A program made the position numbers and the translations under genes. A stretch of 64,000 bases of DNA. Source: Phreatobacter cathodiphilus. GTDB lineage: Bacteria > Pseudomonadota > Alphaproteobacteria > Rhizobiales > Phreatobacteraceae. The stretch lies in NCBI RefSeq assembly GCF_003008515.1, contig NZ_CP027668.1, forward strand, positions 3,947,001 to 4,011,000, read 5' to 3'. The notes under the pieces are model-generated. The model ran no database searches, was not told where the DNA came from, and worked only from the letters and a program-made list of their open reading frames with translations. Each line of letters opens with the position of its first letter. Position 1 is the stretch's first letter. Of this stretch, positions 1 to 64,000 are shown piece after piece.

Positions 1-300
1 ACCGACCTGGTGGAGGACACCTATTCCACCGCCACCGCCGGCATGAAGGACTTCAACCTGAAGGCCCTCGAAGCCGCCCGCATCAACATGAACGCCGGTT
101 TCGACCATGCCCGCGACCTCATGGGCGCCAAGTCGCTCGCCGAGGTCATCGAGCTTCAGACGGCCTATGCCCGCAAGCTGTTCGAAACCTTCCAGGCCCA
201 GGGCAAGGACCTGTCCGCTCTCGCCCAGAAGACCGCCACCGACACCGTCGAGCCGGTCAAGGAAAAGGTCGGCAAGGCTCTGAAGAGCGCCACCGCCTGA
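1..300 (+). CDS. Phasin family protein (5' truncated)
   Basis: C-terminal part of a phasin, a small amphipathic protein that coats polyhydroxyalkanoate granules. The reading frame is open from base 1, so the true start lies outside the window; the GTG at 10 is unlikely to be the start. The visible about 99 residues are helical and rich in Ala, Lys and Glu, with the typical phasin pattern of a segment like AKSLAEVIELQTAYARK followed by FETFQAQGKDL and a lysine-rich tail. There are no membrane segments. A strong hairpin terminator follows at 375. The family call rests on this pattern and is fairly secure. Confidence 0.85.
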   Translation, partial: TDLVEDTYSTATAGMKDFNLKALEAARINMNAGFDHARDLMGAKSLAEVIELQTAYARKLFETFQAQGKDLSALAQKTATDTVEPVKEKVGKALKSATA

Positions 301-374
301 TCCGGCCGCCGCCTCTGAAGGTGGCGCCCTCCACGATCTCCCCGACCGCGTCTTGCAGCTGCGGTCACACCTCG

Positions 375-403
375 AAGCCCGGGCCCCCGCCCGGGCTTTT
401 TTC
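375..403 (+). terminator. Rho-independent terminator after phasin gene
   Basis: A perfect 9-bp stem (AAGCCCGGG, 375-383, with CCCGGGCTT, 390-398) and a 6-base loop are followed by a run of T to 402. It closes the phasin transcript. Confidence 0.9.
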
Positions 404-560
404 TCATGCGGCCTGGTCCGGGCGGCGAAATTCGCTTTCTCTGTCAAAGGCTTGAAAAAATGAACCGGGGAGGCTCCCGCCCCGTCTCGCGCGCCTTGCA
501 TTGCCAGCCCCTTCGGACTAGGTTGCGCGCCGCTCGGGAGGTTTCCTCCCATGGGCATGT

Positions 561-637
561 GCAGCCGTAGCTCAGTTGGTTAGAGCGCCAGATTGTGGCT
601 CTGGAGGTCCCCCGTTCGATCCGGGGCGGCTGTACCA
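561..637 (+). tRNA. tRNA-His (anticodon GTG)
   Basis: A full cloverleaf can be drawn: acceptor 561-567 with 627-633, D stem 570-573 with 583-586, anticodon stem 588-592 with 600-604, T stem 610-614 with 622-626. The anticodon GTG is at 595-597 and the 3' CCA at 635-637 is encoded. The discriminator base (634) is A and the base before position 1 (560) is T, so the usual G-1:C73 identity pair of bacterial tRNA-His is absent. This agrees with the noncanonical tRNA-His known in a subset of alphaproteobacteria. Position 1:72 is a G.U pair. Confidence 0.95.
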
Positions 638-752
638 TTCTCCGTCACCCCCAGGTCTCCGCCCGAGGTTTGCCCCGTTCCGTCTGCGGCGCACGCGAAA
701 GCGCCGGGGCGATGGGCCCCGGCGCTCGGCAGTCTCTCAGGTCTGTAAGGCG

Positions 753-959
753 TCAGAAATTGCCGCCCTGCAGCTGGTTGTTCGGGGCCTGCTGGGCCTG
801 CGAAGCCGGCGCCTCGTAGCCGCGGCGCGCGGTGAACTCGCGGGGCGACTGCGTCTGGTACTGCGTCACCGTGTTGCGCTCGGTGGCCTCGACCTGGGCG
901 AAGGCGGGAGCGGCGGCGAGGGGGGCCAGCAGGGTGGCCGCGAGGATGATCTTCTTCAT
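753..959 (-). CDS. Small secreted protein, paralogue of the next gene
   Basis: 68-residue protein with a clear Sec signal peptide (MKK, a hydrophobic stretch, cleavage after AFA near residue 21) and a short polar, Gln-rich mature part. It shares MKKIILAATLLAPLA, a REFT.RR motif and a GNF C-terminus with the protein at 1056-1271, so the two are tandem duplicates. A good ribosome site (AAGGAG) lies upstream of the ATG at 959. I do not recognise a function; the mature chain of about 47 residues is probably periplasmic or extracellular. Confidence 0.75.
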   Translation of the reverse strand: MKKIILAATLLAPLAAAPAFAQVEATERNTVTQYQTQSPREFTARRGYEAPASQAQQAPNNQLQGGNF

Positions 960-1055
960 GACATGTCTCCTTCAGATGTCCGGCGGGCTCTCATGTCCCT
1001 GCCGGTCGGGGGTTGGGGCGAGCGGGCTGATGCCCGCCCTGCCCGGGTTGCGTGA

Positions 1056-1271
1056 TCAGAAATTGCCGGACTGACCCTGGCGGTTGATCTGGCTCTGCTC
1101 GCCGCGGTTCAGGGCGGCAGGAACCTCGAGGATGCGGCGGGAGGTGAACTCGCGCGGGGCCTCACGGGCCGGGGTGACCGCGACGTTGGCCGAGGCGTCG
1201 ACCTGGGCGAGAGCGGGCACGGCGGTGGCGAGGGGCGCCAGCAGGGTGGCGGCGAGGATGATCTTCTTCAT
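1056..1271 (-). CDS. Small secreted protein, paralogue of the previous gene
   Basis: 71-residue protein with a signal peptide (cleavage after ALA near residue 22) and a short mature chain containing REFTSRR and ending GNF. I place the start at the ATG at 1271 because it begins the conserved MKKII signal sequence and has GGAG about 8 bases upstream; a frame extending to 1307 would put a poor leader ahead of the signal peptide. It is transcribed towards its paralogue, about 97 bp away. Function unknown. Confidence 0.75.
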   Translation of the reverse strand: MKKIILAATLLAPLATAVPALAQVDASANVAVTPAREAPREFTSRRILEVPAALNRGEQSQINRQGQSGNF

Positions 1272-1634
1272 GACGTACTCCAGTCGGAACCGGGCGGGGA
1301 GGGACACGCGCCACCCGGAAGGTGTTGGTGTGTCGGCGGGAGGTGTCCGCCGTCGACAACGGTGAAATGGGCCCGTCGGCGATCACTTGCCAATCACGAA
1401 CTTGAGAAAATGCAATAACTGACGCAATCGAGTGGTTGCATCGTTGCACAGTCGCATTTTTGTGAGCGCGGGTCGCGCGTCCGTGATCCATTACCTCTTG
1501 CGGTGCCGACCTACCCGCACCACGCACGCCGCCCATCTGCGGCCTTGCCGCCCGGAACAAAGTCCCGCCGTGCCGCTTCTTCCCGGCGAGGGCGCCCCCG
1601 GGCGCCGGCGACGATCGACCCGGAGACGGACGAG
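1272..1634. other. Intergenic region with AT-rich patch
   Basis: A 363-bp divergent spacer between the small secreted protein (minus) and the gene at 1635 (plus). Bases about 1385-1460 are clearly less GC-rich than their surroundings and contain TGCAA (1411-1415) and TTGCA (1436-1440 and 1444-1448). It probably holds promoters for both flanking genes. I see no convincing extra coding sequence, although a frame to the gene at 1635 stays open from 1503. Confidence 0.5.
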
Positions 1635-1940
1635 ATGGCGGATGAAAGCGTGCGGACCGTGTCTGCGACCTTCGCGACGCGCGAAAAGGCGGAGACCGCG
1701 GTCGAGCACATCGTGCAGCAGCACAAGGTCAATCGTGCCGACGTCTTCGTCGAGCCCGAGGGCTCGGACAATTCCGCCGGCACCGACCGGTCCGGGGCCG
1801 ATGTCGGCAAGCCGGGCTCGGGCGGTGCGCCGGCCCTTCACGGCAGGTTGCGGGTTTCCGTCGACCTAAGCCGTGGCCACATCGCCGAGATCGAGACGGT
1901 GCTGCGCGAGCTCGGCGGCGAGGATGTCGGCTCGCGCTGA
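1635..1940 (+). CDS. Conserved small hypothetical protein
   Basis: 101-residue acidic soluble protein (MADESVRTVSATFATREKAE...). It has an alpha-beta pattern with a SATFATREKAETAVEHIV segment, a flexible Ser/Gly/Asp middle (about residues 47-65) and a closing strand-helix LRVSVDLS...IAEIETVLRELGGEDV. The fold looks like the small two-layer sandwiches seen in stress-related DUF1269/YflT-type proteins, but that is a guess from pattern only. The start at 1635 is chosen because everything before it in frame is low-complexity Arg/Pro. No membrane segment or signal. Confidence 0.65.
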   Translation: MADESVRTVSATFATREKAETAVEHIVQQHKVNRADVFVEPEGSDNSAGTDRSGADVGKPGSGGAPALHGRLRVSVDLSRGHIAEIETVLRELGGEDVGSR

Positions 1941-1950
1941 GGGGGACATG

Positions 1951-1975
1951 AAAAAGGGCGGCCCCGAGGCCGCCC
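1951..1975. terminator. Bidirectional terminator between convergent genes
   Basis: An 8-bp stem (GGGCGGCC 1956-1963, GGCCGCCC 1968-1975) is flanked by five A at 1951-1955. Read on the minus strand this is a stem followed by TTTTT, ending the aldehyde dehydrogenase transcript. It may also slow transcription from the plus side. Confidence 0.8.
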
Positions 1976-2003
1976 CTTCACCTGCCGCAATCGGATAGAA
2001 GGC

Positions 2004-3434
2004 TCAGGCGGCGCCGTAGCCCACCGTGCCCTTGATCTCGAGGAATTCCTCGAGGCCGAACTCGGCATATTCGCGGCCGTTGCCGGACTGCTTGTAGCCG
2101 CCGAAGGGCGCGCCGGCGTCCCAGGCGGGATAGTTGATGTAGACGTTGCCCGAGCGCATCTGCGCGGCGAGCTTGCGCGCCTTCTCTAGAGAGCCCGACT
2201 GCACGTAGGAGGCGAGGCCGTAGGGCGTGTTGTTGGCGCGCTCGACGATCTCCTCCTCGCTGTCGTAGGGCAGGATCGACAGGACGGGTCCGAAGATCTC
2301 CTCCCGGGCGATGGTCATGTCGTCGGTGACGCCGGCGAACACCGTCGGGCGCACGTAATAGCCGCGGTTGAGACCCTCCGGACGGCCGGTGCCGCCGGTG
2401 ACGACCTCCGCGCCCTCCTTGATGCCGCTCTCGATGAGCTTCTGGATCTTGTTGAACTGCACCTCGCTGACGACGGGGCCCATCCAGCTCTCCTCGGAGG
2501 AGGCCGGGCCGACCTTCAGCTTCTCGGCGGTCTCCTTGGCGACCTGCTTGGCCTCGTCGTGCTTTGCGGCCGGCACGAACATGCGCGTCGGGGCGTTACA
2601 GGACTGGCCGGAGTTGCGCATCATGCCCTCGACGCCGAGCTTCACCGCCTTGGCGATGTCGGCGTCGGGCAGGATGATGTTGGCCGACTTGCCGCCGAGC
2701 TCCTGGTGGACGCGCTTCACCGTATCGGCGGCGGCCTTGGCCACCAGCACGCCGGCGCGGGTCGAGCCGGTGAAGGACACCATGTCGACGCCGGGGTGGC
2801 GGGCGATCGCCTCGCCGACCGTCGGACCGTCGCCGTTGACGAGGTTGAACACGCCCTTCGGCACGCCGGCCTCGTGCATGATCTCGGCGAAGATGATGGC
2901 GTTGATCGGCGCGATCTCGCTCGGCTTCAGCACCATGGTGCAGCCGGCGGCGAGAGCCGGGGCGACCTTGCACATGATCTGGTTGATCGGCCAGTTCCAC
3001 GGCGTGATCATGCCGACGACGCCGATCGGCTCCTTGGCGATGAGGGTCGTGCCGCGCAGCTCCTCGAACTCGAAGTTCTCGAGCGTCTCGATCATCTTGG
3101 ACAGATGCGCCGTGCCCATGCCGGCCTGGGCCGTGTGGGCGAGCTTCTTCGGCGCGCCCATTTCGCGCGACAGGGCGTCCGCGACGTCGGCGAAGCGCTT
3201 GTTGTAGACCTCGAGGAGCTTGCGCATCAGCGCCAGCCGCTCCTCCTTGGTGGTCTGGGAAAAGGTCTTGAAGGCCTCGCGGGCGGCCTTCACCGCCTTG
3301 TCGACGTCGGCCTCGGTGCCGAGCGCGATCTTCGTGAAGGGCTCTTCGGTGGACGGATCGATCACGTCGAGGGTCGCGCTGCCGGTCGGGGCGACCCATT
3401 CGCCGTTGATGTAGAACTTGAGATTGTTGGACAT
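2004..3434 (-). CDS. Aldehyde dehydrogenase family protein
   Basis: 476-residue NAD(P)-dependent aldehyde dehydrogenase that oxidises an aldehyde to its acid through a Cys thioester. Visible motifs are the N-terminal FYINGEW, MITPWNWP in the cofactor domain, FTGSTRAG (Rossmann region), the general base Glu245 in QELGGKSAN and the nucleophile Cys279 in GQSCNAP. Length and motif order are normal. The start is the ATG at 3434, which begins MSNNLKFYING as in family members. The aldehyde substrate cannot be told from sequence. It lies upstream of the TRAP-binding-protein end with 211 bp between, so it may have its own promoter. Confidence 0.9.
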   Translation of the reverse strand: MSNNLKFYINGEWVAPTGSATLDVIDPSTEEPFTKIALGTEADVDKAVKAAREAFKTFSQTTKEERLALMRKLLEVYNKRFADVADALSREMGAPKKLAHTAQAGMGTAHLSKMIETLENFEFEELRGTTLIAKEPIGVVGMITPWNWPINQIMCKVAPALAAGCTMVLKPSEIAPINAIIFAEIMHEAGVPKGVFNLVNGDGPTVGEAIARHPGVDMVSFTGSTRAGVLVAKAAADTVKRVHQELGGKSANIILPDADIAKAVKLGVEGMMRNSGQSCNAPTRMFVPAAKHDEAKQVAKETAEKLKVGPASSEESWMGPVVSEVQFNKIQKLIESGIKEGAEVVTGGTGRPEGLNRGYYVRPTVFAGVTDDMTIAREEIFGPVLSILPYDSEEEIVERANNTPYGLASYVQSGSLEKARKLAAQMRSGNVYINYPAWDAGAPFGGYKQSGNGREYAEFGLEEFLEIKGTVGYGAA

Positions 3435-3593
3435 CGGTGTCGTCCTCCGCGGATGCAAGACGGGAACCGGTCCCCGTGTGGGACCGGGCCGGGCGGGCAA
3501 ACTGCCACCGATCGACCGTCTTGCGCCAGACCCGGAGCCCGCCCATTCCGGCAGGGCTCCCTTTCCGGCCCTTCCGACCCCCCAAACGGCCGA

Positions 3594-3621
3594 GAGGCCG
3601 CGCCCTTGCGGACGCGGCCTC
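3594..3621 (-). terminator. Possible terminator downstream of TRAP binding-protein gene
   Basis: Perfect 9-bp inverted repeat (GAGGCCGCG 3594-3602, CGCGGCCTC 3613-3621) just past the stop at 3646. No clear T run follows on the minus strand, so it could instead be an mRNA-stabilising hairpin. Confidence 0.45.
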
Positions 3622-3645
3622 CCGTCGTCGGAGATGGGAAGGCGA

Positions 3646-4770
<1,125 letters not shown>

Positions 4771-4976
4771 CTACAGGGTTCGCCGGAGCGGCCATAAGCC
4801 GAAGGTTGGGGGGGGCGAGCAACGCTTCAGACGCAGGGCAGCCGCGCGCTAGTCTTTAGGCTAAGCCGCAATTGGGGCAGCAACCTGTCCTGCCACCTGT
4901 ATCGTTCGGCGCGGTGGTCACGGCGGCCGGCCGCGCTATAGTCGGCGCAAAACGAGAACAGGCCGGAGGAACGTGC

Positions 4977-5771
4977 ATGCCAGGATCGCAGCCCGGCGCC
5001 GGGCGCTTCATGCTGGTCGGACCCGAACGCGTCTTTTATGCGGGGCTCCTCGGCCGGCCGAAGAAGCGCACCCTCGGCGCCTTCATCGTCTTCGCCGGTA
5101 TGGAGGGACGGCTGAGGCTTTCCGTCGCAGGAAAGCCCGACCGCATGGTCGAGGCCGCGGTGATGCCGGCCTATTGCGAACACAGCATCGAGCCGGAGCA
5201 TCCGAGCGTGGTCGGCGTGCTGGTCGAGCCGGAATCGGTCGATCCCGCCGCCCTGGCGCGGCTGACGGCGGCCCTCGGTGCCATGGAGGAGGCGGCGCTG
5301 GCGCGGACCCTGCGAGACGCCTGCGCCCGCCTGCGCGCCCAGCGGCCGACCCAGGGCATGACCTCGGCCGCGTTCGACACCGCCGTCTTCGGCGCCCCCC
5401 TGCAGCCGCGCGCTGTCGATCCGCGCATCCTGCGGGTGCTGGCCGCCCTCGGCGACAGGCCGGGAGAGGGGCTCACCGCCGCCGATTGCGCCGGCCTCGT
5501 CAATCTCTCGGTGTCGCGCTTCCTGCACCTCTTCAAACAGGAGACCGGGATCGCCTTCCGCGCCTGCCGGGCCTGGAAGCGGGCCCGCCACCTGCTCAAC
5601 TTCGCCAACGAGACCATCAACATGGCCCATCTGGCGCTGGACATCGGCTATCCCGACTCGACCCATTTTTCCCACTCGATCCGCCGCTTCTACGGCCTCA
5701 AACCCCGCGCCATCTTCTCGGGATCCCGCGAACTCGAGATCTTCCGCGGCGCCCCGGCGCTCTCCGCATGA
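4977..5771 (+). CDS. AraC-family transcriptional regulator
   Basis: 264-residue regulator. The N-terminal about 160 residues are a cupin-like ligand or dimer domain (GAFIVFAGMEGRLRLSVAG, AVMPAYCEHSIEP). The C-terminal about 95 residues hold the two AraC helix-turn-helix units: AADCAGLVNLSVSRFLHLFK, then MAHLALDIGYPDSTHFSHSIRRFYGL. The start is the ATG at 4977, placed a few bases after GGAGGAA. It is divergent from the TRAP receptor and directly upstream of the acyl-CoA dehydrogenase/carboxylase genes, so it is a plausible regulator of that catabolic cluster (inference). A small TTAG-G-CTAA inverted repeat lies at about 4856-4864 in the divergent spacer. Confidence 0.85.
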   Translation: MPGSQPGAGRFMLVGPERVFYAGLLGRPKKRTLGAFIVFAGMEGRLRLSVAGKPDRMVEAAVMPAYCEHSIEPEHPSVVGVLVEPESVDPAALARLTAALGAMEEAALARTLRDACARLRAQRPTQGMTSAAFDTAVFGAPLQPRAVDPRILRVLAALGDRPGEGLTAADCAGLVNLSVSRFLHLFKQETGIAFRACRAWKRARHLLNFANETINMAHLALDIGYPDSTHFSHSIRRFYGLKPRAIFSGSRELEIFRGAPALSA

Positions 5772-5846
5772 CCAGTCCACGCAAGCCGGCGGGCGCGCGC
5801 CGGCCCTAGCCTTGCCGCCGGACACCCACCGGAGCCCGTTGCCGCC

Positions 5847-7010
5847 ATGCTGTTCACCGCCGAACACGACGAGGTCAGGCGCAGCCTGCAGAAGCTGATC
5901 GCCACCGAGATCAACCCGCATGTCGACGCCTGGGAGGCGGAGGGCCGCTTTCCCGCCCATGATCTGTTCGGCAAGCTCGGCGCGGCCGGCTATCTCGGGC
6001 TGAACAAGCCGGTCGAATACGGCGGCATGGGCCTCGACTATTCCTATGCCCTGCTCATGGCCGAGGAGGTGGGCGGCATCCATTGCGGCTCCGTGCCCAT
6101 GGCCATCGGCGTGCAGACCGACATGGCGACGCCGGCCCTCGCCCGCTTCGGCTCCGACCACGTCAAGCGTGAGTTCCTGGCGCCCGCCGTGGCGGGCGAG
6201 CAGGTCGCCTGCATCGGCGTCTCCGAGCCCGGCGCCGGCTCGGACGTCGCCTCCATCAAGACCACGGCCCGCTCGGACGGCGAGGACTACGTCATCACCG
6301 GCGGCAAGATGTGGATCACCAACGGCGCCCAGGCCGACTGGATCTGCCTCCTCGCCAACACCGGCGAGGGACCTGCCCACCGCAACAAGTCGCTCATCTG
6401 CGTGCCGATGAAGGAGAAGGGCGTCACCGTCGCCCGCACCCTCGACAAGCTCGGTATGCGCGCCTCCGACACGGCGCAGATCTTCTTCGACGAGGTGCGC
6501 GTGCCGAAGCGCAACCGCATCGGCGAGGAAGGCAAGGGCTTCACCTACCAGATGATGCAGTTCCAGGAGGAGCGGCTCTGGGGCGCGGCGGCCTGCCTGA
6601 AGCCGGCCGAATGGATCATCGACCAGACCATCGAATACACCCGCGGCCGTCAGGCCTTCGGCCGCTCCATCCTCGACAACCAGGTGGTGCATTTCCGCCT
6701 CGCCGAGCTGAAGACGGAGGTCGAGCTGCTGCGCTCGCTCATCTACCGCGCCGCCGAGCAGATGATGGCCGGCGAGGACATGACGACGCTGGCCTCCATG
6801 GCCAAGCTGAAGGCCGGGCGCATCGGCCGCGAGATCTCCGACGCCTGCATGCAGTACTGGGGCGGCATGGGTTACATGAACGAGACGCCCGTCACCCGCT
6901 ACTATCGCGACGCGCGCCTGACCTCCATCGCCGGCGGCGCCGACGAGGTCATGCTCTCCATCATCGCCAAGGCGATGGGCACCCTGCCGGGCATGAGCAA
7001 CCGCCAATGA
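5847..7010 (+). CDS. Acyl-CoA dehydrogenase
   Basis: 387-residue FAD-dependent acyl-CoA dehydrogenase. Signatures are CIGVSEPGAGSD (FAD/acyl-CoA site), the GRQAFG motif, and GGMGYMNETPVTRYYRDARL near the C-terminus with Glu346 at the classical catalytic-base position; a Glu at 242 (FQEER) sits where isovaleryl-type enzymes keep theirs. It is first in a plus-strand cluster with a carboxylase and an enoyl-CoA hydratase, which points to oxidation of a branched or isoprenoid acyl-CoA before carboxylation. Its stop overlaps the next ATG (ATGA). Confidence 0.9.
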   Translation: MLFTAEHDEVRRSLQKLIATEINPHVDAWEAEGRFPAHDLFGKLGAAGYLGLNKPVEYGGMGLDYSYALLMAEEVGGIHCGSVPMAIGVQTDMATPALARFGSDHVKREFLAPAVAGEQVACIGVSEPGAGSDVASIKTTARSDGEDYVITGGKMWITNGAQADWICLLANTGEGPAHRNKSLICVPMKEKGVTVARTLDKLGMRASDTAQIFFDEVRVPKRNRIGEEGKGFTYQMMQFQEERLWGAAACLKPAEWIIDQTIEYTRGRQAFGRSILDNQVVHFRLAELKTEVELLRSLIYRAAEQMMAGEDMTTLASMAKLKAGRIGREISDACMQYWGGMGYMNETPVTRYYRDARLTSIAGGADEVMLSIIAKAMGTLPGMSNRQ

Positions 7011-7654
7011 TCCTCTATCACTGCCTGTCCGCCCGTTCCTTCCGGCCGCTCTGGACGCTGGAGGAAATGGGCCTTCCCTACGAGCTGAAGGTGCTGCCCT
7101 TTCCGCCGCGGGCCTTCGCCAAGGACTATTTCGACGTCAACGTGCTGGGCACCGTGCCCTTCCTCGTCGACGGCGACACCCGCATGAGCGAATCCGCGGC
7201 GATCTGCGAATATCTCGCCGTGCGCCACGGGCCGACGCCTCTGGCAGTGAGGCCGGACGAGCCCGACTACGGCCTCTGGCTCAACTGGCTGCACCAGAGC
7301 GACGCGACGCTGACCTTCCCGCAGGCCCTGGTGCTGCGCTACGGCCGGTTCGAGCCGCCGGAGCGCCGCCAGCCGCAGGTCGCCGATGACTATGCCAAAT
7401 GGTTCCACGGGCGGATGCGCATGCTCGACGCCCATCTCACGCAGCACGAATGGCTGGCCGGCGGCCGGTTCACCGTGGCCGACATCGCGGTGGGCTATGC
7501 GCTGATGCTGGCCGAGGTAATCGGCCTCGCGAGGGACTTCCAGCCGCAGACGGCCGCCTACTGGCAGCGCCTCAAGGCCCGCGACGGCTATCGTCGCGCG
7601 CTCGCCGCGCAGGGGAAGGCTGCCGCGGAACAGGGCGTGAAACCGGGCTTCTGA
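7007..7654 (+). CDS. Glutathione S-transferase family protein
   Basis: 215-residue cytosolic GST. The thioredoxin-like N-terminal domain (about 1-78) contains the active-site region YHCLSARSF, the cis-proline VPFLVD and the glutathione-binding SESAAICEYL. The all-helical C-terminal domain contains the N-capping motif WLAGGRFTVADIAVGYAL. Its ATG overlaps the acyl-CoA dehydrogenase stop by four bases, so the two genes are translationally coupled. The role in this pathway is unclear; detoxifying an unsaturated acyl intermediate is one guess. Confidence 0.88.
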   Translation: MILYHCLSARSFRPLWTLEEMGLPYELKVLPFPPRAFAKDYFDVNVLGTVPFLVDGDTRMSESAAICEYLAVRHGPTPLAVRPDEPDYGLWLNWLHQSDATLTFPQALVLRYGRFEPPERRQPQVADDYAKWFHGRMRMLDAHLTQHEWLAGGRFTVADIAVGYALMLAEVIGLARDFQPQTAAYWQRLKARDGYRRALAAQGKAAAEQGVKPGF

Positions 7655-7676
7655 GACGGCGGCAAGGCTTTACCGA

Positions 7677-7829
7677 CCCCTCACCCCTACCCTCTCCCCG
7701 CAAGCGGGGAGAGGGGGCTCTGGCGCCGCGACTCCGATCCGTCCGTTGCGCCAGGCACTGCGGAGACAGAAGGGGCGGGACGTCGAAGTCCCCTCTCCCC
7801 GCTCGCGGGGAGAGGGAAGGGTGAGGGGC
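7677..7829. repeat. Inverted pair of intergenic palindromic repeats
   Basis: Two copies of a palindromic element (7677-7716 and 7789-7829) lie in opposite orientation. Each has a core CTCTCCCCGC...GCGGGGAGAG hairpin and a CCCCTCACCC-type arm, and the arms of the two copies are complementary, so the whole block can fold into one long structure. It looks like the dispersed extragenic palindromes common in rhizobial genomes. It fills most of the spacer between the GST and carboxyltransferase genes. Confidence 0.8.
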
Positions 7830-7946
7830 CTCTTCCGTCCCTGCGCCAGGTCATTGTCCTCCGCACCACCCGCAAACCCCGCATCAGCCACTCCGCACAA
7901 GACGAGTGGCCGCCCGCCCGCCAGTCTGCCGGCACTTGAGCGAGGA

Positions 7947-9578
7947 ATGAGCCGCGTCATGGCCGTGATCGAGACCCGCATCGCCCCGACCGGCGAGGCT
8001 TTCGCCGCCAACCGGGCGGCCATGCTCGCCCTGCTCGCCCGCACCGGCGCCCTCGAGGAGCGCGCCCGCCGCGCCTCCGCCGCCGCAGGCCCCAGGTTCC
8101 ACGAGCGCGGCCAGCTCCTGCCGCGCGAGCGAATCGGCCTTCTGCTCGACCCCGGCGCGCCCTTCCTCGAACTCTGCGCGCTGTCCGGCTACCTGATGGA
8201 CAGCGCCGACCCTGAGAAGAGCGTGCCCGGCAGCGGCGTCATCGCCGGCATCGGCTTCGTCTCCGGCGTGCGCTGCATGATTTCGGCCTCCGATTCCGGC
8301 ATCGATGCCGGGGCGCTCCAGCCGATGGGCCTCGAAAAGCAGCTCCGCGTCCAGGAGCTTGCCCTGGAGAACCGGCTGCCCTTCATCCAGCTCGTCGAGA
8401 GCGCCGGCGCCAACCTGCTGCGCTACCGGGTCGAGCATTTCGTCCATGGCGGCCAGATCTTCCGCAACCTCGCTCGCCTGTCGGCGGCGGGCCTGCCGGT
8501 GATCACCGTCACCCACGGCTCTTCGACCGCCGGCGGTGCCTACCAGACCGGCCTCTCCGACTACATCGTCATGGTGCGCGGCCGCACCCGCGCCTTCCTC
8601 GCGGGGCCGCCCCTTCTAAAGGCCGCCACCGGCGAGATAGCCTCGGAAGAGGATCTCGGCGGCGCCGAGATGCACACCACCGTCTCCGGCCTCGGCGACT
8701 ATCTCGCCGAGGACGACCGCGACGCCCTGCGCATCGCCCGCGAGATCGTCGCCTCCCTCGACTGGAATCGGGACCCCGCCCCCCGCGAGCGGGACTTCGC
8801 GGCCCCGCTCCATGACGCCGAGGAGCTCCTCGGCATCATGCCGGCCGACCTGAAGCGCCCGGTGGACATGCGCGAGGTCATCGCCCGCATCGTCGACGGC
8901 TCGAATTTTCTCGCCTTCGGTGAAGGCTTCGGCCCGGCCACCGTTTGCGGCCACGCCACGATCGAGGGTCACCCCGTCGGCATCATCACCAACAACGGAC
9001 CGCTCGATCCCGCAGGCGCCAACAAGGCGACGCACTTCATCCAGGCCTGCTGCCAGTCGCAGACCCCCATCCTCTACCTCAACAACACCACCGGCTTCAT
9101 GGTCGGCCGTGCCTATGAGGAGGCCGGCATGATCAAGCACGGCTCCAAGATGATCCAGGCGGTGACCAACGCCACCGTGCCGCAGATCACCCTCTATTGC
9201 GGCGCCTCCTACGGAGCCGGCAATTACGGCATGTGCGGCCGCGGTTTCCATCCGCGCTTCTGCTTCTCCTGGCCCAATGCCCGCACCGCGGTCATGGGCG
9301 CCGAGCAGGCCGCCGAGACCATGGCCATCGTCACCCGCGCCGGCGCCGCGCGGCGCGGAAAGGAGGCGGACGAGGCGCAGATCGCCGCCATGAAGGCTCA
9401 GATCACCGAACTCTTCGAGAGCCAGATGGACGTCTTCACCACCTCGGCGCGCCTCCTCGACGACGGCGTCATCGATCCGCGCGACACCCGCGCCGTCCTC
9501 GCCGAAGCGCTCGCGACCTGCCGCGAGGCGGCGCGCCGGCAGACCGTGCCCATGCAGTTCTCGGTGGCGAGGCCGTGA
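7947..9578 (+). CDS. Acyl-CoA carboxylase, carboxyltransferase (beta) subunit
   Basis: About 543-residue carboxyltransferase of the methylcrotonyl-/geranyl-CoA carboxylase type, moving CO2 from carboxybiotin to an unsaturated acyl-CoA. N-terminal half: RERIGLLLDPG, ISASDSGIDAGAL, LPFIQLVESAGANL, GSSTAGGAYQTGLSDYIVMV. C-terminal half: PLDPAGANKATHFIQ, LNNTTGFMVG, GASYGAGNYGMCGRGF. Length matches the beta subunit. Start is uncertain: the ATG at 7947 has GAGGA directly against it, while the in-frame ATG at 7959 (MAVIETRI) has a better-spaced site. It pairs with the biotin subunit gene two bases downstream. Confidence 0.9.
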   Translation: MSRVMAVIETRIAPTGEAFAANRAAMLALLARTGALEERARRASAAAGPRFHERGQLLPRERIGLLLDPGAPFLELCALSGYLMDSADPEKSVPGSGVIAGIGFVSGVRCMISASDSGIDAGALQPMGLEKQLRVQELALENRLPFIQLVESAGANLLRYRVEHFVHGGQIFRNLARLSAAGLPVITVTHGSSTAGGAYQTGLSDYIVMVRGRTRAFLAGPPLLKAATGEIASEEDLGGAEMHTTVSGLGDYLAEDDRDALRIAREIVASLDWNRDPAPRERDFAAPLHDAEELLGIMPADLKRPVDMREVIARIVDGSNFLAFGEGFGPATVCGHATIEGHPVGIITNNGPLDPAGANKATHFIQACCQSQTPILYLNNTTGFMVGRAYEEAGMIKHGSKMIQAVTNATVPQITLYCGASYGAGNYGMCGRGFHPRFCFSWPNARTAVMGAEQAAETMAIVTRAGAARRGKEADEAQIAAMKAQITELFESQMDVFTTSARLLDDGVIDPRDTRAVLAEALATCREAARRQTVPMQFSVARP

Positions 9579-9580
9579 CC

Positions 9581-11602
9581 ATGACCGTCATCCCGCTCAC
9601 GTCCCCGCCGGTCGTCGCCACCCCGTTCCGCCGGCTGCTCGTCGCCAATCGTGGCGAGATCGCCCTGCGCATCTTCGCCACAGCTCGCGAGATGGGTCTC
9701 GAGACCGTCGCCGTCTATTCGAGCGCCGATGCGCGGAGCCGGCATGTCCATGCCGCCGACCGCGCCGTGCTGATCGGTGGGCCGCTGCCCGCCGAATCCT
9801 ACCTGAACATCCCCGCCATCATCGCGGCCGCCAAGGCGACCGGTGCCGAGGCCATCCATCCCGGCTACGGCTTTCTCGCCGAGAATGCCGCCTTTGCCCG
9901 CGCCTGCCGCGAGGCGGGCATCGTTTTCGTCGGGCCATCCCCTGAGTCCATCGAGGCCATGGGCGACAAGGCCCGCGCCAAGGCCCTGATGCAGGCGGCG
10001 GGCGTGCCCGTCGTGCCGGGCTACCAGGGGGACGACCAGTCCGACGAGCGCCTCGCGGCCGAGGCGGAGGCCATCGGCTATCCCGTCATGATCAAGGCGG
10101 TGGCGGGCGGCGGCGGCCGCGGCATGCGCCTGGTGCGCGAAGCCGCCCGGTTCGCCGAGGCGCTGCGCAGCGCGCGGTCGGAGGCGGCGAATGCCTTCGG
10201 CAACGGAACGGTGCTGCTCGAAAAGGCGATCGAGGCACCGCGGCACATCGAGATCCAGGTCTTCGGCGACCGCCATGGCAATGCCTGGCACGTCGGCGAG
10301 CGCGACTGCTCCATCCAGCGCCGCCATCAGAAGCTGATCGAGGAGGCTCCCTCGCCGGCCGTCTCGCATGACCTGCGCCACCGGATGGGCGAGGTTGCCG
10401 TCAAGGCGGTGAAGGCGCTCGGCTACGAGGGGGCCGGCACGCTCGAGTTCCTGCTCGACCGCGACGGCCAGTTCTACTTCATGGAGATGAACACCCGCCT
10501 GCAGGTGGAGCATCGCGTCAGCGAGCTGAATGTCGGGCGGGATTTCGTCCGGTGGCAGTTGATGATCGCCGCGGGCGAGGCGATTGCGCAGCACGACGCG
10601 CGGGCTCCGGCCTTCGGCCATACGATCGAGGTGCGCCTCTGCGCCGAGGATCCGGCGCAGGATTTCCTGCCGCAGTCGGGCCGCTTCCACACCTGGCCGG
10701 AATGTATCGAGCCCTATGCCCGGGTCGACACCGCCATGGCCGTGGGGGCGGAGGTGCCACCCTACTACGATTCCATGGTCGCCAAGGTGATCGTCCACGA
10801 GAGCACCCGCGAGGAGGCGCGCGCCAAGCTCATGGCCTGGCTGGACCGCTTCGCAAGCCTGGGGGTCATGACCAACCAGGGCTTCCTGGCGCGAGCTCTC
10901 GCGCATCCCGTCTTCGCCGAAGGCCGGGCGACCACCGCCTTCATCGCCGATCATGGCGCCGACCTCGCGCGCCCGGAACAGCAGGGCCTTCCGGATGCCG
11001 TTCTCGCGGCGGCGGTCTTGCATGATGACGAGACGCCCGACCGCAACCGCTATCGGCCCCGTCATCTCGGGCCACCATGGCCCATTCCGATGGTCCTGGA
11101 GATCGACGGCCGCCGCCACACCGTCGCCGTTCAGCAGGAGCGCGACGGCACCTGCCGCCTCAGCCATGGCGGCACCGACTACGTCATTCGCTTTGACGAG
11201 ATGCGGCCGGATTTTCGCAAGGAGACGCCCCGGTGCCGGTTCATCCATGACGGCGTCGCCGACGAGGTCCCCTATCAGCGCGACGGTGATCGCCTCTTCC
11301 TCCAGCGCGGCCCCGACCAGGTCATCGTCCGCGACCTCACCCGCGCTCCGGCCAGCCGCGCCGGCGCGGATGGTTCGGATGGCCGCATCCTTGCCGCCAT
11401 GAACGGGCGCGTCGTCGCCGTCCATGTCGCGGCCGGCGAGTCGGTGACGGCCGGCCAGCCCGTCGTGACGCTGGAGGCGATGAAGATGGAGCATGTCCAC
11501 GCCAGCGCTGTCACCGGCACGGTCGGCGAGGTCGCCGTCACCGCAGGCGAGCAGGTCACCACCGGCCGGCTGCTCGCCGCCATCACGCCCACGGCATCCT
11601 GA
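9581..11602 (+). CDS. Acyl-CoA carboxylase, biotin carboxylase/BCCP (alpha) subunit
   Basis: 673-residue fused subunit. The biotin carboxylase part (about 18-470) begins RLLVANRGEIALRIFATARE and has GYGFLAENAAFA, the ATP-grasp glycine loop VAGGGGRGMRLV, and EMNTRLQVEHRVSE. A linker domain follows, and the C-terminal biotinyl domain carries Lys635 in EAMKMEH. It makes carboxybiotin for the beta subunit encoded just upstream. The whole resembles LiuD/AtuF; leucine (3-methylcrotonyl-CoA) and acyclic terpene (geranyl-CoA) substrates cannot be separated by eye. No HMG-CoA lyase gene is nearby, which argues slightly against a standard leucine cluster. Confidence 0.9.
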   Translation: MTVIPLTSPPVVATPFRRLLVANRGEIALRIFATAREMGLETVAVYSSADARSRHVHAADRAVLIGGPLPAESYLNIPAIIAAAKATGAEAIHPGYGFLAENAAFARACREAGIVFVGPSPESIEAMGDKARAKALMQAAGVPVVPGYQGDDQSDERLAAEAEAIGYPVMIKAVAGGGGRGMRLVREAARFAEALRSARSEAANAFGNGTVLLEKAIEAPRHIEIQVFGDRHGNAWHVGERDCSIQRRHQKLIEEAPSPAVSHDLRHRMGEVAVKAVKALGYEGAGTLEFLLDRDGQFYFMEMNTRLQVEHRVSELNVGRDFVRWQLMIAAGEAIAQHDARAPAFGHTIEVRLCAEDPAQDFLPQSGRFHTWPECIEPYARVDTAMAVGAEVPPYYDSMVAKVIVHESTREEARAKLMAWLDRFASLGVMTNQGFLARALAHPVFAEGRATTAFIADHGADLARPEQQGLPDAVLAAAVLHDDETPDRNRYRPRHLGPPWPIPMVLEIDGRRHTVAVQQERDGTCRLSHGGTDYVIRFDEMRPDFRKETPRCRFIHDGVADEVPYQRDGDRLFLQRGPDQVIVRDLTRAPASRAGADGSDGRILAAMNGRVVAVHVAAGESVTAGQPVVTLEAMKMEHVHASAVTGTVGEVAVTAGEQVTTGRLLAAITPTAS

Positions 11603-11614
11603 GGGAGAACACCC

Positions 11615-12382
11615 GTGTCAGACGCCGTCCTCACCGCAAGATCCGGCCACGTACTCACCATCACCATCAACCGGCCGGACAAGCGCAACGCCATGAACGC
11701 CGAGGTGGTCGCCGGCATCGCCGCCGGCTGGCACGCCGCTCACGACGATCCCGACATCCGGGTCATCGTCCTCACCGGCGCCGGCGATAAGGCCTTCTGC
11801 GCGGGGGCCGATCTCGGCGGCGGCCAGAGCTTCTTCCAGGACCTGTCCAAGCCGACCAGCGACTATGCCGATCTCCTGCGTCTCGCCCAGAACGGCACCA
11901 AGCCCTCCATTGCCCGCGTCAACGGCACCTGCATGGCCGGCGGCATGGGGCTCCTGTGCATGACCGACATGGCGGTGGCGGCCGACGACGTCGTCTTCGG
12001 CCTGCCGGAGGTGAAGGTCGGGGTCTTCCCCATGCAGGTGCTGAGCCTGCTGCAGCAGATCGTGCCCCGCCGACTGGTGGCGGAATGGTGCCTCACCGGC
12101 GAGCCCTTCACGCCGGATGAGGCGCGCGCCGCGGGCCTCCTCAACCACGTGGTGCCGCGGGGCGCGCTCGACGACAAGGTTGCCTGGCTCGCCGGCCGGC
12201 TGGCCGACAAGTCGCCCATGGCGATCCGCCGCGGCAAATATGCGATGCGCGCCATCCACGCCATGAGCTTCGACGAAGCGATAGCCTTCACCGAGGGCCA
12301 GATCGCGCTCACCGCCGCGACCGAGGATGCCAAGGAGGGCATCGCGGCCTTTCAGGAAAAACGGAAGCCCGTCTGGCGCTGA
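11615..12382 (+). CDS. Enoyl-CoA hydratase/isomerase family protein
   Basis: 255-residue crotonase-fold enzyme with a GTG start preceded by GAGGGAG. Motifs are NRPDKRNAMN, the CoA/oxyanion segment DKAFCAGADLG, NGTCMAGGMGLLC and GLPEVKVGVFP. The Glu of the second active-site segment (PE) is present, but the Glu usually found in the first (GGGxE) is replaced in GGMGLL. The chemistry may therefore differ from simple hydration, or use one acid/base as in AUH variants. Position after the carboxylase fits hydration of the carboxylated enoyl-CoA. End of this catabolic run. Confidence 0.85.
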   Translation: MSDAVLTARSGHVLTITINRPDKRNAMNAEVVAGIAAGWHAAHDDPDIRVIVLTGAGDKAFCAGADLGGGQSFFQDLSKPTSDYADLLRLAQNGTKPSIARVNGTCMAGGMGLLCMTDMAVAADDVVFGLPEVKVGVFPMQVLSLLQQIVPRRLVAEWCLTGEPFTPDEARAAGLLNHVVPRGALDDKVAWLAGRLADKSPMAIRRGKYAMRAIHAMSFDEAIAFTEGQIALTAATEDAKEGIAAFQEKRKPVWR

Positions 12383-12435
12383 GCTTGATCGTGCGAAAAC
12401 GCGATTGAAAACAGGCGTTTGCGCAAGGTTCCCGC

Positions 12436-12449
12436 TTGACCTCGCTCAA
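12436..12449 (+). promoter_or_regulatory. Candidate FnrL/FixK box upstream of doxX-like gene
   Basis: Perfect TTGA-N6-TCAA (TTGA CCTCGC TCAA) centred about 90 bp before the DoxX-family start. The same pattern occurs before hemA in this window. It suggests activation at low oxygen by a CRP/FNR-family protein; inference from motif and position. Confidence 0.55.
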
Positions 12450-12532
12450 TCGGCCGGGCCGCTCCGCAGGTCATGATCCGCCTCGTTTCCCCGCTGCAAT
12501 GGCGCGGCGGGCGAGCCGACCGAGGCAGTCCC

Positions 12533-12961
12533 ATGTCCGATTTCACTCCGAATTTTGACGTCAGGCGTCCGATGGATGCCGTCCGTGTTCTTTGCGGCCT
12601 GTTCTACATTCCTCATGTCATCGGCAAGATCACCGGCTATGCCGGCACGGTCGCCTTCTTCGCCAAGGCGGGCTTCCATCCGCCGGCCTTCTTCGTGCTC
12701 CTCGCCATGGTGATGGAAGCCGTCTGCGCTATCGGCCTGATCTTGGGCGTCGGCACGAAGTATCTCGGCGTCGTCTCCGCGGGCCTTCTGGCGGTGGCCG
12801 CCTATGCCATCGTGGCGACCCGCGGCCTCGGCTGGTTCTGGGCCGGCGGCGGCATCGAGTATCTCGCCTTCTGGGGCTTCATGTCCCTGGCGGTGGCGGC
12901 CGATGCCTGGCAGCGCGAGCCCGGCCTGTTCGGCCTCTTCGCCCGCCCCGCCCACGCCTGA
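12533..12961 (+). CDS. DoxX family membrane protein
   Basis: 142-residue inner-membrane protein with four hydrophobic helices at roughly 15-32, 50-70, 75-95 and 105-125. It shows the DoxX pattern RVLCGLFYIPHVIGK and FFVLLAMVMEAVCAIGLILG. Members are linked to respiration, redox homeostasis or quinone-associated functions, but the biochemical role is generally uncertain. I chose the ATG at 12533 (MSDFTPNFD). It stands alone between a candidate FNR box and a hairpin, so it is probably a single-gene transcript. Confidence 0.8.
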   Translation: MSDFTPNFDVRRPMDAVRVLCGLFYIPHVIGKITGYAGTVAFFAKAGFHPPAFFVLLAMVMEAVCAIGLILGVGTKYLGVVSAGLLAVAAYAIVATRGLGWFWAGGGIEYLAFWGFMSLAVAADAWQREPGLFGLFARPAHA

Positions 12962-12982
12962 TCCGGCCCCGCCGGGAACCGG

Positions 12983-13009
12983 AAGCCGCCGCCGTCCCGC
13001 GGCGGCTTT
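12983..13009 (+). terminator. Probable terminator after doxX-like gene
   Basis: A 9-bp stem (AAGCCGCCG 12983-12991, CGGCGGCTT 13000-13008) is followed by a short T-rich stretch TTTCCATTT. Confidence 0.7.
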
Positions 13010-13106
13010 CCATTTGCGCCTAGCCGCTTAACGCAAGACGACGCGTCCCGCGGATCGGAACATGGCCGCCGACCTACCCGAGGCGGCGGACCATGAGCCC
13101 CAGACG

Positions 13107-13973
13107 ATGAGCGACAAGGCCATCATCACCTGCGCCCTCAACGGCGTCCTGACCGACCCGAATCAGCATTCGGTGCCGGTGACGCCGGCCGAGATGGCGG
13201 CCGAGGCGCGGCGCGCCTATGACGCCGGCGCGTCCGTCATGCACATCCACCTGCGCCAGCAGGGCGAGGGCAAGGGCCACCTGCCCTCCTGGGACCCGGC
13301 TCTGTCAGCCGAGGTGCAGGCCGCCATCCGCGACGCCTGCCCCGGCGTCGTGATCAACCACACCTCCGGCGTTGTCGGGCCCGACTATGCCGGCGCCCTC
13401 GCCTGCATCCGCGAGACGCGCCCGGAGATCGCCGCCTGCAACGCCGGCTCGCTGAACTATCTGAAGGTCAAGGCGGACGGCACCTGGGCCTGGCCGCCCA
13501 TGCTCTTCGACAACCCGGTCGAGAAGGTGAAGGCCTATCTCGACGTCATGAAGGGCACCGGCACCCTGCCGGAATTCGAGTGCTTCGACACCGGCATCGT
13601 CCGCGCCGTCGCCATGTACCGCGACACCGGGATGACCACCGCGCCGCTCCAGTACAATTTCGTCATGGGGGTCGAATCCGGCATGCCCGCCGATCCCGAC
13701 CTCCTGCCCATCCTGTTGAAGCTCAAGGCGCCGGAGGCCAACTGGCAGGTCACCGCCATCGGTCGCGCCGGCATCTGGGCGCTGCACCGGCGCTGCGCCG
13801 AACTCGGCGGCCACATGCGCACCGGCCTCGAGGACACCTTCTACCGGGCCGACGGCGCCAAGGTCGCCTCCAACGGACCGCTGATCGAGGAGATCGCCGG
13901 CCTCGTCCGCGCCACCGGCCGCGAGGTCGCCGGCCCCGCCGAGGCGCGGGCCATCCTGAGGCTTGCGGCCTGA
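13107..13973 (+). CDS. BKACE / 3-keto-5-aminohexanoate cleavage enzyme family (DUF849)
   Basis: 288-residue zinc-dependent beta-keto acid cleavage enzyme that uses acetyl-CoA to split a beta-keto acid into acetoacetate and a new CoA ester. It has the TIM-barrel start IITCALNGV, the zinc pair His46 and His48 in MHIHLR, NHTSGVVG, and a Glu near 242 in GLEDTFY as third ligand. The start at 13107 (MSDKAIITC) is the family position. Many BKACEs act on unknown substrates; the liv-type transporter and acyl-CoA synthetase that follow suggest uptake and catabolism of a carboxylic acid. The gap to livH is 95 bp. Confidence 0.88.
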   Translation: MSDKAIITCALNGVLTDPNQHSVPVTPAEMAAEARRAYDAGASVMHIHLRQQGEGKGHLPSWDPALSAEVQAAIRDACPGVVINHTSGVVGPDYAGALACIRETRPEIAACNAGSLNYLKVKADGTWAWPPMLFDNPVEKVKAYLDVMKGTGTLPEFECFDTGIVRAVAMYRDTGMTTAPLQYNFVMGVESGMPADPDLLPILLKLKAPEANWQVTAIGRAGIWALHRRCAELGGHMRTGLEDTFYRADGAKVASNGPLIEEIAGLVRATGREVAGPAEARAILRLAA

Positions 13974-14068
13974 GCCGATTGCGGCAAGGCTTCGAGCCGA
14001 GACGTGCCTACGAGCCGGAATACCGGCCGTGAAAGAACATCGGGAAACGCCGTCCAGGGAGAGGGCAG

Positions 14069-14944
14069 GTGCAGTTCATCCAGCTGGTGATCAGCGGGCT
14101 CGCGCAGGGGTGCATCTACGGCCTCATCGCGCTGGGCTTCGTGCTCATCTACAAGGCCACCGAGACGGTAAACTTCGCCCAGGGCGAGTTGCTGATGATC
14201 GGCGGCTTCGCCGGCCTCTTCGCCGCCACCACCCTCGGCATGCCCTACTGGGCGGTGATCATCGTCGCCATGGCGGTCACCGCCCTCATCGGCTTCCTCA
14301 ACGAACGCATCATCCTCAGGCCCATTCTCGGCCAGTCGGCGGTCGCCATCGTCATGGTCACCATCGGCTTCGGCTACATGGCCCGCGGGCTCGTCACCAT
14401 GATCCCGGTGATCGGCACCGACACCCACAGCCTACCCGTTCCCTTCCGCGGCGAGGTGTTCCGCTTCGGCGGGCTCGTCATCTCCGCCGAGCACCTTGTC
14501 ATCATCGCCGTGACCGTCGTGCTCTGCGGCCTGCTCGCGGCGCTCTTCCGCTACACCAAGATCGGCATCGCCATGCAGGCCATGAGCCAGAACCAGCTGG
14601 CGGCCTACTACATGGGCATTCCGGTGAAGCGGCTCTCCAGCCTCATCTGGGCCATCTCGGCGGCGGTGGCGGCCATCGCCGGCATCCTTCTGGCGCCGCT
14701 CACCTTCATCCACGCCAATATGGGCTTCATCGGCATCAAGGCCTTCCCGGCCGCGGTGATCGGCGGCTTCACGTCCCTGCCCGGCGCCATCGTCGGCGGG
14801 CTCATCATCGGCATCGTGGAATCCCTCGCCGGCTTCTACCTGATGGAGGGCTTCAAGGACGCGGCGCCCTTCATGGTCGTTCTGGCCATGCTCGTGCTCA
14901 AGCCGAACGGCCTGTTCGGCGAGCGCCTGGCGAAGAAGGTCTGA
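14069..14944 (+). CDS. livH: Branched-chain amino acid-type ABC transporter permease LivH
   Basis: 291-residue inner-membrane permease with about eight hydrophobic helices, beginning VQFIQLVISGLAQGCIYGLIALGFVLIYKATETVNFAQGE, the LivH signature (read in parts). GTG start at 14069 after GGAGAGGG. It forms the translocation pore with LivM, and the stop is five bases before livM. The family carries hydrophobic amino acids but also aromatic and other carboxylates; the genes around it favour a carboxylic acid substrate. Confidence 0.9.
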   Translation: MQFIQLVISGLAQGCIYGLIALGFVLIYKATETVNFAQGELLMIGGFAGLFAATTLGMPYWAVIIVAMAVTALIGFLNERIILRPILGQSAVAIVMVTIGFGYMARGLVTMIPVIGTDTHSLPVPFRGEVFRFGGLVISAEHLVIIAVTVVLCGLLAALFRYTKIGIAMQAMSQNQLAAYYMGIPVKRLSSLIWAISAAVAAIAGILLAPLTFIHANMGFIGIKAFPAAVIGGFTSLPGAIVGGLIIGIVESLAGFYLMEGFKDAAPFMVVLAMLVLKPNGLFGERLAKKV

Positions 14945-14948
14945 CGCC

Positions 14949-16025
14949 ATGCGCTTCATCTTCAAGACGCGCTACGAGCAGGACATCGAGCTCGTCCAGC
15001 ACGGCGGCCAGGTCTTCTGGTACGGCCTGCTCATGGCGCTGCTGCTCGTCGCGCCGGCCTTCGTCTCGCCCTATGTCCTGACCCAGCTCTCCCAGGTCTG
15101 CATCTACGCCATCGTCGCCCTCGGCCTCATGCTGCTCGCCGGCTTCACCGGCCAGCTCTCCCTCGGCCATGCCGCCTTCATGGCGGTGGGCGCCTATACG
15201 CAAGGGGTGCTGGTGACGGCGGGCGTGCCCTTCGTCGTCGGCGTCGCGGCGGCGGCGCTCTTCGCGGCGGTCGTCGGCATCATCGTCGGCCTGCCGGCGC
15301 TCCGGGTGAAGGGGCTCTATCTCGGCATCGCCACCCTCGCCTTCGGCACCATCATCGAGGAGATCATCGCCCGCGCCGAGCACGTCACCGGCGGCAATGC
15401 CGGTCTGATGGTGCCGCCGGTGAGCCTCTTCGGCTGGCGCTTCGCCGACGGGCCGAGCTTCTACTATCTCTGCCTCGCCTTCGCCCTCGCCGCGACGCTG
15501 ATCGTCGTCAACCTGCTGCGCTCGCCCACCGGCCGCGCCTTCGTCGCCATCCGCGATTCCGAGATCTCGGCCCAGTCGATGGGCGTCAACCTCGCCTTCT
15601 ACAAGACGCTGTCCTTCGCCATCTCCGCCGCCTTCGCCGGTGTCGCCGGCGCGCTCTACGCCCACAACATCCGCTTCCTCTCGCCCGACCAGTTCACCGT
15701 CGTGCAGTCGATCGAGCTGGTGATGATGGTGGTCATCGGCGGCCTCGGCTCGGTCCACGGTGCCATCTACGGCGCCGCCTTCCTCATCGCCCTGCCGCAG
15801 GTGATCAACGCGGTGAAGCCGCTGCTGCCGGCCTTCCTCGCCGAGGCCACGGGCCTTCAGCCCACCGTCTTCGGCGCGGTGCTGATCCTCGTCGTCCTCT
15901 TCGAGCCGCTCGGCATCTACGGCGCCTGGCTGAAGACGCGGGCCTATTTCGACCTCTTCCCCTTCTACCGGAAGGGCATGTTCCGCCGGCAGAAGGCCTT
16001 CCAGAAATCGGACCGGCTGAAATGA
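14949..16025 (+). CDS. livM: Branched-chain amino acid-type ABC transporter permease LivM
   Basis: 358-residue permease with about nine to ten helices. The LivM signature is AIVALGLMLLAGFTGQLSLGHAAFMAVGAY (residues about 53-82), followed by LPALRVKGLYLGIATLAFG and, near 200, GRAFVAIRDSEISAQSMGV. The C-terminal about 40 residues are polar and end MFRRQKAFQKSDRLK. The stop overlaps the livG start (ATGA), showing tight coupling. Confidence 0.9.
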   Translation: MRFIFKTRYEQDIELVQHGGQVFWYGLLMALLLVAPAFVSPYVLTQLSQVCIYAIVALGLMLLAGFTGQLSLGHAAFMAVGAYTQGVLVTAGVPFVVGVAAAALFAAVVGIIVGLPALRVKGLYLGIATLAFGTIIEEIIARAEHVTGGNAGLMVPPVSLFGWRFADGPSFYYLCLAFALAATLIVVNLLRSPTGRAFVAIRDSEISAQSMGVNLAFYKTLSFAISAAFAGVAGALYAHNIRFLSPDQFTVVQSIELVMMVVIGGLGSVHGAIYGAAFLIALPQVINAVKPLLPAFLAEATGLQPTVFGAVLILVVLFEPLGIYGAWLKTRAYFDLFPFYRKGMFRRQKAFQKSDRLK

Positions 16026-16825
16026 GCGCGCCCTTCTTCGAGGCCGAATCCATCGCGGTGCAGTTCGGCGGTCTCAAGGCCGTCGACGGGGTGAGCTTCA
16101 CCGTCGGCAAGGGCGAGGTCTTCACCATCATCGGCCCGAACGGCGCCGGCAAGACCACCGTCTTCAACATCATCAGCCGCATCTACAACCCGACCGCCGG
16201 CCGGGTGATGCTGGAGGGCGAGGAGATCACGAAGCTTCCCGCGCACCGGGTCGCCGGGCTCGGCATCGCCCGCACCTTCCAGAACATCGAGCTCTTCGAG
16301 CACGCCACCGTCCTGCAGAACCTCCTCATCGGCGCCCATGTCCATCGCACCACCAACCCGCTCGCCGAGGCGCTCTTCCTGCCCTCGGTGAAGCGGGCGG
16401 AAGTCGCGCTGCGCGAGAAGGTGGAGGAGGTGATCGACCTCCTCGACCTCGCGGTCCACCGCGACGCCACCGTCGCCGGGCTGCCCTACGGCGCCCGCAA
16501 GGTGGTCGAGCTCGGCCGCGCCCTCTGCACCCGCCCGAAGCTCCTGCTGCTGGACGAACCCTCCTCCGGCCTCAACGTCGAGGAGACCGAGGACATGGCC
16601 TTCTGGATCGAGGACATCACCCGCGACCTCGGCATCACCGTCGTCATGGTGGAGCACGACATGACCCTCGTCTCCCGCGTCTCCGACCGGGTCATGGCGA
16701 TGAACCAGGGCCGCGTGCTCGCCATGGGATCGCCCGCCGAGGTGCAGCACCACCCGGCCGTGGTCGAGGCCTATATCGGCACGCCGGCGGCGGCCGAGGC
16801 CGTGGCGGAAAGGGCCGCGTCATGA
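16022..16825 (+). CDS. livG: ABC transporter ATP-binding protein LivG
   Basis: 267-residue ATPase with Walker A GPNGAGKTT (about 38-46), a Q-loop in GIARTFQNIELFE, Walker B LLLLDEPSSGL and the switch His in VMVEHDM. The ABC signature is the diverged LPYGARKVVELGRAL typical of LivG rather than LSGGQ. It overlaps livM upstream and livF downstream by four bases each. Confidence 0.92.
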   Translation: MSAPFFEAESIAVQFGGLKAVDGVSFTVGKGEVFTIIGPNGAGKTTVFNIISRIYNPTAGRVMLEGEEITKLPAHRVAGLGIARTFQNIELFEHATVLQNLLIGAHVHRTTNPLAEALFLPSVKRAEVALREKVEEVIDLLDLAVHRDATVAGLPYGARKVVELGRALCTRPKLLLLDEPSSGLNVEETEDMAFWIEDITRDLGITVVMVEHDMTLVSRVSDRVMAMNQGRVLAMGSPAEVQHHPAVVEAYIGTPAAAEAVAERAAS

Positions 16826-17595
16826 CCGAGCCCATCCTCACCCTCGCCAACGTGGAAGCCGCCTACGGGGCGGTAAAGGCCATCCGCGGCGTCTCGCTCT
16901 CCGTGCCCAAGGGCTCCATCGTCACCGTGCTCGGCGCCAACGGCGCCGGCAAGACGACGATCCTCAAGACCATCTCCGGCATCCTCGACCCGCAGAAGGG
17001 CTCCATCCTCTTCAAAGGCGAACATATCGAGCGCCGCGACCCCGCCGACATCGTCCGTCGCGGCCTCAGCCAGGCGCCCGAGGGCCGCGAGGTCTTTCCG
17101 CTCCTGTCGGTCCGCAACAACCTGCTGATGGGCGCCTATACCCGCTCCGACCGGGACGAGGTCGCCCGCGACATCGAGCGGATGGAGCGCTACTTCCCCA
17201 TCCTGAAGGAGCGCTCGGAGCAGGATGCGGGCCTCCTCTCCGGCGGCCAGCAGCAGATGCTCTCCATTTCGCGGGCGCTGATGTCGCGGCCCGATCTCCT
17301 CCTCCTCGACGAGCCGTCCCTCGGCCTCTCGCCGAAGCTGACCCAGGAGATCTTCGCCATCGTCAAGCGCATCAACCGCGAGGAGGGCGTCACCATCCTC
17401 CTGGTCGAGCAGAACGCCGCGCTGGCGCTGGCCACCGCCGACTACGGCTACATCCTCGAGCTCGGCCGCATCGTCATGGAGGACAGGGCCGCGGTGCTCG
17501 CCGAGAAGGACGACGTGAAGGAATTCTACCTCGGCCAGAAGGAGGCCGGGGTCCGCGGCGAACGCCGCTGGAAGAAGAAGAAGATGTGGCGGTGA
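16822..17595 (+). CDS. livF: ABC transporter ATP-binding protein LivF
   Basis: 257-residue ATPase with Walker A GANGAGKTT, signature LLSGGQQQMLSISRAL, Walker B LLLLDEPSLGLSP and ILLVEQNA. The tail is unusual for LivF: after the normal end (EFYLGQ) it adds a basic KEAGVRGERRWKKKKMW extension. It is the fourth gene of the liv block; the acyl-CoA synthetase follows 108 bp later. Confidence 0.92.
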   Translation: MTEPILTLANVEAAYGAVKAIRGVSLSVPKGSIVTVLGANGAGKTTILKTISGILDPQKGSILFKGEHIERRDPADIVRRGLSQAPEGREVFPLLSVRNNLLMGAYTRSDRDEVARDIERMERYFPILKERSEQDAGLLSGGQQQMLSISRALMSRPDLLLLDEPSLGLSPKLTQEIFAIVKRINREEGVTILLVEQNAALALATADYGYILELGRIVMEDRAAVLAEKDDVKEFYLGQKEAGVRGERRWKKKKMWR

Positions 17596-17703
17596 CGGCG
17601 ATGGCGGCACCTCTCTTCCCCGGCATGATCCCGTTTCGGTGCGAGCGGCCGGCACTCCCACCCCGCCATGCGACCCGCAGATCCCTCTGCTCGGGAGGCC
17701 GCC

Positions 17704-19563
17704 ATGTTTGATATCTGGCCGAACCAGGCCATTCGCCCCGCCGCCATTCCGCCCGGCGACACGGTCTCCCAGGTCTTCGCCGCGGCGGTGCGCCAGCGCG
17801 CGGGCAAGGTCGCCGTCCGGCAGAAGGAATTCGGCCTCTGGAAGGAGACGAGCTGGACCGCCATGGGCGCCGTCGTGCGCGAGATCGGCATGGGTCTGGT
17901 CGCCCTCGGCCTGAAGCCCGGCGACGTTGCCTCCATCCTCGCCAACACCCGGCAAGAGTGGTCCTTTGCCGACTACGGAGTGATCTGCGCCGGCGGCGTC
18001 TCCAACGGCATCTACCCGACCGACGCCCCGCCGCAGTGCGAATATCTCCTCGCCGATTCCGCCTCGCGCTTCGTCTTCGTCGAGGACGAGGAGCAGCTCG
18101 ACAAGATCCTCGCCGTCCGCGACGCGGTGCCCTCGCTCGCCCGGATCATCGTCATGGAGACCGAGGGCCTGCGCCACTTCTCCGACCCGCAGGTGATGAC
18201 GCTGGACGCCCTGCGCGCCCTCGGCCGCGAGGCCGATGCCGCCGATCCGGCTGAATGGGACCGCCGTCTCGCCTCGCGCGGCCCGGAGGACCTCGCCATC
18301 CTCGTCTACACCTCCGGCACCACGGGCAAGCCGAAGGGCGCGATGATCACCCATCGCAACATCCTCTCGGCCATCGCCGTCATCTCCAACGAGTCGATCC
18401 GCCAGAACGAGGACGACCAGCGCATGGCCTTCCTCCCGCTCTGCCACGTGGCCGAGCGCGTCGGCGGCCAGTTCCTGGCGCTCTATTCCGGGGCGACGCT
18501 GAACTTCGTCGAGAACCCCGAGACCGTTCCGGACAATGTGCGCGAGATCGCGCCCACCATCTTCTTCGCGGTGCCGCGCATCTGGGAGAAGTTCTACTCC
18601 GCCGTGATGATCCGCCTGAAGGAAGCGACGCCGCTGCAGCGGGCGCTCTATGGCTGGGCGATCGAGCAGGGACGCGAGGCTGCCGAACTGCTGATCGAGG
18701 GACGGCCCGTGCCGCCCGCCCTGCGCATCAAGGTGGCGCTCGGCCGCTGGCTGGCGCTGAACAACGTCCGCAAGGCCATCGGCATCCATCGCTGCCGGTT
18801 CCTCGTCACCGGCGCCGCGCCGATCTCGCCCGACCTCATCCGCTGGTACTTCGCCCTTGGGGTGCCGATGCTCGAGGTCTGGGGCATGACCGAGACCTCG
18901 GGCGCCGGCTCGGTCGTGCCGGTGGACAAGGTCAAGCCCGGCACGATCGGCCGCCCCACCAGCGCCATCGAGATGAAGATCGGCCCGGGGGGCGAAATCC
19001 TCGCCCGGGGTCCTACCATCATCAAGGGTTACCTGAACCAGCCGGAGAAGACCGCCGAGACCATCGTCGACGGCTGGCTCCATACCGGCGACGTCGGCAC
19101 AGTCGACAACGAGGGCTTCTTCCGCATCACCGACCGGATGAAGGACATCATCATCACTGCCGGCGGCAAGAACATCACGCCCTCCGAGATCGAGAACGAG
19201 CTGAAGTTCTCGCCCTACGTGACCGACGCCGTCATCATCGGTGATCGGATGCCTTATCTCACGGCGCTGGTGATGATCGACCAGGAGAACGTCGAGAAGT
19301 TCGCCCAGGACAACGACATCCCCTTCTCCAACTATGCGAGCCTGTGCCGGGCCCCGGAGGTCGTCGCGCTGATCCAGTCGGAGGTCGACCGGGTCAACGC
19401 CAAGTTCGCCCGCGTCGAGCAGGTGAAGACCTTCCGCCTGATCGACCAGCGGCTCACCGCCGAGGATGAGGAATTGACCCCCACGATGAAGCTGAAGCGC
19501 AACCTCGTGCAGAAGAAATATGCCGACCTCATCGCCGGCATGTACCGCAGCGCCGCGGCCTGA
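17704..19563 (+). CDS. AMP-dependent acyl-CoA synthetase (long-chain type)
   Basis: 619-residue adenylate-forming ligase that activates a carboxylic acid to its CoA thioester. Motifs are the P-loop VYTSGTTGKPKGAMITHRN (about 212-230), LEVWGMTETSGAG, GWLHTGDVG, and the hinge FRITDRMKDIIITAGGKNITPSEIE. Length and C-terminal layout match the FadD15-like long-chain group. The start is the ATG at 17704 with GGGAGG upstream. Sitting inside a liv operon, it probably activates the imported acid. Confidence 0.9.
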   Translation: MFDIWPNQAIRPAAIPPGDTVSQVFAAAVRQRAGKVAVRQKEFGLWKETSWTAMGAVVREIGMGLVALGLKPGDVASILANTRQEWSFADYGVICAGGVSNGIYPTDAPPQCEYLLADSASRFVFVEDEEQLDKILAVRDAVPSLARIIVMETEGLRHFSDPQVMTLDALRALGREADAADPAEWDRRLASRGPEDLAILVYTSGTTGKPKGAMITHRNILSAIAVISNESIRQNEDDQRMAFLPLCHVAERVGGQFLALYSGATLNFVENPETVPDNVREIAPTIFFAVPRIWEKFYSAVMIRLKEATPLQRALYGWAIEQGREAAELLIEGRPVPPALRIKVALGRWLALNNVRKAIGIHRCRFLVTGAAPISPDLIRWYFALGVPMLEVWGMTETSGAGSVVPVDKVKPGTIGRPTSAIEMKIGPGGEILARGPTIIKGYLNQPEKTAETIVDGWLHTGDVGTVDNEGFFRITDRMKDIIITAGGKNITPSEIENELKFSPYVTDAVIIGDRMPYLTALVMIDQENVEKFAQDNDIPFSNYASLCRAPEVVALIQSEVDRVNAKFARVEQVKTFRLIDQRLTAEDEELTPTMKLKRNLVQKKYADLIAGMYRSAAA

Positions 19564-19669
19564 CCGGCTACCGGCGCCGCGGTCTTTCGACTAGCATCCG
19601 CTCAAGGCCGCCCGACCGGCCGAACAGAACAAGCCCCGGACCAACAGGGCCCACCAGATGGAGGAAACC

Positions 19670-20851
19670 ATGAAGTCGTCACTGACCACAGGCCTTGCGC
19701 TTGCGGCGACCCTTGCCGCCGGCACGGCGTTCGCCCAGACCCAGGGCGTCGCCGCCAACCAGATCACCCTCGGCACGATCCAGGACCTGTCCGGCCCGCT
19801 CGCCGCCTACGGCAAGCAGACCCGCAACGGCCTGCAGATGTATTTCGAGGAGCTGAACGCCCGCGGCGGCATCCACGGCCGCCAGGTCCGCCTCATCGTC
19901 GAGGACAGCGCCTACGACCCCCGCAAGGCCCTGCTCGCCGCGCAGAAACTGGTCAATTCCGACCGCATCTTCGCCATGGTCGGCCATATCGGCACGGCGC
20001 AGAACATGGCGGCGATGCCGATCCAGTTCGAGCGCAACGTGCCGAACTTCTTCCCCGTCACCGCGGCGCGTGAAATGTACATGCCGCCCACCCCGCTGAA
20101 GCTCGCCTTCGCCGCCTCCTATTTCGACCAGGTGCGCACCACCCTGCCGGACATCATCAAGGAGAAGAACGCCAAGCGCGTCTGCGTCGTCTACCAGGAC
20201 GACGAATTCGGCCTCGAGGTCATGCGCGGCGGGGAGACCGCCCTCGGCACGGTCAACCAGACCTATGTCGAGCGCACCACCTACAAGCGCGGCGCCACCG
20301 AATTCTCCTCGCAGGTCGCCCGCATGAAGGCGGCCAACTGCGACCTCGTCCTGATGGGCACCATCATCCGCGAGACGGTCGGCGTGCTCGCCGAGGCGCG
20401 CAAGGTCGGCCTCGACGCCACCTTCGTCGGCACCTCCGCCGCCTACACGCACCTGATCCCGGCCCTCGGCGGCCCGGTCGCCAACGGCTTCTACGCCATG
20501 ATGACCACCGCCCATCCCTATCCGGACGATCCGAGCCAGGAGATCCGCGACTGGGCCACCCGCTACAAGGCCAAGTTCGGCGAGGACCCCACGGTCTTCT
20601 CCGCCTATGGCTGGCAGATCGGCGACGCCTTCTTCCAGTCGGCGAACAAGGCGGGCCAGGCGCTGACGGTGGAGAGCTTCCTGCGCGCGGTGGAGACCAA
20701 CCCGCCGGCCCAGACGCCCTTCGAGACGCGGCCCTGCAACATCACCGCGCAGAACCGGCTCTGCAACAACGACGCCCGTCTGTCGCAGGTGCAGAACGGC
20801 CGCTGGGTCGTGACCCGCAGCTGGCTGGCCGGCGCCGCGCCGACCAACTGA
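19670..20851 (+). CDS. Liv-type ABC transporter substrate-binding protein
   Basis: 393-residue periplasmic binding protein (PBP type I, LivJ/amide-binding group). Signal peptide 1-23 (cleavage after TAFA). The mature chain starts QTQGVAANQITLGTIQDLSGPLAAYGK and carries GIHGRQVRLIVEDSAYDPRKA and CVVYQDDEFG, all usual for the family. The start is the ATG at 19670 behind GAGGAA. It supplies ligand to LivHMGF. The family includes receptors for aromatic and hydroxycinnamic acids as well as amino acids, so the ligand is open. Confidence 0.9.
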   Translation: MKSSLTTGLALAATLAAGTAFAQTQGVAANQITLGTIQDLSGPLAAYGKQTRNGLQMYFEELNARGGIHGRQVRLIVEDSAYDPRKALLAAQKLVNSDRIFAMVGHIGTAQNMAAMPIQFERNVPNFFPVTAAREMYMPPTPLKLAFAASYFDQVRTTLPDIIKEKNAKRVCVVYQDDEFGLEVMRGGETALGTVNQTYVERTTYKRGATEFSSQVARMKAANCDLVLMGTIIRETVGVLAEARKVGLDATFVGTSAAYTHLIPALGGPVANGFYAMMTTAHPYPDDPSQEIRDWATRYKAKFGEDPTVFSAYGWQIGDAFFQSANKAGQALTVESFLRAVETNPPAQTPFETRPCNITAQNRLCNNDARLSQVQNGRWVVTRSWLAGAAPTN

Positions 20852-20865
20852 CGCCGACCTATCCC

Positions 20866-20892
20866 GACGCCGCCGGCCCTGCCGGCGGCGTC
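20866..20892 (+). terminator. Strong hairpin after binding-protein gene
   Basis: A 12-bp perfect stem (20866-20877 with 20881-20892) and a 3-base loop, followed by TCTCGTCC rather than a clean T run. It lies between the binding-protein stop and the next acyl-CoA dehydrogenase. It may end transcription in part, or protect the upstream mRNA so that more binding protein is made. Confidence 0.65.
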
Positions 20893-20934
20893 TCTCGTCC
20901 GCAGCATGACGGCGCCCCGCCGTCGGGAGCCGCC

Positions 20935-22074
20935 ATGGCCCGTCATCCCTTCCACACGGCCGACCACGAGGCCTTCCGCGATCAGGTCCGCCGCTTCGTC
21001 GCCCGCGAGATCGAGCCCTTCGCCAGCCAGTGGGACGAGGCCGAGGAATTCCCCCGCGATCTCTACCGCAAGGCGGCGGCCATCGGCCTGATCGGTCTCG
21101 GTTTTCCGGAGGAATACGGCGGCACCCCCGCCGACCGATTCATGTGGATCATCGCCACCCAGGAGCTCGCCCGTCACGGGGCCGGCGGCATCAATGCCAG
21201 CCTGATGAGCCACGCGATCGGCACGCCGCCCATCGTCAATGCGGGATCCGAGGCGCTGAAGGCCCGCCTCCTGCCCGGCATCTTCGCCGGCGAGACCATT
21301 TCTGCGCTCGCCATCACCGAGCCCGGCGGCGGCTCTGACGTCGCGAACCTCAGGACCACCGCCCGCCGCGACGGCGACCACTACGTCGTCAATGGCGAGA
21401 AGACCTTCATCACCTCGGGAATGCGGGCGGACCTCTACACGGTGGCGGTGCGCACCGGAGGAGAGGGTCCCGGCGGCGTCAGCCTCCTCGTCGTCGAGCG
21501 CGAATGTCCCGGCTTCACCCGCACCCCTTTGAAGAAGATGGGCTGGTGGGCCTCGGACACGGCGACGCTGCATTTCGACGACGTGCACGTACCTGTCGGC
21601 AACCTCCTCGGCGAGGAGGGGGCCGGCTTCAAGATCATCATGCGCAACTTCAACCACGAGCGCATCACCATGGCGGCGGGCTGCATCGCCCTCGCCCGCG
21701 TCTGCCTCGACGAGGCCACGGCCTATGCGCGCCAGCGCGTCACCTTCGGCAAGCCGCTGACCCAGCACCAGGTCATCCGCCACAAGCTCGTCGACATGCA
21801 CCAGAAGGTCGAGACCTCCCAGGCCTGGCTGGATCTGCTCACCTGGCGGCTGGAACAGGGCGAGAATCCGGTGGCGGAGATCTGCCTGCTGAAGAACCAG
21901 GCGACCCAGACCCTCGCCCATTGCGCCTCGGAGGCCGTGCAGATCTTCGGCGGCGCCGGCTACATGCGCGGCGCCAAGGTCGAGCGCATCTACCGCGAGG
22001 TGAAGGTCAACGCCATCGGCGGCGGCACCGAGGAGATCATGAAGGATCTCGCCAGCCGCCAGATGGGGTTGTGA
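20935..22074 (+). CDS. Acyl-CoA dehydrogenase
   Basis: 379-residue flavoprotein with ALAITEPGGGSDVANL, GEKTFITSGM, the VTFGKPL region, and GGAGYMRGAKVERIYREVKVNAIGGGTEEI at the end. The usual catalytic Glu in the last motif is Gly here, while Glu242 in FNHERI occupies the helix-G position used by isovaleryl- and long-chain-type enzymes. A branched or bulky acyl-CoA substrate is therefore plausible. Last gene of the liv/BKACE run, convergent with the copper operon. Confidence 0.9.
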   Translation: MARHPFHTADHEAFRDQVRRFVAREIEPFASQWDEAEEFPRDLYRKAAAIGLIGLGFPEEYGGTPADRFMWIIATQELARHGAGGINASLMSHAIGTPPIVNAGSEALKARLLPGIFAGETISALAITEPGGGSDVANLRTTARRDGDHYVVNGEKTFITSGMRADLYTVAVRTGGEGPGGVSLLVVERECPGFTRTPLKKMGWWASDTATLHFDDVHVPVGNLLGEEGAGFKIIMRNFNHERITMAAGCIALARVCLDEATAYARQRVTFGKPLTQHQVIRHKLVDMHQKVETSQAWLDLLTWRLEQGENPVAEICLLKNQATQTLAHCASEAVQIFGGAGYMRGAKVERIYREVKVNAIGGGTEEIMKDLASRQMGL

Positions 22075-22094
22075 GGGGGCGCTCCGGCCCCCTC
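22073..22094. terminator. Small hairpin between convergent genes
   Basis: GAGGGGG (22073-22079) pairs with CCCCCTC (22088-22094), bridging the stop of the acyl-CoA dehydrogenase and the space before the convergent gene. No T run; weak. Confidence 0.35.
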
Positions 22095-22099
22095 CGCCG

Positions 22100-23047
22100 T
22101 CAGTGGTGGTGATGCTCGCCGGCCGGCGCCGCGCGGGCACCGATCCCGCCCACTGCCATCTCGACCTCGACCTTGCCGGCCTTCTCGAACTCCAGCGTCA
22201 CCTTCACGCTCCGGCCTTCGGTGAGCTGAGTCCGCAGCCCCATGAACATGACGTGCAGCCCGCCGGGCTTCAGCTCCACGGACTGGCCGGGCGCGATGAC
22301 GAGGCCGCCGCCGAGGGCCCGCATCGTCATGACGCCGTTCTGCGTCGCCATCTCGTGGATCTCGACGCGTTCGGCGAAGGCGGCGCTGCCGCCGACGAGG
22401 CGGTCGGGCGCGCTGCCGCCGTTCGTCACCGTGAGATAGCCGCCGGCGACCCGCGCCCCGCCGGGGGTCGCGCGGACCCAGGGCTGCGCGATGGTGAGCG
22501 TGCCCGCCCGCATGGTCGAGGCCGCATGGGCCGGGGCACCGGCCGCCGCGATCCGCAGGACCGGGGCGGGCGATGCGAGACGGGCCTGACTGCCGGCCGC
22601 GGGGATCTCGGTCCAGCGGCTCTCGCCGTTGGCGCAGGTCTGCACCACGGGAAAGTAGATCTGGCCGGCCGACGCCAGCGAGGCGTCCACCTGGCCGACG
22701 AAGACGAACTCGTCGTAATGCTCGTTGGGCAACGACCCGCCCGACCAGGCGATCTCGGCGACACCCTCGCGCACCTCGCGGCCGTGATTGACATAGGCAC
22801 GCTGATAGGGCCGCACGGTGGTCGCCAGCGTCCAGCCGGGCTTCGGCTGCGGCTTCACCGAATGCACGCCCTCCGGGATCGTCACGGCAATGCCGGTGGT
22901 GGCCTGCGTGCCGCAGCCGTGCGGCACGCGCAGCACCGCCTTGTAGGAGCCCGGTGCCGTCTCGCCCCGCTCGAGGGTCACGTGGGCAAGGGCCGGCGGG
23001 ATGGCGGAAGCGGCGAGCAGAAGGCCGGCGAGAAGGGCATGTCTCAT
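22100..23047 (-). CDS. YcnI-like (DUF1775) and PCuAC copper chaperone fusion
   Basis: 315-residue periplasmic protein. Signal peptide 1-21; the mature chain begins at His22 (HVTLERGETAPGSYKAVLRVPHGCGT), the N-terminal His that YcnI-type domains use for copper. The DUF1775 domain spans about 22-165. A PCuAC domain spans about 180-300 with the ligand set in EIHEMA, GVMTMRA and GLHVMFMG (His and Met residues). The chain ends with four histidines. Both domains bind copper, and fusion suggests hand-over of one copper between them for cytochrome oxidase assembly. It is last in an operon with TonB, a receptor and a DUF2946 protein. Confidence 0.88.
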   Translation of the reverse strand: MRHALLAGLLLAASAIPPALAHVTLERGETAPGSYKAVLRVPHGCGTQATTGIAVTIPEGVHSVKPQPKPGWTLATTVRPYQRAYVNHGREVREGVAEIAWSGGSLPNEHYDEFVFVGQVDASLASAGQIYFPVVQTCANGESRWTEIPAAGSQARLASPAPVLRIAAAGAPAHAASTMRAGTLTIAQPWVRATPGGARVAGGYLTVTNGGSAPDRLVGGSAAFAERVEIHEMATQNGVMTMRALGGGLVIAPGQSVELKPGGLHVMFMGLRTQLTEGRSVKVTLEFEKAGKVEVEMAVGGIGARAAPAGEHHHH

Positions 23048-23061
23048 GGGAAATTCTCGGA

Positions 23062-24162
23062 TCAGCGGAAGTTGACGGGAACGGTGAGGGGCATGGTGGC
23101 CGGACCGAATTCGGCCGGCAGCGGCGGGAAGGGTGCGGCGCGCCGCACCATGGCGAGCGCGGCCTGGTCGACGGCGCTGTTGCCGGAGGACACGGCGAGG
23201 CCGACCGCGCCGACCGCACCGGAACGCAGGATGGAGAAGCGCACCACGGCGCGGCCCTGCTGGCCGGTGCCGACCGGCTTGGCACGGTGCAGCCGGGCCA
23301 TCACCTGGCCGAGATAGCTCGGCGGCGGCGTCGCGCTGCGGGCGGGTCTCTGCGAGGTCACGCCGCGGCCTGCCGAGGCGGCGGAAGGCGGACGGGCAGC
23401 CGGCGGCGGCTGCCGGCGCGGCGGCGGGCGTTCTGTCCGCTCCCGCTGGACAGGCGGCCTCGCGGGCTCGCGCCGAACCGGCGGCGTCGCTTGTGGAAGC
23501 GGCACCGGCTCGACCCGCGGCGTGGGCGGCGGCGTCAGCTCGGCCGGCAGGGGAAGCTCCGCGACCGGCGGCGGGTCGATGGTGACGGTCGCCGGATCGA
23601 CGGCCGGCGGGGCCGGCGCGGTCAGCTCGGCGGGGAGAGGCGGAAGCGCGGTGTCGGCCGGTGGCAGGTCGACGTCTGGCGGCTCGGACACCGGCTCCGG
23701 CGGCGTCAGCTCGGCCGGCAGCGGCATGTCCTCGAGCGCCGGCAGGGGAATCTCGGCCGGAGGCGTTTCGGTGGGGGGCGTCTCGGCAGGAACGGCGGGA
23801 GCGGCGGCCGCCGCCGGCGGTTCGGCGTCGGGCTCGACCAGTTCAACCTCCACCGACGGCAGGTCGGCCTGGGGGACCTTCGGCGTGGCGAGGGCGAGGA
23901 AGGTGGCGAGGGCCGCCCCGTGCAGCAACACCGACCCGAGGCCGCTGGCGGGCGAGAGCCAGCGGCTCGCGGCCCGCGGCGCGGGTGCCGGCTTGTCCGG
24001 AACGAGGGTGAACGGCGGCACGTCGCCGGGCAGGTCGTCTGTGATCCGCACCGGCGGTGCTTCACCGTCCGCGCCAGCCCCCATCCGCACCGGCGCGACC
24101 GGCAGCGTCCCGCCGTCCGGCGGGTCGTCACGTCTCTCGCGGATGGCGCTGTCGAGCAGCAT
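23062..24162 (-). CDS. TonB family energy transducer
   Basis: 366-residue protein with an unusually long cytoplasmic N-terminus (about 70 residues), one membrane helix (about 74-92) and a very long Pro/Glu/Ala-rich periplasmic linker (about 95-275). The linker includes three copies of a PLPAELT(P/A) motif. The C-terminal TonB domain (about 285-366) contains YLGQVMARLHRAKP, GRAVVRFSILRSGAV and SSGNSAVDQAALAMVRRAAPFPPLP. It should energise the receptor encoded just upstream. ExbB and ExbD are not in the window and must come from elsewhere. Confidence 0.87.
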   Translation of the reverse strand: MLLDSAIRERRDDPPDGGTLPVAPVRMGAGADGEAPPVRITDDLPGDVPPFTLVPDKPAPAPRAASRWLSPASGLGSVLLHGAALATFLALATPKVPQADLPSVEVELVEPDAEPPAAAAAPAVPAETPPTETPPAEIPLPALEDMPLPAELTPPEPVSEPPDVDLPPADTALPPLPAELTAPAPPAVDPATVTIDPPPVAELPLPAELTPPPTPRVEPVPLPQATPPVRREPARPPVQRERTERPPPRRQPPPAARPPSAASAGRGVTSQRPARSATPPPSYLGQVMARLHRAKPVGTGQQGRAVVRFSILRSGAVGAVGLAVSSGNSAVDQAALAMVRRAAPFPPLPAEFGPATMPLTVPVNFR

Positions 24163-24191
24163 GGGCCTCGGGTTCTCGCGAAGGGGAGCGT

Positions 24192-24216
24192 CCGGCCGGA
24201 TCGGGAATCCGGCCGG
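24192..24216 (-). other. Hairpin between receptor and tonB genes
   Basis: Perfect 10-bp stem (CCGGCCGGAT with ATCCGGCCGG) and a 5-base loop in the 71-bp gap. No T run follows on the minus strand. It could attenuate or set the receptor-to-TonB ratio. Confidence 0.5.
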
Positions 24217-24233
24217 GGTGTAACATCATAACA

Positions 24234-26330
24234 TCAGAACTTCACGCGCACGCCGCCATAGAGGCTGCGGCCGGTTGCCGGATAGAAGGTCGACGTGGTC
24301 GCCGCATTGTAGAGAACGACCGGCGCGAAGTCGGAGACCGTGCGCTTGTCGGCGATGTTGCGGATGTCGACGAAGGCCTCGCCGCCGTTCGGTAGCCTGG
24401 CGCTGGCGCTGACGTTGAACAGCGCATAGCCCGGCACGCGGAACGTGTTCGCATAGTCGACGAAGGCGCCCTGCGGCACGATGTCGACCGACGGTGTGAT
24501 CGAGAACCCCGCCGGATGGGCATAGGTCAGCGACGTCCGCAGCACGTGTTCCGGCGTCAGCGGCAGGCGGTTGTTGCCGTAGCTGGCGTCGTTCACGAAG
24601 CGGAAGTCCGACCAGGTCCAGACCTGCTTCAGGGTCAGCCGGTCGCCGTTGCCGGTGAGGTTGCGCGACAGATCCAGGCTGGCTGCGAGTTCGACGCCCT
24701 GCAGCCGGGTGCGGTCTGCGTTGAAGGTCGAAGCGGGAATTCCCGGCCCGGTGTTGAACTGGAGCATCTGGTTCCTCAGTTCGGCGCGCCAGGCGGTGGC
24801 CTCCCAGGAGAAGGCGCCGAAGCGCCCGCGGGTTCCGATCTCGACCGTCGTTCCGGTCTGCGCCTTCAGCGGCACGAAGGCGGTGGTGGTCGCCGTCGTC
24901 TGCGTCAGGTCGGAGAAGTCCGGCACATCGGACGAGCGCGTCACGTTGGCGAAGACCTGCACGTCGCGGACCGGCTCCCACAACACGCCGACCCGAGGGT
25001 TCACCCCCGAATAGGTCACGCCGGTATCCACGGCGACCGGCGTCGTGTTCATGTTCATCGTGCCGGAGTATTCGCGCTTCGCCACATAGCCCTTGAGGCC
25101 GGCGGTGAGCGCGAGCTGCGGCAGCACGAAGAACCGGTTCTCGAACCAGGCCTCGTAATTGGCGGCGTTCTGCCGGGCATCGACCGTCTGGGCGCCGCGC
25201 ACGGCATTGCCGGCATTGAGATATTGCAGAGCCTGGTTGGTGCCGGCGAAGATCCGGGCACCCACCACGAGGTCGTTGCGGTAGCCGCCGAGGTTGAACG
25301 AGCCGGTGAAGCGCGGCGAGATGCCGTAGGTCCAGCCGTCCTGGTCCAGCACCTGGTAGATCGGGTGGTTCAGGTGCTTGTGGATCGCCCAGCTGGTGAT
25401 GTCGAGCTGGCCGATGTCGAGCTTGATGGACGTGACGTTGGCGAAACGCTGCACATAGGTGTTGCGCGCCTGGTCACCCGAGACGGCCGAGGCGGCCGCC
25501 TGCCGCGGATTGCTCATCGCCTGTCCGTAGGTGAGCGAGCCCGGCAGCTTCACGTCGGTGTAGTAGGCGCCGAAGTAGAAGCGCGTCTCCACCCGGTCCG
25601 AGATGCGGCGGCCGACATTGGCGTTGAAATGGCCGAGGGTCTGCTGCTCGTGGGCGCGCCAGCCGTCGGAATGGGTCACCGTGCCGGAGGCGTGGAAGTC
25701 CCAGTCGCCCATGACGCGCGATACCGAACCGTGGCCGCGGATCGTGCCGAAGGAGCCGGCCTCCAGGCTGAAGACGTTGGGCGCCGTCGCCGTGCGGGCG
25801 GTCGGCGTGACGAAATTGATGGCGCCGCCGAGTGTCGAGGAGCCGAAGGGCAGGGCGTTGCCGCCGCGGAACACCTCGATGGCGCGCAGCGCCAGCGGGT
25901 CGATCTGGTAGAAGTCGCCGGAGCCGTCGGCGAGGTTGGTCGGCACGCCGTCCTGCAGGATCTCGATGCCGCGGGTGTGGAAGGCGCGGGCGAGGCCCGA
26001 GCCGCGGATCGAGAGGCGGACCTCCTGGCTGTAGCGGTTCTGCACCAGGACGCCGGGCGTGTCCTGCAGCACGTCGCGCAGATTGGTCGCATAGGTGTTG
26101 CGGGTGGTCTCGGCGTCGATGTGCGAGACCGAGCCGGCCGTGCTGTTGACGGCGCGGCGCTGCTCGGCGAGCGACGGCGAGGTCAGGGTTCCGCCGGAGC
26201 CGGCGGGCGCTTGGCCCTCGATGGTGATGGTCGGCAGTTCGGTGGTCTGGGCCATGGCCGTGGCGATGGCGAGCGGCGAGGCGGCGGCAAGGGCGACGAG
26301 CCCGGCGCGCGGCAGGTTGAATCGGGTCAT
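24234..26330 (-). CDS. TonB-dependent receptor, probably copper
   Basis: 698-residue outer-membrane receptor. Signal peptide 1-26 (cleavage after AMAQ), a likely TonB box in LPTITIEG, then a plug domain (about 45-170) with LRDVLQDTPGVLVQNR, LSIRGSGLARAFHTRGIEILQDGVP and GSSTLGGAINFV, and a 22-strand barrel ending GRSLYGGVRVKF. The start is the ATG at 26330 (MTRFNLPRAG) because the upstream in-frame stretch lacks any leader character. Copper is inferred from its operon: DUF2946 protein upstream, PCuAC/YcnI fusion downstream. Confidence 0.88.
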   Translation of the reverse strand: MTRFNLPRAGLVALAAASPLAIATAMAQTTELPTITIEGQAPAGSGGTLTSPSLAEQRRAVNSTAGSVSHIDAETTRNTYATNLRDVLQDTPGVLVQNRYSQEVRLSIRGSGLARAFHTRGIEILQDGVPTNLADGSGDFYQIDPLALRAIEVFRGGNALPFGSSTLGGAINFVTPTARTATAPNVFSLEAGSFGTIRGHGSVSRVMGDWDFHASGTVTHSDGWRAHEQQTLGHFNANVGRRISDRVETRFYFGAYYTDVKLPGSLTYGQAMSNPRQAAASAVSGDQARNTYVQRFANVTSIKLDIGQLDITSWAIHKHLNHPIYQVLDQDGWTYGISPRFTGSFNLGGYRNDLVVGARIFAGTNQALQYLNAGNAVRGAQTVDARQNAANYEAWFENRFFVLPQLALTAGLKGYVAKREYSGTMNMNTTPVAVDTGVTYSGVNPRVGVLWEPVRDVQVFANVTRSSDVPDFSDLTQTTATTTAFVPLKAQTGTTVEIGTRGRFGAFSWEATAWRAELRNQMLQFNTGPGIPASTFNADRTRLQGVELAASLDLSRNLTGNGDRLTLKQVWTWSDFRFVNDASYGNNRLPLTPEHVLRTSLTYAHPAGFSITPSVDIVPQGAFVDYANTFRVPGYALFNVSASARLPNGGEAFVDIRNIADKRTVSDFAPVVLYNAATTSTFYPATGRSLYGGVRVKF

Positions 26331-26403
26331 GATGGATGTCTTGGAGCGCGAGATGACGACAGGCGGCGGCCGGAGGGGCCGCGCGCCGGGGGAGAGGTCG
26401 TGA

Positions 26404-26802
26404 TCAGGCGAAGGCGGGCGGGGCTCTCGGGGAGCGCGTGCCGAGCCAGCCCTCGAAGGCGTGGGCCGGCAGGATGGGATCATAGCTGCGCCCGGGGACG
26501 CGCGGCGCCACCGGCGCCTCGACGGCCGTGCCGGCGAGCGACGGCATGCGCGAATCGTCCCAGGCGGTGGCGTTGCACAGGCCGCAGTGATGGGCGGCCG
26601 AGGCCTTGGTCGCCGGCTGGCTGCCGTCATGGCCGATGGACTGGCCGTCCACGGTGCAGATGACGACGAAGCCGGAGGAGTCGAGGCCGCCCGCGGCCCG
26701 CGCCACCGAGCCGAGCAGGCCCGTCGCGGCGATCACATAGACCAGCGTCGCAGCCAGGATGCTGCGCGCCGCCCGGAAACGATCGCCACGGAAAAGCCAC
26801 AT
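26404..26802 (-). CDS. DUF2946-like protein of the copper operon
   Basis: 132-residue protein. It has one N-terminal hydrophobic segment (about 12-36: ILAATLVYVIAATGLLGSVARAA), a short domain with VVICTVDG, the motif HHCGLCN in the middle and a C-terminus ending RSPRAPPAFA, both typical of DUF2946-type small proteins found beside copper receptors. The His/Cys cluster could bind copper in the periplasm. First gene of the minus-strand operon, 73 bp before the receptor. Confidence 0.75.
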   Translation of the reverse strand: MWLFRGDRFRAARSILAATLVYVIAATGLLGSVARAAGGLDSSGFVVICTVDGQSIGHDGSQPATKASAAHHCGLCNATAWDDSRMPSLAGTAVEAPVAPRVPGRSYDPILPAHAFEGWLGTRSPRAPPAFA

Positions 26803-26866
26803 GCGGTTGAGCTACCGCCGCGGACCGGGCGGAGTCAATCTCCCCGCCCGGCTTGGCTGCGGCGCG

Positions 26867-27646
26867 TCAGAACCGGTAGTTGACGCCGGTCCTCAGCACG
26901 TGGCCGCTGGCGCGGATCTCCGCCGCCGCGTCGGACGGCGTGCCGGGGATGAGGTCGGCGGCGGTCGCCCGCACCTTGCCCAGGTCGTAGAAGAGATATT
27001 CCGCCTTCACCGAGACGTTGCGCGTCAGCAGCACCTCGGTGCCGGCGCCCAGCGTGTAGCCGAACCGCGTCTCCGATCGCGAGACGGAGACGCTCTGCCC
27101 GAGCCCGTCCGTCGCGTTCGCCGCGAACCGCGCGCCGCCATAGGCGAGGCCGCCGGTGGCATAGACCAGCACACGCTCCGTGGCCAGGAAGCCGGCCCTC
27201 AGGCGCAGCGTGCCGAGCCAGTCGGTGGAGCGGGAGAAGTCGCCGGCGACGCCCGTGCCGAGCACGTTCGTCGCCTGGCCGGAGCGGCGAATGCCGGCGA
27301 GCTGGATGTCCGTCTCCACGCCCACCACCACGCGCGGCCAGACGAGGTGGTTGTAGCCGATCTGGACGCCGCCGAGGGCGCCCTGGCCCTCGTAGCGCAG
27401 GCCGTCGGTCGCCATGCCCTGCAGCACGGGAATGAGCGGCGACGAGCCGGAGAAGGTGGGAGACGAAGCGTTCTCCCAGCCATAGCCGACATTGGCGCCG
27501 CCGTAGAAGCCGGTCCAGACCCAGACCGGGGGAGGCGATGGCAGGAGGGGCGGCAGCGGCGGGGCGATGCGGGCGATGTCCGCCCCTATGGCGGGGGCAC
27601 TGAGGACGGCCACCACGGCGGCCGCAAGACGCAGGGACTGGAACAT
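26867..27646 (-). CDS. Outer-membrane beta-barrel protein (Omp25/Omp31-like)
   Basis: 259-residue protein with a signal peptide (cleavage after IGA near 22), a Pro-rich stretch (about 28-42), then an eight-stranded barrel beginning WTGFYGGANVGYGW, with GGVQIGYN, GFLATERVLVYATGGLAYGG, FGYTLGAGTEVLLTRNVSVKAEYLFYDLG and the C-terminal VLRTGVNYRF ending in Phe, as Bam substrates do. This is the common rhizobial porin-like surface protein family; function is structural or unknown. Separate from the copper operon by 64 bp, so co-transcription is possible. Confidence 0.87.
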   Translation of the reverse strand: MFQSLRLAAAVVAVLSAPAIGADIARIAPPLPPLLPSPPPVWVWTGFYGGANVGYGWENASSPTFSGSSPLIPVLQGMATDGLRYEGQGALGGVQIGYNHLVWPRVVVGVETDIQLAGIRRSGQATNVLGTGVAGDFSRSTDWLGTLRLRAGFLATERVLVYATGGLAYGGARFAANATDGLGQSVSVSRSETRFGYTLGAGTEVLLTRNVSVKAEYLFYDLGKVRATAADLIPGTPSDAAAEIRASGHVLRTGVNYRF

Positions 27647-27672
27647 GACGGGTCCTCGTTCCGGCGCCGGGA

Positions 27673-28014
27673 TCAGCAGCGCACCGCGGCGCCGCCGCGA
27701 TAGGGGCCACGGACGACGACGCCGCTGCAGCGCGGACCGTGATAGCGGGTCACGGTGTAGGGGCGCGGGCCATAGACCGGGCCGCGATAGACCGGCCGGG
27801 GCGCCACATAGACGCGGCGATAGGGCGCGACATAGACGGGGCGATAGGGCGCGACCACCACGGGCGGCCGGACGACCACGACCGGCGGACGGTAGTAGGG
27901 GCGGCCGATGATCACGGTCTGGGCCCGGGCGGAGGAGGCGGGCGCCAGAAGAGCGGCGGTGAGGGCGAGGGCGGCGGCGCCGAGGCTGCGGCCGGCGGTC
28001 GGGCTGAGGGGCAT
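27673..28014 (-). CDS. Small secreted Tyr/Pro/Arg/Val-rich protein
   Basis: 113-residue protein with a signal peptide (cleavage after ARA near 31) and a low-complexity mature part made of short units such as YRPPVVVV, APYRPVYVAP and PRPVYRGPVYG, with two Cys at the end (PRCSG and the final VRC) that could form a disulfide. Start at the ATG at 28014 with AAGGAGAC upstream. Repeats of this sort are common in rhizobial surface proteins of unknown role. Divergent from the response regulator, 171 bp away. Confidence 0.7.
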   Translation of the reverse strand: MPLSPTAGRSLGAAALALTAALLAPASSARAQTVIIGRPYYRPPVVVVRPPVVVAPYRPVYVAPYRRVYVAPRPVYRGPVYGPRPYTVTRYHGPRCSGVVVRGPYRGGAAVRC

Positions 28015-28185
28015 CGTCGTCTCCTTGGACGGGGTTGCGATGGCCCCATCACGCCATGGCCCGGTGGCGCCGCCATTCCGCCGCCGTCTCGCGCGGCTTC
28101 GCTTTGTTTCGGTTTTTTTCACGGGGCCTCCGGCCCTTGCGGCGGCGCGCGGCGCCCCGCATCCTCGGCGGGCCGAGACGATCCG

Positions 28186-28923
28186 ATGCAGCCGAGCCCC
28201 GCCACCACCGCCGCCCCTCCCGTCCACCAGCGCGCCATCCTGGTGGTGGAGGACGACCGCGCCCTGCGCGAGCTCCTCAGCGACCACCTCACGGCCGCCG
28301 GCTTCATGGTGGCGACGGCCGAGAACGGCGTGGCGCTCGACCGCGAGCTGACCCGCTTCCAGCCCGACCTCGTCATCCTCGACGTCATGCTGCCCGGCGA
28401 GGACGGCCTGTCGATCTGCCGCCGGCTGCGCGACCGCCACCCCTTTCCCATCCTGATGCTCACCGCCCGCGGCGACGAGGTCGATCGCATTCTCGGCCTC
28501 GAATTCGGCGCCGACGACTATGTCACCAAGCCCTTTTCCAGCCGCGAGCTGGTCGCCCGCATCCGCGCCATCCTGCGCCGCGGCAGCCGCGTCTCCGACG
28601 GCGAGAGCCGCGTCGCCTTCCAGGGCTGGATCCTCGACCTCGGCGCCCGCAGCGTCGTCTCGCCCGCGGGCTTGCTGGTGGACCTCACCACCGGCGAGTT
28701 CGACGTGCTGGCCTGCCTCGCCACCCGGCCCTTCCGCGTCCTGTCGCGCGACCAGATCATGGACCTGACGCGGGCCGACCCGGCCGCGGCCTTCGACCGG
28801 GCCGTCGACATCGTCGTCAGCCGCCTGCGCCGCAAGCTCACCGAGGCCGGCGCGCCGCCGCACCTGGTCAAGACCGTCCGCAACGGCGGCTACATGTTCG
28901 CGTCCCCCGTGCAGGACGCCTGA
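28186..28923 (+). CDS. OmpR/PhoB-family response regulator
   Basis: 245-residue regulator. The receiver domain (about 18-130) has the acidic pair EDD, phospho-acceptor Asp66 in LDVMLPGEDG, the Thr in LTARG and Lys115 in VTKPF. The winged-helix DNA-binding domain (about 145-240) has LTTGEFDVLACLATRP and VDIVVSRLRRKL...VKTVRNGGYMF. The start at 28186 gives a 17-residue leader before the receiver. The sensor kinase follows 15 bp later. Confidence 0.92.
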   Translation: MQPSPATTAAPPVHQRAILVVEDDRALRELLSDHLTAAGFMVATAENGVALDRELTRFQPDLVILDVMLPGEDGLSICRRLRDRHPFPILMLTARGDEVDRILGLEFGADDYVTKPFSSRELVARIRAILRRGSRVSDGESRVAFQGWILDLGARSVVSPAGLLVDLTTGEFDVLACLATRPFRVLSRDQIMDLTRADPAAAFDRAVDIVVSRLRRKLTEAGAPPHLVKTVRNGGYMFASPVQDA

Positions 28924-28938
28924 CGAAAGGGAGGCGCC

Positions 28939-30291
28939 ATGTTCCGCCTCGGCTTTGCCGCGCGCATCCTCTTCGTCCTCGCCGCGAGCCTCGTCGCCTT
29001 TCAGCTCGTCGCGCTTGCGGTCATCAACATGACCGCGCCGGAGGACGTCGACTCGCGCTTTCCGCTGCCCGCCCAGGTCGCCGCCATCGTCACGCTCATC
29101 GAGACCTCGCCGCAGTTCCGCGACACGATCGAGCGGGCGGTGGAGGGCCCCGACACGCAGATCACCATCACCTCGGAGGCCCCCCGCCCGGAGACGGTGC
29201 TCTCTCCCCAGGCGACCGCGATCCTCCAGCGGTTCGAACCCGCCCTCGCGGGCCGCCAGGTCAGCATCGTCGCCCATGACCAGAACCTCAGGCCCTGGGC
29301 GCGGATCGGGGCGCGCTGGTTCTATGGGCTCCGGCCCTTCTCCATCGCCGTGCTGCTGAACGACGGCGACCACCTGCTGGTGCGCGGCCGCGGCCGCGTG
29401 CCGCGCCGGCTGTTCGGCCTGCCGGTCGGCATCGCCGCCGGCTGGCTCGGCTTCGTCATCGCCGCGGCCGGGCTCATGCTGGTCTGGCGGGAAGTCAGGC
29501 CGGTGGGCGAGCTCGTCACCGCGGCGGAATCCTTCGCGGCGACGGTGAAGCCGCAGAAGGTGACGCCCCGGGGCGCTCCCGATCTCAGGAGGCTCGCCGG
29601 CGCCTTCAACGCCATGCAGGAGCGCATCGCCTCCCTCGTCCAGTCCCGCAGCTTCATGTTCGGCGCCATGTCGCATGACCTGAGGACCGTGGCGGCCCGT
29701 CTGCGCCTGAGGATCGAGGCGCTGCCGCCGGCCCCCGCCCGCGACGCCGCACTCGCCGATCTCGGCTCCATGGAGGCGCTGCTGGAGAACACGATGGAGC
29801 TCGCCCGGCCGGTGCCGCCGGCCCGCGACGTCGCGCTGGTCGATCTCGTCGCACTGGTGGGGGAGGAGTGCCAGAGTCTGACCTCCGCGGGACGCACCGT
29901 GCATTTCGAGGTGGAGACCGGCGACGACGTGACCGTGGCCGGAGACGCCCTGGCGCTGCGCCGCGCCGTCATCAACCTCTTGTCCAATGCCCTGCGCTAC
30001 GCGCCCCACGCCTGGGTCAGGATCGCGACGCAAGACGGGTGGGCCACCCTCATCGTCGACGACGATGGGCCGGGCATCCCGCCCGCCGACCGCGAGCGCG
30101 TCTTCGAGCCCTTCCTGCGGCTCGAGACCTCGCGTAACCGCGAATCCGGAGGCGCCGGCCTCGGCCTCGCCATCGTCCGCAAGGTGGCCGACGACCTCGG
30201 CGGATCGGTGCGGGTCGGCGATGCGCCGACCGGCGGGGCGCGGCTCGAATTCACGGTGCCGCTGACCCGCGACGCGGACAGAACCGCCTGA
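28939..30291 (+). CDS. Sensor histidine kinase
   Basis: 450-residue membrane kinase with TM1 about 7-28, a periplasmic domain about 30-155 with no family I recognise, TM2 about 157-180, and a HAMP domain about 180-235. The dimerisation/phospho-acceptor helix has His246 in MSHDLRT, and the ATPase domain has NLLSNALRYAP (N box), VDDDGPGIPP (G1) and GAGLGLAIVRKVADDLGG (G2). It phosphorylates the adjacent OmpR-type regulator. The signal is unknown; envelope genes nearby are candidate targets. Confidence 0.92.
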   Translation: MFRLGFAARILFVLAASLVAFQLVALAVINMTAPEDVDSRFPLPAQVAAIVTLIETSPQFRDTIERAVEGPDTQITITSEAPRPETVLSPQATAILQRFEPALAGRQVSIVAHDQNLRPWARIGARWFYGLRPFSIAVLLNDGDHLLVRGRGRVPRRLFGLPVGIAAGWLGFVIAAAGLMLVWREVRPVGELVTAAESFAATVKPQKVTPRGAPDLRRLAGAFNAMQERIASLVQSRSFMFGAMSHDLRTVAARLRLRIEALPPAPARDAALADLGSMEALLENTMELARPVPPARDVALVDLVALVGEECQSLTSAGRTVHFEVETGDDVTVAGDALALRRAVINLLSNALRYAPHAWVRIATQDGWATLIVDDDGPGIPPADRERVFEPFLRLETSRNRESGGAGLGLAIVRKVADDLGGSVRVGDAPTGGARLEFTVPLTRDADRTA

Positions 30292-30330
30292 GGGGGCGGA
30301 CCTTCCGGCATTGTCCGTCCGGTCGCGGGG

Positions 30331-30358
30331 GAGGCCGGAGGGGTCCGCCTCCGGCCTC
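30331..30358. terminator. Hairpin between convergent genes
   Basis: Perfect 11-bp stem (GAGGCCGGAGG 30331-30341, CCTCCGGCCTC 30348-30358) with a 6-base loop between the kinase gene and the convergent small gene. No T run on either side. Confidence 0.55.
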
Positions 30359-30428
30359 GGGTCCCTCGGGCCACGTCATCTCGGGGAGAGCATGCGCGCG
30401 GCCCTCGGGATCTCGGAAACGAGGGAGA

Positions 30429-30740
30429 TCAGCGTCGCGACGCGATGAAGCCGCGGCAGGTGGCGCTGAGCTCGGCCTCGCGCGCCTTCAGGCACTGCAC
30501 CAGGCGCCCGCCACCCGGCGAGACGCCCTGGCAGAGGCGCTGCACCTCGCCGCCGCAGGCCTCGCGGGCCTGGCCGCGCTGCGCGCCGGGCTGGGCCGCT
30601 TCGGCCAGCACCATTGACATGGCGATGATGACGGCGGCGAGGGCGGCGACGAAGGTCCAGAACAGCGGCGCCCTCAGCGGCGCGGTGAAGTCGCGGCCGC
30701 GCGGCGCGGTGGTGGAAGGACGGTCTTGGACGGCAGGCAT
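30429..30740 (-). CDS. Small membrane-anchored Cys-rich protein
   Basis: 103-residue protein (ATG at 30740 behind AGGGG; a TTG six bases upstream is also possible). A polar N-terminus is followed by one hydrophobic helix (about 27-48: FWTFVAALAAVIIAMSMVLAEAA, a signal anchor or cleavable), then a 50-residue domain with four Cys spaced as ACGGEV.RLCQGV...QCLKAR...TCRGFI. This is the Cys-rich repeat pattern of small rhizobial periplasmic proteins, probably two disulfides. Function unknown. Confidence 0.7.
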   Translation of the reverse strand: MPAVQDRPSTTAPRGRDFTAPLRAPLFWTFVAALAAVIIAMSMVLAEAAQPGAQRGQAREACGGEVQRLCQGVSPGGGRLVQCLKAREAELSATCRGFIASRR

Positions 30741-30826
30741 GGGCAACCCCTGGCTGGTGACGATGGCCGGAGGATGCGGGTCCCCTGTTTCGGGGCTGTC
30801 GACGGATCGTGTCGGTTTGTGTCGGC

Positions 30827-31654
30827 CTACTTGATGCCGGCGCGCATGAAGCTCTGCACGAACTGGCGCTGGAACAGCAGGAAGCCGATCAGCAGCGGCG
30901 CCGAGGTCATCAGCGTCGCGGCGCAGATGATCGCCCAGTCGATGCCCTGGTCGGTGGAGGAGAAGACCTGCAGGCCGACGGTGAGCGGTCGCGATTCCAC
31001 CGAATTGGTGACGATCAGCGGCCAGAGGAAGTTGTTCCAGTGATAGCTGACGGAGACGAGGCCATAGGCGATGTAGACGGGCCGGCCCAGCGGCACATAG
31101 ACCCGCCAGAGCACCTGCATGGGGCTTGCCCCTTCCACCCGCGCCGCGTCGTCAAGCTCCTTCGGCACCATCTTGAAGGTCTGCCGCAACAGGAAGATGC
31201 CGAAGGCCGAGGCGACATAGGGCAGGCCGATGGCGGGAATGGAATCGAGCACGCCGAGGCGGCTCATCGTCTTGTAGTTCTCGACGATCAGCACGTCCGG
31301 CATGATCATGAGCTGGGCGAGGACGAGGGCGAAGACCACCGTCGCGCCGGGGAACTCGTAGCGCGCGAAGGCGAAGGCGGCGAGCGTGCAGAGCACGAGC
31401 TGGCAGGCGAGCACGCCCGTCACCAGCAGGAAGGTGTTGAGGAAGTAGCGGGCGAAGGGCGCCGCCTCCCAGGCCCGCTTGAAATTGTCGAGGGTGAGCG
31501 GCGCGAACAGCTCGAAGCGCGTGGAGAATTCCGACGGATGGAAGGCCGTCCACACCGCATAGGCGAGCGGCGCGATCCAGATCAGCGCGAGGAGCCAGGC
31601 GCCCGCCGTCTCCGCCACCTTGCCCCAGCCCCGCGGTGCATAGACCTCGCTCAT
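30827..31654 (-). CDS. Carbohydrate/glycerol-phosphate ABC permease, UgpE type
   Basis: 275-residue inner-membrane permease of the MalG/UgpE group with six helices; the first is AWLLALIWIAPLAYAVWTAF. The conserved cytoplasmic EAA loop is KELDDAARVEGASPMQVLWRVYVPLGRP (read in parts). It ends VQSFMRAGIK, as UgpE does. Seven bases separate it from the upstream permease gene. Confidence 0.88.
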   Translation of the reverse strand: MSEVYAPRGWGKVAETAGAWLLALIWIAPLAYAVWTAFHPSEFSTRFELFAPLTLDNFKRAWEAAPFARYFLNTFLLVTGVLACQLVLCTLAAFAFARYEFPGATVVFALVLAQLMIMPDVLIVENYKTMSRLGVLDSIPAIGLPYVASAFGIFLLRQTFKMVPKELDDAARVEGASPMQVLWRVYVPLGRPVYIAYGLVSVSYHWNNFLWPLIVTNSVESRPLTVGLQVFSSTDQGIDWAIICAATLMTSAPLLIGFLLFQRQFVQSFMRAGIK

Positions 31655-31661
31655 GCCGCCC

Positions 31662-32582
31662 TCACCGGTAGTGCACGCGGCGTTCGAGCACGCCGTACTG
31701 GATGAGGGCGAGGAGGCCGAGCAGGGCGAGCAGCACGACAGTCAGCGCCGCCGCATAGCCCGTGTCCCAGAAGGAGAAGCCGACCTGGTAGATGTAGAAG
31801 AGCAGCAGTGCCGTGGCGTTGTCCGGCCCGCCGCGGGTCATGACGAAGATGTGGTCGATGGTGCGGAAGGCGCCGATGACCGCGTTGACCAGCACGAAGA
31901 GCGTCGTCGGCATCAGCAGCGGGAACTGGATCCGGCGGAAATAGGTCCAGCGGGACGCGCCCTCCAGCGCGGCCGCTTCCGCGAGGCTCGGCGAGATGGT
32001 CTGCAGCGCCGCGAGATAGAAGATCATGAAGAAGCCGGCTTCCTTCCACACCGCCACGACGGTGACGGCGAAGAGCGCGGTCTCGTTGGAGCCGAGCCAG
32101 TTCGGCCCCGTGATGCCGAAGGCGCCGAGGATCTGCGCCAGCAGCCCGTATTGCGGCGTGTAGAAGAACAGCCAGATGTTGGCCACCGCGATCATCGGCA
32201 GCACGGTCGGCGTGAAATAGGCCATGCGCACCAGCGTCCGGCCGGCGATCCGGTCGTTGACCCACACCGCCATCAGTAGGGCGAGGGCGATGGAGGTCGG
32301 GATCGTCCCGAGCGCGAACCACAGGTTGTTCCACATCGCCTGCCAGAAGATGGGGTCGGCCATCATCTGTTCGAAATTGGCGGGCCCGACGAAGCGCGAG
32401 GGCCGGCGCGGCCGCGGCGTCGAATAGACGCTGTCGATTAGCGTGTTCACCGCCGGCCAGTGGGTGAACAGGATCAGCAGGGCGAGCGAGGGCCCCAGCA
32501 TCAGCCAGGCGTGGATCCAGGTGCGGGTCTGGGTGCGGTACTGCAAGCGGCTCACGGCGGGGTTGGCGGGCGGCCGCTTCAC
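31662..32582 (-). CDS. Carbohydrate/glycerol-phosphate ABC permease, UgpA type
   Basis: 306-residue inner-membrane permease (MalF/UgpA group) with six helices and the EAA loop LAEAAALEGASRWTYFRRIQFPLL (in parts). A 30-residue cytoplasmic N-terminus precedes the first helix (WLMLGPSLALLILFTHWPAV). It pairs with the UgpE-type permease; 19 bp separates it from the binding-protein gene. Confidence 0.88.
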   Translation of the reverse strand: MKRPPANPAVSRLQYRTQTRTWIHAWLMLGPSLALLILFTHWPAVNTLIDSVYSTPRPRRPSRFVGPANFEQMMADPIFWQAMWNNLWFALGTIPTSIALALLMAVWVNDRIAGRTLVRMAYFTPTVLPMIAVANIWLFFYTPQYGLLAQILGAFGITGPNWLGSNETALFAVTVVAVWKEAGFFMIFYLAALQTISPSLAEAAALEGASRWTYFRRIQFPLLMPTTLFVLVNAVIGAFRTIDHIFVMTRGGPDNATALLLFYIYQVGFSFWDTGYAAALTVVLLALLGLLALIQYGVLERRVHYR

Positions 32583-32601
32583 GCGACCGCCCGGCAGGGC
32601 A

Positions 32602-33915
32602 TCAGCGATAGGAGCGCAGAATCCGCTCGGCCTCGGCCTGCGAGTCCTTCATGGCGGCCTCCGGCGTCTTGGTGCCGTTGAGGGCGGCCTGCAGGCCGTC
32701 GTTGAGAGCCTTGGTGACGCGCTGGTTCTCGTGGGTCGAGAGCTCGGCCACCGCGTACTGGAGCTGATCGCGGGCGACCGCCGCGGCCGGGAAGCCGGCG
32801 ACATACTCCTTCATCGCCGGCGTATCCCAGGAATCCTTGCGCACCGCGACGTAGCCGGTGTCGATGCCCCACTTGGCGGCCCGCTCCGGGGTGGTGATCC
32901 ACTGGATGAACTTGAAGGCGGCCTCCTGCTCGGCGCGCGAGGCCTTCTTCGACAGGTAGAAGTTGCCGCCGCCCGTGGGGCTGCCGCGCCGCTTGCCCGC
33001 TGCCAGCATGCCGACCCCGAAGGGGAACTTGGCATTGGTGCGCACATTGGTGAGGTTGCCCGTGGTGGTCCACATCATCGCGCACTTCTTCTCGAAGAAG
33101 TCGCGCGGCGTGGTGCCCCACTCGACGATGCCGGTCGGGTGCACCTTGTGCTTGCGGGAGAGGTCCACCCAGTACTGCAGCGCCTCGACGACGCCCGGCG
33201 CGTCATAGGCGGTGCGGGTGCCCTCCTTGTTCATCAGCACGGCGTCCGCCTGGATGGCGAGGGCCTGGAACAGCCAGTAGGGGAAGCCGGAGGACGGGAT
33301 TTGCAGGCCCCACTGGGTGGTGTTGGCGCCGTCGCGCTTGGTCAGCTTCTCGGCGAAGGCGACCTGCTCGGCCCAGGTCTGCGGCGGCTTCTCGGGGTCG
33401 AGGCCGGCTTCCTTAAACAGATCCTTGTTCCAGTAGAGCACGATGGTCGAGCGCTGGAAGGGGATGCCCCAGGTCTTGCCGCCGGTCTGGCTGTTCTCCA
33501 TGAAGCCGGGGAAGAAGCTCGCCAGCCAGGCCTTGTCGGCATCCGACTTGATGAAATCGTCGAAGGGAACGATGGCGTCCTCGTCGATCAGCGTGAACAT
33601 GTCGGTGGATAGGAGCACCGAGGTCACCGGCGGCGTGCCGCTCTTGTGCGCGGTGATCGCCTTGACGATGGTCTCCTGGTAGGTGCCGGCATAGATCGGC
33701 TTCACCGTGATGCCGGCATTCTCCTTGGCGAAGTCGGCGGCATAGGCGTCGATCAGCTTGGTGATCGGGCCGCCCACCGCCACCGGATAGAAGAACGAGA
33801 CCTCGACCTTGCCCTGGGCGAGGGCCGGGGCGGCGAGGAAGGAGCCGCCGATGGGCGCGGCGGCGAGCGCGCTGCCGGCCTTCAGCAGCGTACGGCGGTC
33901 GATGCGGTTGGACAT
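32602..33915 (-). CDS. ABC transporter substrate-binding protein, UgpB type
   Basis: 437-residue periplasmic binding protein (family 1 extracellular solute-binding). Twin-arginine leader RRTLLKAGSALAAAP, cleavage after ALAQ near 34; the mature chain GKVEVSFFYPVAVGGPITKLID resembles UgpB. Further family segments are PFQRSTIVLYWNKDLFKEAGLDP and KKCAMMWTTTGNL. The start is the ATG at 33915 with AGGGAG upstream. Sn-glycerol 3-phosphate or a related phosphodiester is the first guess, but sugars are possible. Confidence 0.87.
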   Translation of the reverse strand: MSNRIDRRTLLKAGSALAAAPIGGSFLAAPALAQGKVEVSFFYPVAVGGPITKLIDAYAADFAKENAGITVKPIYAGTYQETIVKAITAHKSGTPPVTSVLLSTDMFTLIDEDAIVPFDDFIKSDADKAWLASFFPGFMENSQTGGKTWGIPFQRSTIVLYWNKDLFKEAGLDPEKPPQTWAEQVAFAEKLTKRDGANTTQWGLQIPSSGFPYWLFQALAIQADAVLMNKEGTRTAYDAPGVVEALQYWVDLSRKHKVHPTGIVEWGTTPRDFFEKKCAMMWTTTGNLTNVRTNAKFPFGVGMLAAGKRRGSPTGGGNFYLSKKASRAEQEAAFKFIQWITTPERAAKWGIDTGYVAVRKDSWDTPAMKEYVAGFPAAAVARDQLQYAVAELSTHENQRVTKALNDGLQAALNGTKTPEAAMKDSQAEAERILRSYR

Positions 33916-33955
33916 GGCGTGATCTCCCTGAACATCTTTGTTGTGTGCCGGCTCA

Positions 33956-34993
33956 TCATAACCGTTTGCCGGTCGCCGTGTCGAAAAAGTGCTCATGGTC
34001 GCTGTCCCACTCGAGGCCGATGGTCTGACCCTCGCCGAGCCCGATCTTTCCGGGCACGCGCACGATCAGCGGCTGGTCCGCGATACGGGCTTCGACGAGG
34101 CTGTCGGCCCCGAGGTATTCGACCGATGTGACGGTTGCATGAATTCCGTCATCCGCCAGTCGCAGATGCTCCGGTCGCACGCCGAGCGAGAGCGAGGCGG
34201 GATCGCGCCCGGCCGGCGCCCGCGCCGCCACCCTCGCGCCGAAGGCGGTGGCCGGGACGACGTTCATCGGCGGCGTGCCGACGAAGCGCGCGGTGAAGAT
34301 CGTCGCCGGGCGGTTGTAGAGCTCCTCCGGCGTGCCGTGCTGTTCGACATGGCCGGCTCGCATCAGCACCACGCGGTCGGCCATGGTCATGGCCTCCACC
34401 TGGTCGTGGGTGACGTAGATCATGGTGACGCCGAGACGGCGCTGCAGGCCGCGGATCTCGCGCCGCATCTCCAGGCGAAGCTGCGCGTCGAGATTGGAGA
34501 GCGGCTCGTCCATCAGGCAGACCGGCGTCTCCGCGACGATGGCGCGCCCCAGCGCGACGCGCTGCTGCTGGCCGCCGGAGAGCTGCGAGGGCTTGCGGTC
34601 GAGGAGCTGGGAGAGGCCGAGTATGCCGGCGGCCTTCTCCAGCCGCTTCGCCCGCTCCGCCTTCGGCACCTTGCGCACCTCGAGGCCGAACAGGATGTTC
34701 TGCGCCACGGTGAGATGCGGAAACAGCGCGTAGCTCTGGAACACCATGGAGACGCCGCGCTCGGCCGGTGCCGCATGGGTCACGTCGCGTCCGCCGATGC
34801 GGATGGCGCCCCCGGTCGTCGATTCCAGACCGGCGATCAGCCGCAGCGTCGTCGACTTGCCGCAGCCGGAGGGGCCGAGGAGCGCCACGAGATGGCCCGG
34901 CGCCACGTCGAACGACACGGCCGACACCGCGTTCTGGGTGCCGAAGGCCTTGCTGACACCGTCCAGTGATACCTCGGCCACCTGCGTCCTCAC
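33956..34993 (-). CDS. ugpC: ABC transporter ATP-binding protein, UgpC/MalK type
   Basis: 345-residue ATPase: Walker A GPSGCGKSTT (about 38-47), Q loop VFQSYALFPH, signature LSGGQQQRVALGRAI, Walker B CLMDEPLSNLD, switch YVTHDQVEAM, then a C-terminal TOBE domain (about 245-345, LGVRPEHLRL and others). GTG start at 34993. First gene of the four-gene ugp-like operon (ATPase, binding protein, two permeases); the order with the ATPase first differs from the E. coli ugpBAEC order. Confidence 0.9.
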   Translation of the reverse strand: MRTQVAEVSLDGVSKAFGTQNAVSAVSFDVAPGHLVALLGPSGCGKSTTLRLIAGLESTTGGAIRIGGRDVTHAAPAERGVSMVFQSYALFPHLTVAQNILFGLEVRKVPKAERAKRLEKAAGILGLSQLLDRKPSQLSGGQQQRVALGRAIVAETPVCLMDEPLSNLDAQLRLEMRREIRGLQRRLGVTMIYVTHDQVEAMTMADRVVLMRAGHVEQHGTPEELYNRPATIFTARFVGTPPMNVVPATAFGARVAARAPAGRDPASLSLGVRPEHLRLADDGIHATVTSVEYLGADSLVEARIADQPLIVRVPGKIGLGEGQTIGLEWDSDHEHFFDTATGKRL

Positions 34994-35117
34994 CTGCCAC
35001 CTGCCGTCCTCGGTCCGGCGGGGCGGCGACGAGCCATAGCGAATAGCACCGCTCGCTCCAAGGCCCCAGTGCCTCCGCCGGTCGACTTGCCGTCCCTCCC
35101 AGCGATACTGTCCCGGC

Positions 35118-36068
35118 TCAGGACCCCGCCTCGGGGGCGATGCAGGCGGCGAGCATGGAGTGCGCGACCGTCGCGTCGAGCCGGCCCATCTCGCCGATCA
35201 GCACGAGCCGGACCGCCCCGCCCGCAAGGCCCGCCGGCGCCGGACCGAGGGTGGCGCGCTCGCCCACCAGCTGGAACAGCATGGGCCGGGCCGGCTGCCC
35301 GGCGAAGGTCACGAAGCCCTTGGCGCGCACCAGGTGCGGCGCCAGCCGGCCGATCGCCGCCTGGAAGGCCGCGAGGTCCAGCGGCTTCTCGGCGGTGAAG
35401 GCCGTCGTCTCGAAGCGAGGCGTGGCGAAGCGCGCCCGCTCCGTCGCGCGGCTGTCCGGCGCCACAGGATCGTGCCCGCCGCCGGCAAAAGCGAGTTCCG
35501 GGGCGATGCGTCCCTCCTCCACGGGGAAGATCACCCGCGCCGGTTTCAGCGCCGCGACGGCGGCGCGGGCGCGGGCGAGGTCGCCCTCGTCGACCAGATC
35601 GGCCTTGTTCAGCGCGACGATGTCGGCGCTGGCGATCTGCGAGCGGCAGAGCGCGTCGTCGAGCAGGGCGGGGTCGTCGGCGAGCGCCCGCGCATCGGCC
35701 ACCGCCACCACGGTCTCCAGCATGGCGTCCTTCCAGACCACGGGATCGAGCAGGCTGCGCACCACCTCGGCCGGGTCCGACACGCCGCTCGTCTCGATGA
35801 CGATGGCCTCCGGCGGCGGCTCGCGCCTGAGCAGGCCGGAGAGGGTCCGCAGCAGGTCACCCTGCAGCGAGCAGCAGATGCAGCCGTTGGAAAGGCTCAT
35901 GACGCCGTCGGCATTCTCGGCGATCAGGTCGGCGTCGATGTTGATCGCGCCGAAATCGTTGACCACCGCCGCGAGCCGCCGGCCCCGGCTGGCGGTGAGG
36001 AGATGGTTGATCAGGGTCGTCTTGCCCGCCCCGAGAAAGCCGGTGACGAGGATGACCGGAACGGCCAT
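35118..36068 (-). CDS. COG0523 (CobW/P47K-type) GTP-binding metallochaperone
   Basis: 316-residue G3E GTPase. Walker A GFLGAGKTT (about residues 8-16), the metal-binding GCICC motif (Cys63, Cys65, Cys66), switch ETSGVSDPAEV, the NKADL guanine motif, and a C-terminal CobW_C domain (about 215-310). Such proteins use GTP to deliver zinc or cobalt to target enzymes. The start at 36068 lies seven bases after the stop of the amidohydrolase gene, so the two are one operon; that enzyme is metal dependent and is the obvious client. Confidence 0.88.
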   Translation of the reverse strand: MAVPVILVTGFLGAGKTTLINHLLTASRGRRLAAVVNDFGAINIDADLIAENADGVMSLSNGCICCSLQGDLLRTLSGLLRREPPPEAIVIETSGVSDPAEVVRSLLDPVVWKDAMLETVVAVADARALADDPALLDDALCRSQIASADIVALNKADLVDEGDLARARAAVAALKPARVIFPVEEGRIAPELAFAGGGHDPVAPDSRATERARFATPRFETTAFTAEKPLDLAAFQAAIGRLAPHLVRAKGFVTFAGQPARPMLFQLVGERATLGPAPAGLAGGAVRLVLIGEMGRLDATVAHSMLAACIAPEAGS

Positions 36069-36075
36069 GCCCCGC

Positions 36076-37590
36076 TCAGGCCGCCTTGACGGGGCGGCGG
36101 ACCGGCCGGCCCGGCCGCGCATCCCGCACCAGTGCGCCATCGGAGATCACCGCATCGCCGTTGACGATGACGTGGCGCATGCCCTCCGAGGCACGGTTCA
36201 TCGCCTTGAACTCGGCCCGGTCGGTCAGCGTGTCGTAGTCGAAGACGACGATGTCGGCGTCGGCTCCGGCCTTGAGCCGCCCCTTGGTGCGCATGGCCGG
36301 CGTGCTCTCCGCCAGGATGTCGGCGGGGATCTGCGTGCATTTGGCGAGGCCGTCGATGAGCGGCAGCATCTCCCGCTCGCGCACATACTGGCGCAGGAAC
36401 CGCGTGAACGTGCCCGACGAGCGCGGATGCGAGCTCGTGCCCTCGGGAAGCGGCCAGGCCTCGCCGTCATAGACCGAGCCGTCCGGATTGGTCCACGGCA
36501 TGGCGTCGGAAGCGATGGCCCCGCCGGGATAGAGCACGGAGACGTCGAGGAGATCGCGATGGCGGGTATTGGCCTCGACGTCGAGGAAGTGCCAGAGCAC
36601 CAGCGAGCCGGGGTCCTGCGCCTGTGCCGCCAGGAGGTCCTCGCGGTTGTGGAAGGTGCGGCCCGTATCGACCATCTCGATGGATTCGTAGGTGCCGCCG
36701 GTGCGCTCGGGAAAGGCCGGGTCGGCGAAGAAGGTGGCGCCGAGCACGGTCGAGCCGGTTCCGTAGGGATAGGCCTCCACGGTGATCTTCAGCCCGAGGT
36801 CCTGCGCCTTCCGGATCAGCGCCGCGGCGCGCTCCACGTCCTGCAGGCTGGTGCTGTTGAAGTGGCAGATGTGCATGTGGGCGCCGGTCGAGCCGGCATA
36901 GCCGACGAGGCGCGTATAGGCCTCGATCGAGCTCCTCGGGTCGATGTTGGAGGCATAGGCGACGTGGGTATAGGTCGGCACGCCATAGTCGGCGGCGAGC
37001 GAGCAGACCGCCGACATCTCCTTGACGCCGGCGCCCGGCGCATAGGCGTTGAGGATGCCGATGCCGATGCCGCCCTCATCGAGGCCCTGGCGGATGCGGC
37101 GGATGATCTCCTTCATCTCCGCGTCGGTGGCGACGTTGTCGATCCAGCGCTTGTCGTTGGAATTGCGGCCCATGAAGCCGAGATCGGCCTCCGGCTCGAT
37201 GCCGAGCATGGCCGCGATGCGGGCGAAGGCCCAGTTCGCCGCCGTGCCGTAGTTGAGGACGCGGCCCTTCTTCGCTTGGTTCTCGTACCAGAGCGCCACG
37301 GGAAGAACGCCCGCCTCCAGTTCCAGCGTCGTCGTCACCCCGTCGAAGGCCTGCATGCGGTCGGCGGCGACCGTCTGGCCGTGGGCGTGGAGATCGATGA
37401 AGCCCGGCGCCACGACGAGGCCGGAGGCGTCGATCTCGCGGGTGCCATCGCCGCTCACGGCGCCGACGGCGGCGATGCGGCCCTTCGCCACGGCCACGTC
37501 GCAGACGCGGTCCAGCCGGCTCTCCGGATCGATGACCCGGCCGTTGCGGATGACGAGGTCGAAGGTGCCGGCGGCAGAAGCAGGGGTCAT
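36076..37590 (-). CDS. N-acyl-D-amino-acid deacylase-type amidohydrolase
   Basis: 504-residue metal-dependent amidohydrolase of the D-aminoacylase group. N-terminal beta domain with FDLVIRNGRVIDPES, metal ligands in GFIDLHAHGQ (HxH), the usual Cys/Lys region replaced around LELEAGVLP, HICHFNSTS in the barrel, and ASDAMPW near 390 for the Asp. The C-terminal beta sandwich ends LKAGADADIVVFDYDTL...VIVNGDAVISDG. It would release an amino acid from an N-acyl-D-amino acid or act on a related amide; the exact substrate is not decidable. Operon with a COG0523 chaperone. Confidence 0.86.
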   Translation of the reverse strand: MTPASAAGTFDLVIRNGRVIDPESRLDRVCDVAVAKGRIAAVGAVSGDGTREIDASGLVVAPGFIDLHAHGQTVAADRMQAFDGVTTTLELEAGVLPVALWYENQAKKGRVLNYGTAANWAFARIAAMLGIEPEADLGFMGRNSNDKRWIDNVATDAEMKEIIRRIRQGLDEGGIGIGILNAYAPGAGVKEMSAVCSLAADYGVPTYTHVAYASNIDPRSSIEAYTRLVGYAGSTGAHMHICHFNSTSLQDVERAAALIRKAQDLGLKITVEAYPYGTGSTVLGATFFADPAFPERTGGTYESIEMVDTGRTFHNREDLLAAQAQDPGSLVLWHFLDVEANTRHRDLLDVSVLYPGGAIASDAMPWTNPDGSVYDGEAWPLPEGTSSHPRSSGTFTRFLRQYVREREMLPLIDGLAKCTQIPADILAESTPAMRTKGRLKAGADADIVVFDYDTLTDRAEFKAMNRASEGMRHVIVNGDAVISDGALVRDARPGRPVRRPVKAA

Positions 37591-37784
37591 GTCGGTTCTC
37601 GATCAGCGGATGCGGGGCTTCCGGGGCGCGGCGATCTTAGGGAGGGGGCGCCGGCGAAGTCGAGGCGGCAGGGCGGGCATCAGCCGCGCATTCCCGGCAT
37701 TGGGAACCTTGTGATCGGCGGCGGGCTTGATCCGGCGGCCGTCTCCGCCACCCTTAGGGGCATTCGCCGAGCCACGGAGTCCCG

Positions 37785-39062
37785 ATGCGCGCCTGCCTGC
37801 TCCTCCTCCTGGCCCTGATCGTCTCCCCCGCAACCGCCCAGGAGCTGCGCGGGCATGGCGGCCCGGTGCGCGCCCTCGCCGCCGCACCGGACGGGCGCAT
37901 GGCGCTGTCGGGATCGTTCGACACCTCCGCCATCCTCTGGGACCTCGAGCGCGGCCTCGCCCTGGCGGTGCTGCGCGGCCATGACAGCTCCGTCAACGCC
38001 GCGCTGGCCCTGCCCGACGGGCGCTTCGTCACCGGCGGCGAGGACGGCCGCGTCCTTCTCTGGCGCCCGGGGCGTGCCGAGCCGGAGGGCCGGATCGAGG
38101 GTCATACGGGCCCGGTGGCCGGCCTCGCCCTCTCGCCCGACGGACGCCTGCTCGCCTCCGCGTCCTGGGACGGCACGGTGCGGGTGACGCCGCTCGGCGG
38201 CGGCGAGGCCCGCGTCCTCTCGGGCCATCGCGGGCCGGTGAACGCCGTCGCCTTCACCCCCGACGGCGCCGCGATCGTCTCCGGGGGCCACGACGCGGCG
38301 CTGCGCATCACCCCGCTCGCCGGCGGGACCGCCCGCAGCATCGATCTCGGCCTGCCGGTGGCGGGTCTCGCGGTGGCGCCCGACGGCGAGATCCTCGCCG
38401 GCGGCGCCGACGGCAGGCTGCGCTTCCTCGCGCCCGACGGAACCCGTCGCGGCGAGGTCGCCGCCGCCGAGACGCCCATCGTCGCCGTCGCCCTCTCGCC
38501 CGACGGCCGGCGCGTCGCCGCGGCCGGCATCCGTGGTTCGGTGGCGCTGGTGGACCGCGCTTCCCGCACCGTCGAACGTGTGCTGGTGGGGCCCGGCCTT
38601 CCGGTCTGGTCGCTCGCCTTCCGCCCCGGCACGGACGAACTCATGACCGGCGGCGGCGACCGCCTGGTGCGGCGCTGGCTCGCCTCCACCGGCGAGCATC
38701 TCGGCGCGGTGGTGATGGCCCGTCCCTCCGACCGCCTCGCCGGCCTCGCCGACCATCCGGGCGCCGAGGTCTTCCGCGCCTGTTCCGCCTGCCACACGCT
38801 CGGCCCCGACGACGGCAACCGCGCCGGCCCGACGCTGCACGGCGTCATAGGCCGGCGCATCGCGACCGCGCCGGGCTACGACTATTCGCCGGCCCTGCGC
38901 GGCATGGACATCGTCTGGACCAAGGAGACCATCGCCCGCCTCTTCGAGATCGGGCCGAACGCCTATACGCCGGGCACCAAGATGCCCGAGCAGCAGGTGA
39001 CCGACCCGGACGACCTCAAGGCCCTCGTCGACTTCATCGCCAAGGCGACCGGCGCGGAATAG
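37785..39062 (+). CDS. WD40 beta-propeller fused to cytochrome c
   Basis: 425-residue periplasmic protein. Signal peptide 1-19 (cleavage after TAQ). About seven WD40-like repeats (residues 20-310), each with ..GH...V..LA..PDGR..SGS.D....W-type sequence. The C-terminal class I cytochrome c domain (about 325-425) has the heme site Cys333-Ser-Ala-Cys336-His337 and probable axial Met400 in TKMPEQ. The propeller may dock a redox partner, the heme move electrons. It sits at the edge of the formate dehydrogenase island and is convergent (one base apart) with the ferredoxin-like gene, so a role as electron acceptor or sensor for that system is inferred. Confidence 0.85.
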   Translation: MRACLLLLLALIVSPATAQELRGHGGPVRALAAAPDGRMALSGSFDTSAILWDLERGLALAVLRGHDSSVNAALALPDGRFVTGGEDGRVLLWRPGRAEPEGRIEGHTGPVAGLALSPDGRLLASASWDGTVRVTPLGGGEARVLSGHRGPVNAVAFTPDGAAIVSGGHDAALRITPLAGGTARSIDLGLPVAGLAVAPDGEILAGGADGRLRFLAPDGTRRGEVAAAETPIVAVALSPDGRRVAAAGIRGSVALVDRASRTVERVLVGPGLPVWSLAFRPGTDELMTGGGDRLVRRWLASTGEHLGAVVMARPSDRLAGLADHPGAEVFRACSACHTLGPDDGNRAGPTLHGVIGRRIATAPGYDYSPALRGMDIVWTKETIARLFEIGPNAYTPGTKMPEQQVTDPDDLKALVDFIAKATGAE

Positions 39063-39063
39063 C

Positions 39064-41088
39064 TCAGTTGAGCCCGTCCTTGCCGGCCTTGGCCTCGGCC
39101 AGATAGTCCTCGCTCGTGCGCACGCGCGGGCGTTCCTGCGCCCCATAGGGGTCGAAGCCCTCGTTGACCACGCGCTCGACGCGGCAGTCCTCGCACATGA
39201 ACAGCGCCTCCCGCCGCCGCGCATTGGCACCGGAGAACATCCAGTGCCCCTCGAGCTTGGCGGCGATCCGCTCGATGGTGGACTTGGTGCCGAAGGCCTT
39301 GCCGCAGGCAGTGCAGTGGAACGGCTCTTCCTCCTTCACCACCCGCCGCGGCTCGCGCCAGGCGACGAAGTCGAGCTGCGGCACGAGGTCGATGGCGTCC
39401 TCCGGGCAGGTCTGTTCGCACAGGCCGCACTGGACGCAGAGGCTCTCGGTGAAGCGCAGCATCGGCCGGTCGGGATTGTCCGACAGCGCCGCCGTCGGGC
39501 AGGCGGAGACGCAGGCGAGGCAGAGCGTGCAGGCCTCCACGTTGACATGGGCCTTGCCGAAGGGCGCGCCCGCCTGGAGCGGGATGACGTCCACCGGCGC
39601 CGGCGCGGCGTCGTGCAGCTCGAGGACGGAGAGTTCGAGCAGGCCGCGCTTCGTCCCCATCGGCAGGAAGGTCGAGGGTTTCGGCGAGGGCGTCGCGGCG
39701 AAGGGCACCGCGAGGGCTTCCGCCAGCATGTCGGGATCGTCTGTCTCCACCAGCCTGATCACGTCGGCGCCGTAGCCGAGCGCCGCGACGACGGAGCGCG
39801 TCGTCTCCAGCGTCCGCATCAGCCCGAGGAGGTCGTGCTTCGGCCTGGCGCGGCCGAGAACGGCGACGCCAGCCGCGCCATAGGCCAGGGCGGCGGCGAA
39901 GAGCTCCGGCCCGGCCTGGGTGATCTCGTTCACCTGAAGCGGCAGCACATGAGCCGGCAGGCCGGCGCCAAACCGCGCCAGCGCGTCGATCAGCGGCAGG
40001 CCGTGGTCGCCGTCGTGGACCAGCAGCACCGCGCCGGTGCCACCGGCGCCGGTATAGGTCGTCAGAAGCGCCCTGAGACGGCCGAGCATGGCGTCGACCG
40101 GCGGCAGCGCATAGGCGGCCGCGCCCGTCGGGCAGGCGGCGGCGCACTGGCCGCAGCCGGCGCAGACGGCGGGATCGATGGCGACGTGGTCGCCGTCCGG
40201 GCTGATGGCGCCGGTCGGGCAGAGGTCGAGGCAGCGGGTGCAGCCGGTGATCTTGTTGCGCGAATGGGCGCAGAGATCGGCGGTGAAGGTGACGAAGCGC
40301 GGCTTGTCGAAGGTGCCGACCAGGCCCGAGGCCTCACCGATCAGCTTCTCCACCGCCGCCGCATCGCGCGGGTCGGCGCGCAGGTAGCCGGGCCTCAGCT
40401 CATGCGCCGGGAACAGCGGCACGCCGCCCGAGAGGTCGATGACGAGGTCGGAGGTGGAGGAGGCGCCGTTGCGCGGCGCCTGCCACAGATAGCTCCGCCG
40501 CGACGAGGGCGCGGCCAGGGCATAGTCGTCGACGACGAGCGCGAAGGCGCCGAGATGGCCGCGCGCCGCGATGATCGTGCCCTTCACCACGGGAAAGGCG
40601 GTCTCGCGCTGCGGCGCCACCTCGCCCGGCCGGGTCAGCAGCACGGTGACGTCGAGGCTCGCCGAGAGCCGGCGCGCCACCTCCACCGCCACCTCGTCGC
40701 GGCCGTAGACGAGGGCGACGCCCTTCGATTCGAGCGTCACGGCCTGGATCGGCGGCATCTCGACGGTCGCCGCCGCCAGCAGCGCCGCCGTCTTCGGGCC
40801 GGCCTTCGCCGCATCCGCCGACCAGCCCGCCTGCTCCCGCACATTGGCGAAGGTCAGCCGGCCTGCATGGCCGAGATCCTCGGCCACTTCGGAAAAGAGC
40901 GGCGCTTCCTGGGTGCAGGCCACCGTGACGTCGCCGCCCTGGGCCACCACCGCCTTGAAGAAGTCGAGCTCCTTGCGGCACAGCTGGTCGGCGGTGCGGA
41001 CCTTGGTCCGGCACGCCTTCGCCACCGTTTCCCCATGCAGCGGCATGGTTTCCTCGCAGGAGCAGAGGAATGTGGTGCCTGCCGTCAT
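39064..41088 (-). CDS. Multi-cluster 4Fe-4S protein of the formate dehydrogenase locus
   Basis: 674-residue iron-sulfur protein. An N-terminal CSCEETMP patch with further Cys (residues about 9-37) starts a large domain without a family I know. Two ferredoxin clusters follow (GCTRCLDLCP near 283, CAGCGQCAAACP near 308), a middle alpha/beta domain with LLVHDGDHG, then two more clusters (CTLCLACVSACP near 518, CVQCGLCEQTCP near 550) and two CxxC pairs (HCTACGKAF near 594, MCEDCR near 632) that look like a zinc or iron finger. Divergent from the accessory genes. Probably carries electrons or assembles clusters for formate dehydrogenase; known only by co-occurrence. Confidence 0.82.
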   Translation of the reverse strand: MTAGTTFLCSCEETMPLHGETVAKACRTKVRTADQLCRKELDFFKAVVAQGGDVTVACTQEAPLFSEVAEDLGHAGRLTFANVREQAGWSADAAKAGPKTAALLAAATVEMPPIQAVTLESKGVALVYGRDEVAVEVARRLSASLDVTVLLTRPGEVAPQRETAFPVVKGTIIAARGHLGAFALVVDDYALAAPSSRRSYLWQAPRNGASSTSDLVIDLSGGVPLFPAHELRPGYLRADPRDAAAVEKLIGEASGLVGTFDKPRFVTFTADLCAHSRNKITGCTRCLDLCPTGAISPDGDHVAIDPAVCAGCGQCAAACPTGAAAYALPPVDAMLGRLRALLTTYTGAGGTGAVLLVHDGDHGLPLIDALARFGAGLPAHVLPLQVNEITQAGPELFAAALAYGAAGVAVLGRARPKHDLLGLMRTLETTRSVVAALGYGADVIRLVETDDPDMLAEALAVPFAATPSPKPSTFLPMGTKRGLLELSVLELHDAAPAPVDVIPLQAGAPFGKAHVNVEACTLCLACVSACPTAALSDNPDRPMLRFTESLCVQCGLCEQTCPEDAIDLVPQLDFVAWREPRRVVKEEEPFHCTACGKAFGTKSTIERIAAKLEGHWMFSGANARRREALFMCEDCRVERVVNEGFDPYGAQERPRVRTSEDYLAEAKAGKDGLN

Positions 41089-41136
41089 TGCGCTCTCCGG
41101 GCCGCGGCTCTTTCCGCCACGCGTCATCTTCATATA

Positions 41137-41150
41137 TTGGAAGCAGTCAA
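41137..41150. promoter_or_regulatory. Imperfect FnrL/FixK-like site in divergent spacer
   Basis: TTGG-AAGCAG-TCAA, one mismatch from TTGA-N6-TCAA, sits in the 108-bp AT-rich spacer between the 4Fe-4S gene (minus) and the accessory operon (plus). Only suggestive. Confidence 0.3.
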
Positions 41151-41196
41151 AAGAACCAGACCGGCCTGTCGCCGCGCCCCCGAAACAAGGGACTTC

Positions 41197-41946
41197 ATGG
41201 CCCTCGTCACGCTCCGCGCCCCCTCGACGCTCGACCTGCCGCCCGGTTTCCGCGCCGTTCCCCTGCGCGAATCGGGCGACGCCTTTGCCCATGCCTGCCG
41301 CACGGCGGCGGAGGAGGGCGCCGGGACGCTCGTCTGGGTGCGACGTTTCGACCTCGCCGAATTCGCCGTGATCCTTGAGCCGGACCAGCCGCTGGCCGAG
41401 GCGCGCAAGGCCTTCTTCATGGGGATGAACGCCACCGCCGACGCCATCGCCGCCCTCTGCCCGCCCGAGCGCAGCGTCGCCTTCGCCTTTCCCGACGCGA
41501 TCCGCTTCGACGGCGGCCTCGTCGGCGGCGGCAGGCTCGGCTGGCCGAAGCGCTGCGCCGAGGACGAGGTGCCGGACTGGCTGGTCTTCGCGGCGAGCGT
41601 GCGCGTCTCCTTCTCCGGCCTCATGGAGCCGGGACAGGCGCCGACCGCCGCCGCCCTCGACGAGGAGGGCTTCGAGGGCGTCGGCCCGGCTATGCTGGTG
41701 GAGAGCTTCGCCCGCTTCCTGCTGCGCGCCGTCGACATCGTCCAGCACCAGGGCTTCGCGCCCGTCGTCGCGGACTATGTCCAGCGCCTCGCCAAGGACC
41801 GTCCGGGCGACACGCTCTCGATCGCGCCCGACGGCGACCTGATCATCCGTCCTGCGGTCGGCGACATGGAGCGCCGCATCGGCTTCCTCGCCGGGCTGAC
41901 GGCCGCCGCCTGGCTCGACCGCGACACGGGAGGGCCGAAGCTGTGA
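41197..41946 (+). CDS. Biotin/lipoate protein ligase-like protein of the fdh locus
   Basis: 249-residue protein with the biotin/lipoate A/B ligase fold pattern (TLDLPPGFRAVPLRESGDAFAHACRTAAEEGAGTLVWVRRFD...; FPDAIRFDGGLVGGGRLGWP) and a distinct C-terminal domain of about 60 residues (DTLSIAPDGDLIIRPAVGDMERR). I do not see the usual catalytic Lys or GRG motif of true ligases, so activity is uncertain. First gene of a tightly packed plus-strand run (41197-44737, mostly overlapping by a few bases). Recurs beside formate dehydrogenase in alphaproteobacteria from memory. Confidence 0.75.
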   Translation: MALVTLRAPSTLDLPPGFRAVPLRESGDAFAHACRTAAEEGAGTLVWVRRFDLAEFAVILEPDQPLAEARKAFFMGMNATADAIAALCPPERSVAFAFPDAIRFDGGLVGGGRLGWPKRCAEDEVPDWLVFAASVRVSFSGLMEPGQAPTAAALDEEGFEGVGPAMLVESFARFLLRAVDIVQHQGFAPVVADYVQRLAKDRPGDTLSIAPDGDLIIRPAVGDMERRIGFLAGLTAAAWLDRDTGGPKL

Positions 41947-42494
41947 TGATGCTGCGGACCATCCGCCTCGACCCGTCCGACACCTTCGTGTTCCCCGTCG
42001 CCGCCGAACCGGGCGAGTGGGCCGTCACCGGCTCCTTCCTGTTCTGGGGCCGCGACGTCGCCGCCCTCGCCGGCAAGGAACGCGCCGCCTTCCGCTCCGG
42101 CTTCGCCGGCGTCTCCTCCCTCGGCTTCTCGACCCTCGTCGTCGCCCAGCCGATCCGCGCCGAGGAGCGCGCCGCCGCCGTCGACAGCCTCGCCCGCCAT
42201 CTCGTCGACCGCCTCGGCGCCCCCGACATGGACGCGGCCCGCGCCGCGGCGGCGGAGGAGATCGCCTTCGCCGCCTCCCTCGCCGAGCATCCCGAGGGCA
42301 CGCTCGTCGCCATGTACCGGGCCCTCGAGGCCGGCGAGATTCGCGAGCAGTTCCGCACCCTCGCCGCCCGCGAAAAGACCGCCGGCGCCGACAGTCTGCA
42401 CGCCACGGCCCGCGCCTTCACCTTCCACGAGGAGGTGGAGGACGGCCCCGAGGAGCGGGTGGACCTGATCGACATGATGGCGGCCCGCAAATGA
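41943..42494 (+). CDS. DUF6505-like protein of the fdh locus
   Basis: 183-residue soluble protein. N-terminal half is beta-rich (LRTIRLDPSDTFVFPVAAEPGEWAVTGSFLFW), the C-terminal half helical (AAAEEIAFAASLAEHP...). No catalytic motif stands out. Start codons GTG 41943, ATG 41946 and ATG 41949 are all possible and overlap the previous stop; its own stop overlaps the next ATG. Family name is from memory of similar loci. Function unknown; expression is clearly coupled to its neighbours. Confidence 0.7.
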   Translation: MMMLRTIRLDPSDTFVFPVAAEPGEWAVTGSFLFWGRDVAALAGKERAAFRSGFAGVSSLGFSTLVVAQPIRAEERAAAVDSLARHLVDRLGAPDMDAARAAAAEEIAFAASLAEHPEGTLVAMYRALEAGEIREQFRTLAAREKTAGADSLHATARAFTFHEEVEDGPEERVDLIDMMAARK

Positions 42495-43531
42495 CCACCG
42501 ACACCCGCACCGTCACCGAGTTCTGGGTCTCCTCCGGCCATCACATGACCCGCCGCGTCGAGGGCGGCGGTCTTGCCGTCACCGACGAGATGATCCTCGC
42601 CTATCTCGCCCGCCCCGAACTGGTGCCGCCGCCAGAGGCCTGCACCGCCGAGCGCGCGCTCCACGCCGAACTGATGGCCGCGCCCCGCCGCCCCGTGACC
42701 GCCGCCATGATCGACGCCCTCGCCGACGAGGACGCCCGCGAGAACTGGCGCTTCATGATCGGCTTCCGCGACCGGCTCCTCGCCCATCCGAGCGTCGAGG
42801 CGGCCTATCTCTCCATCGTCCGCCAGGGCGCGAAGGGCGTGCCGCCGCTCTTCCTCAACCAGCTCGTCCATCTCGTCCTGCGCAATGCGCTGGACGGCTG
42901 CGAGGATCCCTTCGTCCTGCGCGCCGCCGAACTGCTGTTCCGCCCGCAGAAGGGTTCGCTCAAGGACGGCGCGCTGCTGCTCGCCGACCAAGAGTTGATC
43001 GAGAGCTTCGAGGCCGAACGGCAGGCGCTGCTCCACACCTCGCCGCTCGCCGCGATGATGGGTACCGACGCCATGGGCGACCTCGAGGTGATGACCGACG
43101 AGACCGCGCCCACCTACTGGTCGCGCTCGGACGCCTTCTCCATGGTCTTCAACCTCGGCGGCGACCCGCGCTCCCGCGAGGCCCTGTGCCGGGCGCTGGA
43201 GACCTGGATCGCCCACATGCTCGGCGTCGAGACCACCATCGCTCCGATCGAGCGCATCGAAGACGGGGACTGGCGCTGGTTCGTCGGCCTCGACGCCGAG
43301 GCGACCGCCATCGGCAACAGGCTGTGGCGGGGCGAGGCGGTGGACCCGGCCGACCAGAGCCGCGTCTGCGGCCTGTTCCGGCTCGATTTCGCCGATCCGC
43401 GCACCGTCGATCCCAAGCTAGCCGGCAAGCCTGTCTATCTCATCATGGCGCTGACCGAGGACATGATCCTCCGGGTCAAGCCGCAGAACCTGATCGTCGG
43501 CCTGCCGCTCGCCGGCCGGCAGGCGGCCTGA
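42491..43531 (+). CDS. DUF6352-like protein of the fdh locus
   Basis: 346-residue soluble protein starting MTTDTRTVTEFWVSSGHHMTRR. Mainly helical in the first 170 residues (ENWRFMIGFRDRLLAHPSVEAAY; LFLNQLVHLVLRNALDG), then beta-rich with WSRSDAFSMVFNLGGDPRSREALCRALETWIAHMLG and DWRWFVGLDAEATAIGNRLW. No membrane segment, no clear active site. ATGA overlap with the gene before, ten bases to the DUF3305 gene. Conserved in formate dehydrogenase clusters; function unknown. Confidence 0.72.
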   Translation: MTTDTRTVTEFWVSSGHHMTRRVEGGGLAVTDEMILAYLARPELVPPPEACTAERALHAELMAAPRRPVTAAMIDALADEDARENWRFMIGFRDRLLAHPSVEAAYLSIVRQGAKGVPPLFLNQLVHLVLRNALDGCEDPFVLRAAELLFRPQKGSLKDGALLLADQELIESFEAERQALLHTSPLAAMMGTDAMGDLEVMTDETAPTYWSRSDAFSMVFNLGGDPRSREALCRALETWIAHMLGVETTIAPIERIEDGDWRWFVGLDAEATAIGNRLWRGEAVDPADQSRVCGLFRLDFADPRTVDPKLAGKPVYLIMALTEDMILRVKPQNLIVGLPLAGRQAA

Positions 43532-43541
43532 GGAGACGCCC

Positions 43542-44057
43542 ATGCCCGTCCAGCACCTGACCGTCGGCATCGTCGCCGTGAAGCGCAAGCTGAACAATCC
43601 CTGGGTCGATTTCGAATGGCTTCCCGAGGCGGTGCTCCCCGGCCTTCCCGCCGTCGCGCCGGGCACGCGGATCGGTGCCGAAGGGGCGGTGGAACGCTGG
43701 TATATCGGCCCCGCGGACATCACGTTCCATTCCGGCGAGACGGCCCATTATCGCGACAATCTCGTCTCCGGCCGCCCCGCCGTCTGGGTGGCGCTGCGTG
43801 AGGGCGCCGACGGCGCCTGGACCGTGGCCGGCGCCACGGTGGATCCCTATGAGGGCGAGGCCTTCGTGGACGTGGTCACCGACAAGGTCGAGGCCCTGCC
43901 CATGCCGCACGAGATCGCCGTCGATCTCCAGGCCTTCGTCGACGCGCACCACGTCGACCAGCCCTTCTTCAAGCGCAAGCGCGACCGCAAGGACCCGCAT
44001 GCCGAGCCGGATTACGGCCTCGGCCACCCCGCCCGCCAGCCGGGGAGGCGGTCGTGA
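43542..44057 (+). CDS. DUF3305 protein of the fdh locus
   Basis: 171-residue protein (MPVQHLTVGIVAVKRKLNNPWVDFEWLP) with the DUF3305 pattern: RWYIGPADITFHSGETAHYRDNL and a C-terminal FFKRKRDRKDPHAEPDYGL. It is nearly always encoded next to DUF3306 and formate dehydrogenase genes. Basic tail of about 25 residues. Four-base overlap with the next GTG. Role unknown; probably in biogenesis rather than catalysis, because no cofactor motif is visible. Confidence 0.8.
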   Translation: MPVQHLTVGIVAVKRKLNNPWVDFEWLPEAVLPGLPAVAPGTRIGAEGAVERWYIGPADITFHSGETAHYRDNLVSGRPAVWVALREGADGAWTVAGATVDPYEGEAFVDVVTDKVEALPMPHEIAVDLQAFVDAHHVDQPFFKRKRDRKDPHAEPDYGLGHPARQPGRRS

Positions 44058-44737
44058 GCGGTGCCGACAAGGGGTTTCTCTCCCGCTGGTCGCGGCTGAA
44101 GCGCCAGCCAGCCCCGGCACCCGAACCTCCGGCGCCGGCCGCAGAACCCGCCGCCGCGCCCCTGCCCGAGGGCCAGGCGCTGGACGACCTCTTGGCACAG
44201 CTTCCCCGCATCGAGGATCTCGTTCCCGGCCAGAGCCTCTCGGCCTTCATGCAGCCCTGGGTGCCGACCGGCATCCGCAACGCCGCGCTCCAGCGCATGT
44301 GGCTCCTCGACCCGGCGATCCGCGATTATGTCAGCCCGGCGCTCGACTACGCCTACGACTACAACACGCCCGGCGGCGCACCGGGATTCGGCCCGATGGA
44401 AACCGGCCGGGACGCCATCCGGGAGGTCGCCGAGATGTTCGACCGGGCCCTTGGCAAGGCGCCTGAGGCCGATGCGGCGACGGCGGCAGGCGAACACGAC
44501 AATGTGTCGCAATCCGGTTCGGCAAACGCCCCTGCCGATGCTGCGATGCAGCAATCCTTCCCTGGCACGGCAGTCGTGCGCACGGAGGTATCCGGCGCCT
44601 CGGAAAAGACGTCTGGAAAAGCACAGGAAATCGGCGGGGAAGACGCGAAGGCCCCTGCTGCGGTGCACAAGAGTGCGAGTGAAACGAAGGACTTGCGGCC
44701 TGTCGGTCGCCGCCACGGAGGGGCGCTGCCGGGTTAG
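44054..44737 (+). CDS. DUF3306 protein of the fdh locus
   Basis: 227-residue protein with a GTG start. N-terminal GFLSRWSRLKRQ, a Pro/Ala-rich linker (about 18-38), then the conserved core LPRIEDLVPGQSLSAFMQPWVP...ALQRMWLLDPAIRDYVSPALDYAYDYN, and a disordered Ala/Ser-rich tail ending VGRRHGGALPG, where DUF3306 members often carry His/Arg-rich ends. Last gene of the accessory run; 70 bp separate it from the helix-turn-helix/TorD gene. Confidence 0.8.
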   Translation: MSGADKGFLSRWSRLKRQPAPAPEPPAPAAEPAAAPLPEGQALDDLLAQLPRIEDLVPGQSLSAFMQPWVPTGIRNAALQRMWLLDPAIRDYVSPALDYAYDYNTPGGAPGFGPMETGRDAIREVAEMFDRALGKAPEADAATAAGEHDNVSQSGSANAPADAAMQQSFPGTAVVRTEVSGASEKTSGKAQEIGGEDAKAPAAVHKSASETKDLRPVGRRHGGALPG

Positions 44738-44754
44738 GAAGGCCCTATGATCGC

Positions 44755-44784
44755 TTGCCATCACCCCTCATAGCTTGTAGCTAT
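44755..44784 (+). promoter_or_regulatory. Candidate promoter with 6-3-6 palindromic operator
   Basis: The short low-GC spacer contains TTGCCA (44755-44760) and, 17 bp on, TAGCTA at 44778, a weak -35/-10 pair. Over the -10 lies a perfect inverted repeat ATAGCT-TGT-AGCTAT (44770-44784), 24-38 bases before the start at 44808. A repressor bound here would block the promoter. Likely operator of the downstream helix-turn-helix/TorD protein itself (inference). Confidence 0.45.
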
Positions 44785-44807
44785 TCTAAGGCAAATGTGG
44801 TCAGCCT

Positions 44808-45668
44808 ATGACCAAGGCGCGGGACAGCGCCGGTCGGGTTCCAAGGGATTGGGCAGCAGTGCGTGAGCGGGGACTAGAGGAAGCGATCAAGGCGGTCGGC
44901 GGGGTGGGTGCCCTGGCGCGGGCGCTCGGCATTTCGCAGCCCTCCGTCTCGAGCTGGAGCCGCGTTCCGCCCGAGCGCGTCATCGCCGTCGAGAAGGTCT
45001 CCGGGGTCGGCCGCCATGTTCTGCGCCCCGACCTCTATCCCGAGAGCCGCTCCTCCATCGCCGTCGCCATGGAGGCTGCCCGCGACAAGGCCGGCACCGA
45101 CGAGATGGACCGGCTGCGCTCCGCCGAATACGGACTGCTCGCCCTCCTGCTCTTCCGCGTGCCGACCGCCGAGGTTCTGCGCCAGGTCGCCGAGCTGAAG
45201 GGCGACGTCTCGGCCCTCGGCATGGCCCATCTCGCCCTGGCACGGGCGGCCGCCGAGACCGACGAGGAGAAGGTCGGCCGCGAGTTCTTCGACCTCTTCG
45301 TCGGCGTCGGACGCGGCGAACTGCTGCCCTACGCCTCCTACTATCTGACCGGCTTCCTGCACGAGCGGCCGCTCGCCGCCGTGCGGCAGTCCTTCGTCGA
45401 CCTCGGCATCATTCGCGAGGACGGGTCGCGCGAGCCGGAAGACCATATCGCCCTGCTCTTCGACGTGATGGCGAACCTCGCCGCGCGGACGATCGGCGAG
45501 GGCTACGAGACGGAGAAGGCCTTCTTCGAGGCGCATCTGAAGCCTTGGGCCGGCCGCTTCTTCGCGGATCTGGAATCGATGACGAACAGGCCTTTCTACG
45601 CCGCGGTGGGCGCGGTCGGCCGGCTGTTCGTCGCCATCGAAGACGAGGCTTTCTCCTTCGACGCCTGA
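44808..45668 (+). CDS. Helix-turn-helix domain fused to TorD-type chaperone
   Basis: 286-residue protein. Residues about 22-60 form a Cro/YdaS-like DNA-binding domain: GLEEAIKAVGGVGALARALGISQPSVSSWSRVPPERV (in parts), where ALARALGISQPSVSSW is a textbook helix-turn-helix. Residues about 95-270 match the TorD/DmsD chaperone family: AEYGLLALLLFRVPTAEVL, EFFDLFVGVGRGELLPYASYYLTGFLHERPL and PEDHIALLFDVMANLA. TorD proteins bind the TAT leader and apo form of molybdoenzymes. It starts the operon that encodes the TAT peptide and formate dehydrogenase subunits. The ribosome site is weak. The fusion suggests a chaperone that also controls transcription. Confidence 0.85.
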   Translation: MTKARDSAGRVPRDWAAVRERGLEEAIKAVGGVGALARALGISQPSVSSWSRVPPERVIAVEKVSGVGRHVLRPDLYPESRSSIAVAMEAARDKAGTDEMDRLRSAEYGLLALLLFRVPTAEVLRQVAELKGDVSALGMAHLALARAAAETDEEKVGREFFDLFVGVGRGELLPYASYYLTGFLHERPLAAVRQSFVDLGIIREDGSREPEDHIALLFDVMANLAARTIGEGYETEKAFFEAHLKPWAGRFFADLESMTNRPFYAAVGAVGRLFVAIEDEAFSFDA

Positions 45669-45698
45669 GGCGCGGAGGACGAATGGGAGGACACGACC

Positions 45699-45923
45699 AT
45701 GTCGGATCATGCCAAAACCAAGGGAAACGCCGGAGCTCCGGCCCGCCGCGACTTCCTCAAGGCGATGACCGGTGCCTCGGCCGTCGCCGCGGCCGCCGTG
45801 GTCGGCTCCGAGCCCGCCGAGGCCCAGGCCGTCACCCGTGAAAGCCGCGACGAGCGCACCAAGGCCCGCTACCAGGCCAATTCGGCGCACGTCCAGGCCT
45901 TCTACCGCACCAACCGCTACTGA
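45699..45923 (+). CDS. Formate dehydrogenase region TAT-signal small protein
   Basis: 74-residue protein with a twin-arginine signal ARRDFLKAMTGASAVAAAAVVGSEPAEAQ; the mature part of only about 30 residues (AVTRESRDERTKARYQANSAHVQAFYRTNRY) is charged and ends in a Tyr/Arg-rich tail. This is the FdhX-type peptide seen just before formate dehydrogenase alpha genes in many proteobacteria. Role unproven; it may be a small subunit or a TAT escort. Thirteen bases upstream of the alpha gene; GGAGG about nine bases before its ATG. Confidence 0.88.
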   Translation: MSDHAKTKGNAGAPARRDFLKAMTGASAVAAAAVVGSEPAEAQAVTRESRDERTKARYQANSAHVQAFYRTNRY

Positions 45924-45936
45924 GAGGCGCCCCCCC

Positions 45937-48888
45937 ATGCTCATCAAGCGCAAGTCCGAGGACGCCGCCCGCACCCGTCTCGCCGGCCTCGCCGGCGGCC
46001 TGACCTCCGGTGTGATGGATCGCCGTACCTTCCTCGCCCGCTCGGGCCTCACCGCCGCCGGCGCCATCGCCGTCGGCTCGCTGACTTTGGGCGCGGTGCG
46101 CCGCGCCGAGGCCGTCGCCGCGCCCCAGCCGGGCGTCGCCATCACGGTCAAGAAGAACCTCTGCACCCACTGCTCGGTCGGCTGCACCGTGCGCGCCGAG
46201 GTGCAGAACGGCGTCTGGACCGGCCAGGAGCCGGCCTGGGAGAGCCCGATCAACCGCGGCACCCACTGCGCCAAGGGCGCCGCCTCCCGCGAGCTCGTCT
46301 TCGGCGAGCGCCGCGTCAAATATCCGATGAAGCTCGTCGGCGGCCAGTGGCAGCGCATCTCGTGGGACCAGGCGTTCAACGAGATCGGCGACAAGATGAT
46401 GGAGATCCGCGGCAAGTCCGGCGCCGATTCCGTCTACATGCTCGGCTCGGCCAAGTTCACCAACGAGGCGGCCTATCTGTTCCGCAAGTTCGCCGCCTTC
46501 TGGGGCACCAACAACGTCGACCACCAGGCCCGCATCTGCCACTCCACCACCGTGGCGGGCGTCGCCAACACCTGGGGCTACGGCGCCCAGACGAACTCCT
46601 ACAACGACATCCGCAACTCCAAGACCATGATCATCATGGGCGGCAACCCCGCCGAGGCCCATCCCGTTTCGCTGCAGCACGTGCTGAGCGGCAAGGAGAT
46701 GAACCGCGCCAACATGATCGTCATCGACCCCCGCATGACGCGCACCGCGGCCCATGCGACCGAATATGTGCGTATCCGCTCCGGCACCGACATTCCGGTG
46801 ATCTGGGGCATCATGTGGCACATCATCAAGAACGGCTGGGAGGACAAGGACTTCCTCGCCAAGCGCGTCTACGGCATGTCCGAGGCGCTGAAGGAAGTGG
46901 AGAAGTGGGACCCCAAGACCGTCGAGGACGTCACCGGCGTTCCCGGCGCGCAGCTCGAGCGGGTCGCCAAGCTCTTCGCCACCGAGAAGCCCTCGACGCT
47001 GATCTGGTGCATGGGCGCCACCCAGCACACGGTCGGCACCGCCAACGTGCGCGCCTACTGCACGCTGCTCCTGCTCACCGGCAACGTCGGCTCCGCCGGC
47101 ACCGGCGCCAACATCTTCCGCGGCCACACCAACGTCCAGGGTGCGACCGACCTCGGCCTCGATGTCGGCAACCTGCCGCTCTATTACGGCCTGGTCGAGG
47201 GCGCGTGGCGCCATTGGGCCCGCGTCTGGGACGTGCCCTACGACTATTTCGTCTCCCGCTTCGACGACGTGCCGGCCAAGGCCGGGCGCGGCGCCCGCAC
47301 GGGCAAGCAGAACATGGAGGTCTCGGGCATCCCCTCCACCCGCTGGTTCGACGCCACCCTGCTCCCCGGCGAGCAGGTCGACCAGAAGGACAACGTCAAG
47401 GCCATGTTCGTCATGGGCCACGGCGGCAACACGATCCCGCGCGTGCCCGGCGCGGTCGAGGGCCTCGGCAAGCTCGACCTGCTCGTGGTGGTCGATCCCC
47501 ATCCGACCAACTTCGTCTCGCTCGGCAACCGGCGCGACGGCACCTACATCCTGCCCGCCTGCACCAACTTCGAGTGTGACGGGTCGCGCACCGCCTCCAA
47601 CCGCTCCATCCAGTGGGGCGAGAAGGTGGTCGAGCCGATCTTCGAATCGGCCAACGACTACTGGATCATCTACAAGTTCGCCCAGAAGCTCGGCTTCGCC
47701 GGCGAGATGTTCAAGAACATCCAGATGGTGAAGGGCAAGTACGGCGACGAGCCCCAGGCCGAATCCATCCTGCGCGAGATCAACCGCGGCGGCTGGTCCA
47801 CCGGCTATACCGGCCAGTCGCCGGAGCGCATCAAGGCGCACATGGCGAACCAGGACAAGTTCGACATCGTCACCCTGCGCGCGCCGAAGGAGCTCGCCGA
47901 CATCGGCGGCGACTATTACGGCCTGCCCTGGCCCTGCTGGGGCAAGCCGGAGGTCCGCCACCCCGGCACGCACATCCTCTACAACACAAACCTGCGCATG
48001 ATGGACGGCGGCGGCGCCTTCCGTCCGCGCTTCGGCCTGGAGCGCAACGGCGAGACCCTGCTGGCGCAGAACTCCTGGAACCTCGATTCCCCGATCCAGG
48101 ACGGCTATCCGGAGTTCACCTATGCCGTGTTCCAGCGCCTCGGCTGGGACGCCGACCTGACGGCGGAGGAGAAGGCGCAGATCGAACGCCAGGGCGGCGC
48201 CAATGTCGGCGCGGTGTCCTGGGCCACCGACCTGTCGGGCGGCATCCAGCGCGTCTGCCTGCAGAAGAACGTGGTGCCCTTCGGCAACGGCAAGGCCCGC
48301 GCCATCGCCTGGAACCTGCCCGATCCCGTGCCGATCCATCGCGAGCCGATCTACACGCCCCGCCCCGATCTCGTGGCCAAGTATCCGGCCCGCGCCGACG
48401 AGCGGAACCTGCGCATGCCCAACCTCCACACGACCTACCAGAAGGGCGCCGTGGACAAGGGCATCGCCCGCCAGTTCCCGATCATCCTCACCTCCGGCCG
48501 CCTGGTCGAATATGAGGGCGGCGGCGAGGAGACGCGGTCCAACAAGTGGCTCGCCGAGCTGCAGCAGGACATGTTCGTCGAGATCAACCCGCGGGATGCC
48601 GCCCAGCGCAACATCGCCGACGGCGGCTGGGTCTGGGTGGCCGGCCCCGAGGGCGGCCGCGCCCGGGTCAAGGCGCTCGTCACCGAGCGCGTCGGTCCCG
48701 GCGTCGCCTGGATGCCGTTCCACTTCGGTGGCTGGTACCAGGGCGAGGACCAGCGCAAGAACTATCCGCAGGGGGCCGATCCGATCGTCCTCGGCGAGAG
48801 CGTCAACACCGTGACCACCTACGGCTACGACCCGGTGACGGGCATGCACGAAGGCAAGGCCACGCTCTGCCAGATCCAGGCGGCGTGA
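45937..48888 (+). CDS. fdhA: Formate dehydrogenase alpha (catalytic) subunit
   Basis: 983-residue bis-MGD molybdo/tungsto-enzyme that oxidises formate to CO2. TAT leader with Arg29-Arg30 (DRRTFLARSG), [4Fe-4S] cluster by Cys76, Cys79, Cys83 and Cys111, catalytic Cys201 followed by His202 (ARICHSTTVAG), and the bis-MGD domains with IIMGGNPAEAHP, TGNVGSAGTGANIFRGH and the C-terminal LTSGRLVEYEGGGEETRSN. The catalytic residue is Cys, not selenocysteine (TGC at 46537). Exported to the periplasm with the beta subunit. The start lies after seven C bases; the ribosome site GAGAGG is close by. Confidence 0.95.
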   Translation: MLIKRKSEDAARTRLAGLAGGLTSGVMDRRTFLARSGLTAAGAIAVGSLTLGAVRRAEAVAAPQPGVAITVKKNLCTHCSVGCTVRAEVQNGVWTGQEPAWESPINRGTHCAKGAASRELVFGERRVKYPMKLVGGQWQRISWDQAFNEIGDKMMEIRGKSGADSVYMLGSAKFTNEAAYLFRKFAAFWGTNNVDHQARICHSTTVAGVANTWGYGAQTNSYNDIRNSKTMIIMGGNPAEAHPVSLQHVLSGKEMNRANMIVIDPRMTRTAAHATEYVRIRSGTDIPVIWGIMWHIIKNGWEDKDFLAKRVYGMSEALKEVEKWDPKTVEDVTGVPGAQLERVAKLFATEKPSTLIWCMGATQHTVGTANVRAYCTLLLLTGNVGSAGTGANIFRGHTNVQGATDLGLDVGNLPLYYGLVEGAWRHWARVWDVPYDYFVSRFDDVPAKAGRGARTGKQNMEVSGIPSTRWFDATLLPGEQVDQKDNVKAMFVMGHGGNTIPRVPGAVEGLGKLDLLVVVDPHPTNFVSLGNRRDGTYILPACTNFECDGSRTASNRSIQWGEKVVEPIFESANDYWIIYKFAQKLGFAGEMFKNIQMVKGKYGDEPQAESILREINRGGWSTGYTGQSPERIKAHMANQDKFDIVTLRAPKELADIGGDYYGLPWPCWGKPEVRHPGTHILYNTNLRMMDGGGAFRPRFGLERNGETLLAQNSWNLDSPIQDGYPEFTYAVFQRLGWDADLTAEEKAQIERQGGANVGAVSWATDLSGGIQRVCLQKNVVPFGNGKARAIAWNLPDPVPIHREPIYTPRPDLVAKYPARADERNLRMPNLHTTYQKGAVDKGIARQFPIILTSGRLVEYEGGGEETRSNKWLAELQQDMFVEINPRDAAQRNIADGGWVWVAGPEGGRARVKALVTERVGPGVAWMPFHFGGWYQGEDQRKNYPQGADPIVLGESVNTVTTYGYDPVTGMHEGKATLCQIQAA

Positions 48889-48904
48889 GAGGGAGGACCG
48901 AACC

Positions 48905-49501
48905 ATGGCCCGCATGAAATTCCTCTGCGACGCTGATCGCTGCATCGAGTGCAACGCCTGCGTCACCGCCTGCAAGAACGAGCACGACGTGCCGTGGGGC
49001 ATCAACCGCCGGCGCGTCGTCACCCTCAACGACGGCAAGCCGGGCGAGCGCTCCATCTCCATGGCCTGCATGCACTGCACCGACGCGCCCTGCGCGGCGG
49101 TCTGTCCGGTGAACTGCTTCTACACCACGGCGGATGCGGTCGTGCTCCACTCCAAGGAGCTGTGCATCGGCTGCGGCTACTGCTTCTACGCCTGCCCCTT
49201 CGGCGCACCGCAATATCCGCGCGTCGGCAATTTCGGCTCGCGCGGCAAGATGGACAAGTGCACCTACTGCGCCGGCGGCCCCCTCGCCGACGGCTCCGCC
49301 GCCGAATACGCCTCCTACGGGGCCAACCGCCTCGCCGAGGGCAAGCTGCCGCTCTGCGCCGAGATGTGCTCCACCAAGGCGCTGCTCGCCGGCGACAGCG
49401 ACATGATCGCGACCATCTACAAGGAGCGCGTGCTGAAGCGCGGCTACGGCTCCGGCGCCTGGGGCTGGCAGACGGCCTACAAGGAAACCATCGCCATCTG
49501 A
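48905..49501 (+). CDS. fdhB: Formate dehydrogenase beta subunit (four 4Fe-4S)
   Basis: 198-residue electron-transfer subunit. Cys motifs for four [4Fe-4S] clusters: CIECNACVTACKNE, CMHCTDAPCAAVCPVNC, CIGCGYCFYACPFGAP and CTYC...CAEMCSTKA. It lacks the C-terminal transmembrane helix found in the longer E. coli FdnH, so membrane anchoring depends on gamma alone; this is the shorter FDH3-type subunit. It has no signal and is exported piggy-back on alpha. 16 bp after fdhA. Confidence 0.94.
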   Translation: MARMKFLCDADRCIECNACVTACKNEHDVPWGINRRRVVTLNDGKPGERSISMACMHCTDAPCAAVCPVNCFYTTADAVVLHSKELCIGCGYCFYACPFGAPQYPRVGNFGSRGKMDKCTYCAGGPLADGSAAEYASYGANRLAEGKLPLCAEMCSTKALLAGDSDMIATIYKERVLKRGYGSGAWGWQTAYKETIAI

Positions 49502-49509
49502 TCCGTCGC

Positions 49510-49531
49510 GGCGGCGGGTTCGCCCGCCGCC
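49510..49531 (+). other. TTCG-loop hairpin between beta and gamma genes
   Basis: Perfect 9-bp stem GGCGGCGGG/CCCGCCGCC with a TTCG loop, right after the beta stop. No T run. A likely mRNA stability or processing element that sets subunit ratios. Confidence 0.55.
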
Positions 49532-49564
49532 TCATCGCCTCGTCAATTCCGGATGGCCGCAGGG

Positions 49565-49579
49565 TGCGGACCGTCCGCA
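49565..49579 (+). promoter_or_regulatory. Small hairpin abutting gamma-gene ribosome site
   Basis: TGCGGA-CCG-TCCGCA, a perfect 6-bp stem, ends one base before the GGGAGGA ribosome site of the gamma gene (ATG 49594). It could influence ribosome access. Weak as a functional claim. Confidence 0.35.
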
Positions 49580-49593
49580 GGGAGGACCATCCG

Positions 49594-50613
49594 ATGCGCG
49601 TCTCGCTTCGGTCTCTCGTTGCAGCCCTCGCCGTTGCAATGGCCGTCTTCGTCGCTGCGCCGGCCTTCGCCCAGCAGCCGGCTTCCGTGAATCCGACCGC
49701 CGCCTCCGTCAAGGAGCAGCAGCTGATGCAGGCCCTGCAGGCGGGCACGCCCGGCCAGGGCACCACGCTCTCCGGCCGCATCACCATTCCCGACGCGGGT
49801 GCCGGCAATCTCATCCAGCCCCAGGGCCAGGCCTGGCGGGCCTTCCACCAGGGCACCATGCACTGGATCGGCGCCATCGCCATCCTCGGCATGCTGGCGG
49901 CGCTCACCCTCTTCTACCTGGTGCGCGGCCGCATCATGATCGAGGCCGGCCGCTCCGGCGCCTCCATCCTGCGCTTCTCCACCTTCGAGCGCTTCATCCA
50001 CTGGCTCACGGCGGGCTGCTTCATCATCCTCGCCCTGTCGGGGCTGAACGTCACCTTCGGCAAGTTCATCCTGGCGCCGATCGTCGGCGAGGGCGCCTTC
50101 GCCGCCCTGTCGCAGTGGGCCAAATACGCCCACAACTACCTCGCCTGGCCCTTCATGCTCGGGCTGGTCTTCATGTTCGTCACCTGGGTGATCCACAACA
50201 TCCCCGACGGCACGGACATCGTCTGGTTCAAGAAGGGCGGCGGCCTCGTCGGCGGCGAGCATCCCCCCGCCAAGAAGTTCAACGCCGGACAGAAGCTCAT
50301 CTTCTGGTCGGTGATCGTCGGCGGCGGCCTGCTCTCCCTGTCGGGCGTCTACATGCTCTTCCCGGCCTCGGCCGGCGGCGTGCTCGCCCTGCAGTTCTGG
50401 AACATCGTCCACGGGGTCGTCGCGGTTCTGCTCATCGCCGCCATGATCGCCCACATCTATATCGGCTCCATCGGCATGGAGGGAGCGGCGGACGCCATGA
50501 CCTCCGGCGAGGTCGATCTCAACTGGGCCAAGGAGCACCATTCGCTCTGGGTCGAGGAGAAGCTGGCGCGCGGCGCCGTGCATCCCCACGCCGCCGGCCA
50601 GCCGGCCGAATAA
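49594..50613 (+). CDS. fdhC: Formate dehydrogenase gamma subunit, cytochrome b556
   Basis: 339-residue membrane subunit. Cleavable-looking signal (MRVSLRSLVAALAVAMAVFVAAPAFAQ, in parts), a periplasmic stretch to about 95, then helices at about 88-110, 132-155, 178-200, 235-258 and 272-295. Heme b ligands are likely among the His in FERFIHWL, YAHNYLAWP and NIVHGVVA / MIAHIYIG. It passes electrons from the beta subunit to quinone. The signal plus extra N-terminal segment is the long form usual in alphaproteobacteria. Start at 49594 with GGAGGA. Confidence 0.93.
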   Translation: MRVSLRSLVAALAVAMAVFVAAPAFAQQPASVNPTAASVKEQQLMQALQAGTPGQGTTLSGRITIPDAGAGNLIQPQGQAWRAFHQGTMHWIGAIAILGMLAALTLFYLVRGRIMIEAGRSGASILRFSTFERFIHWLTAGCFIILALSGLNVTFGKFILAPIVGEGAFAALSQWAKYAHNYLAWPFMLGLVFMFVTWVIHNIPDGTDIVWFKKGGGLVGGEHPPAKKFNAGQKLIFWSVIVGGGLLSLSGVYMLFPASAGGVLALQFWNIVHGVVAVLLIAAMIAHIYIGSIGMEGAADAMTSGEVDLNWAKEHHSLWVEEKLARGAVHPHAAGQPAE

Positions 50614-50637
50614 GCGGGCGACCCATCCTCGTCAGGC

Positions 50638-50668
50638 ACGCCCGGTCGCAAGGCCGGGCGTCGTCGTT
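50638..50668 (+). terminator. Probable terminator after fdh structural genes
   Basis: An 8-bp stem (ACGCCCGG 50638-50645, CCGGGCGT 50654-50661) followed by CGTCGTTT. Separates the fdh subunits from mobB. Confidence 0.6.
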
Positions 50669-50737
50669 TCAGGGGCTGGCGGCGCCGTCGCCGCCGCCCT
50701 AGTGTCCCGGCGAACGACGATCGGAGGCTGAGGCGCG

Positions 50738-51313
50738 ATGAAGGTGGTGGGACTGGCCGGCTGGAGCGGAGCGGGCAAGACGACGCTGCTGGCCCGGGTC
50801 ATTCCCGTGCTCACCGGGCGGGGTCTCGCCGTCTCCACCGTCAAGCACGCCCATCACGCCTTCGACATCGACCAGCCGGGCAAGGATTCCCATGCCCATC
50901 GGGAGGCGGGAGCCCGCGAGGTGCTCGTCGCCTCCGGCCGCCGCTGGGCGCTGATGCACGAGCTGCGTGACGAGGAGGAGCCGCGCCTCGCCGATCTCCT
51001 GGCCCGGCTCTCCCCGGTCGATCTCGTCATCGTCGAGGGCTTCAAGCGCGAGGCCCATCCCAAGGTCGAGATCCATCGCGCCGCCAACGGCAAGCCCTGG
51101 CTCTTCCCCGACGTCTCCCATGTCCGCGGCCTGATCTGCGACGCGGAGCCGCCGGGCTGGACCGGCCCGCGCGTCGGGCTCGATGACGCGGAGGCCGCCG
51201 CCGGCCTCCTGGCCGCCGCTGCCGAGCCCCTCGCCGAGGTCGTCGGCCGGCTGCGCGCATCCGCGCCGATCGAACTCGCGCGTCAGCCGCGCAAATCGGC
51301 CCGGGCCTCCTGA
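50738..51313 (+). CDS. mobB: Molybdopterin-guanine dinucleotide biosynthesis protein MobB
   Basis: 191-residue GTP-binding protein with P-loop GWSGAGKTTLL (about 7-17), STVKHAHHAFDIDQPGKDSHAHREAGA and DLVIVEGFKREAHPKVEIHR. It assists MobA in making bis-MGD, the cofactor of the formate dehydrogenase encoded upstream. Four bases before moeA. Confidence 0.92.
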   Translation: MKVVGLAGWSGAGKTTLLARVIPVLTGRGLAVSTVKHAHHAFDIDQPGKDSHAHREAGAREVLVASGRRWALMHELRDEEEPRLADLLARLSPVDLVIVEGFKREAHPKVEIHRAANGKPWLFPDVSHVRGLICDAEPPGWTGPRVGLDDAEAAAGLLAAAAEPLAEVVGRLRASAPIELARQPRKSARAS

Positions 51314-51317
51314 CGCC

Positions 51318-52586
51318 ATGGCCCAGCTCTCCTCCGACCAGTTCGCCTTCGGCGGCCAGCTCCTCTCCGTCGAGGAGGCGCTGTCCCGTGTCGGCGAGGG
51401 CCTGCGCCCCGTCGCCGAGACCGAGGTGGTCCCGCTCGTCCAGGCCGACGGCCGCATCCTCGCCGAGGACCTCGTCGCCCCCGTCAGCCTGCCGCCCTTC
51501 TTCAACTCGGCGGTGGACGGTTACGCGGTCCGCTTCGCCGACCTGACGCAGGGCGCGGAGACGCGCCTCACCGTCGGCTCGCGCGTGCCGGCCGGCGCCG
51601 AGGCCGCTGCCTCCCGCGCCGCCGAGGCCGTGCGCATCTTCACCGGCGCGCCCATGCCCGAGGGCTGCGACACCGTCTTCATGCAAGAGGACGTGCGTCT
51701 CGACGGCGATGCGGTGATCCTGCCGCCCGGCCTCTCCGCGGGCGCCAATTGCCGCCCGGCGGGCGAAGACCTGCCGGCTGGCGACCGGGCGCTCGCCGCC
51801 GGCCGCATGATGGCGCCCGAGACCATCGCCCTGGCGGCAGCCCTCGGCGTCACCCGGCTCGCCGTCCGCCGCCGCGTGCGGGTCGCGGTTTTCTCCACCG
51901 GCAACGAGATCGTCTCGCCAGGGGCGGCTCTCGGCCCGGCGCAGCTCTACGATTCCAACCGCTTCATGATGCAGGCGCTGCTGCGCCGGCTCGGCGCTGA
52001 CGTCACCGATCTCGGCATCCTGCCCGACGACCGCGCGACCATGGCCTCGGCCCTTCGCGATGCGGCGGCCCACCACGACCTCATCCTCACCTCGGGCGGG
52101 GTCTCGACGGGCGAGGAGGATCACGTCAAGGCGGCGGTGGAACAGGTGGGCAGCCTGACCTTCTGGCGGCTCGCCATCAAGCCCGGCCGCCCCGTCGCCA
52201 TGGGCGTGATCCCCGCCGGCGGCGACGGCGAGGCCGCCGCCTTCATCGGCCTGCCCGGCAATCCCGTCGCCGTCTTCGTCACCTTCGCCCACGTCGTCCG
52301 GCCGTTCCTCACGGTCCTGGCGGGCGGCACCCCGGAGCGGCCGCTGGCGCTGCCCGTCCGCTGCGCCTTCCCCTACAGGAAGAAGGCCGGACGGCGGGAA
52401 TATGTGCGGGTGGCGCTGCGGCGCGGCGCTGACGGGGCCGTCGAGGCGGTGAAGCACCCCCGTGACGGCGCCGGCGTCATCACCTCGCTCACCGAGACCG
52501 ACGGCCTCGTGGAACTGCCCGAGGCGGTCGAGCGCGTTGCGGCCGGCGACACCGTCGCCTTCCTCTCCTACGCCCTGCTGCGCTGA
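51318..52586 (+). CDS. moeA: Molybdopterin molybdenumtransferase MoeA (canonical copy)
   Basis: 422-residue enzyme inserting molybdenum (or tungsten) into adenylylated molybdopterin. Motifs: LPPFFNSAVDGYAVRF, FTGAPMPEGCDTVFMQED, VAVFSTGNEIV, SGGVSTGEEDHV and GLPGNPVAVFVTF, all complete. Start ATG 51318. The stop is four bases from the convergent mobA stop. This is the copy with intact catalytic segments among three MoeA-like proteins in the window. Confidence 0.93.
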   Translation: MAQLSSDQFAFGGQLLSVEEALSRVGEGLRPVAETEVVPLVQADGRILAEDLVAPVSLPPFFNSAVDGYAVRFADLTQGAETRLTVGSRVPAGAEAAASRAAEAVRIFTGAPMPEGCDTVFMQEDVRLDGDAVILPPGLSAGANCRPAGEDLPAGDRALAAGRMMAPETIALAAALGVTRLAVRRRVRVAVFSTGNEIVSPGAALGPAQLYDSNRFMMQALLRRLGADVTDLGILPDDRATMASALRDAAAHHDLILTSGGVSTGEEDHVKAAVEQVGSLTFWRLAIKPGRPVAMGVIPAGGDGEAAAFIGLPGNPVAVFVTFAHVVRPFLTVLAGGTPERPLALPVRCAFPYRKKAGRREYVRVALRRGADGAVEAVKHPRDGAGVITSLTETDGLVELPEAVERVAAGDTVAFLSYALLR

Positions 52587-52590
52587 GCCT

Positions 52591-53217
52591 TTAGGCCGCG
52601 GGAAAGCGGGCGAGGACGGTCTCGGCCTCGGCGAGGTCCTCGGGGCTGTTGGCGTTGAAGAAGGGATCGTAGGGGGCGGTCGGCCAGACGGCTTCGGCGA
52701 TGCCGTGGCGCGCCGTCCAGCGGTCGATCTTTCGCAGGTCCTCCACCACCAGCGCATGGCGCAGATCCGCCGCCAGCGAAACCGGCCAGAGGCCGACGAC
52801 CGGATGGGTCTGGTCGCCGGAACGGGCGCAGGCGAGCGGCATCCCCGCGGCCTCGCGCGCCTGATGGAGACGGGGGACGAGGTCCGCCGGCAGGAAGGGC
52901 GAATCGGTGGGGATCGACAAGAGCCAGCCCGTCTGCGGCCGATGTGCCGCCATCCATTCCAGCGCCGCCAGAATGCCGGCGAGCGGCCCGGCGAAGCCTT
53001 CCACGGTGTCCGCCACCACCGGCAGGCCGAGGCCCGAAAAGCGCGCGGGGTCGCCGTTGGCGTTGACGATGAGGCCGTCGCATTGCGGCGCGAGGCGTGC
53101 CACCGCGCGGTCGAGCAGGGTGACGCCCCCAAGCGTCTTCAGCGGCTTGTCGCCGCCGCCCATGCGCCGGGCGAGGCCGCCCGCCAGCAGCACGCCGAGG
53201 GTTTCGGGATGGGCCAA
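52591..53217 (-). CDS. mobA: Molybdenum cofactor guanylyltransferase MobA
   Basis: 208-residue nucleotidyltransferase that attaches GMP to molybdopterin. It begins [19 protein letters not shown], the GTP-binding signature, with [25 protein letters not shown] and [15 protein letters not shown] choose the TTG at 53217 (GGAGG nine bases upstream, five bases from the fdhD stop) because the longer frame to 53271 would begin inside fdhD with an unlikely Arg-rich leader. Operon with fdhD. Confidence 0.9.
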
Positions 53218-53221
53218 ACGT

Positions 53222-54094
53222 TCAGTCCTCCGCGCCCTTGCGCCGGTGGCGCGCGCTCTCCTCCTCGACATAGGCGAGGTCCTGGTCGAAGACGATGCGG
53301 TCCTCGCCGGCCAGCGCCACGAAGCGCTTGCCCTTGGCCCGGCCGATCAGGGTGAGGCCGCACTGGCGCGCGAGCTCGACGCCCCAGGCGGTGAAGCCCG
53401 ACCGCGAGACGAGGATGGGAATGCCCATGCGCACCGTCTTGATGACCATTTCCGAGGTCAGCCGCCCCGTCGTGTAGAAAATCTTGTCGGCGCCGCTCTC
53501 GCCGTGGCGGAACATCCAGCCGGCGATCTTGTCCACCGCATTGTGGCGGCCGACGTCCTCCATATAGACCAGCGGCTGGTCCTGCCGGCAAAGCACACAG
53601 CCATGGATGGCGCCAGCCTCGAGATAGAGGGAGGGCATGGTGTTGATGGCGTGGGTCAGCCGGTAGAGCCAGGAGGTGCGGAACTCCGCCTGCGGCAGGG
53701 TGATCTCCGACAGCGCCTCCATCAGGTCGCCGAAGGCGGTGCCCTGGGCGCAGCCCGACGTCTGGGTGCGCTTCCTCAGCTTCGCCTCGAAATTGGTGTG
53801 CTCTTCCGTGCGCACCACCACCACCTCGAGGTCCTCGTCGTACTCGACCTCGGTGACGACGTCGGTGGGCTTCAGCATGTTCTGGTTGAGCAGGTAGCCG
53901 ATCGCCAGGTAATCCGGATAGTCGCCGATCGTCATCATGGTGACGATCTCCTGGGCGTTCAGATAGAGCGTCAGCGGCCGCTCGACCGTGACCGAGGTCT
54001 CGATCCGCTCGCCGCGTTCGTTGACGCCCGTCACCCGCTGGGTGAGGCGGGGATCGGCGGGGTTCGGAACGATGAGGGGCGGCGTTGCGGGCAT
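53222..54094 (-). CDS. fdhD: Formate dehydrogenase sulfurtransferase FdhD
   Basis: 290-residue protein that transfers sulfur from a cysteine desulfurase to bis-MGD, required for active formate dehydrogenase. Motifs: [22 protein letters not shown], the catalytic Cys pair in [32 protein letters not shown] and [27 protein letters not shown]. The start is the ATG at 54094 (MPATPPLIV); residues before it in frame are low-complexity. Operon with mobA downstream. Confidence 0.93.
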
Positions 54095-54176
54095 GGCACC
54101 GGAGCTTGCGAGGTCGGCCGGTGCATAGCACGGCGCCGCGGCGCCGTGCCACGGTCGCGTCGTCGCTCCGGAGGTC

Positions 54177-55046
54177 TCACGCCCCCGTGTCGGAAGCGTT
54201 GGCGAAGAAGAGCTGCTGGCCGTTGATCTTGTAGTCGGCGATGGCCTTCTGACCCTCCGGCCCGACGATCCAGTCGATGAAGGCCTGGGCATCGGCCTGC
54301 TTGACGTGCGGGTGGCGCTGCGGGTTCACCAACATGATGCCGTACTGGTTGAACAGGCGCCGGTCGCCTTCCACGAGGATGTCGAGATCGCCGCGGTTGC
54401 GGAAGGAGAGCCAGGTGGCGCGGTCGGAGAGGACGTAGGCGTTCATGCCGCCGGCGGTGTTGAGCGCCGCGCCCATGCCCTGGCCGATCTCGCGATACCA
54501 GGTGCCGCGGGTGGCGGCGAGATCGATATTGGCCGCGCGCCACAGGGCGAGCTCGGCCTGGTGGGTGCCGGAGCGGTCGCCGCGCGAGACGAAGGGGGCG
54601 GCCTTCGTCTGGATGGCGGTCAGCGCTGCGGCGATGTCGCGCGAGCCCTTGATGCCGGCGGGGTCGGACTTCGGCCCGATGAGGACGAAGTCGTTGTACA
54701 TGACCGGGCGCCGCGGCCCGCCGAACCCATCGGCGACGAATGTCTCCTCGGCCGCGCGCGCGTGCACGAAGACCACGTCGGCGTCGCCCCGCCGTCCTGT
54801 GTCGAGCGCCTGGCCGGTGCCCTGGCTGATGACGCGCACCTCGATGCCGGTCTTCGCCCGGAACAGCGGCAGCAGGTGGTTGAACAGGCCGGAATCGACC
54901 GTCGACGTCGTCGAGGCCACGGTGATGAAGCGGGTGCCCGTCTGCGCCTGGGCCGGGGCGGCCGGACGGGCGTCCTGGGCCAGGGCGGCGGCGCCGCAGG
55001 CGATGAGCGCGGCCGTCGCGGCCAGCAGATGCCTCTTGGTCAGCAT
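54177..55046 (-). CDS. tupA: Tungstate-type ABC transporter binding protein (TupA-like)
   Basis: 289-residue periplasmic oxyanion receptor. Signal peptide 1-23; mature chain with RFITVASTTSTVDSGLFNHLLPLF, the TupA anion-binding signature (TTST and Ser), then VRVISQGTGQALDTGRRGDADVVFVH and FVSRGDRSGTHQAEL with GxxxxxGMGAALNTAG. These Ser/Thr/Arg positions bind tungstate in TupA and distinguish it from ModA. Forms an operon with TupC and TupB (27 bp and overlap). Confidence 0.88.
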   Translation of the reverse strand: MLTKRHLLAATAALIACGAAALAQDARPAAPAQAQTGTRFITVASTTSTVDSGLFNHLLPLFRAKTGIEVRVISQGTGQALDTGRRGDADVVFVHARAAEETFVADGFGGPRRPVMYNDFVLIGPKSDPAGIKGSRDIAAALTAIQTKAAPFVSRGDRSGTHQAELALWRAANIDLAATRGTWYREIGQGMGAALNTAGGMNAYVLSDRATWLSFRNRGDLDILVEGDRRLFNQYGIMLVNPQRHPHVKQADAQAFIDWIVGPEGQKAIADYKINGQQLFFANASDTGA

Positions 55047-55073
55047 GGTCGTCTCCTCAGGGTCTTCGGCGGG

Positions 55074-55811
55074 TCACCAGACGATGTCGCCGGCGATGAA
55101 GGCGCGGGCCTCGGGACTGTCCGGGCCGGTGAAGAAGGCGTGGGCCTCGGCGTCCTCGACGAGGCGCCCGCGGTGGAGGAACAGCACCCGGTCGGCGAGG
55201 CGGCGCGCCTGGCCCATGTCGTGCGTCGCCATGACCAGCGTCATGCCCTCGCCGCGCAGCGCCGCCAGCATCTCCTCGATCTGCCGGGTGGCGCCGGGGT
55301 CGAGCTGCGAGGTCGGCTCGTCGAGGAAGAGCACCTGCGGGCGCAGCGCCCAGGCGCGCGCGATGGCGAGGCGCTGCTGCTCCCCGCCCGACATCAGCCG
55401 CGCCGGCCGGTCGGCGAGGACGCCGAGGCCGAAGCGCTCCAGCGCCTCGGCGCAGCGCTCCGCCCGCTCGCCGCGCCCGAGCCCCGCCGCCGCCAGGGCA
55501 TGGAGGATGTTGGCGCGGGCCGAGCGGCGCAGCATGACCGGCTTCTGGAACACCATGGCATGGCGCTTCACGCCGGCGATCGTCCCCAGCTCCGCCGCCC
55601 AGGAGACGGTTCCGGCGGCCGGCGTCAGCAGGCCGTGGCAGAGCCGCAGCGTCAGCGATTTGCCCGAGCCGTTGGGGCCGATCAGCACGGTGAGGCCGCC
55701 GCGCGCGACGGTGAAGCCGATGCGGTCGACCAGCCGTCGCCCGCCGGCTTCGAAGACGAGGTCGGTCACCGTCAGCGGCAGAATGGAGGGGGTGTCGCGC
55801 ATGCCGCTCAT
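55074..55811 (-). CDS. tupC: Tungstate-type ABC transporter ATPase (TupC-like)
   Basis: 245-residue ATPase. Walker A GPNGSGKSLTLRLCHGLL, Q loop VFQKPVMLRRSARANI (the KPVxLRRS form typical of TupC), signature LMSGGEQQRLAIARAW, Walker B VLFLDEPTSQLDP, switch MATHDMGQ. It powers TupB. The ATG at 55811 overlaps the TupB stop (55808). Confidence 0.88.
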   Translation of the reverse strand: MSGMRDTPSILPLTVTDLVFEAGGRRLVDRIGFTVARGGLTVLIGPNGSGKSLTLRLCHGLLTPAAGTVSWAAELGTIAGVKRHAMVFQKPVMLRRSARANILHALAAAGLGRGERAERCAEALERFGLGVLADRPARLMSGGEQQRLAIARAWALRPQVLFLDEPTSQLDPGATRQIEEMLAALRGEGMTLVMATHDMGQARRLADRVLFLHRGRLVEDAEAHAFFTGPDSPEARAFIAGDIVW

Positions 55812-56509
55812 CCCGCGAAGCGCGCGCCGACCCGGCTCGCGCCATAGGTGACGGCGTTGATGGCGAGCGTCAGCAGGATGAGGACCATGCCGAGACCGAG
55901 CGCCAGCGGCAGGTCGCCTTTCGACGTCTCCAGCGCGATGGCGGTGGTCATGGTGCGGGTGTAGCCGGCGATGTTGCCGCCGACGATGAGCACGGCCCCC
56001 ACCTCGGCGCTGGCCCGTCCGAACCCGGCGAGGATGGCCGTGGCGAGGGCGAAGCGGCCGTCCCAGAGCAGGGTCGGGATGGCCCTGAAGCCCGCCAGGC
56101 CGAGGGAGGCGAGGTGCTCGCGATATTCGCCGTGGAGATCCTCGGTGAGCTGGCGGGTGATGGCGATCACGATGGGCAGCACGAGAAGCGCCTGCGCCAC
56201 CACCATGGCTGTCGGCGTGAAGAGGAGGCCGAGGGCTCCGAGCGGTCCGGACCGGGACAGGACCAGGAAGACGAGCAGCCCGGCGACCACAGGCGGCAGC
56301 CCCATCAGCGCGTTGACCAGCACGATGACCGCGCCTCTGCCGGGAAAACGCGCCAGCGCCAGCAGGGCGCCGAGCGGCAGGCCGATCAGGGCGGCGATGG
56401 CGACCGCCGACAGCGTCACCGTCAGCGACAGGCCGACGATGGCGAGGAAGGCAGGGTCGCCGCCGAGGATGAGCCCCAGGGCGGCGCTGAAGGACTGGGC
56501 GAGGTCCAC
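55808..56509 (-). CDS. tupB: Tungstate-type ABC transporter permease (TupB-like)
   Basis: 233-residue permease with five to six helices, including LSLTVTLSAVAIAALIGLPLGALLAL and GLPPVVAGLLVFLVLSRSGPLG; the EAA-like loop is FRAIPTLLWDGRFALATAILAGFGRASAEVGAVLIVGG (in parts). I prefer the GTG at 56509 (VDLAQSFSAALGLILGGDP, the family N-terminus) over the TTG at 56542, which would lie on the palindrome at 56541. First gene of the tup operon, divergent from the helix-turn-helix/PBP regulator. Confidence 0.85.
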   Translation of the reverse strand: MDLAQSFSAALGLILGGDPAFLAIVGLSLTVTLSAVAIAALIGLPLGALLALARFPGRGAVIVLVNALMGLPPVVAGLLVFLVLSRSGPLGALGLLFTPTAMVVAQALLVLPIVIAITRQLTEDLHGEYREHLASLGLAGFRAIPTLLWDGRFALATAILAGFGRASAEVGAVLIVGGNIAGYTRTMTTAIALETSKGDLPLALGLGMVLILLTLAINAVTYGASRVGARFAG

Positions 56510-56540
56510 GGCGAGCAGGCTCCGAGGCAGATGCTTGCGC

Positions 56541-56552
56541 AATCTACAGATT
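56541..56552. promoter_or_regulatory. Palindrome in tupB / regulator divergent promoter
   Basis: AATCT-AC-AGATT, a perfect 5-2-5 repeat within TTGCGC...TTTTGCG, in the AT-richer 92-bp divergent spacer. GCAAATC at 56568-56574 partly repeats it in reverse (GATTTTGC at 56549-56556). Candidate operator for the helix-turn-helix/PBP regulator. It does not look like the ModE box. Confidence 0.45.
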
Positions 56553-56601
56553 TTGCGTAGGTAGAAGCAAATCCGGAATAAATGCGTTCCAGAGCATATT
56601 C

Positions 56602-57492
56602 ATGCAGGATGATGTCTTCCTCACCACGGATGAAGCGGCCGCCTATCTCCGGCTGAAGGAGCGCAAGCTCTATGAACTCGTGGCGAACGGCGACGTCCCC
56701 TGTTCCAAGGTCACGGGCAAATGGCTCTTCCCCCGCGCCGCCCTCGACCGCTGGGTGGCGGCGGGCCTGGCGAAGCCCGACGGCTTCGTCGCCGAACCCG
56801 CGCCGCCCATCGTCGGCGGCAGCCACGATCCCCTGCTGGAATGGAGCCTCCGGCAATCCGCCTCGGGCCTCGCGCTCCTCGCCGAAGGGTCTGAGTCCGG
56901 CCTCGATCGGCTGGAGCGCAACGAGGTGGCCGCCGCCGCCATCCACCTGCACGGCGAGGGGGACGACGAGGCGGCCAACATCGCGGGCGTCGCCGCCCGC
57001 GCCGGTCTGCACGACGCCGTGGTCATCGGCTTCGCGCGCCGGGAACAGGGATTTCTGGTCGCCGCGGGCAACCCCCTCGGCCTCGGCACCCTCGCCGACG
57101 TGGCCCGGCGCGAGGCCCGCATCGGCCTCAGGCCCACGGGTGCCGGCGCCCAGCTCCTGCTCGCGGCGGTGGCGGCGCGCGCCGGCCTCGCCCTCGAGAG
57201 TCTGCGCCGCGCCCCCGTGGCCTATCCGACCGGCCCCGACCTCGCCCTGGCGATCCGCGGCGGGGAGATCGATTGCGGCATCGCCACCCGGGCGGTCGCC
57301 GCCATGCACGGGCTCGACTTCGTGCCGCTGGTCTGGGAGCGCTTCGATCTCGTCCTGCGCCGCCGCACCTTTTTCGAGCCTCCGGCCCAGCGGCTCTTCG
57401 GCTTCCTGCGCGAACCGGCCTTCACCCGCCGCGCCGAGGCGCTGGGCGGCTACGATGTCGCGTCGGCGGGCATCGTGCGACTGAACCGGTGA
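56602..57492 (+). CDS. Helix-turn-helix regulator with PBP-like (MoeA-associated) domain
   Basis: 296-residue regulator. Residues 5-55 are an excisionase/MerR-like winged helix: FLTTDEAAAYLRLKERKLYELVANGDVPCSKVTGKWLFPRAALDRWV (in parts). Residues about 75-296 are a PBP-like domain: GSESGLDRLERNEVAAAAIHLHG, RRPTGAG-type RLRPTGAGAQLLL, AYPTGPDLALAIRGGEIDCGIATR and FVPLVWERFDLVLRRRTFF. The same segments recur in the C-terminal half of the MoeA fusion at 58545 (TGAGTRVLL, ADWGVAIA, FIPLAEEHYDFAV). It probably senses an oxyanion or cofactor and controls the divergent tup genes. Confidence 0.85.
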   Translation: MQDDVFLTTDEAAAYLRLKERKLYELVANGDVPCSKVTGKWLFPRAALDRWVAAGLAKPDGFVAEPAPPIVGGSHDPLLEWSLRQSASGLALLAEGSESGLDRLERNEVAAAAIHLHGEGDDEAANIAGVAARAGLHDAVVIGFARREQGFLVAAGNPLGLGTLADVARREARIGLRPTGAGAQLLLAAVAARAGLALESLRRAPVAYPTGPDLALAIRGGEIDCGIATRAVAAMHGLDFVPLVWERFDLVLRRRTFFEPPAQRLFGFLREPAFTRRAEALGGYDVASAGIVRLNR

Positions 57493-57504
57493 CTTGTCGC
57501 CGCC

Positions 57505-58548
57505 ATGCCCCATATGACGCTCATGTCGTCCCCATCCGCCCTCCGTCCGCTCGATGAGGTCCTCGCGCGCCTGCTCGCCGGGCTGCACCCCGTCGCAGCC
57601 GAACTCCTCCCGGTGGCGGATGCCGCGGGATGGGTCGCGGCCGCGACGCTGCGGGCACCGGCGGCCGTGCCTGTCCGGCCGCTCGCCCTGCGCCGCGGCA
57701 TCGCGGTCGCCAGCGCCGGCCTCATCGGCGCCTCGCCTCACGCGCCGATCCTGCTGGCCGCGCCGCCGCCCCCGGTGTTGTCCGGGGACGAGTTGCCCGC
57801 CGGCGCCGACGCGGTGCTGCCCGCCGATGCTGTGGCGGCGAGCGGCCCCTTCCACGAGATCGGCCAGCCGGCCTATCCGGGCGAGGGCGCGGCCCTGGCC
57901 GGCAGCGACCTTGCCGCCGACGCGGCGATCGTCGCCGCGGGGACGACGATCACGGCCGAGGCGGTTCTCGCTCTGACGCTTGCCGGCATCGCCAGCGTCT
58001 CGGTCCGCCGCCCGCGTGTCGCCGTCACCGGCGAGGCGGACGGTCCTGCGGCCGCCTGGCTGCGGGCGTGGCTGGCGCAGGCGGGCTGCATGGTCACGGA
58101 GGCCCTGCCCGCCGATCTCGTCCTCCGGCTCGCCCGCGACCCGGCCGAACACGCTCCCGGGGCGGGCCCGGCGCTCCAGCCCGGCGGCGAGGCTGTGCTC
58201 GTCCTCGACGCGGATCGCCGCACCCTGGTCCTCTCGCCCCGGTTCGACGCCCTCGCCGCGGGGCTCTTCGCGCTGGTGATGCCCTTCCTCGCCGCCGCCG
58301 CCGGGCGTGGCCTGCGCTCCCTCTCCCGTCCGCTCACCCGCAAGATCGTCTCGCAGGTCGGCCTTGCCGATCTCGCCCTGCTGCGCGCCACCGCGGAGGG
58401 CTGGGAGCCGCTCGGCGTCGGGCGGATCACGCTCGCGGCGCTTCTCGCGGCCGATGCCGTCGCCGTCCTCGGCCCCGCCAGCGAAGGCGCCGCCGCCGGA
58501 TCCATGCTCGCCGCCATGCCCCTCACGGAGCCCTTCGAACCGCGATGA
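57505..58548 (+). CDS. Degenerate MoeA-like protein
   Basis: 347-residue protein aligned by eye with MoeA: LDEVLARLLAGLHPVAAELLPVADAAGWVAAATLRAPAAVPVRP at the start, ELPAGADAVLPADAV (MoeA: lPxGADAV), GEGAALAGSDL, and VRRPRVAVTGEADG. It lacks the NSAMDGYA segment, the SGGxSxG loop and the PGNP motif, so it cannot catalyse metal insertion in the usual way. The C-terminal part (RPLTRKIVSQVGLADLALLRATAEGWEPLGVG) is Ala-rich. ATG choices at 57505, 57514 and 57523. Stop overlaps the next ATG (ATGA): expressed together with MoeA-PBP. Confidence 0.8.
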   Translation: MPHMTLMSSPSALRPLDEVLARLLAGLHPVAAELLPVADAAGWVAAATLRAPAAVPVRPLALRRGIAVASAGLIGASPHAPILLAAPPPPVLSGDELPAGADAVLPADAVAASGPFHEIGQPAYPGEGAALAGSDLAADAAIVAAGTTITAEAVLALTLAGIASVSVRRPRVAVTGEADGPAAAWLRAWLAQAGCMVTEALPADLVLRLARDPAEHAPGAGPALQPGGEAVLVLDADRRTLVLSPRFDALAAGLFALVMPFLAAAAGRGLRSLSRPLTRKIVSQVGLADLALLRATAEGWEPLGVGRITLAALLAADAVAVLGPASEGAAAGSMLAAMPLTEPFEPR

Positions 58549-60503
58549 CCCCCAGCGCCGCCACCGTGCAGGACCAGTTCCTGCAAGTCCTGTCCCGCGA
58601 CGAGGCCGTCGCGCGTTTCCGCGCCGCGCTGCAGTCGCGGCCGGTGGGCGTCGAGACCGTGGCACTCGACGCGCTGGCCGGCCGCGTTCTCGCCGAAACC
58701 ATCGCCGCGCCGGTCGACACGCCGCCCTTCGACCGGTCCGTGGTCGACGGCTTCGCGGTCCGCGCCGCCGATGTCGCCGCCGCCTCCGAAGGCGCGCCGG
58801 TCCTGCTCGCCCTCAACGACGAGACGATCGCCTGCGGCACCGCGCCCCGGCTGACGGTCGCCGTCGGCACGGCCACCCCCATCGCCACCGGCGGCCCCGT
58901 GCCGCGCGGAGCCGACGCCGTGGTGATGATCGAGCACACCACGCTGGAGGCGGATGGCCGCCTGGCCGTGGGGCGCGCCGTGGGGCCCGGCCAGAACATC
59001 GCCTTCGCCGGCTCCGACATCGCCCGCGGCGAGACCCTGCTGCGCCGCGGCACCGTGGTCGGCGCGCGCGAGATCGGCATGCTGGCCGCCGTCGGCGCGG
59101 CCACGGCGACGGTCTGGCGGAAGCCGCGCGTCGCCGTCATCTCCACCGGCGACGAACTGGTGGCGCCGGGCCAGCCGCTGCGGCCCGCCGCGATCTACGA
59201 TTCCAACGGCCCCATCGTCGCCGCGGCGCTGGAGGAGAACGGCTGCATCGCCGTCCGCTTCGGCGCCGTGCCCGACGTCGCCGCGGCGCTGGAGGCGGCG
59301 ATCCGCCAGGCCCACGCCGGCTGCGACGCCGTCATCCTGTCCGGTGGCACCTCCAAGGGCGCGGGCGACCTGACCTACCGCATCGTCGGGGCGCTGGGCG
59401 CACCGGGCATCGTCGCCCACGGCGTCGCCCTGAAGCCGGGCAAGCCGCTCTGCCTCGCCGTCTGCGACGGCAAGCCCGTGGTCGTCCTGCCGGGCTTTCC
59501 GACCTCGGCCATGTTCACCTTCCACGACATCGTCGCGCCGGTGCTGCGCATTCTCGCCGGCCTGCCGGAACGGGCGGAGACGGCCGTCACCGCCCGCGTG
59601 CCGGCACGCATCCCCTCCGATCTTGGCCGCACCGAATTCGTCATGGTGGCGCTGTCCGACGGCGCCGACGGGCTGGTCGCCTATCCCGTCGGCAAGGGTT
59701 CGGGTGCGGTGACCGCCTTCAGCCAGGCCGACGGCTTCCTCGCCATCGACGCGCTGAGTGAGGCCATGCCCGCCGGCACCGAGACCACGGTGACGCTGTT
59801 CGCCCCCCATGTCGCCCCGCCCGACCTCGCCGTCATGGGCAGCCATTGCACCGGCCTCGACGCGGTCGTCGAGCGCCTCGCCGCCCGGGGGATCACCGCG
59901 CGCTCGCTGGCGCTCGGCAGCCTCGGGGGTCTCTCGGCCCTCAGGCGCGGCGAATGCGACGTCGCCCCCATCCACCTGCTGGATCCCGCCACCGGCCGCT
60001 ACAACACGCCCTTCCTGACCGCCGAGATGCGCCTGGTGCCCGGCTGGCGACGCATGCAGGGCATCGTCCACCGCGCCGACGATCCCCGCTTCGCGGGCGC
60101 CGCGACGCCCGAGGCGGCGCTCGCCGCCGCCCTCGCCGATCCCCACTGCCTGATGGTCAACCGCAACACCGGCGCCGGCACGCGGGTGCTGCTGGACGGG
60201 CTCCTCGCCGGCCGCACGCCGCCCGGCTACTGGAACCAGCCGCGCTCCCACAATGCCGTCGTCGCCGCCGTCGCCCAGGGCCGCGCCGACTGGGGTGTCG
60301 CAATCGCCGCCGCCGCCCGGCCTCTCGGTCTCGGCTTCATTCCGCTGGCGGAAGAGCACTACGATTTCGCCGTGGCGCGCGCGCCGCGCCGCCCGGACGT
60401 GCTCGCGCTGTTCGAGGAGGCCGTCGCCGATGCGGGCGAGGCGCTGCGCGCCCTCGGGTTCACGCCGGCCGGCGACGGGCGGGACCGGTTCAGAGCTGAT
60501 TAA
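58545..60503 (+). CDS. MoeA fused to PBP-like domain
   Basis: 652-residue two-domain protein. MoeA domain (about 12-410): PPFDRSVVDGFAVRAAD, VPRGADAVVMIEH, VAVISTGDELV, SGGTSKGAGD, PGFPTSAMFTFHD (PGNP replaced by PGFP). PBP-like domain (about 425-652): LAVMGSHCTGLDAVVERLAARGI, RRGECDVAPIHLLDPATGRYN, VNRNTGAGTRVLLDGLL, RADWGVAIAAAARPLGLGFIPLAEEHYDFAV. The second half resembles a molybdate-type binding fold and could load or sense metal or cofactor. Overlaps the degenerate MoeA gene by four bases. Confidence 0.9.
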   Translation: MTPSAATVQDQFLQVLSRDEAVARFRAALQSRPVGVETVALDALAGRVLAETIAAPVDTPPFDRSVVDGFAVRAADVAAASEGAPVLLALNDETIACGTAPRLTVAVGTATPIATGGPVPRGADAVVMIEHTTLEADGRLAVGRAVGPGQNIAFAGSDIARGETLLRRGTVVGAREIGMLAAVGAATATVWRKPRVAVISTGDELVAPGQPLRPAAIYDSNGPIVAAALEENGCIAVRFGAVPDVAAALEAAIRQAHAGCDAVILSGGTSKGAGDLTYRIVGALGAPGIVAHGVALKPGKPLCLAVCDGKPVVVLPGFPTSAMFTFHDIVAPVLRILAGLPERAETAVTARVPARIPSDLGRTEFVMVALSDGADGLVAYPVGKGSGAVTAFSQADGFLAIDALSEAMPAGTETTVTLFAPHVAPPDLAVMGSHCTGLDAVVERLAARGITARSLALGSLGGLSALRRGECDVAPIHLLDPATGRYNTPFLTAEMRLVPGWRRMQGIVHRADDPRFAGAATPEAALAAALADPHCLMVNRNTGAGTRVLLDGLLAGRTPPGYWNQPRSHNAVVAAVAQGRADWGVAIAAAARPLGLGFIPLAEEHYDFAVARAPRRPDVLALFEEAVADAGEALRALGFTPAGDGRDRFRAD

Positions 60504-60539
60504 GACATCTGCGTCATCCTGACCCAAAGGTCATGGTGG

Positions 60540-61496
60540 ATGACAACGCCGTTCGACGAAGCCCTGAAGCCGATCAATTCCATGATCGGCGCTCTCGCGC
60601 CCAAGCTGCGCGGGGCGCTGGTGGAGGAGCTCGTTGACGAGATCACGCGCGAGCGGCTCGACGCTGAATCGCGCAAGGCCCTCGTCCTCGACAACATCGT
60701 CGCCGAAGCCCTGCGCGATGCGCCCATGCCGAGCCGGGTGCGCGCATCGCCGCGCCTCGCCCGCTGCGCCGGCACCCTGCCGGAGGCCGCCACCACGCTC
60801 GCCTGCGACGTCATCGCCGTCGCCGAGGCCATCCTCAACGCTCCCGACCTGCCCGACGAGATCATGCTGCGGGTCTGCGCGCCGGACCGTCAGGAGCACA
60901 TGCAGATCATCGCCAAGCGGCAGAAGGTCTCCGCCCTCCTCGCCCGCGCCATCGTCGAGATGGGCGAGGCGGCGACCGTGGTGACGCTGGTGCGCAATCC
61001 CGGCGCGCAACTGACCACGGACGGCTTCGCCGAGATCGTGGCGCGCCATGGCGCAGACCCCACCGTGCGGTCCATGCTGACCCAGCGCGCCGATTGCCCG
61101 GCCGATCTGGCGACGAAGTTCGGCGCCGCCGTCTCCCGCGACGTGCCGAGCGGCGACGAGCTTCTCGAGCAGCTCCAGGCCCTCGCCGAGGAGCGGCAGA
61201 TCGTCCCCGCCATGGACCTCCTCATGCGCTGCATCGGCCGCGACCGCGACGCCGGCCGCAAGATCCTCGAGCGCGACGACGAGAAGGCGCTCGGCGCCAT
61301 CTGCCACATCGCCGGCGTCGATGCCGAGACCTATGAGATACTGGTTCACGCCTGGCGCGTCACCGCGGGCAAGCCGCTCACCGACGTCCACAAGGCGCCG
61401 GTGCGCTTCCGCCTCATGCGCCCGGCCGAGATCGACAGGGTGATTTCCCGCCTGCCGCTGGCGCGCATGCGCGCCAGCGAGGCCCTTCCCGCCTGA
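60540..61496 (+). CDS. DUF2336 family helical-repeat protein
   Basis: 318-residue all-helical protein of the alphaproteobacterial DUF2336 type: PFDEALKPINSMIGALAPKLRGALVEELVDEI, then repeated LARAIVEMGEAATVVTLVRNPGAQLT and LTQRADCPADLATKFGAAVS units, resembling HEAT repeats. No enzyme motif, no membrane segment. Family members are poorly studied. 36 bp after the MoeA fusion, so it may be read through from the moe genes, but the function need not be linked. Convergent with hemA, three bases apart. Confidence 0.75.
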   Translation: MTTPFDEALKPINSMIGALAPKLRGALVEELVDEITRERLDAESRKALVLDNIVAEALRDAPMPSRVRASPRLARCAGTLPEAATTLACDVIAVAEAILNAPDLPDEIMLRVCAPDRQEHMQIIAKRQKVSALLARAIVEMGEAATVVTLVRNPGAQLTTDGFAEIVARHGADPTVRSMLTQRADCPADLATKFGAAVSRDVPSGDELLEQLQALAEERQIVPAMDLLMRCIGRDRDAGRKILERDDEKALGAICHIAGVDAETYEILVHAWRVTAGKPLTDVHKAPVRFRLMRPAEIDRVISRLPLARMRASEALPA

Positions 61497-61499
61497 CCC

Positions 61500-62729
61500 C
61501 TATTCGGCGGCGGCCTGGTAGCGCTGCAGCGGCAGCCCCAGATCCATCCACACCTGCATGAGCGCGCCGGCGAGGTCGTCGATCATCGCATCGGTATGGG
61601 CGGGGCCCGGGGTGATCCTGAGCCGCTCGGTGCCCTTCGGCACGGTCGGATAGTTGATCGGCTGAATGTAGATGCCGTGCTCGGCGAGGAGCCGGTCACT
61701 CGCCGCCTTGCACTTCTCCGCGTCGCCCACCAGCACCGGCACGATGTGGGTGCTCGACGTCATCACCGGCAAGCCGGCCAGCGACAGCACGCGCTTGGCG
61801 CGCGCCGCCTGGCGCTGCTGCATGTCGCGCTCGATGGAGGAGGTCTTGAGGTGGCGGATGGCGGCGGCGGCGGCCGCGGCGATGGCCGGCGGCAGGGCGG
61901 TGGTGAAGATGAAGCCGGCCGCATGGCAGCGCACCGCGTCGATCACCGCGGCCGAGCCGGCGATATAGCCGCCCATCACGCCGAAGGCCTTGCCGAGCGT
62001 ACCCTCGATGACGTCGAGCCGGCCCATCTGGCCGTCGCGCTCGGCGACGCCGGCACCGCGCGGTCCGTACATGCCGACGGCATGCACCTCGTCGATATAG
62101 GTCATGGCGCGGTGGCGCTGGGCGAGATCGCAGATGGCGGCGATCGGCGCCACGTCGCCGTCCATCGAATAGACGCTCTCGAAGACGATCAGCTTGTTGC
62201 GCTCGGGTCCCGCCGCGACCAGCAGCTCCTCGAGATGGGCGAGGTCGTTGTGGCGGAACACCACGCGTTCGCAGCCCGACTGGCGCACGCCCTCGATCAT
62301 CGAGTTGTGGTTCAGCGCGTCGGAGAGAATGAGGCAGTCGGGCAGCAGCCTGGCGATGGTCGAGATGCCGGCCTGGTTGGAGATGTAGCCCGAGGTGAAG
62401 ACGAGGGCGGCCTCCTTGCCGTGCAGGTCGGCGAGTTCGCGCTCCAGCTCGACGATCGGATGGGAGGTGCCGGAGATGTTGCGCGTGCCGCCGGCCCCCG
62501 CGCCCATGGTGCGGGCGGTCTCGGCCATGGCCTCGACGACGCGCGGATGGTGTCCCATGCCGAGATAGTCGTTGGAGCACCAGATGACGACGTCGCGCGG
62601 CCCCTGCGGCGAGTGCCAGGTGGCCTGCGGGAACTTGCCGACCTTGCGTTCCAGATCGGCGAAGACCCGGTAGCGGCGTTCATCCTTCAGGCGGGAGACC
62701 GCGGTCTCGAAGAAATGGGCGTAGGTCAT
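61500..62729 (-). CDS. hemA: 5-aminolevulinate synthase
   Basis: 409-residue PLP enzyme joining glycine and succinyl-CoA to 5-aminolevulinate, the first step of heme synthesis in alphaproteobacteria. It starts [23 protein letters not shown] and has [46 protein letters not shown]-type [12 protein letters not shown], and the PLP lysine Lys247 in [12 protein letters not shown]. The ATG at 62729 is the family start. A TTGA-N6-TCAA box lies 82 bp upstream. Confidence 0.96.
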
Positions 62730-62804
62730 GGCTCGTCGATCCGTGCGAGCCCCGGCGAGAGGTCGGGGGGACTTCAAATGTGCCGGAACACATCCGCTGC
62801 GGCC

Positions 62805-62818
62805 TTGACGTCGATCAA
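62805..62818 (-). promoter_or_regulatory. Candidate FnrL/FixK box upstream of hemA
   Basis: Perfect TTGA-CGTCGA-TCAA in the 153-bp spacer, centred about 82 bp from the hemA ATG. Oxygen control of hemA by FnrL-type regulators through such boxes is known in Rhodobacter. It would raise heme supply at low oxygen, which also suits the cytochrome b of formate dehydrogenase. Confidence 0.65.
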
Positions 62819-62882
62819 GGGCTTGGGCCGCTCTCTAGCATCGTTCCAATCGGCCTCGCCATGGGCCGAAGGTCGCGCCGCC

Positions 62883-63605
62883 TCACAAACCGTTGATGCG
62901 CATCAGCGCCTGGAAATGCTTGGTCGCCTGGTAGTCGAGGACCTGCATCCATTCGCGCGCCGTCTGCTTCGCCTGTTCGGCCGGGATGATCTTCAAGGGC
63001 AGGCCCGTCGACATCGCCAGCACCTGCTGGCGGCAGGCGCGCTCCAGGTAATAGAGGTCGTCGAAGGCTACCGCCACCGTCGGCCCGCCGATGGTGACGC
63101 CGTGATGCTCGAGGAAGATCACGTCGGCATGCGGGTTGTCCTTCTGCGCCTGGGCGATGCGCTCGCCCTCCTCGGCGTTCAGCGCCACGCCGCCGAAGCC
63201 CTGATAGGCGGTGCGGTCGAGGAAGCGGCAGGCGGTCTGGTGGGCCATTTCCAGCCGTCCGCCCTCCACCATGGTCAAGGCCGTGGCATGGGGCATGTGG
63301 ACGTGCAGGATCGCCTGGTGGCGCGGATTGGCGCGATGCCCGGCGATGTGGATGTTGCGCGCAGTCGCCTCCACCTCGCCCCAGCCCTGATGGATCGTGC
63401 CCTCGCCGTCGATCAGCAGCAGGTCGTCGGGACGCATCTCGCCCCAATGGATGCCGTAGGGGTTGATGAGGTAGCGCTCGTCCGGACCGGGCACGACGAC
63501 CGAGAAATGGTTGCAGATGCCCTCGTTGAGGTCGAAGCGCGCCGCGAGCCGCAGCGCGGCCGCGAGTTCCCGCCTCAGGGTGGTGATGTCCGCGACGGCA
63601 CTCAT
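62883..63605 (-). CDS. Class II aldolase/adducin family protein
   Basis: 240-residue metal-dependent aldolase-fold protein starting MSAVADITTLRRELAAALRLAARFDLNEGICNHFSVVVPGPDE; then GEMRPDDLLLIDG, the zinc ligands in LHVHMPHA (HVH) and LEHHGVTIGGP, VAVAFDDLYYLERACRQQV. The family includes sugar-phosphate aldolases and decarboxylases, and the substrate is unknown. Start at 63605 with GGAGAG. It follows infC after a terminator, so it is likely a separate transcript. Confidence 0.85.
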   Translation of the reverse strand: MSAVADITTLRRELAAALRLAARFDLNEGICNHFSVVVPGPDERYLINPYGIHWGEMRPDDLLLIDGEGTIHQGWGEVEATARNIHIAGHRANPRHQAILHVHMPHATALTMVEGGRLEMAHQTACRFLDRTAYQGFGGVALNAEEGERIAQAQKDNPHADVIFLEHHGVTIGGPTVAVAFDDLYYLERACRQQVLAMSTGLPLKIIPAEQAKQTAREWMQVLDYQATKHFQALMRINGL

Positions 63606-63641
63606 GGCTCTCTCCAGGACGCCCCGTGCCCGGGGCTCTTC

Positions 63642-63676
63642 AGAAACGAAAACGCCTGCGAATGGATCGCAGGCGT
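63642..63676 (-). terminator. Rho-independent terminator of infC
   Basis: On the minus strand a perfect 10-bp stem (63667-63676 with 63652-63661) and 5-base loop are followed by a T-rich stretch TTTCGTTTC (63642-63651). Confidence 0.85.
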
Positions 63677-63713
63677 CGGTGACGTTGCCGGGGCCCGCCG
63701 AAGGCGGCAAGCC

Positions 63714-64000
63714 TCATTTCGGCGCGAGCACCATGATCATCTGGCGGCCTTCAAGCCGCGATTCCTGCTCGACCTTGGCGATGTTGACCGTATCGGACTT
63801 GACGCGGTCGAGAACCCTGACGCCGAGGTCCATATGCGCCATCTCGCGGCCGCGGAAGCGCAGGGTCACCTTCACCTTGTCGCCTTCCTCGAAGAAGCGC
63901 TTCATCGCCTTCATCTTGGTGTCGTAGTCGTGGTCGTCGATGCCGGGACGCAGCTTGATCTCCTTGACCTCCACCGTCTTCTGGTTACGGCGGGCCTCGG
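63714..64000 (-). CDS. infC: Translation initiation factor IF-3 (N-terminus beyond window)
   Basis: C-terminal 95 codons of IF-3, which keeps 30S subunits free and proofreads the start codon. The visible part is the C-terminal domain: [49 protein letters not shown] and the end [16 protein letters not shown]. The frame is open to base 64000, so the start lies outside. The in-frame codon at 63974 inside the domain is not the start. Confidence 0.95.

What the first reader, a model, noticed from the sequence alone, without database searches (positions are those of the whole stretch)
44755..45668. TorD-type chaperone fused to a DNA-binding helix-turn-helix, with its own candidate operator
The protein joins a Cro/YdaS-like helix-turn-helix (residues about 22-60) to a full TorD/DmsD domain (about 95-270), and its gene opens the operon for the TAT peptide and formate dehydrogenase subunits. 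TorD proteins bind the leader and apo form of the enzyme. If the chaperone is occupied by apo-FdhA it may release DNA, so the operon's transcription would report on enzyme maturation. I know of no described circuit of this kind, but cannot search.
Basis: partly seen in the sequence, partly recalled or inferred. Interest (0 to 1): 0.82.

Follow-up and report, generated by a model that had tools for sequence, protein, structure and literature searches.

The report
Self-regulating enzyme-assembly chaperone with DNA operator
A helper protein that probably assembles a molybdenum formate dehydrogenase carries a phage-type DNA-binding head, and a palindrome that has changed in step with that head lies just upstream of its own enzyme genes, so assembly and gene expression are probably linked in one molecule.

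Summary
The 286-aa ORF at 44808-45668 is a Cro/YdaS helix-turn-helix joined by a flexible linker to a TorD domain. It is a family: the best 80 named relatives are all fused. A 17-bp inverted repeat, NATA(G/A)-N7-(C/T)TATN, lies upstream of 104 of 108 distinct fused genes (here CATAGCTTGTAGCTATT, 44769-44785) and of 0 of 46 others: 43 without HTH, 3 with a divergent one. Chance expectation: 0.004 per 450 bp. Recognition-helix residue 46 matches the operator: Ser/Thr with G5/C13 in 92 of 92, Ala with A5/T13 in 12 of 12, three switches on the tree. Six HTH-less relatives nested among the fused genes lack the operator. Direct recognition and autoregulation are therefore well supported. Repression, and release of DNA on binding apo-FdhA, are inferred (BirA-like logic, recalled). 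Correction: the gene is not first in its cluster; DUF3306 ends 70 bp upstream. Another lineage has a divergent HTH-TorD fusion with another repeat. Nine searches of an open-licence library listed no description.

The parts
44769..44785 (.). operator CATAG-CTTGTAG-CTATT (17-bp inverted repeat), in the 70-bp gap between DUF3306 and the HTH-TorD gene
   Evidence: same element in all 12 aligned genus members and, as NATA(A/G)N7(C/T)TATN with positions 5/13 complementary, in 104 of 108 distinct fused genes; single genome hit
44808..45668 (+). HTH-TorD autoregulator/chaperone gene, 286 aa
44868..45023 (+). Cro/YdaS-type HTH head (residues 21-72 in the model; Pfam match 23-79)
   Evidence: weak E-values in 68
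44937..44951 (+). recognition helix QPSVS (residues 44-48); codon of Ser46 is 44943-44945, the residue that covaries with operator positions 5 and 13
45024..45101 (+). flexible, weakly conserved linker (residues 73-98)
   Evidence: low pLDDT; pN/pS 0.58 for residues 81-97 against 0.17 for 19-80 and 0.28 for 98-286
45102..45653 (+). TorD/DmsD-type chaperone domain (residues 99-282)
45699..45923 (+). formate dehydrogenase-region TAT peptide, 74 aa
   Evidence: TIGR02811 2.9e-10, 40.3 bits, below its cut-off 48.45
45937..48888 (+). FdhA, molybdopterin formate dehydrogenase catalytic subunit with RRTFL leader; presumed client
   Evidence: Pfam PF00384 4.6e-49; best NCBIfam match Fdh-alpha 463 bits, below its cut-off 666
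48905..49501 (+). FdhB, FDH3 beta subunit
   Evidence: NF038355 334 bits, cut-off 240
49594..50613 (+). FdhC, membrane gamma subunit (name from context and sequence, no family search)
   Evidence: translation; conserved order
44054..44737 (+). DUF3306 gene upstream; the operator begins 32 bp after its stop
   Evidence: Pfam 9.2e-11
43542..44057 (+). DUF3305-type gene (name recalled and from PMC4464133, not searched here)
   Evidence: conserved order

Best explanation
The protein is a one-polypeptide repressor and chaperone. Supported by comparison: its Cro-type head recognises the 17-bp operator upstream of its own gene, and head, operator and fdh operon occur together. Inferred: it binds as a dimer and represses the torD-TAT-fdhABC promoter. 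Inferred, most likely version: free chaperone (no apo-FdhA waiting) holds the operator, and engaging the FdhA leader or apo-enzyme through the TorD domain pulls it off DNA, so the operon is read while there is client to mature and shuts when free chaperone builds up. This is the logic of BirA (recalled).
For: HTH by profile and structure model. HTH under stronger constraint than the chaperone domain, pN/pS 0.17 against 0.28. Operator in 104 of 108 fused and 0 of 46 others; 21 of 21 in the set in which it was noticed and 83 of 87 in the rest; background 10 sites in 1.15 Mb. Residue 46 and operator positions 5/13 agree in 104 of 104, the highest-scoring of the 40 HTH-region columns scanned for position 5; three switches on a tree built without the HTH. 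Six nested HTH-less genes have no operator. TorD residues P174, S177, Y179, R187, E211, D212, H213 invariant in 57 members, so the chaperone part looks intact (inference). A divergent HTH-TorD lineage has its own repeat at a similar place.
Against: No binding, expression or client data. The sigma-70 scan found no promoter-like site in 44650-44860, so repression is not shown by position. Only three switches, two forced by starred branches; the sign test cannot reach significance, and L020, one of the switch rows, sits on a long branch. L133, L136 and L151 are fused and lack the exact operator. The pattern was not fixed blind. Nothing tests whether client binding affects DNA binding, or in which direction. 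The TAT peptide was not detected in 27 of 80 named loci, so it is not a required client.
Confidence: 0.55

Rival explanations
1. Plain autorepressor: the head binds the operator and sets a fixed level of the operon in proportion to total protein; the TorD domain dimerises it but does not sense client.
For: All DNA-side evidence fits equally. The linker is poorly conserved and low-confidence, giving no sign of allosteric coupling.
Against: A separate small Cro would do; yet the fusion to the enzyme's own chaperone is found in 108 distinct genes, and a divergent fusion occurs in another family.
Confidence: 0.23
2. Opposite sign: client-loaded chaperone is the DNA-binding form, so unmatured FdhA shuts its own operon when cofactor or Tat export is short.
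For: Physiologically sensible. E. coli torCAD: autoregulation by apocytochrome TorC and TorS (title of Gon et al. 2001 in the reference list of PMC10845959) and dependence on bis-MGD levels (abstract of PMC10845959).
Against: Free Cro-type proteins bind DNA without a ligand (recalled); no evidence here either way.
Confidence: 0.14
3. The repeat is the site of another regulator, or the fused protein activates rather than represses.
For: No promoter element was located relative to the site.
Against: The site is absent in all 43 HTH-less relatives; of the 17 unfused loci whose context was printed, 15 have FdhA downstream as the fused ones do; and the site follows residue 46 of the fused head.
Confidence: 0.06
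4. The HTH is vestigial or structural and the association is chance.
For: None found.
Against: pN/pS 0.17; 104 of 108 against expected 0.004 per gene; covariation.
Confidence: 0.02

Closest known systems
BirA biotin ligase/repressor (recalled, no call)
   Same: HTH fused to a maturation factor; operator at a related operon; unmodified protein substrate competes with DNA binding in BirA
   Different: BirA is an enzyme sensing biotinyl-AMP and apo-BCCP; here the fused part is a molybdoenzyme chaperone, and sensing is not shown
TorD/DmsD/NarJ redox enzyme maturation proteins (PF02613; PDB 1n1c, 3cw0, 9m26)
   Same: TorD-type domain, conserved residues, linkage to its enzyme
   Different: in the PDB searches the TorD-type and Cro-type matches are separate chains, none covering both parts; the survey PMC4464133 lists TorD-fdh loci and DUF3305/3306, and term searches of its main text found no helix-turn-helix, DNA binding or fusion
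Phage Cro/YdaS proteins (PF15943, PF14549; PDB 3bd1, 1rzs)
   Same: head sequence and modelled fold, recognition helix, RPDLYP-like tail; Cro-like ORFs of genomes of the same order, two confirmed by Pfam, beside ORFs that I read as CI-like; a phage match annotated 'Cro repressor'
   Different: sits in an fdh operon, not a prophage, and is fused to a chaperone
E. coli TorC/TorS apocytochrome autoregulation
   Same: operon transcription reports on enzyme maturation state
   Different: works through a sensor kinase, not through the chaperone (reference title and abstract only; kinase detail recalled)
Chaperone-titration circuits such as HrcA/GroEL, FliT/FlhDC (recalled)
   Same: client load on a chaperone sets transcription
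   Different: two separate proteins there, one polypeptide here

Membership tests
Cro/YdaS HTH family | Pfam PF15943 and PF14549 above curated cut-off | tested here: met
   59.4 bits (30) and 35.2 bits (30.2); 57 of 57 members at E <= 0.001
Cro/YdaS HTH family | Cro fold | tested here: met
   model helices 21-72; 3bd1 rmsd 1.2-1.4 with probability 1.00 but E 0.046-0.10
Cro/YdaS HTH family | palindromic operator near its own gene, matching the recognition helix | tested here: met
   by comparison only
Cro/YdaS HTH family | phage or prophage lysogeny module | tested here: not met
   FdhA downstream in 80 of 80 named loci; hence a Cro-type domain, not a Cro regulator of a phage
Cro/YdaS HTH family | sequence-specific DNA binding in vitro | not testable with these tools
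   -
TorD/NarJ redox enzyme maturation proteins | PF02613 above cut-off | tested here: met
   106.6 bits (22.2)
TorD/NarJ redox enzyme maturation proteins | TorD or DmsD equivalog cut-off (NCBIfam) | tested here: not met
   56.8 of 132 and 39.3 of 162 bits; so superfamily member, not TorD or DmsD proper
TorD/NarJ redox enzyme maturation proteins | linkage to a Tat-leader molybdoenzyme | tested here: met
   leader read from the sequence
TorD/NarJ redox enzyme maturation proteins | binds leader or apo-enzyme | not testable with these tools
   -
BirA-like bifunctional repressor | HTH plus maturation module in one chain with operator at its own operon | tested here: met
BirA-like bifunctional repressor | apo-substrate modulates DNA binding | not testable with these tools
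Moco riboswitch control | Rfam match near the operon start | tested here: not met
   0 matches at E <= 0.1 in 43500-46500

The most novel reading that the evidence does not exclude
A dedicated molybdoenzyme chaperone that acquired a phage-type Cro head is a direct sensor of apo-enzyme: unfinished formate dehydrogenase competes with DNA for the same protein, so operon output tracks maturation demand without a second regulator. TorD lineages have fused to a Cro-type head more than once, each with its own operator.
Probability: 0.45. Interest if true: 0.88.

Novelty: new variant of a known kind. Interest (0 to 1): 0.8.

Why it matters
It would be a chaperone that is its own transcription factor, with the DNA target predicted down to single bases and one residue, and testable in common soil bacteria such as Bradyrhizobium and Bosea. 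It bears on an open question: how cells match production of cofactor-rich enzymes to the rate at which they can be assembled. It also shows a Cro-type domain taken into metabolic control, and could give a biosensor for apo-molybdoenzyme.

Tried and rejected
Considered and dropped: spurious fusion by mis-called start (head in frame and open in 108 distinct genes); vestigial HTH; Moco riboswitch; a wide regulon (CATAGN7CTATK once in the genome, reversed control 0; the looser ATARN7YTAT has 10 places against 15 in the reversed control). Of those other places I looked at two: one beside a LysR-like ORF, one inside a glycosyltransferase-like ORF, both by my reading of translations; the rest were not looked at. 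A detached HTH gene near unfused TorD: none found within 1.5 kb upstream in 43 of 46 loci (less where the locus is shorter); the other 3 are divergent fusions. Sigma-70 promoter at the site: none found. Covariation of residue 34 with operator positions 1/17 was seen but rests mostly on one group, so it is not used.

Literature: nine searches listed no paper that I could recognise as describing the fusion; only open-licence PMC papers are searchable and most listed papers were seen as listings only.

One search collapsed 213 TorD-bearing loci to 154 with distinct last-150-residue ends (108 with HTH by regular expression, 46 without). The 46 include L193, L194 and L197, later shown to carry a divergent HTH. 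Upstream windows were 600 bp for unfused (L025: 352) and 450 bp for fused genes where available; L145 lacks upstream DNA (contig end). The pattern was noticed and settled, so the 83 of 87 is not a blind test. The structure prediction used 57 sequences. One search's tree used 151 of the 154; one search's tree used the 104 with an operator. The divergent family's repeat had no chance control.

Full report
WHAT IS THERE. The ORF at 44808-45668 encodes 286 aa. Its first 80 residues match YdaS_toxin (3.1e-16, residues 23-79) and P22_Cro (1.1e-8), and its last two thirds match the TorD/NarJ family PF02613 (1.4e-30). The name 'toxin' is only the Pfam label; the best PHROGs match is a phage transcriptional repressor family and the best solved structure of the head by sequence is a prophage Cro, 3bd1 (6e-7; 2.1e-11 with the family profile). 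The AlphaFold2 model shows a compact head (helices 21-72), a low-confidence linker and a second helical domain. Foldseek finds YcdY and DmsD for that domain (E 1.8e-5 to 2.5e-4); for the head it lists 3bd1 with close superposition but E 0.046-0.10, and P22 Cro at E 1.9.

THE GENE ORDER. Upstream on the same strand lie further ORFs, a DUF3305-type gene and DUF3306 (stop 44737); downstream are the TAT peptide, FdhA, FdhB (FDH3 beta) and a membrane subunit, then MobB and ORFs that I read as further molybdenum-cofactor genes. So the gene does not open the cluster; it is the first gene after a 70-bp gap, and the operator lies in that gap, with 22 bp between it and the ATG. In the 80 named loci, searched with 14 window proteins, FdhA is downstream in 80, DUF3306 is the next hit upstream in 79 (L145 begins at a contig end), and the TAT peptide was not detected in 27.

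IT IS A FAMILY. 12 of 12 genus genomes have it. The best 80 named relatives, in Phreatobacter, Bosea, Bradyrhizobium, Afipia, Salinarimonas, Methylocystis, Pseudolabrys, Nitrobacter, Mesorhizobium, Chelativorans, Rhodoblastus and others, are all matched from residue 29 or earlier, that is, fused (a capped list of the best). By my count of rows whose match starts in the head and ends in the TorD domain with no internal stop, 37 of 397 genomes of the order are fused, 12 of them the window's genus; in 397 genomes of the phylum the 10 fused ones are all of the window's order, and one further long match outside the class has an internal stop. Four fused genes from elsewhere in the class also turned up (L186, L188, L189, L190). 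Three Bradyrhizobium plasmid copies matched from residue 18 are annotated 'molecular chaperone TorD family protein'. From the genus hits the host is probably Phreatobacter or close to it (inference).

THE OPERATOR. In the alignment of 12 genus members the block CATAGCTTG(T/G)A(G/C)CTATTC stands out, unchanged at nearly all columns, in a region that otherwise varies, and nine other loci show CATAG-N7-CTATG or a variant of it. Written as NATA(A/G)-N7-(C/T)TATN with positions 5 and 13 complementary, it occurs within 450 bp upstream in 104 of 108 distinct fused genes and within 600 bp in 0 of 46 others. Those 46 are 43 without any detectable HTH within 1.5 kb and 3 with a divergent HTH. I noticed the pattern in 21 distinct genes; in the remaining 87 it holds in 83, though its final form was settled after a first look at them. 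The rest of the named loci hold 10 such sites in 1.15 Mb, 0.004 per 450 bp. It starts a median of 20 bp after the DUF3306 stop, range -10 to 200. Misses: L145 has no upstream DNA; L133, L136 and L151 lack it, and L136 has a near-match by eye.

PROTEIN AND DNA CHANGE TOGETHER. Operator position 5 is G in 92 and A in 12, with position 13 complementary by the search rule. Residue 46, in the recognition helix, is Ser or Thr in those 92 and Ala in those 12, without exception. The symmetry is part of the pattern I searched, but the match with residue 46 is not. Of the 40 head columns scanned, that column has the highest mutual information with position 5. On a tree of the TorD part alone each trait needs three changes, two of them forced by starred branches; because the two labels agree in all 104 rows, the changes coincide. 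One of them separates L105 from its neighbour Afipia L087. The sign test cannot reach significance with so few pairs, and L020 is on a long branch whose place is unsure.

JOINT ABSENCE. A tree with unfused relatives puts all 108 fused genes in one set (SH-aLRT 95) with six HTH-less genes nested inside: L022, L023, L024, L025, L027, L047. None has the operator (L025 had only 352 bp). Loss of the HTH is the natural reading, but the root is not inferred and L023 and L027 are long branches. In two of these loci, L059 (same place as L027) and L047, torD lies after fdhABC.

SELECTION. Over 13 near relatives pN/pS is 0.17 for residues 19-80, 0.58 for 81-97 and 0.28 for 98-286. The head is at least as constrained as the chaperone. 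TorD residues P174, S177, Y179, G182, R187, E211, D212 and H213 are invariant in 57 members, so there is no sign that chaperone function was given up; that some of these line the leader pocket is recalled.

A DIVERGENT FUSION. L193 and relatives (10 of 18 genomes of that order, by full-length rows) carry a different YdaS head (helix ending WHW) on TorD. The TorD parts of L193 and L194 sit outside the main fused set. Eight of ten upstream regions share ACAAA-N4-TTTGT at a similar place (no chance control was run). This looks like a separate fusion, though one ancient fusion with losses is not excluded. L197 is a third placement, and the inverted-repeat scan found nothing there.

ORIGIN. The head resembles Cro-like ORFs in genomes of the same order, beside ORFs that I read as CI-like repressors (53-55% identity for two of them; Pfam for two), along most of the small protein including the RPDLYP-like tail. 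Four phage records also match the head, one annotated 'Cro repressor'. Capture of a phage cro gene is the simplest reading (inference).

HOW IT PROBABLY WORKS. Direct recognition of the operator by the head is supported by presence, absence and covariation; I put this at about 0.9. Dimer binding follows from the two-fold site. Repression is the usual action of Cro proteins (recalled) and is not shown; the promoter scan found no site to place it against. Sensing is the open step. The simplest scheme is competition: free chaperone binds the operator, client-loaded chaperone does not, as in BirA (recalled). The reverse sign, and no sensing, remain possible and are listed as rivals.

LITERATURE. 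Nine searches listed no paper that I could recognise as describing this. In PMC4464133, a survey of the chaperone family, I saw passages only: it notes torD-fdh loci, and dmsD-fdh loci with DUF3305/DUF3306, and 'helix-turn-helix', 'HTH', 'DNA binding', 'fused' and 'fusion' do not occur in its main text. In the review PMC10609526, term search found no DNA-binding or feedback passage. For PMC10845959 I saw the abstract and passages. Gon et al. 2001 was not held. Other papers were seen as listings only.

CHANGES AT CHECKING. Counts were recounted; Foldseek E-values, the missing TAT peptides, the zero control, the long branches and the non-blind pattern were added.

Noticed in passing
L193, L240-L248, upstream of the HTH-TorD gene: Divergent HTH-TorD fusion family; 8 of 10 upstream regions share ACAAA-N4-TTTGT, and there is a conserved TTTCGCA block further up.
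   Followed up: partly
L047 (G161:C97:551000-566000): An open frame of 380 aa appears to join DUF3306-like sequence to TorD; the same genome also has an HTH-TorD locus, L013.
   Followed up: no
window 44745-44750 and 44806-44811: Two further CTATGA half-sites flank the operator, one over the start codon; could be extra weak sites.
   Followed up: no
L013, L014, L021 upstream regions: After the operator, shared ATTCCAGTTC, with a near palindrome GGAATAATTCC in L013 and L014; possibly another regulator's site.
   Followed up: no
L102, L111, L147, L149, L188: Two operator-like sites upstream of the same fused gene.
   Followed up: no
L069, L070, L071: Cro-like ORFs beside ORFs that read like CI repressors, close stand-alone relatives of the head.
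   Followed up: partly
window 44798-44814, minus strand: One terminator-like hairpin on the minus strand over the torD start (shuffle mean 0.2).
   Followed up: no
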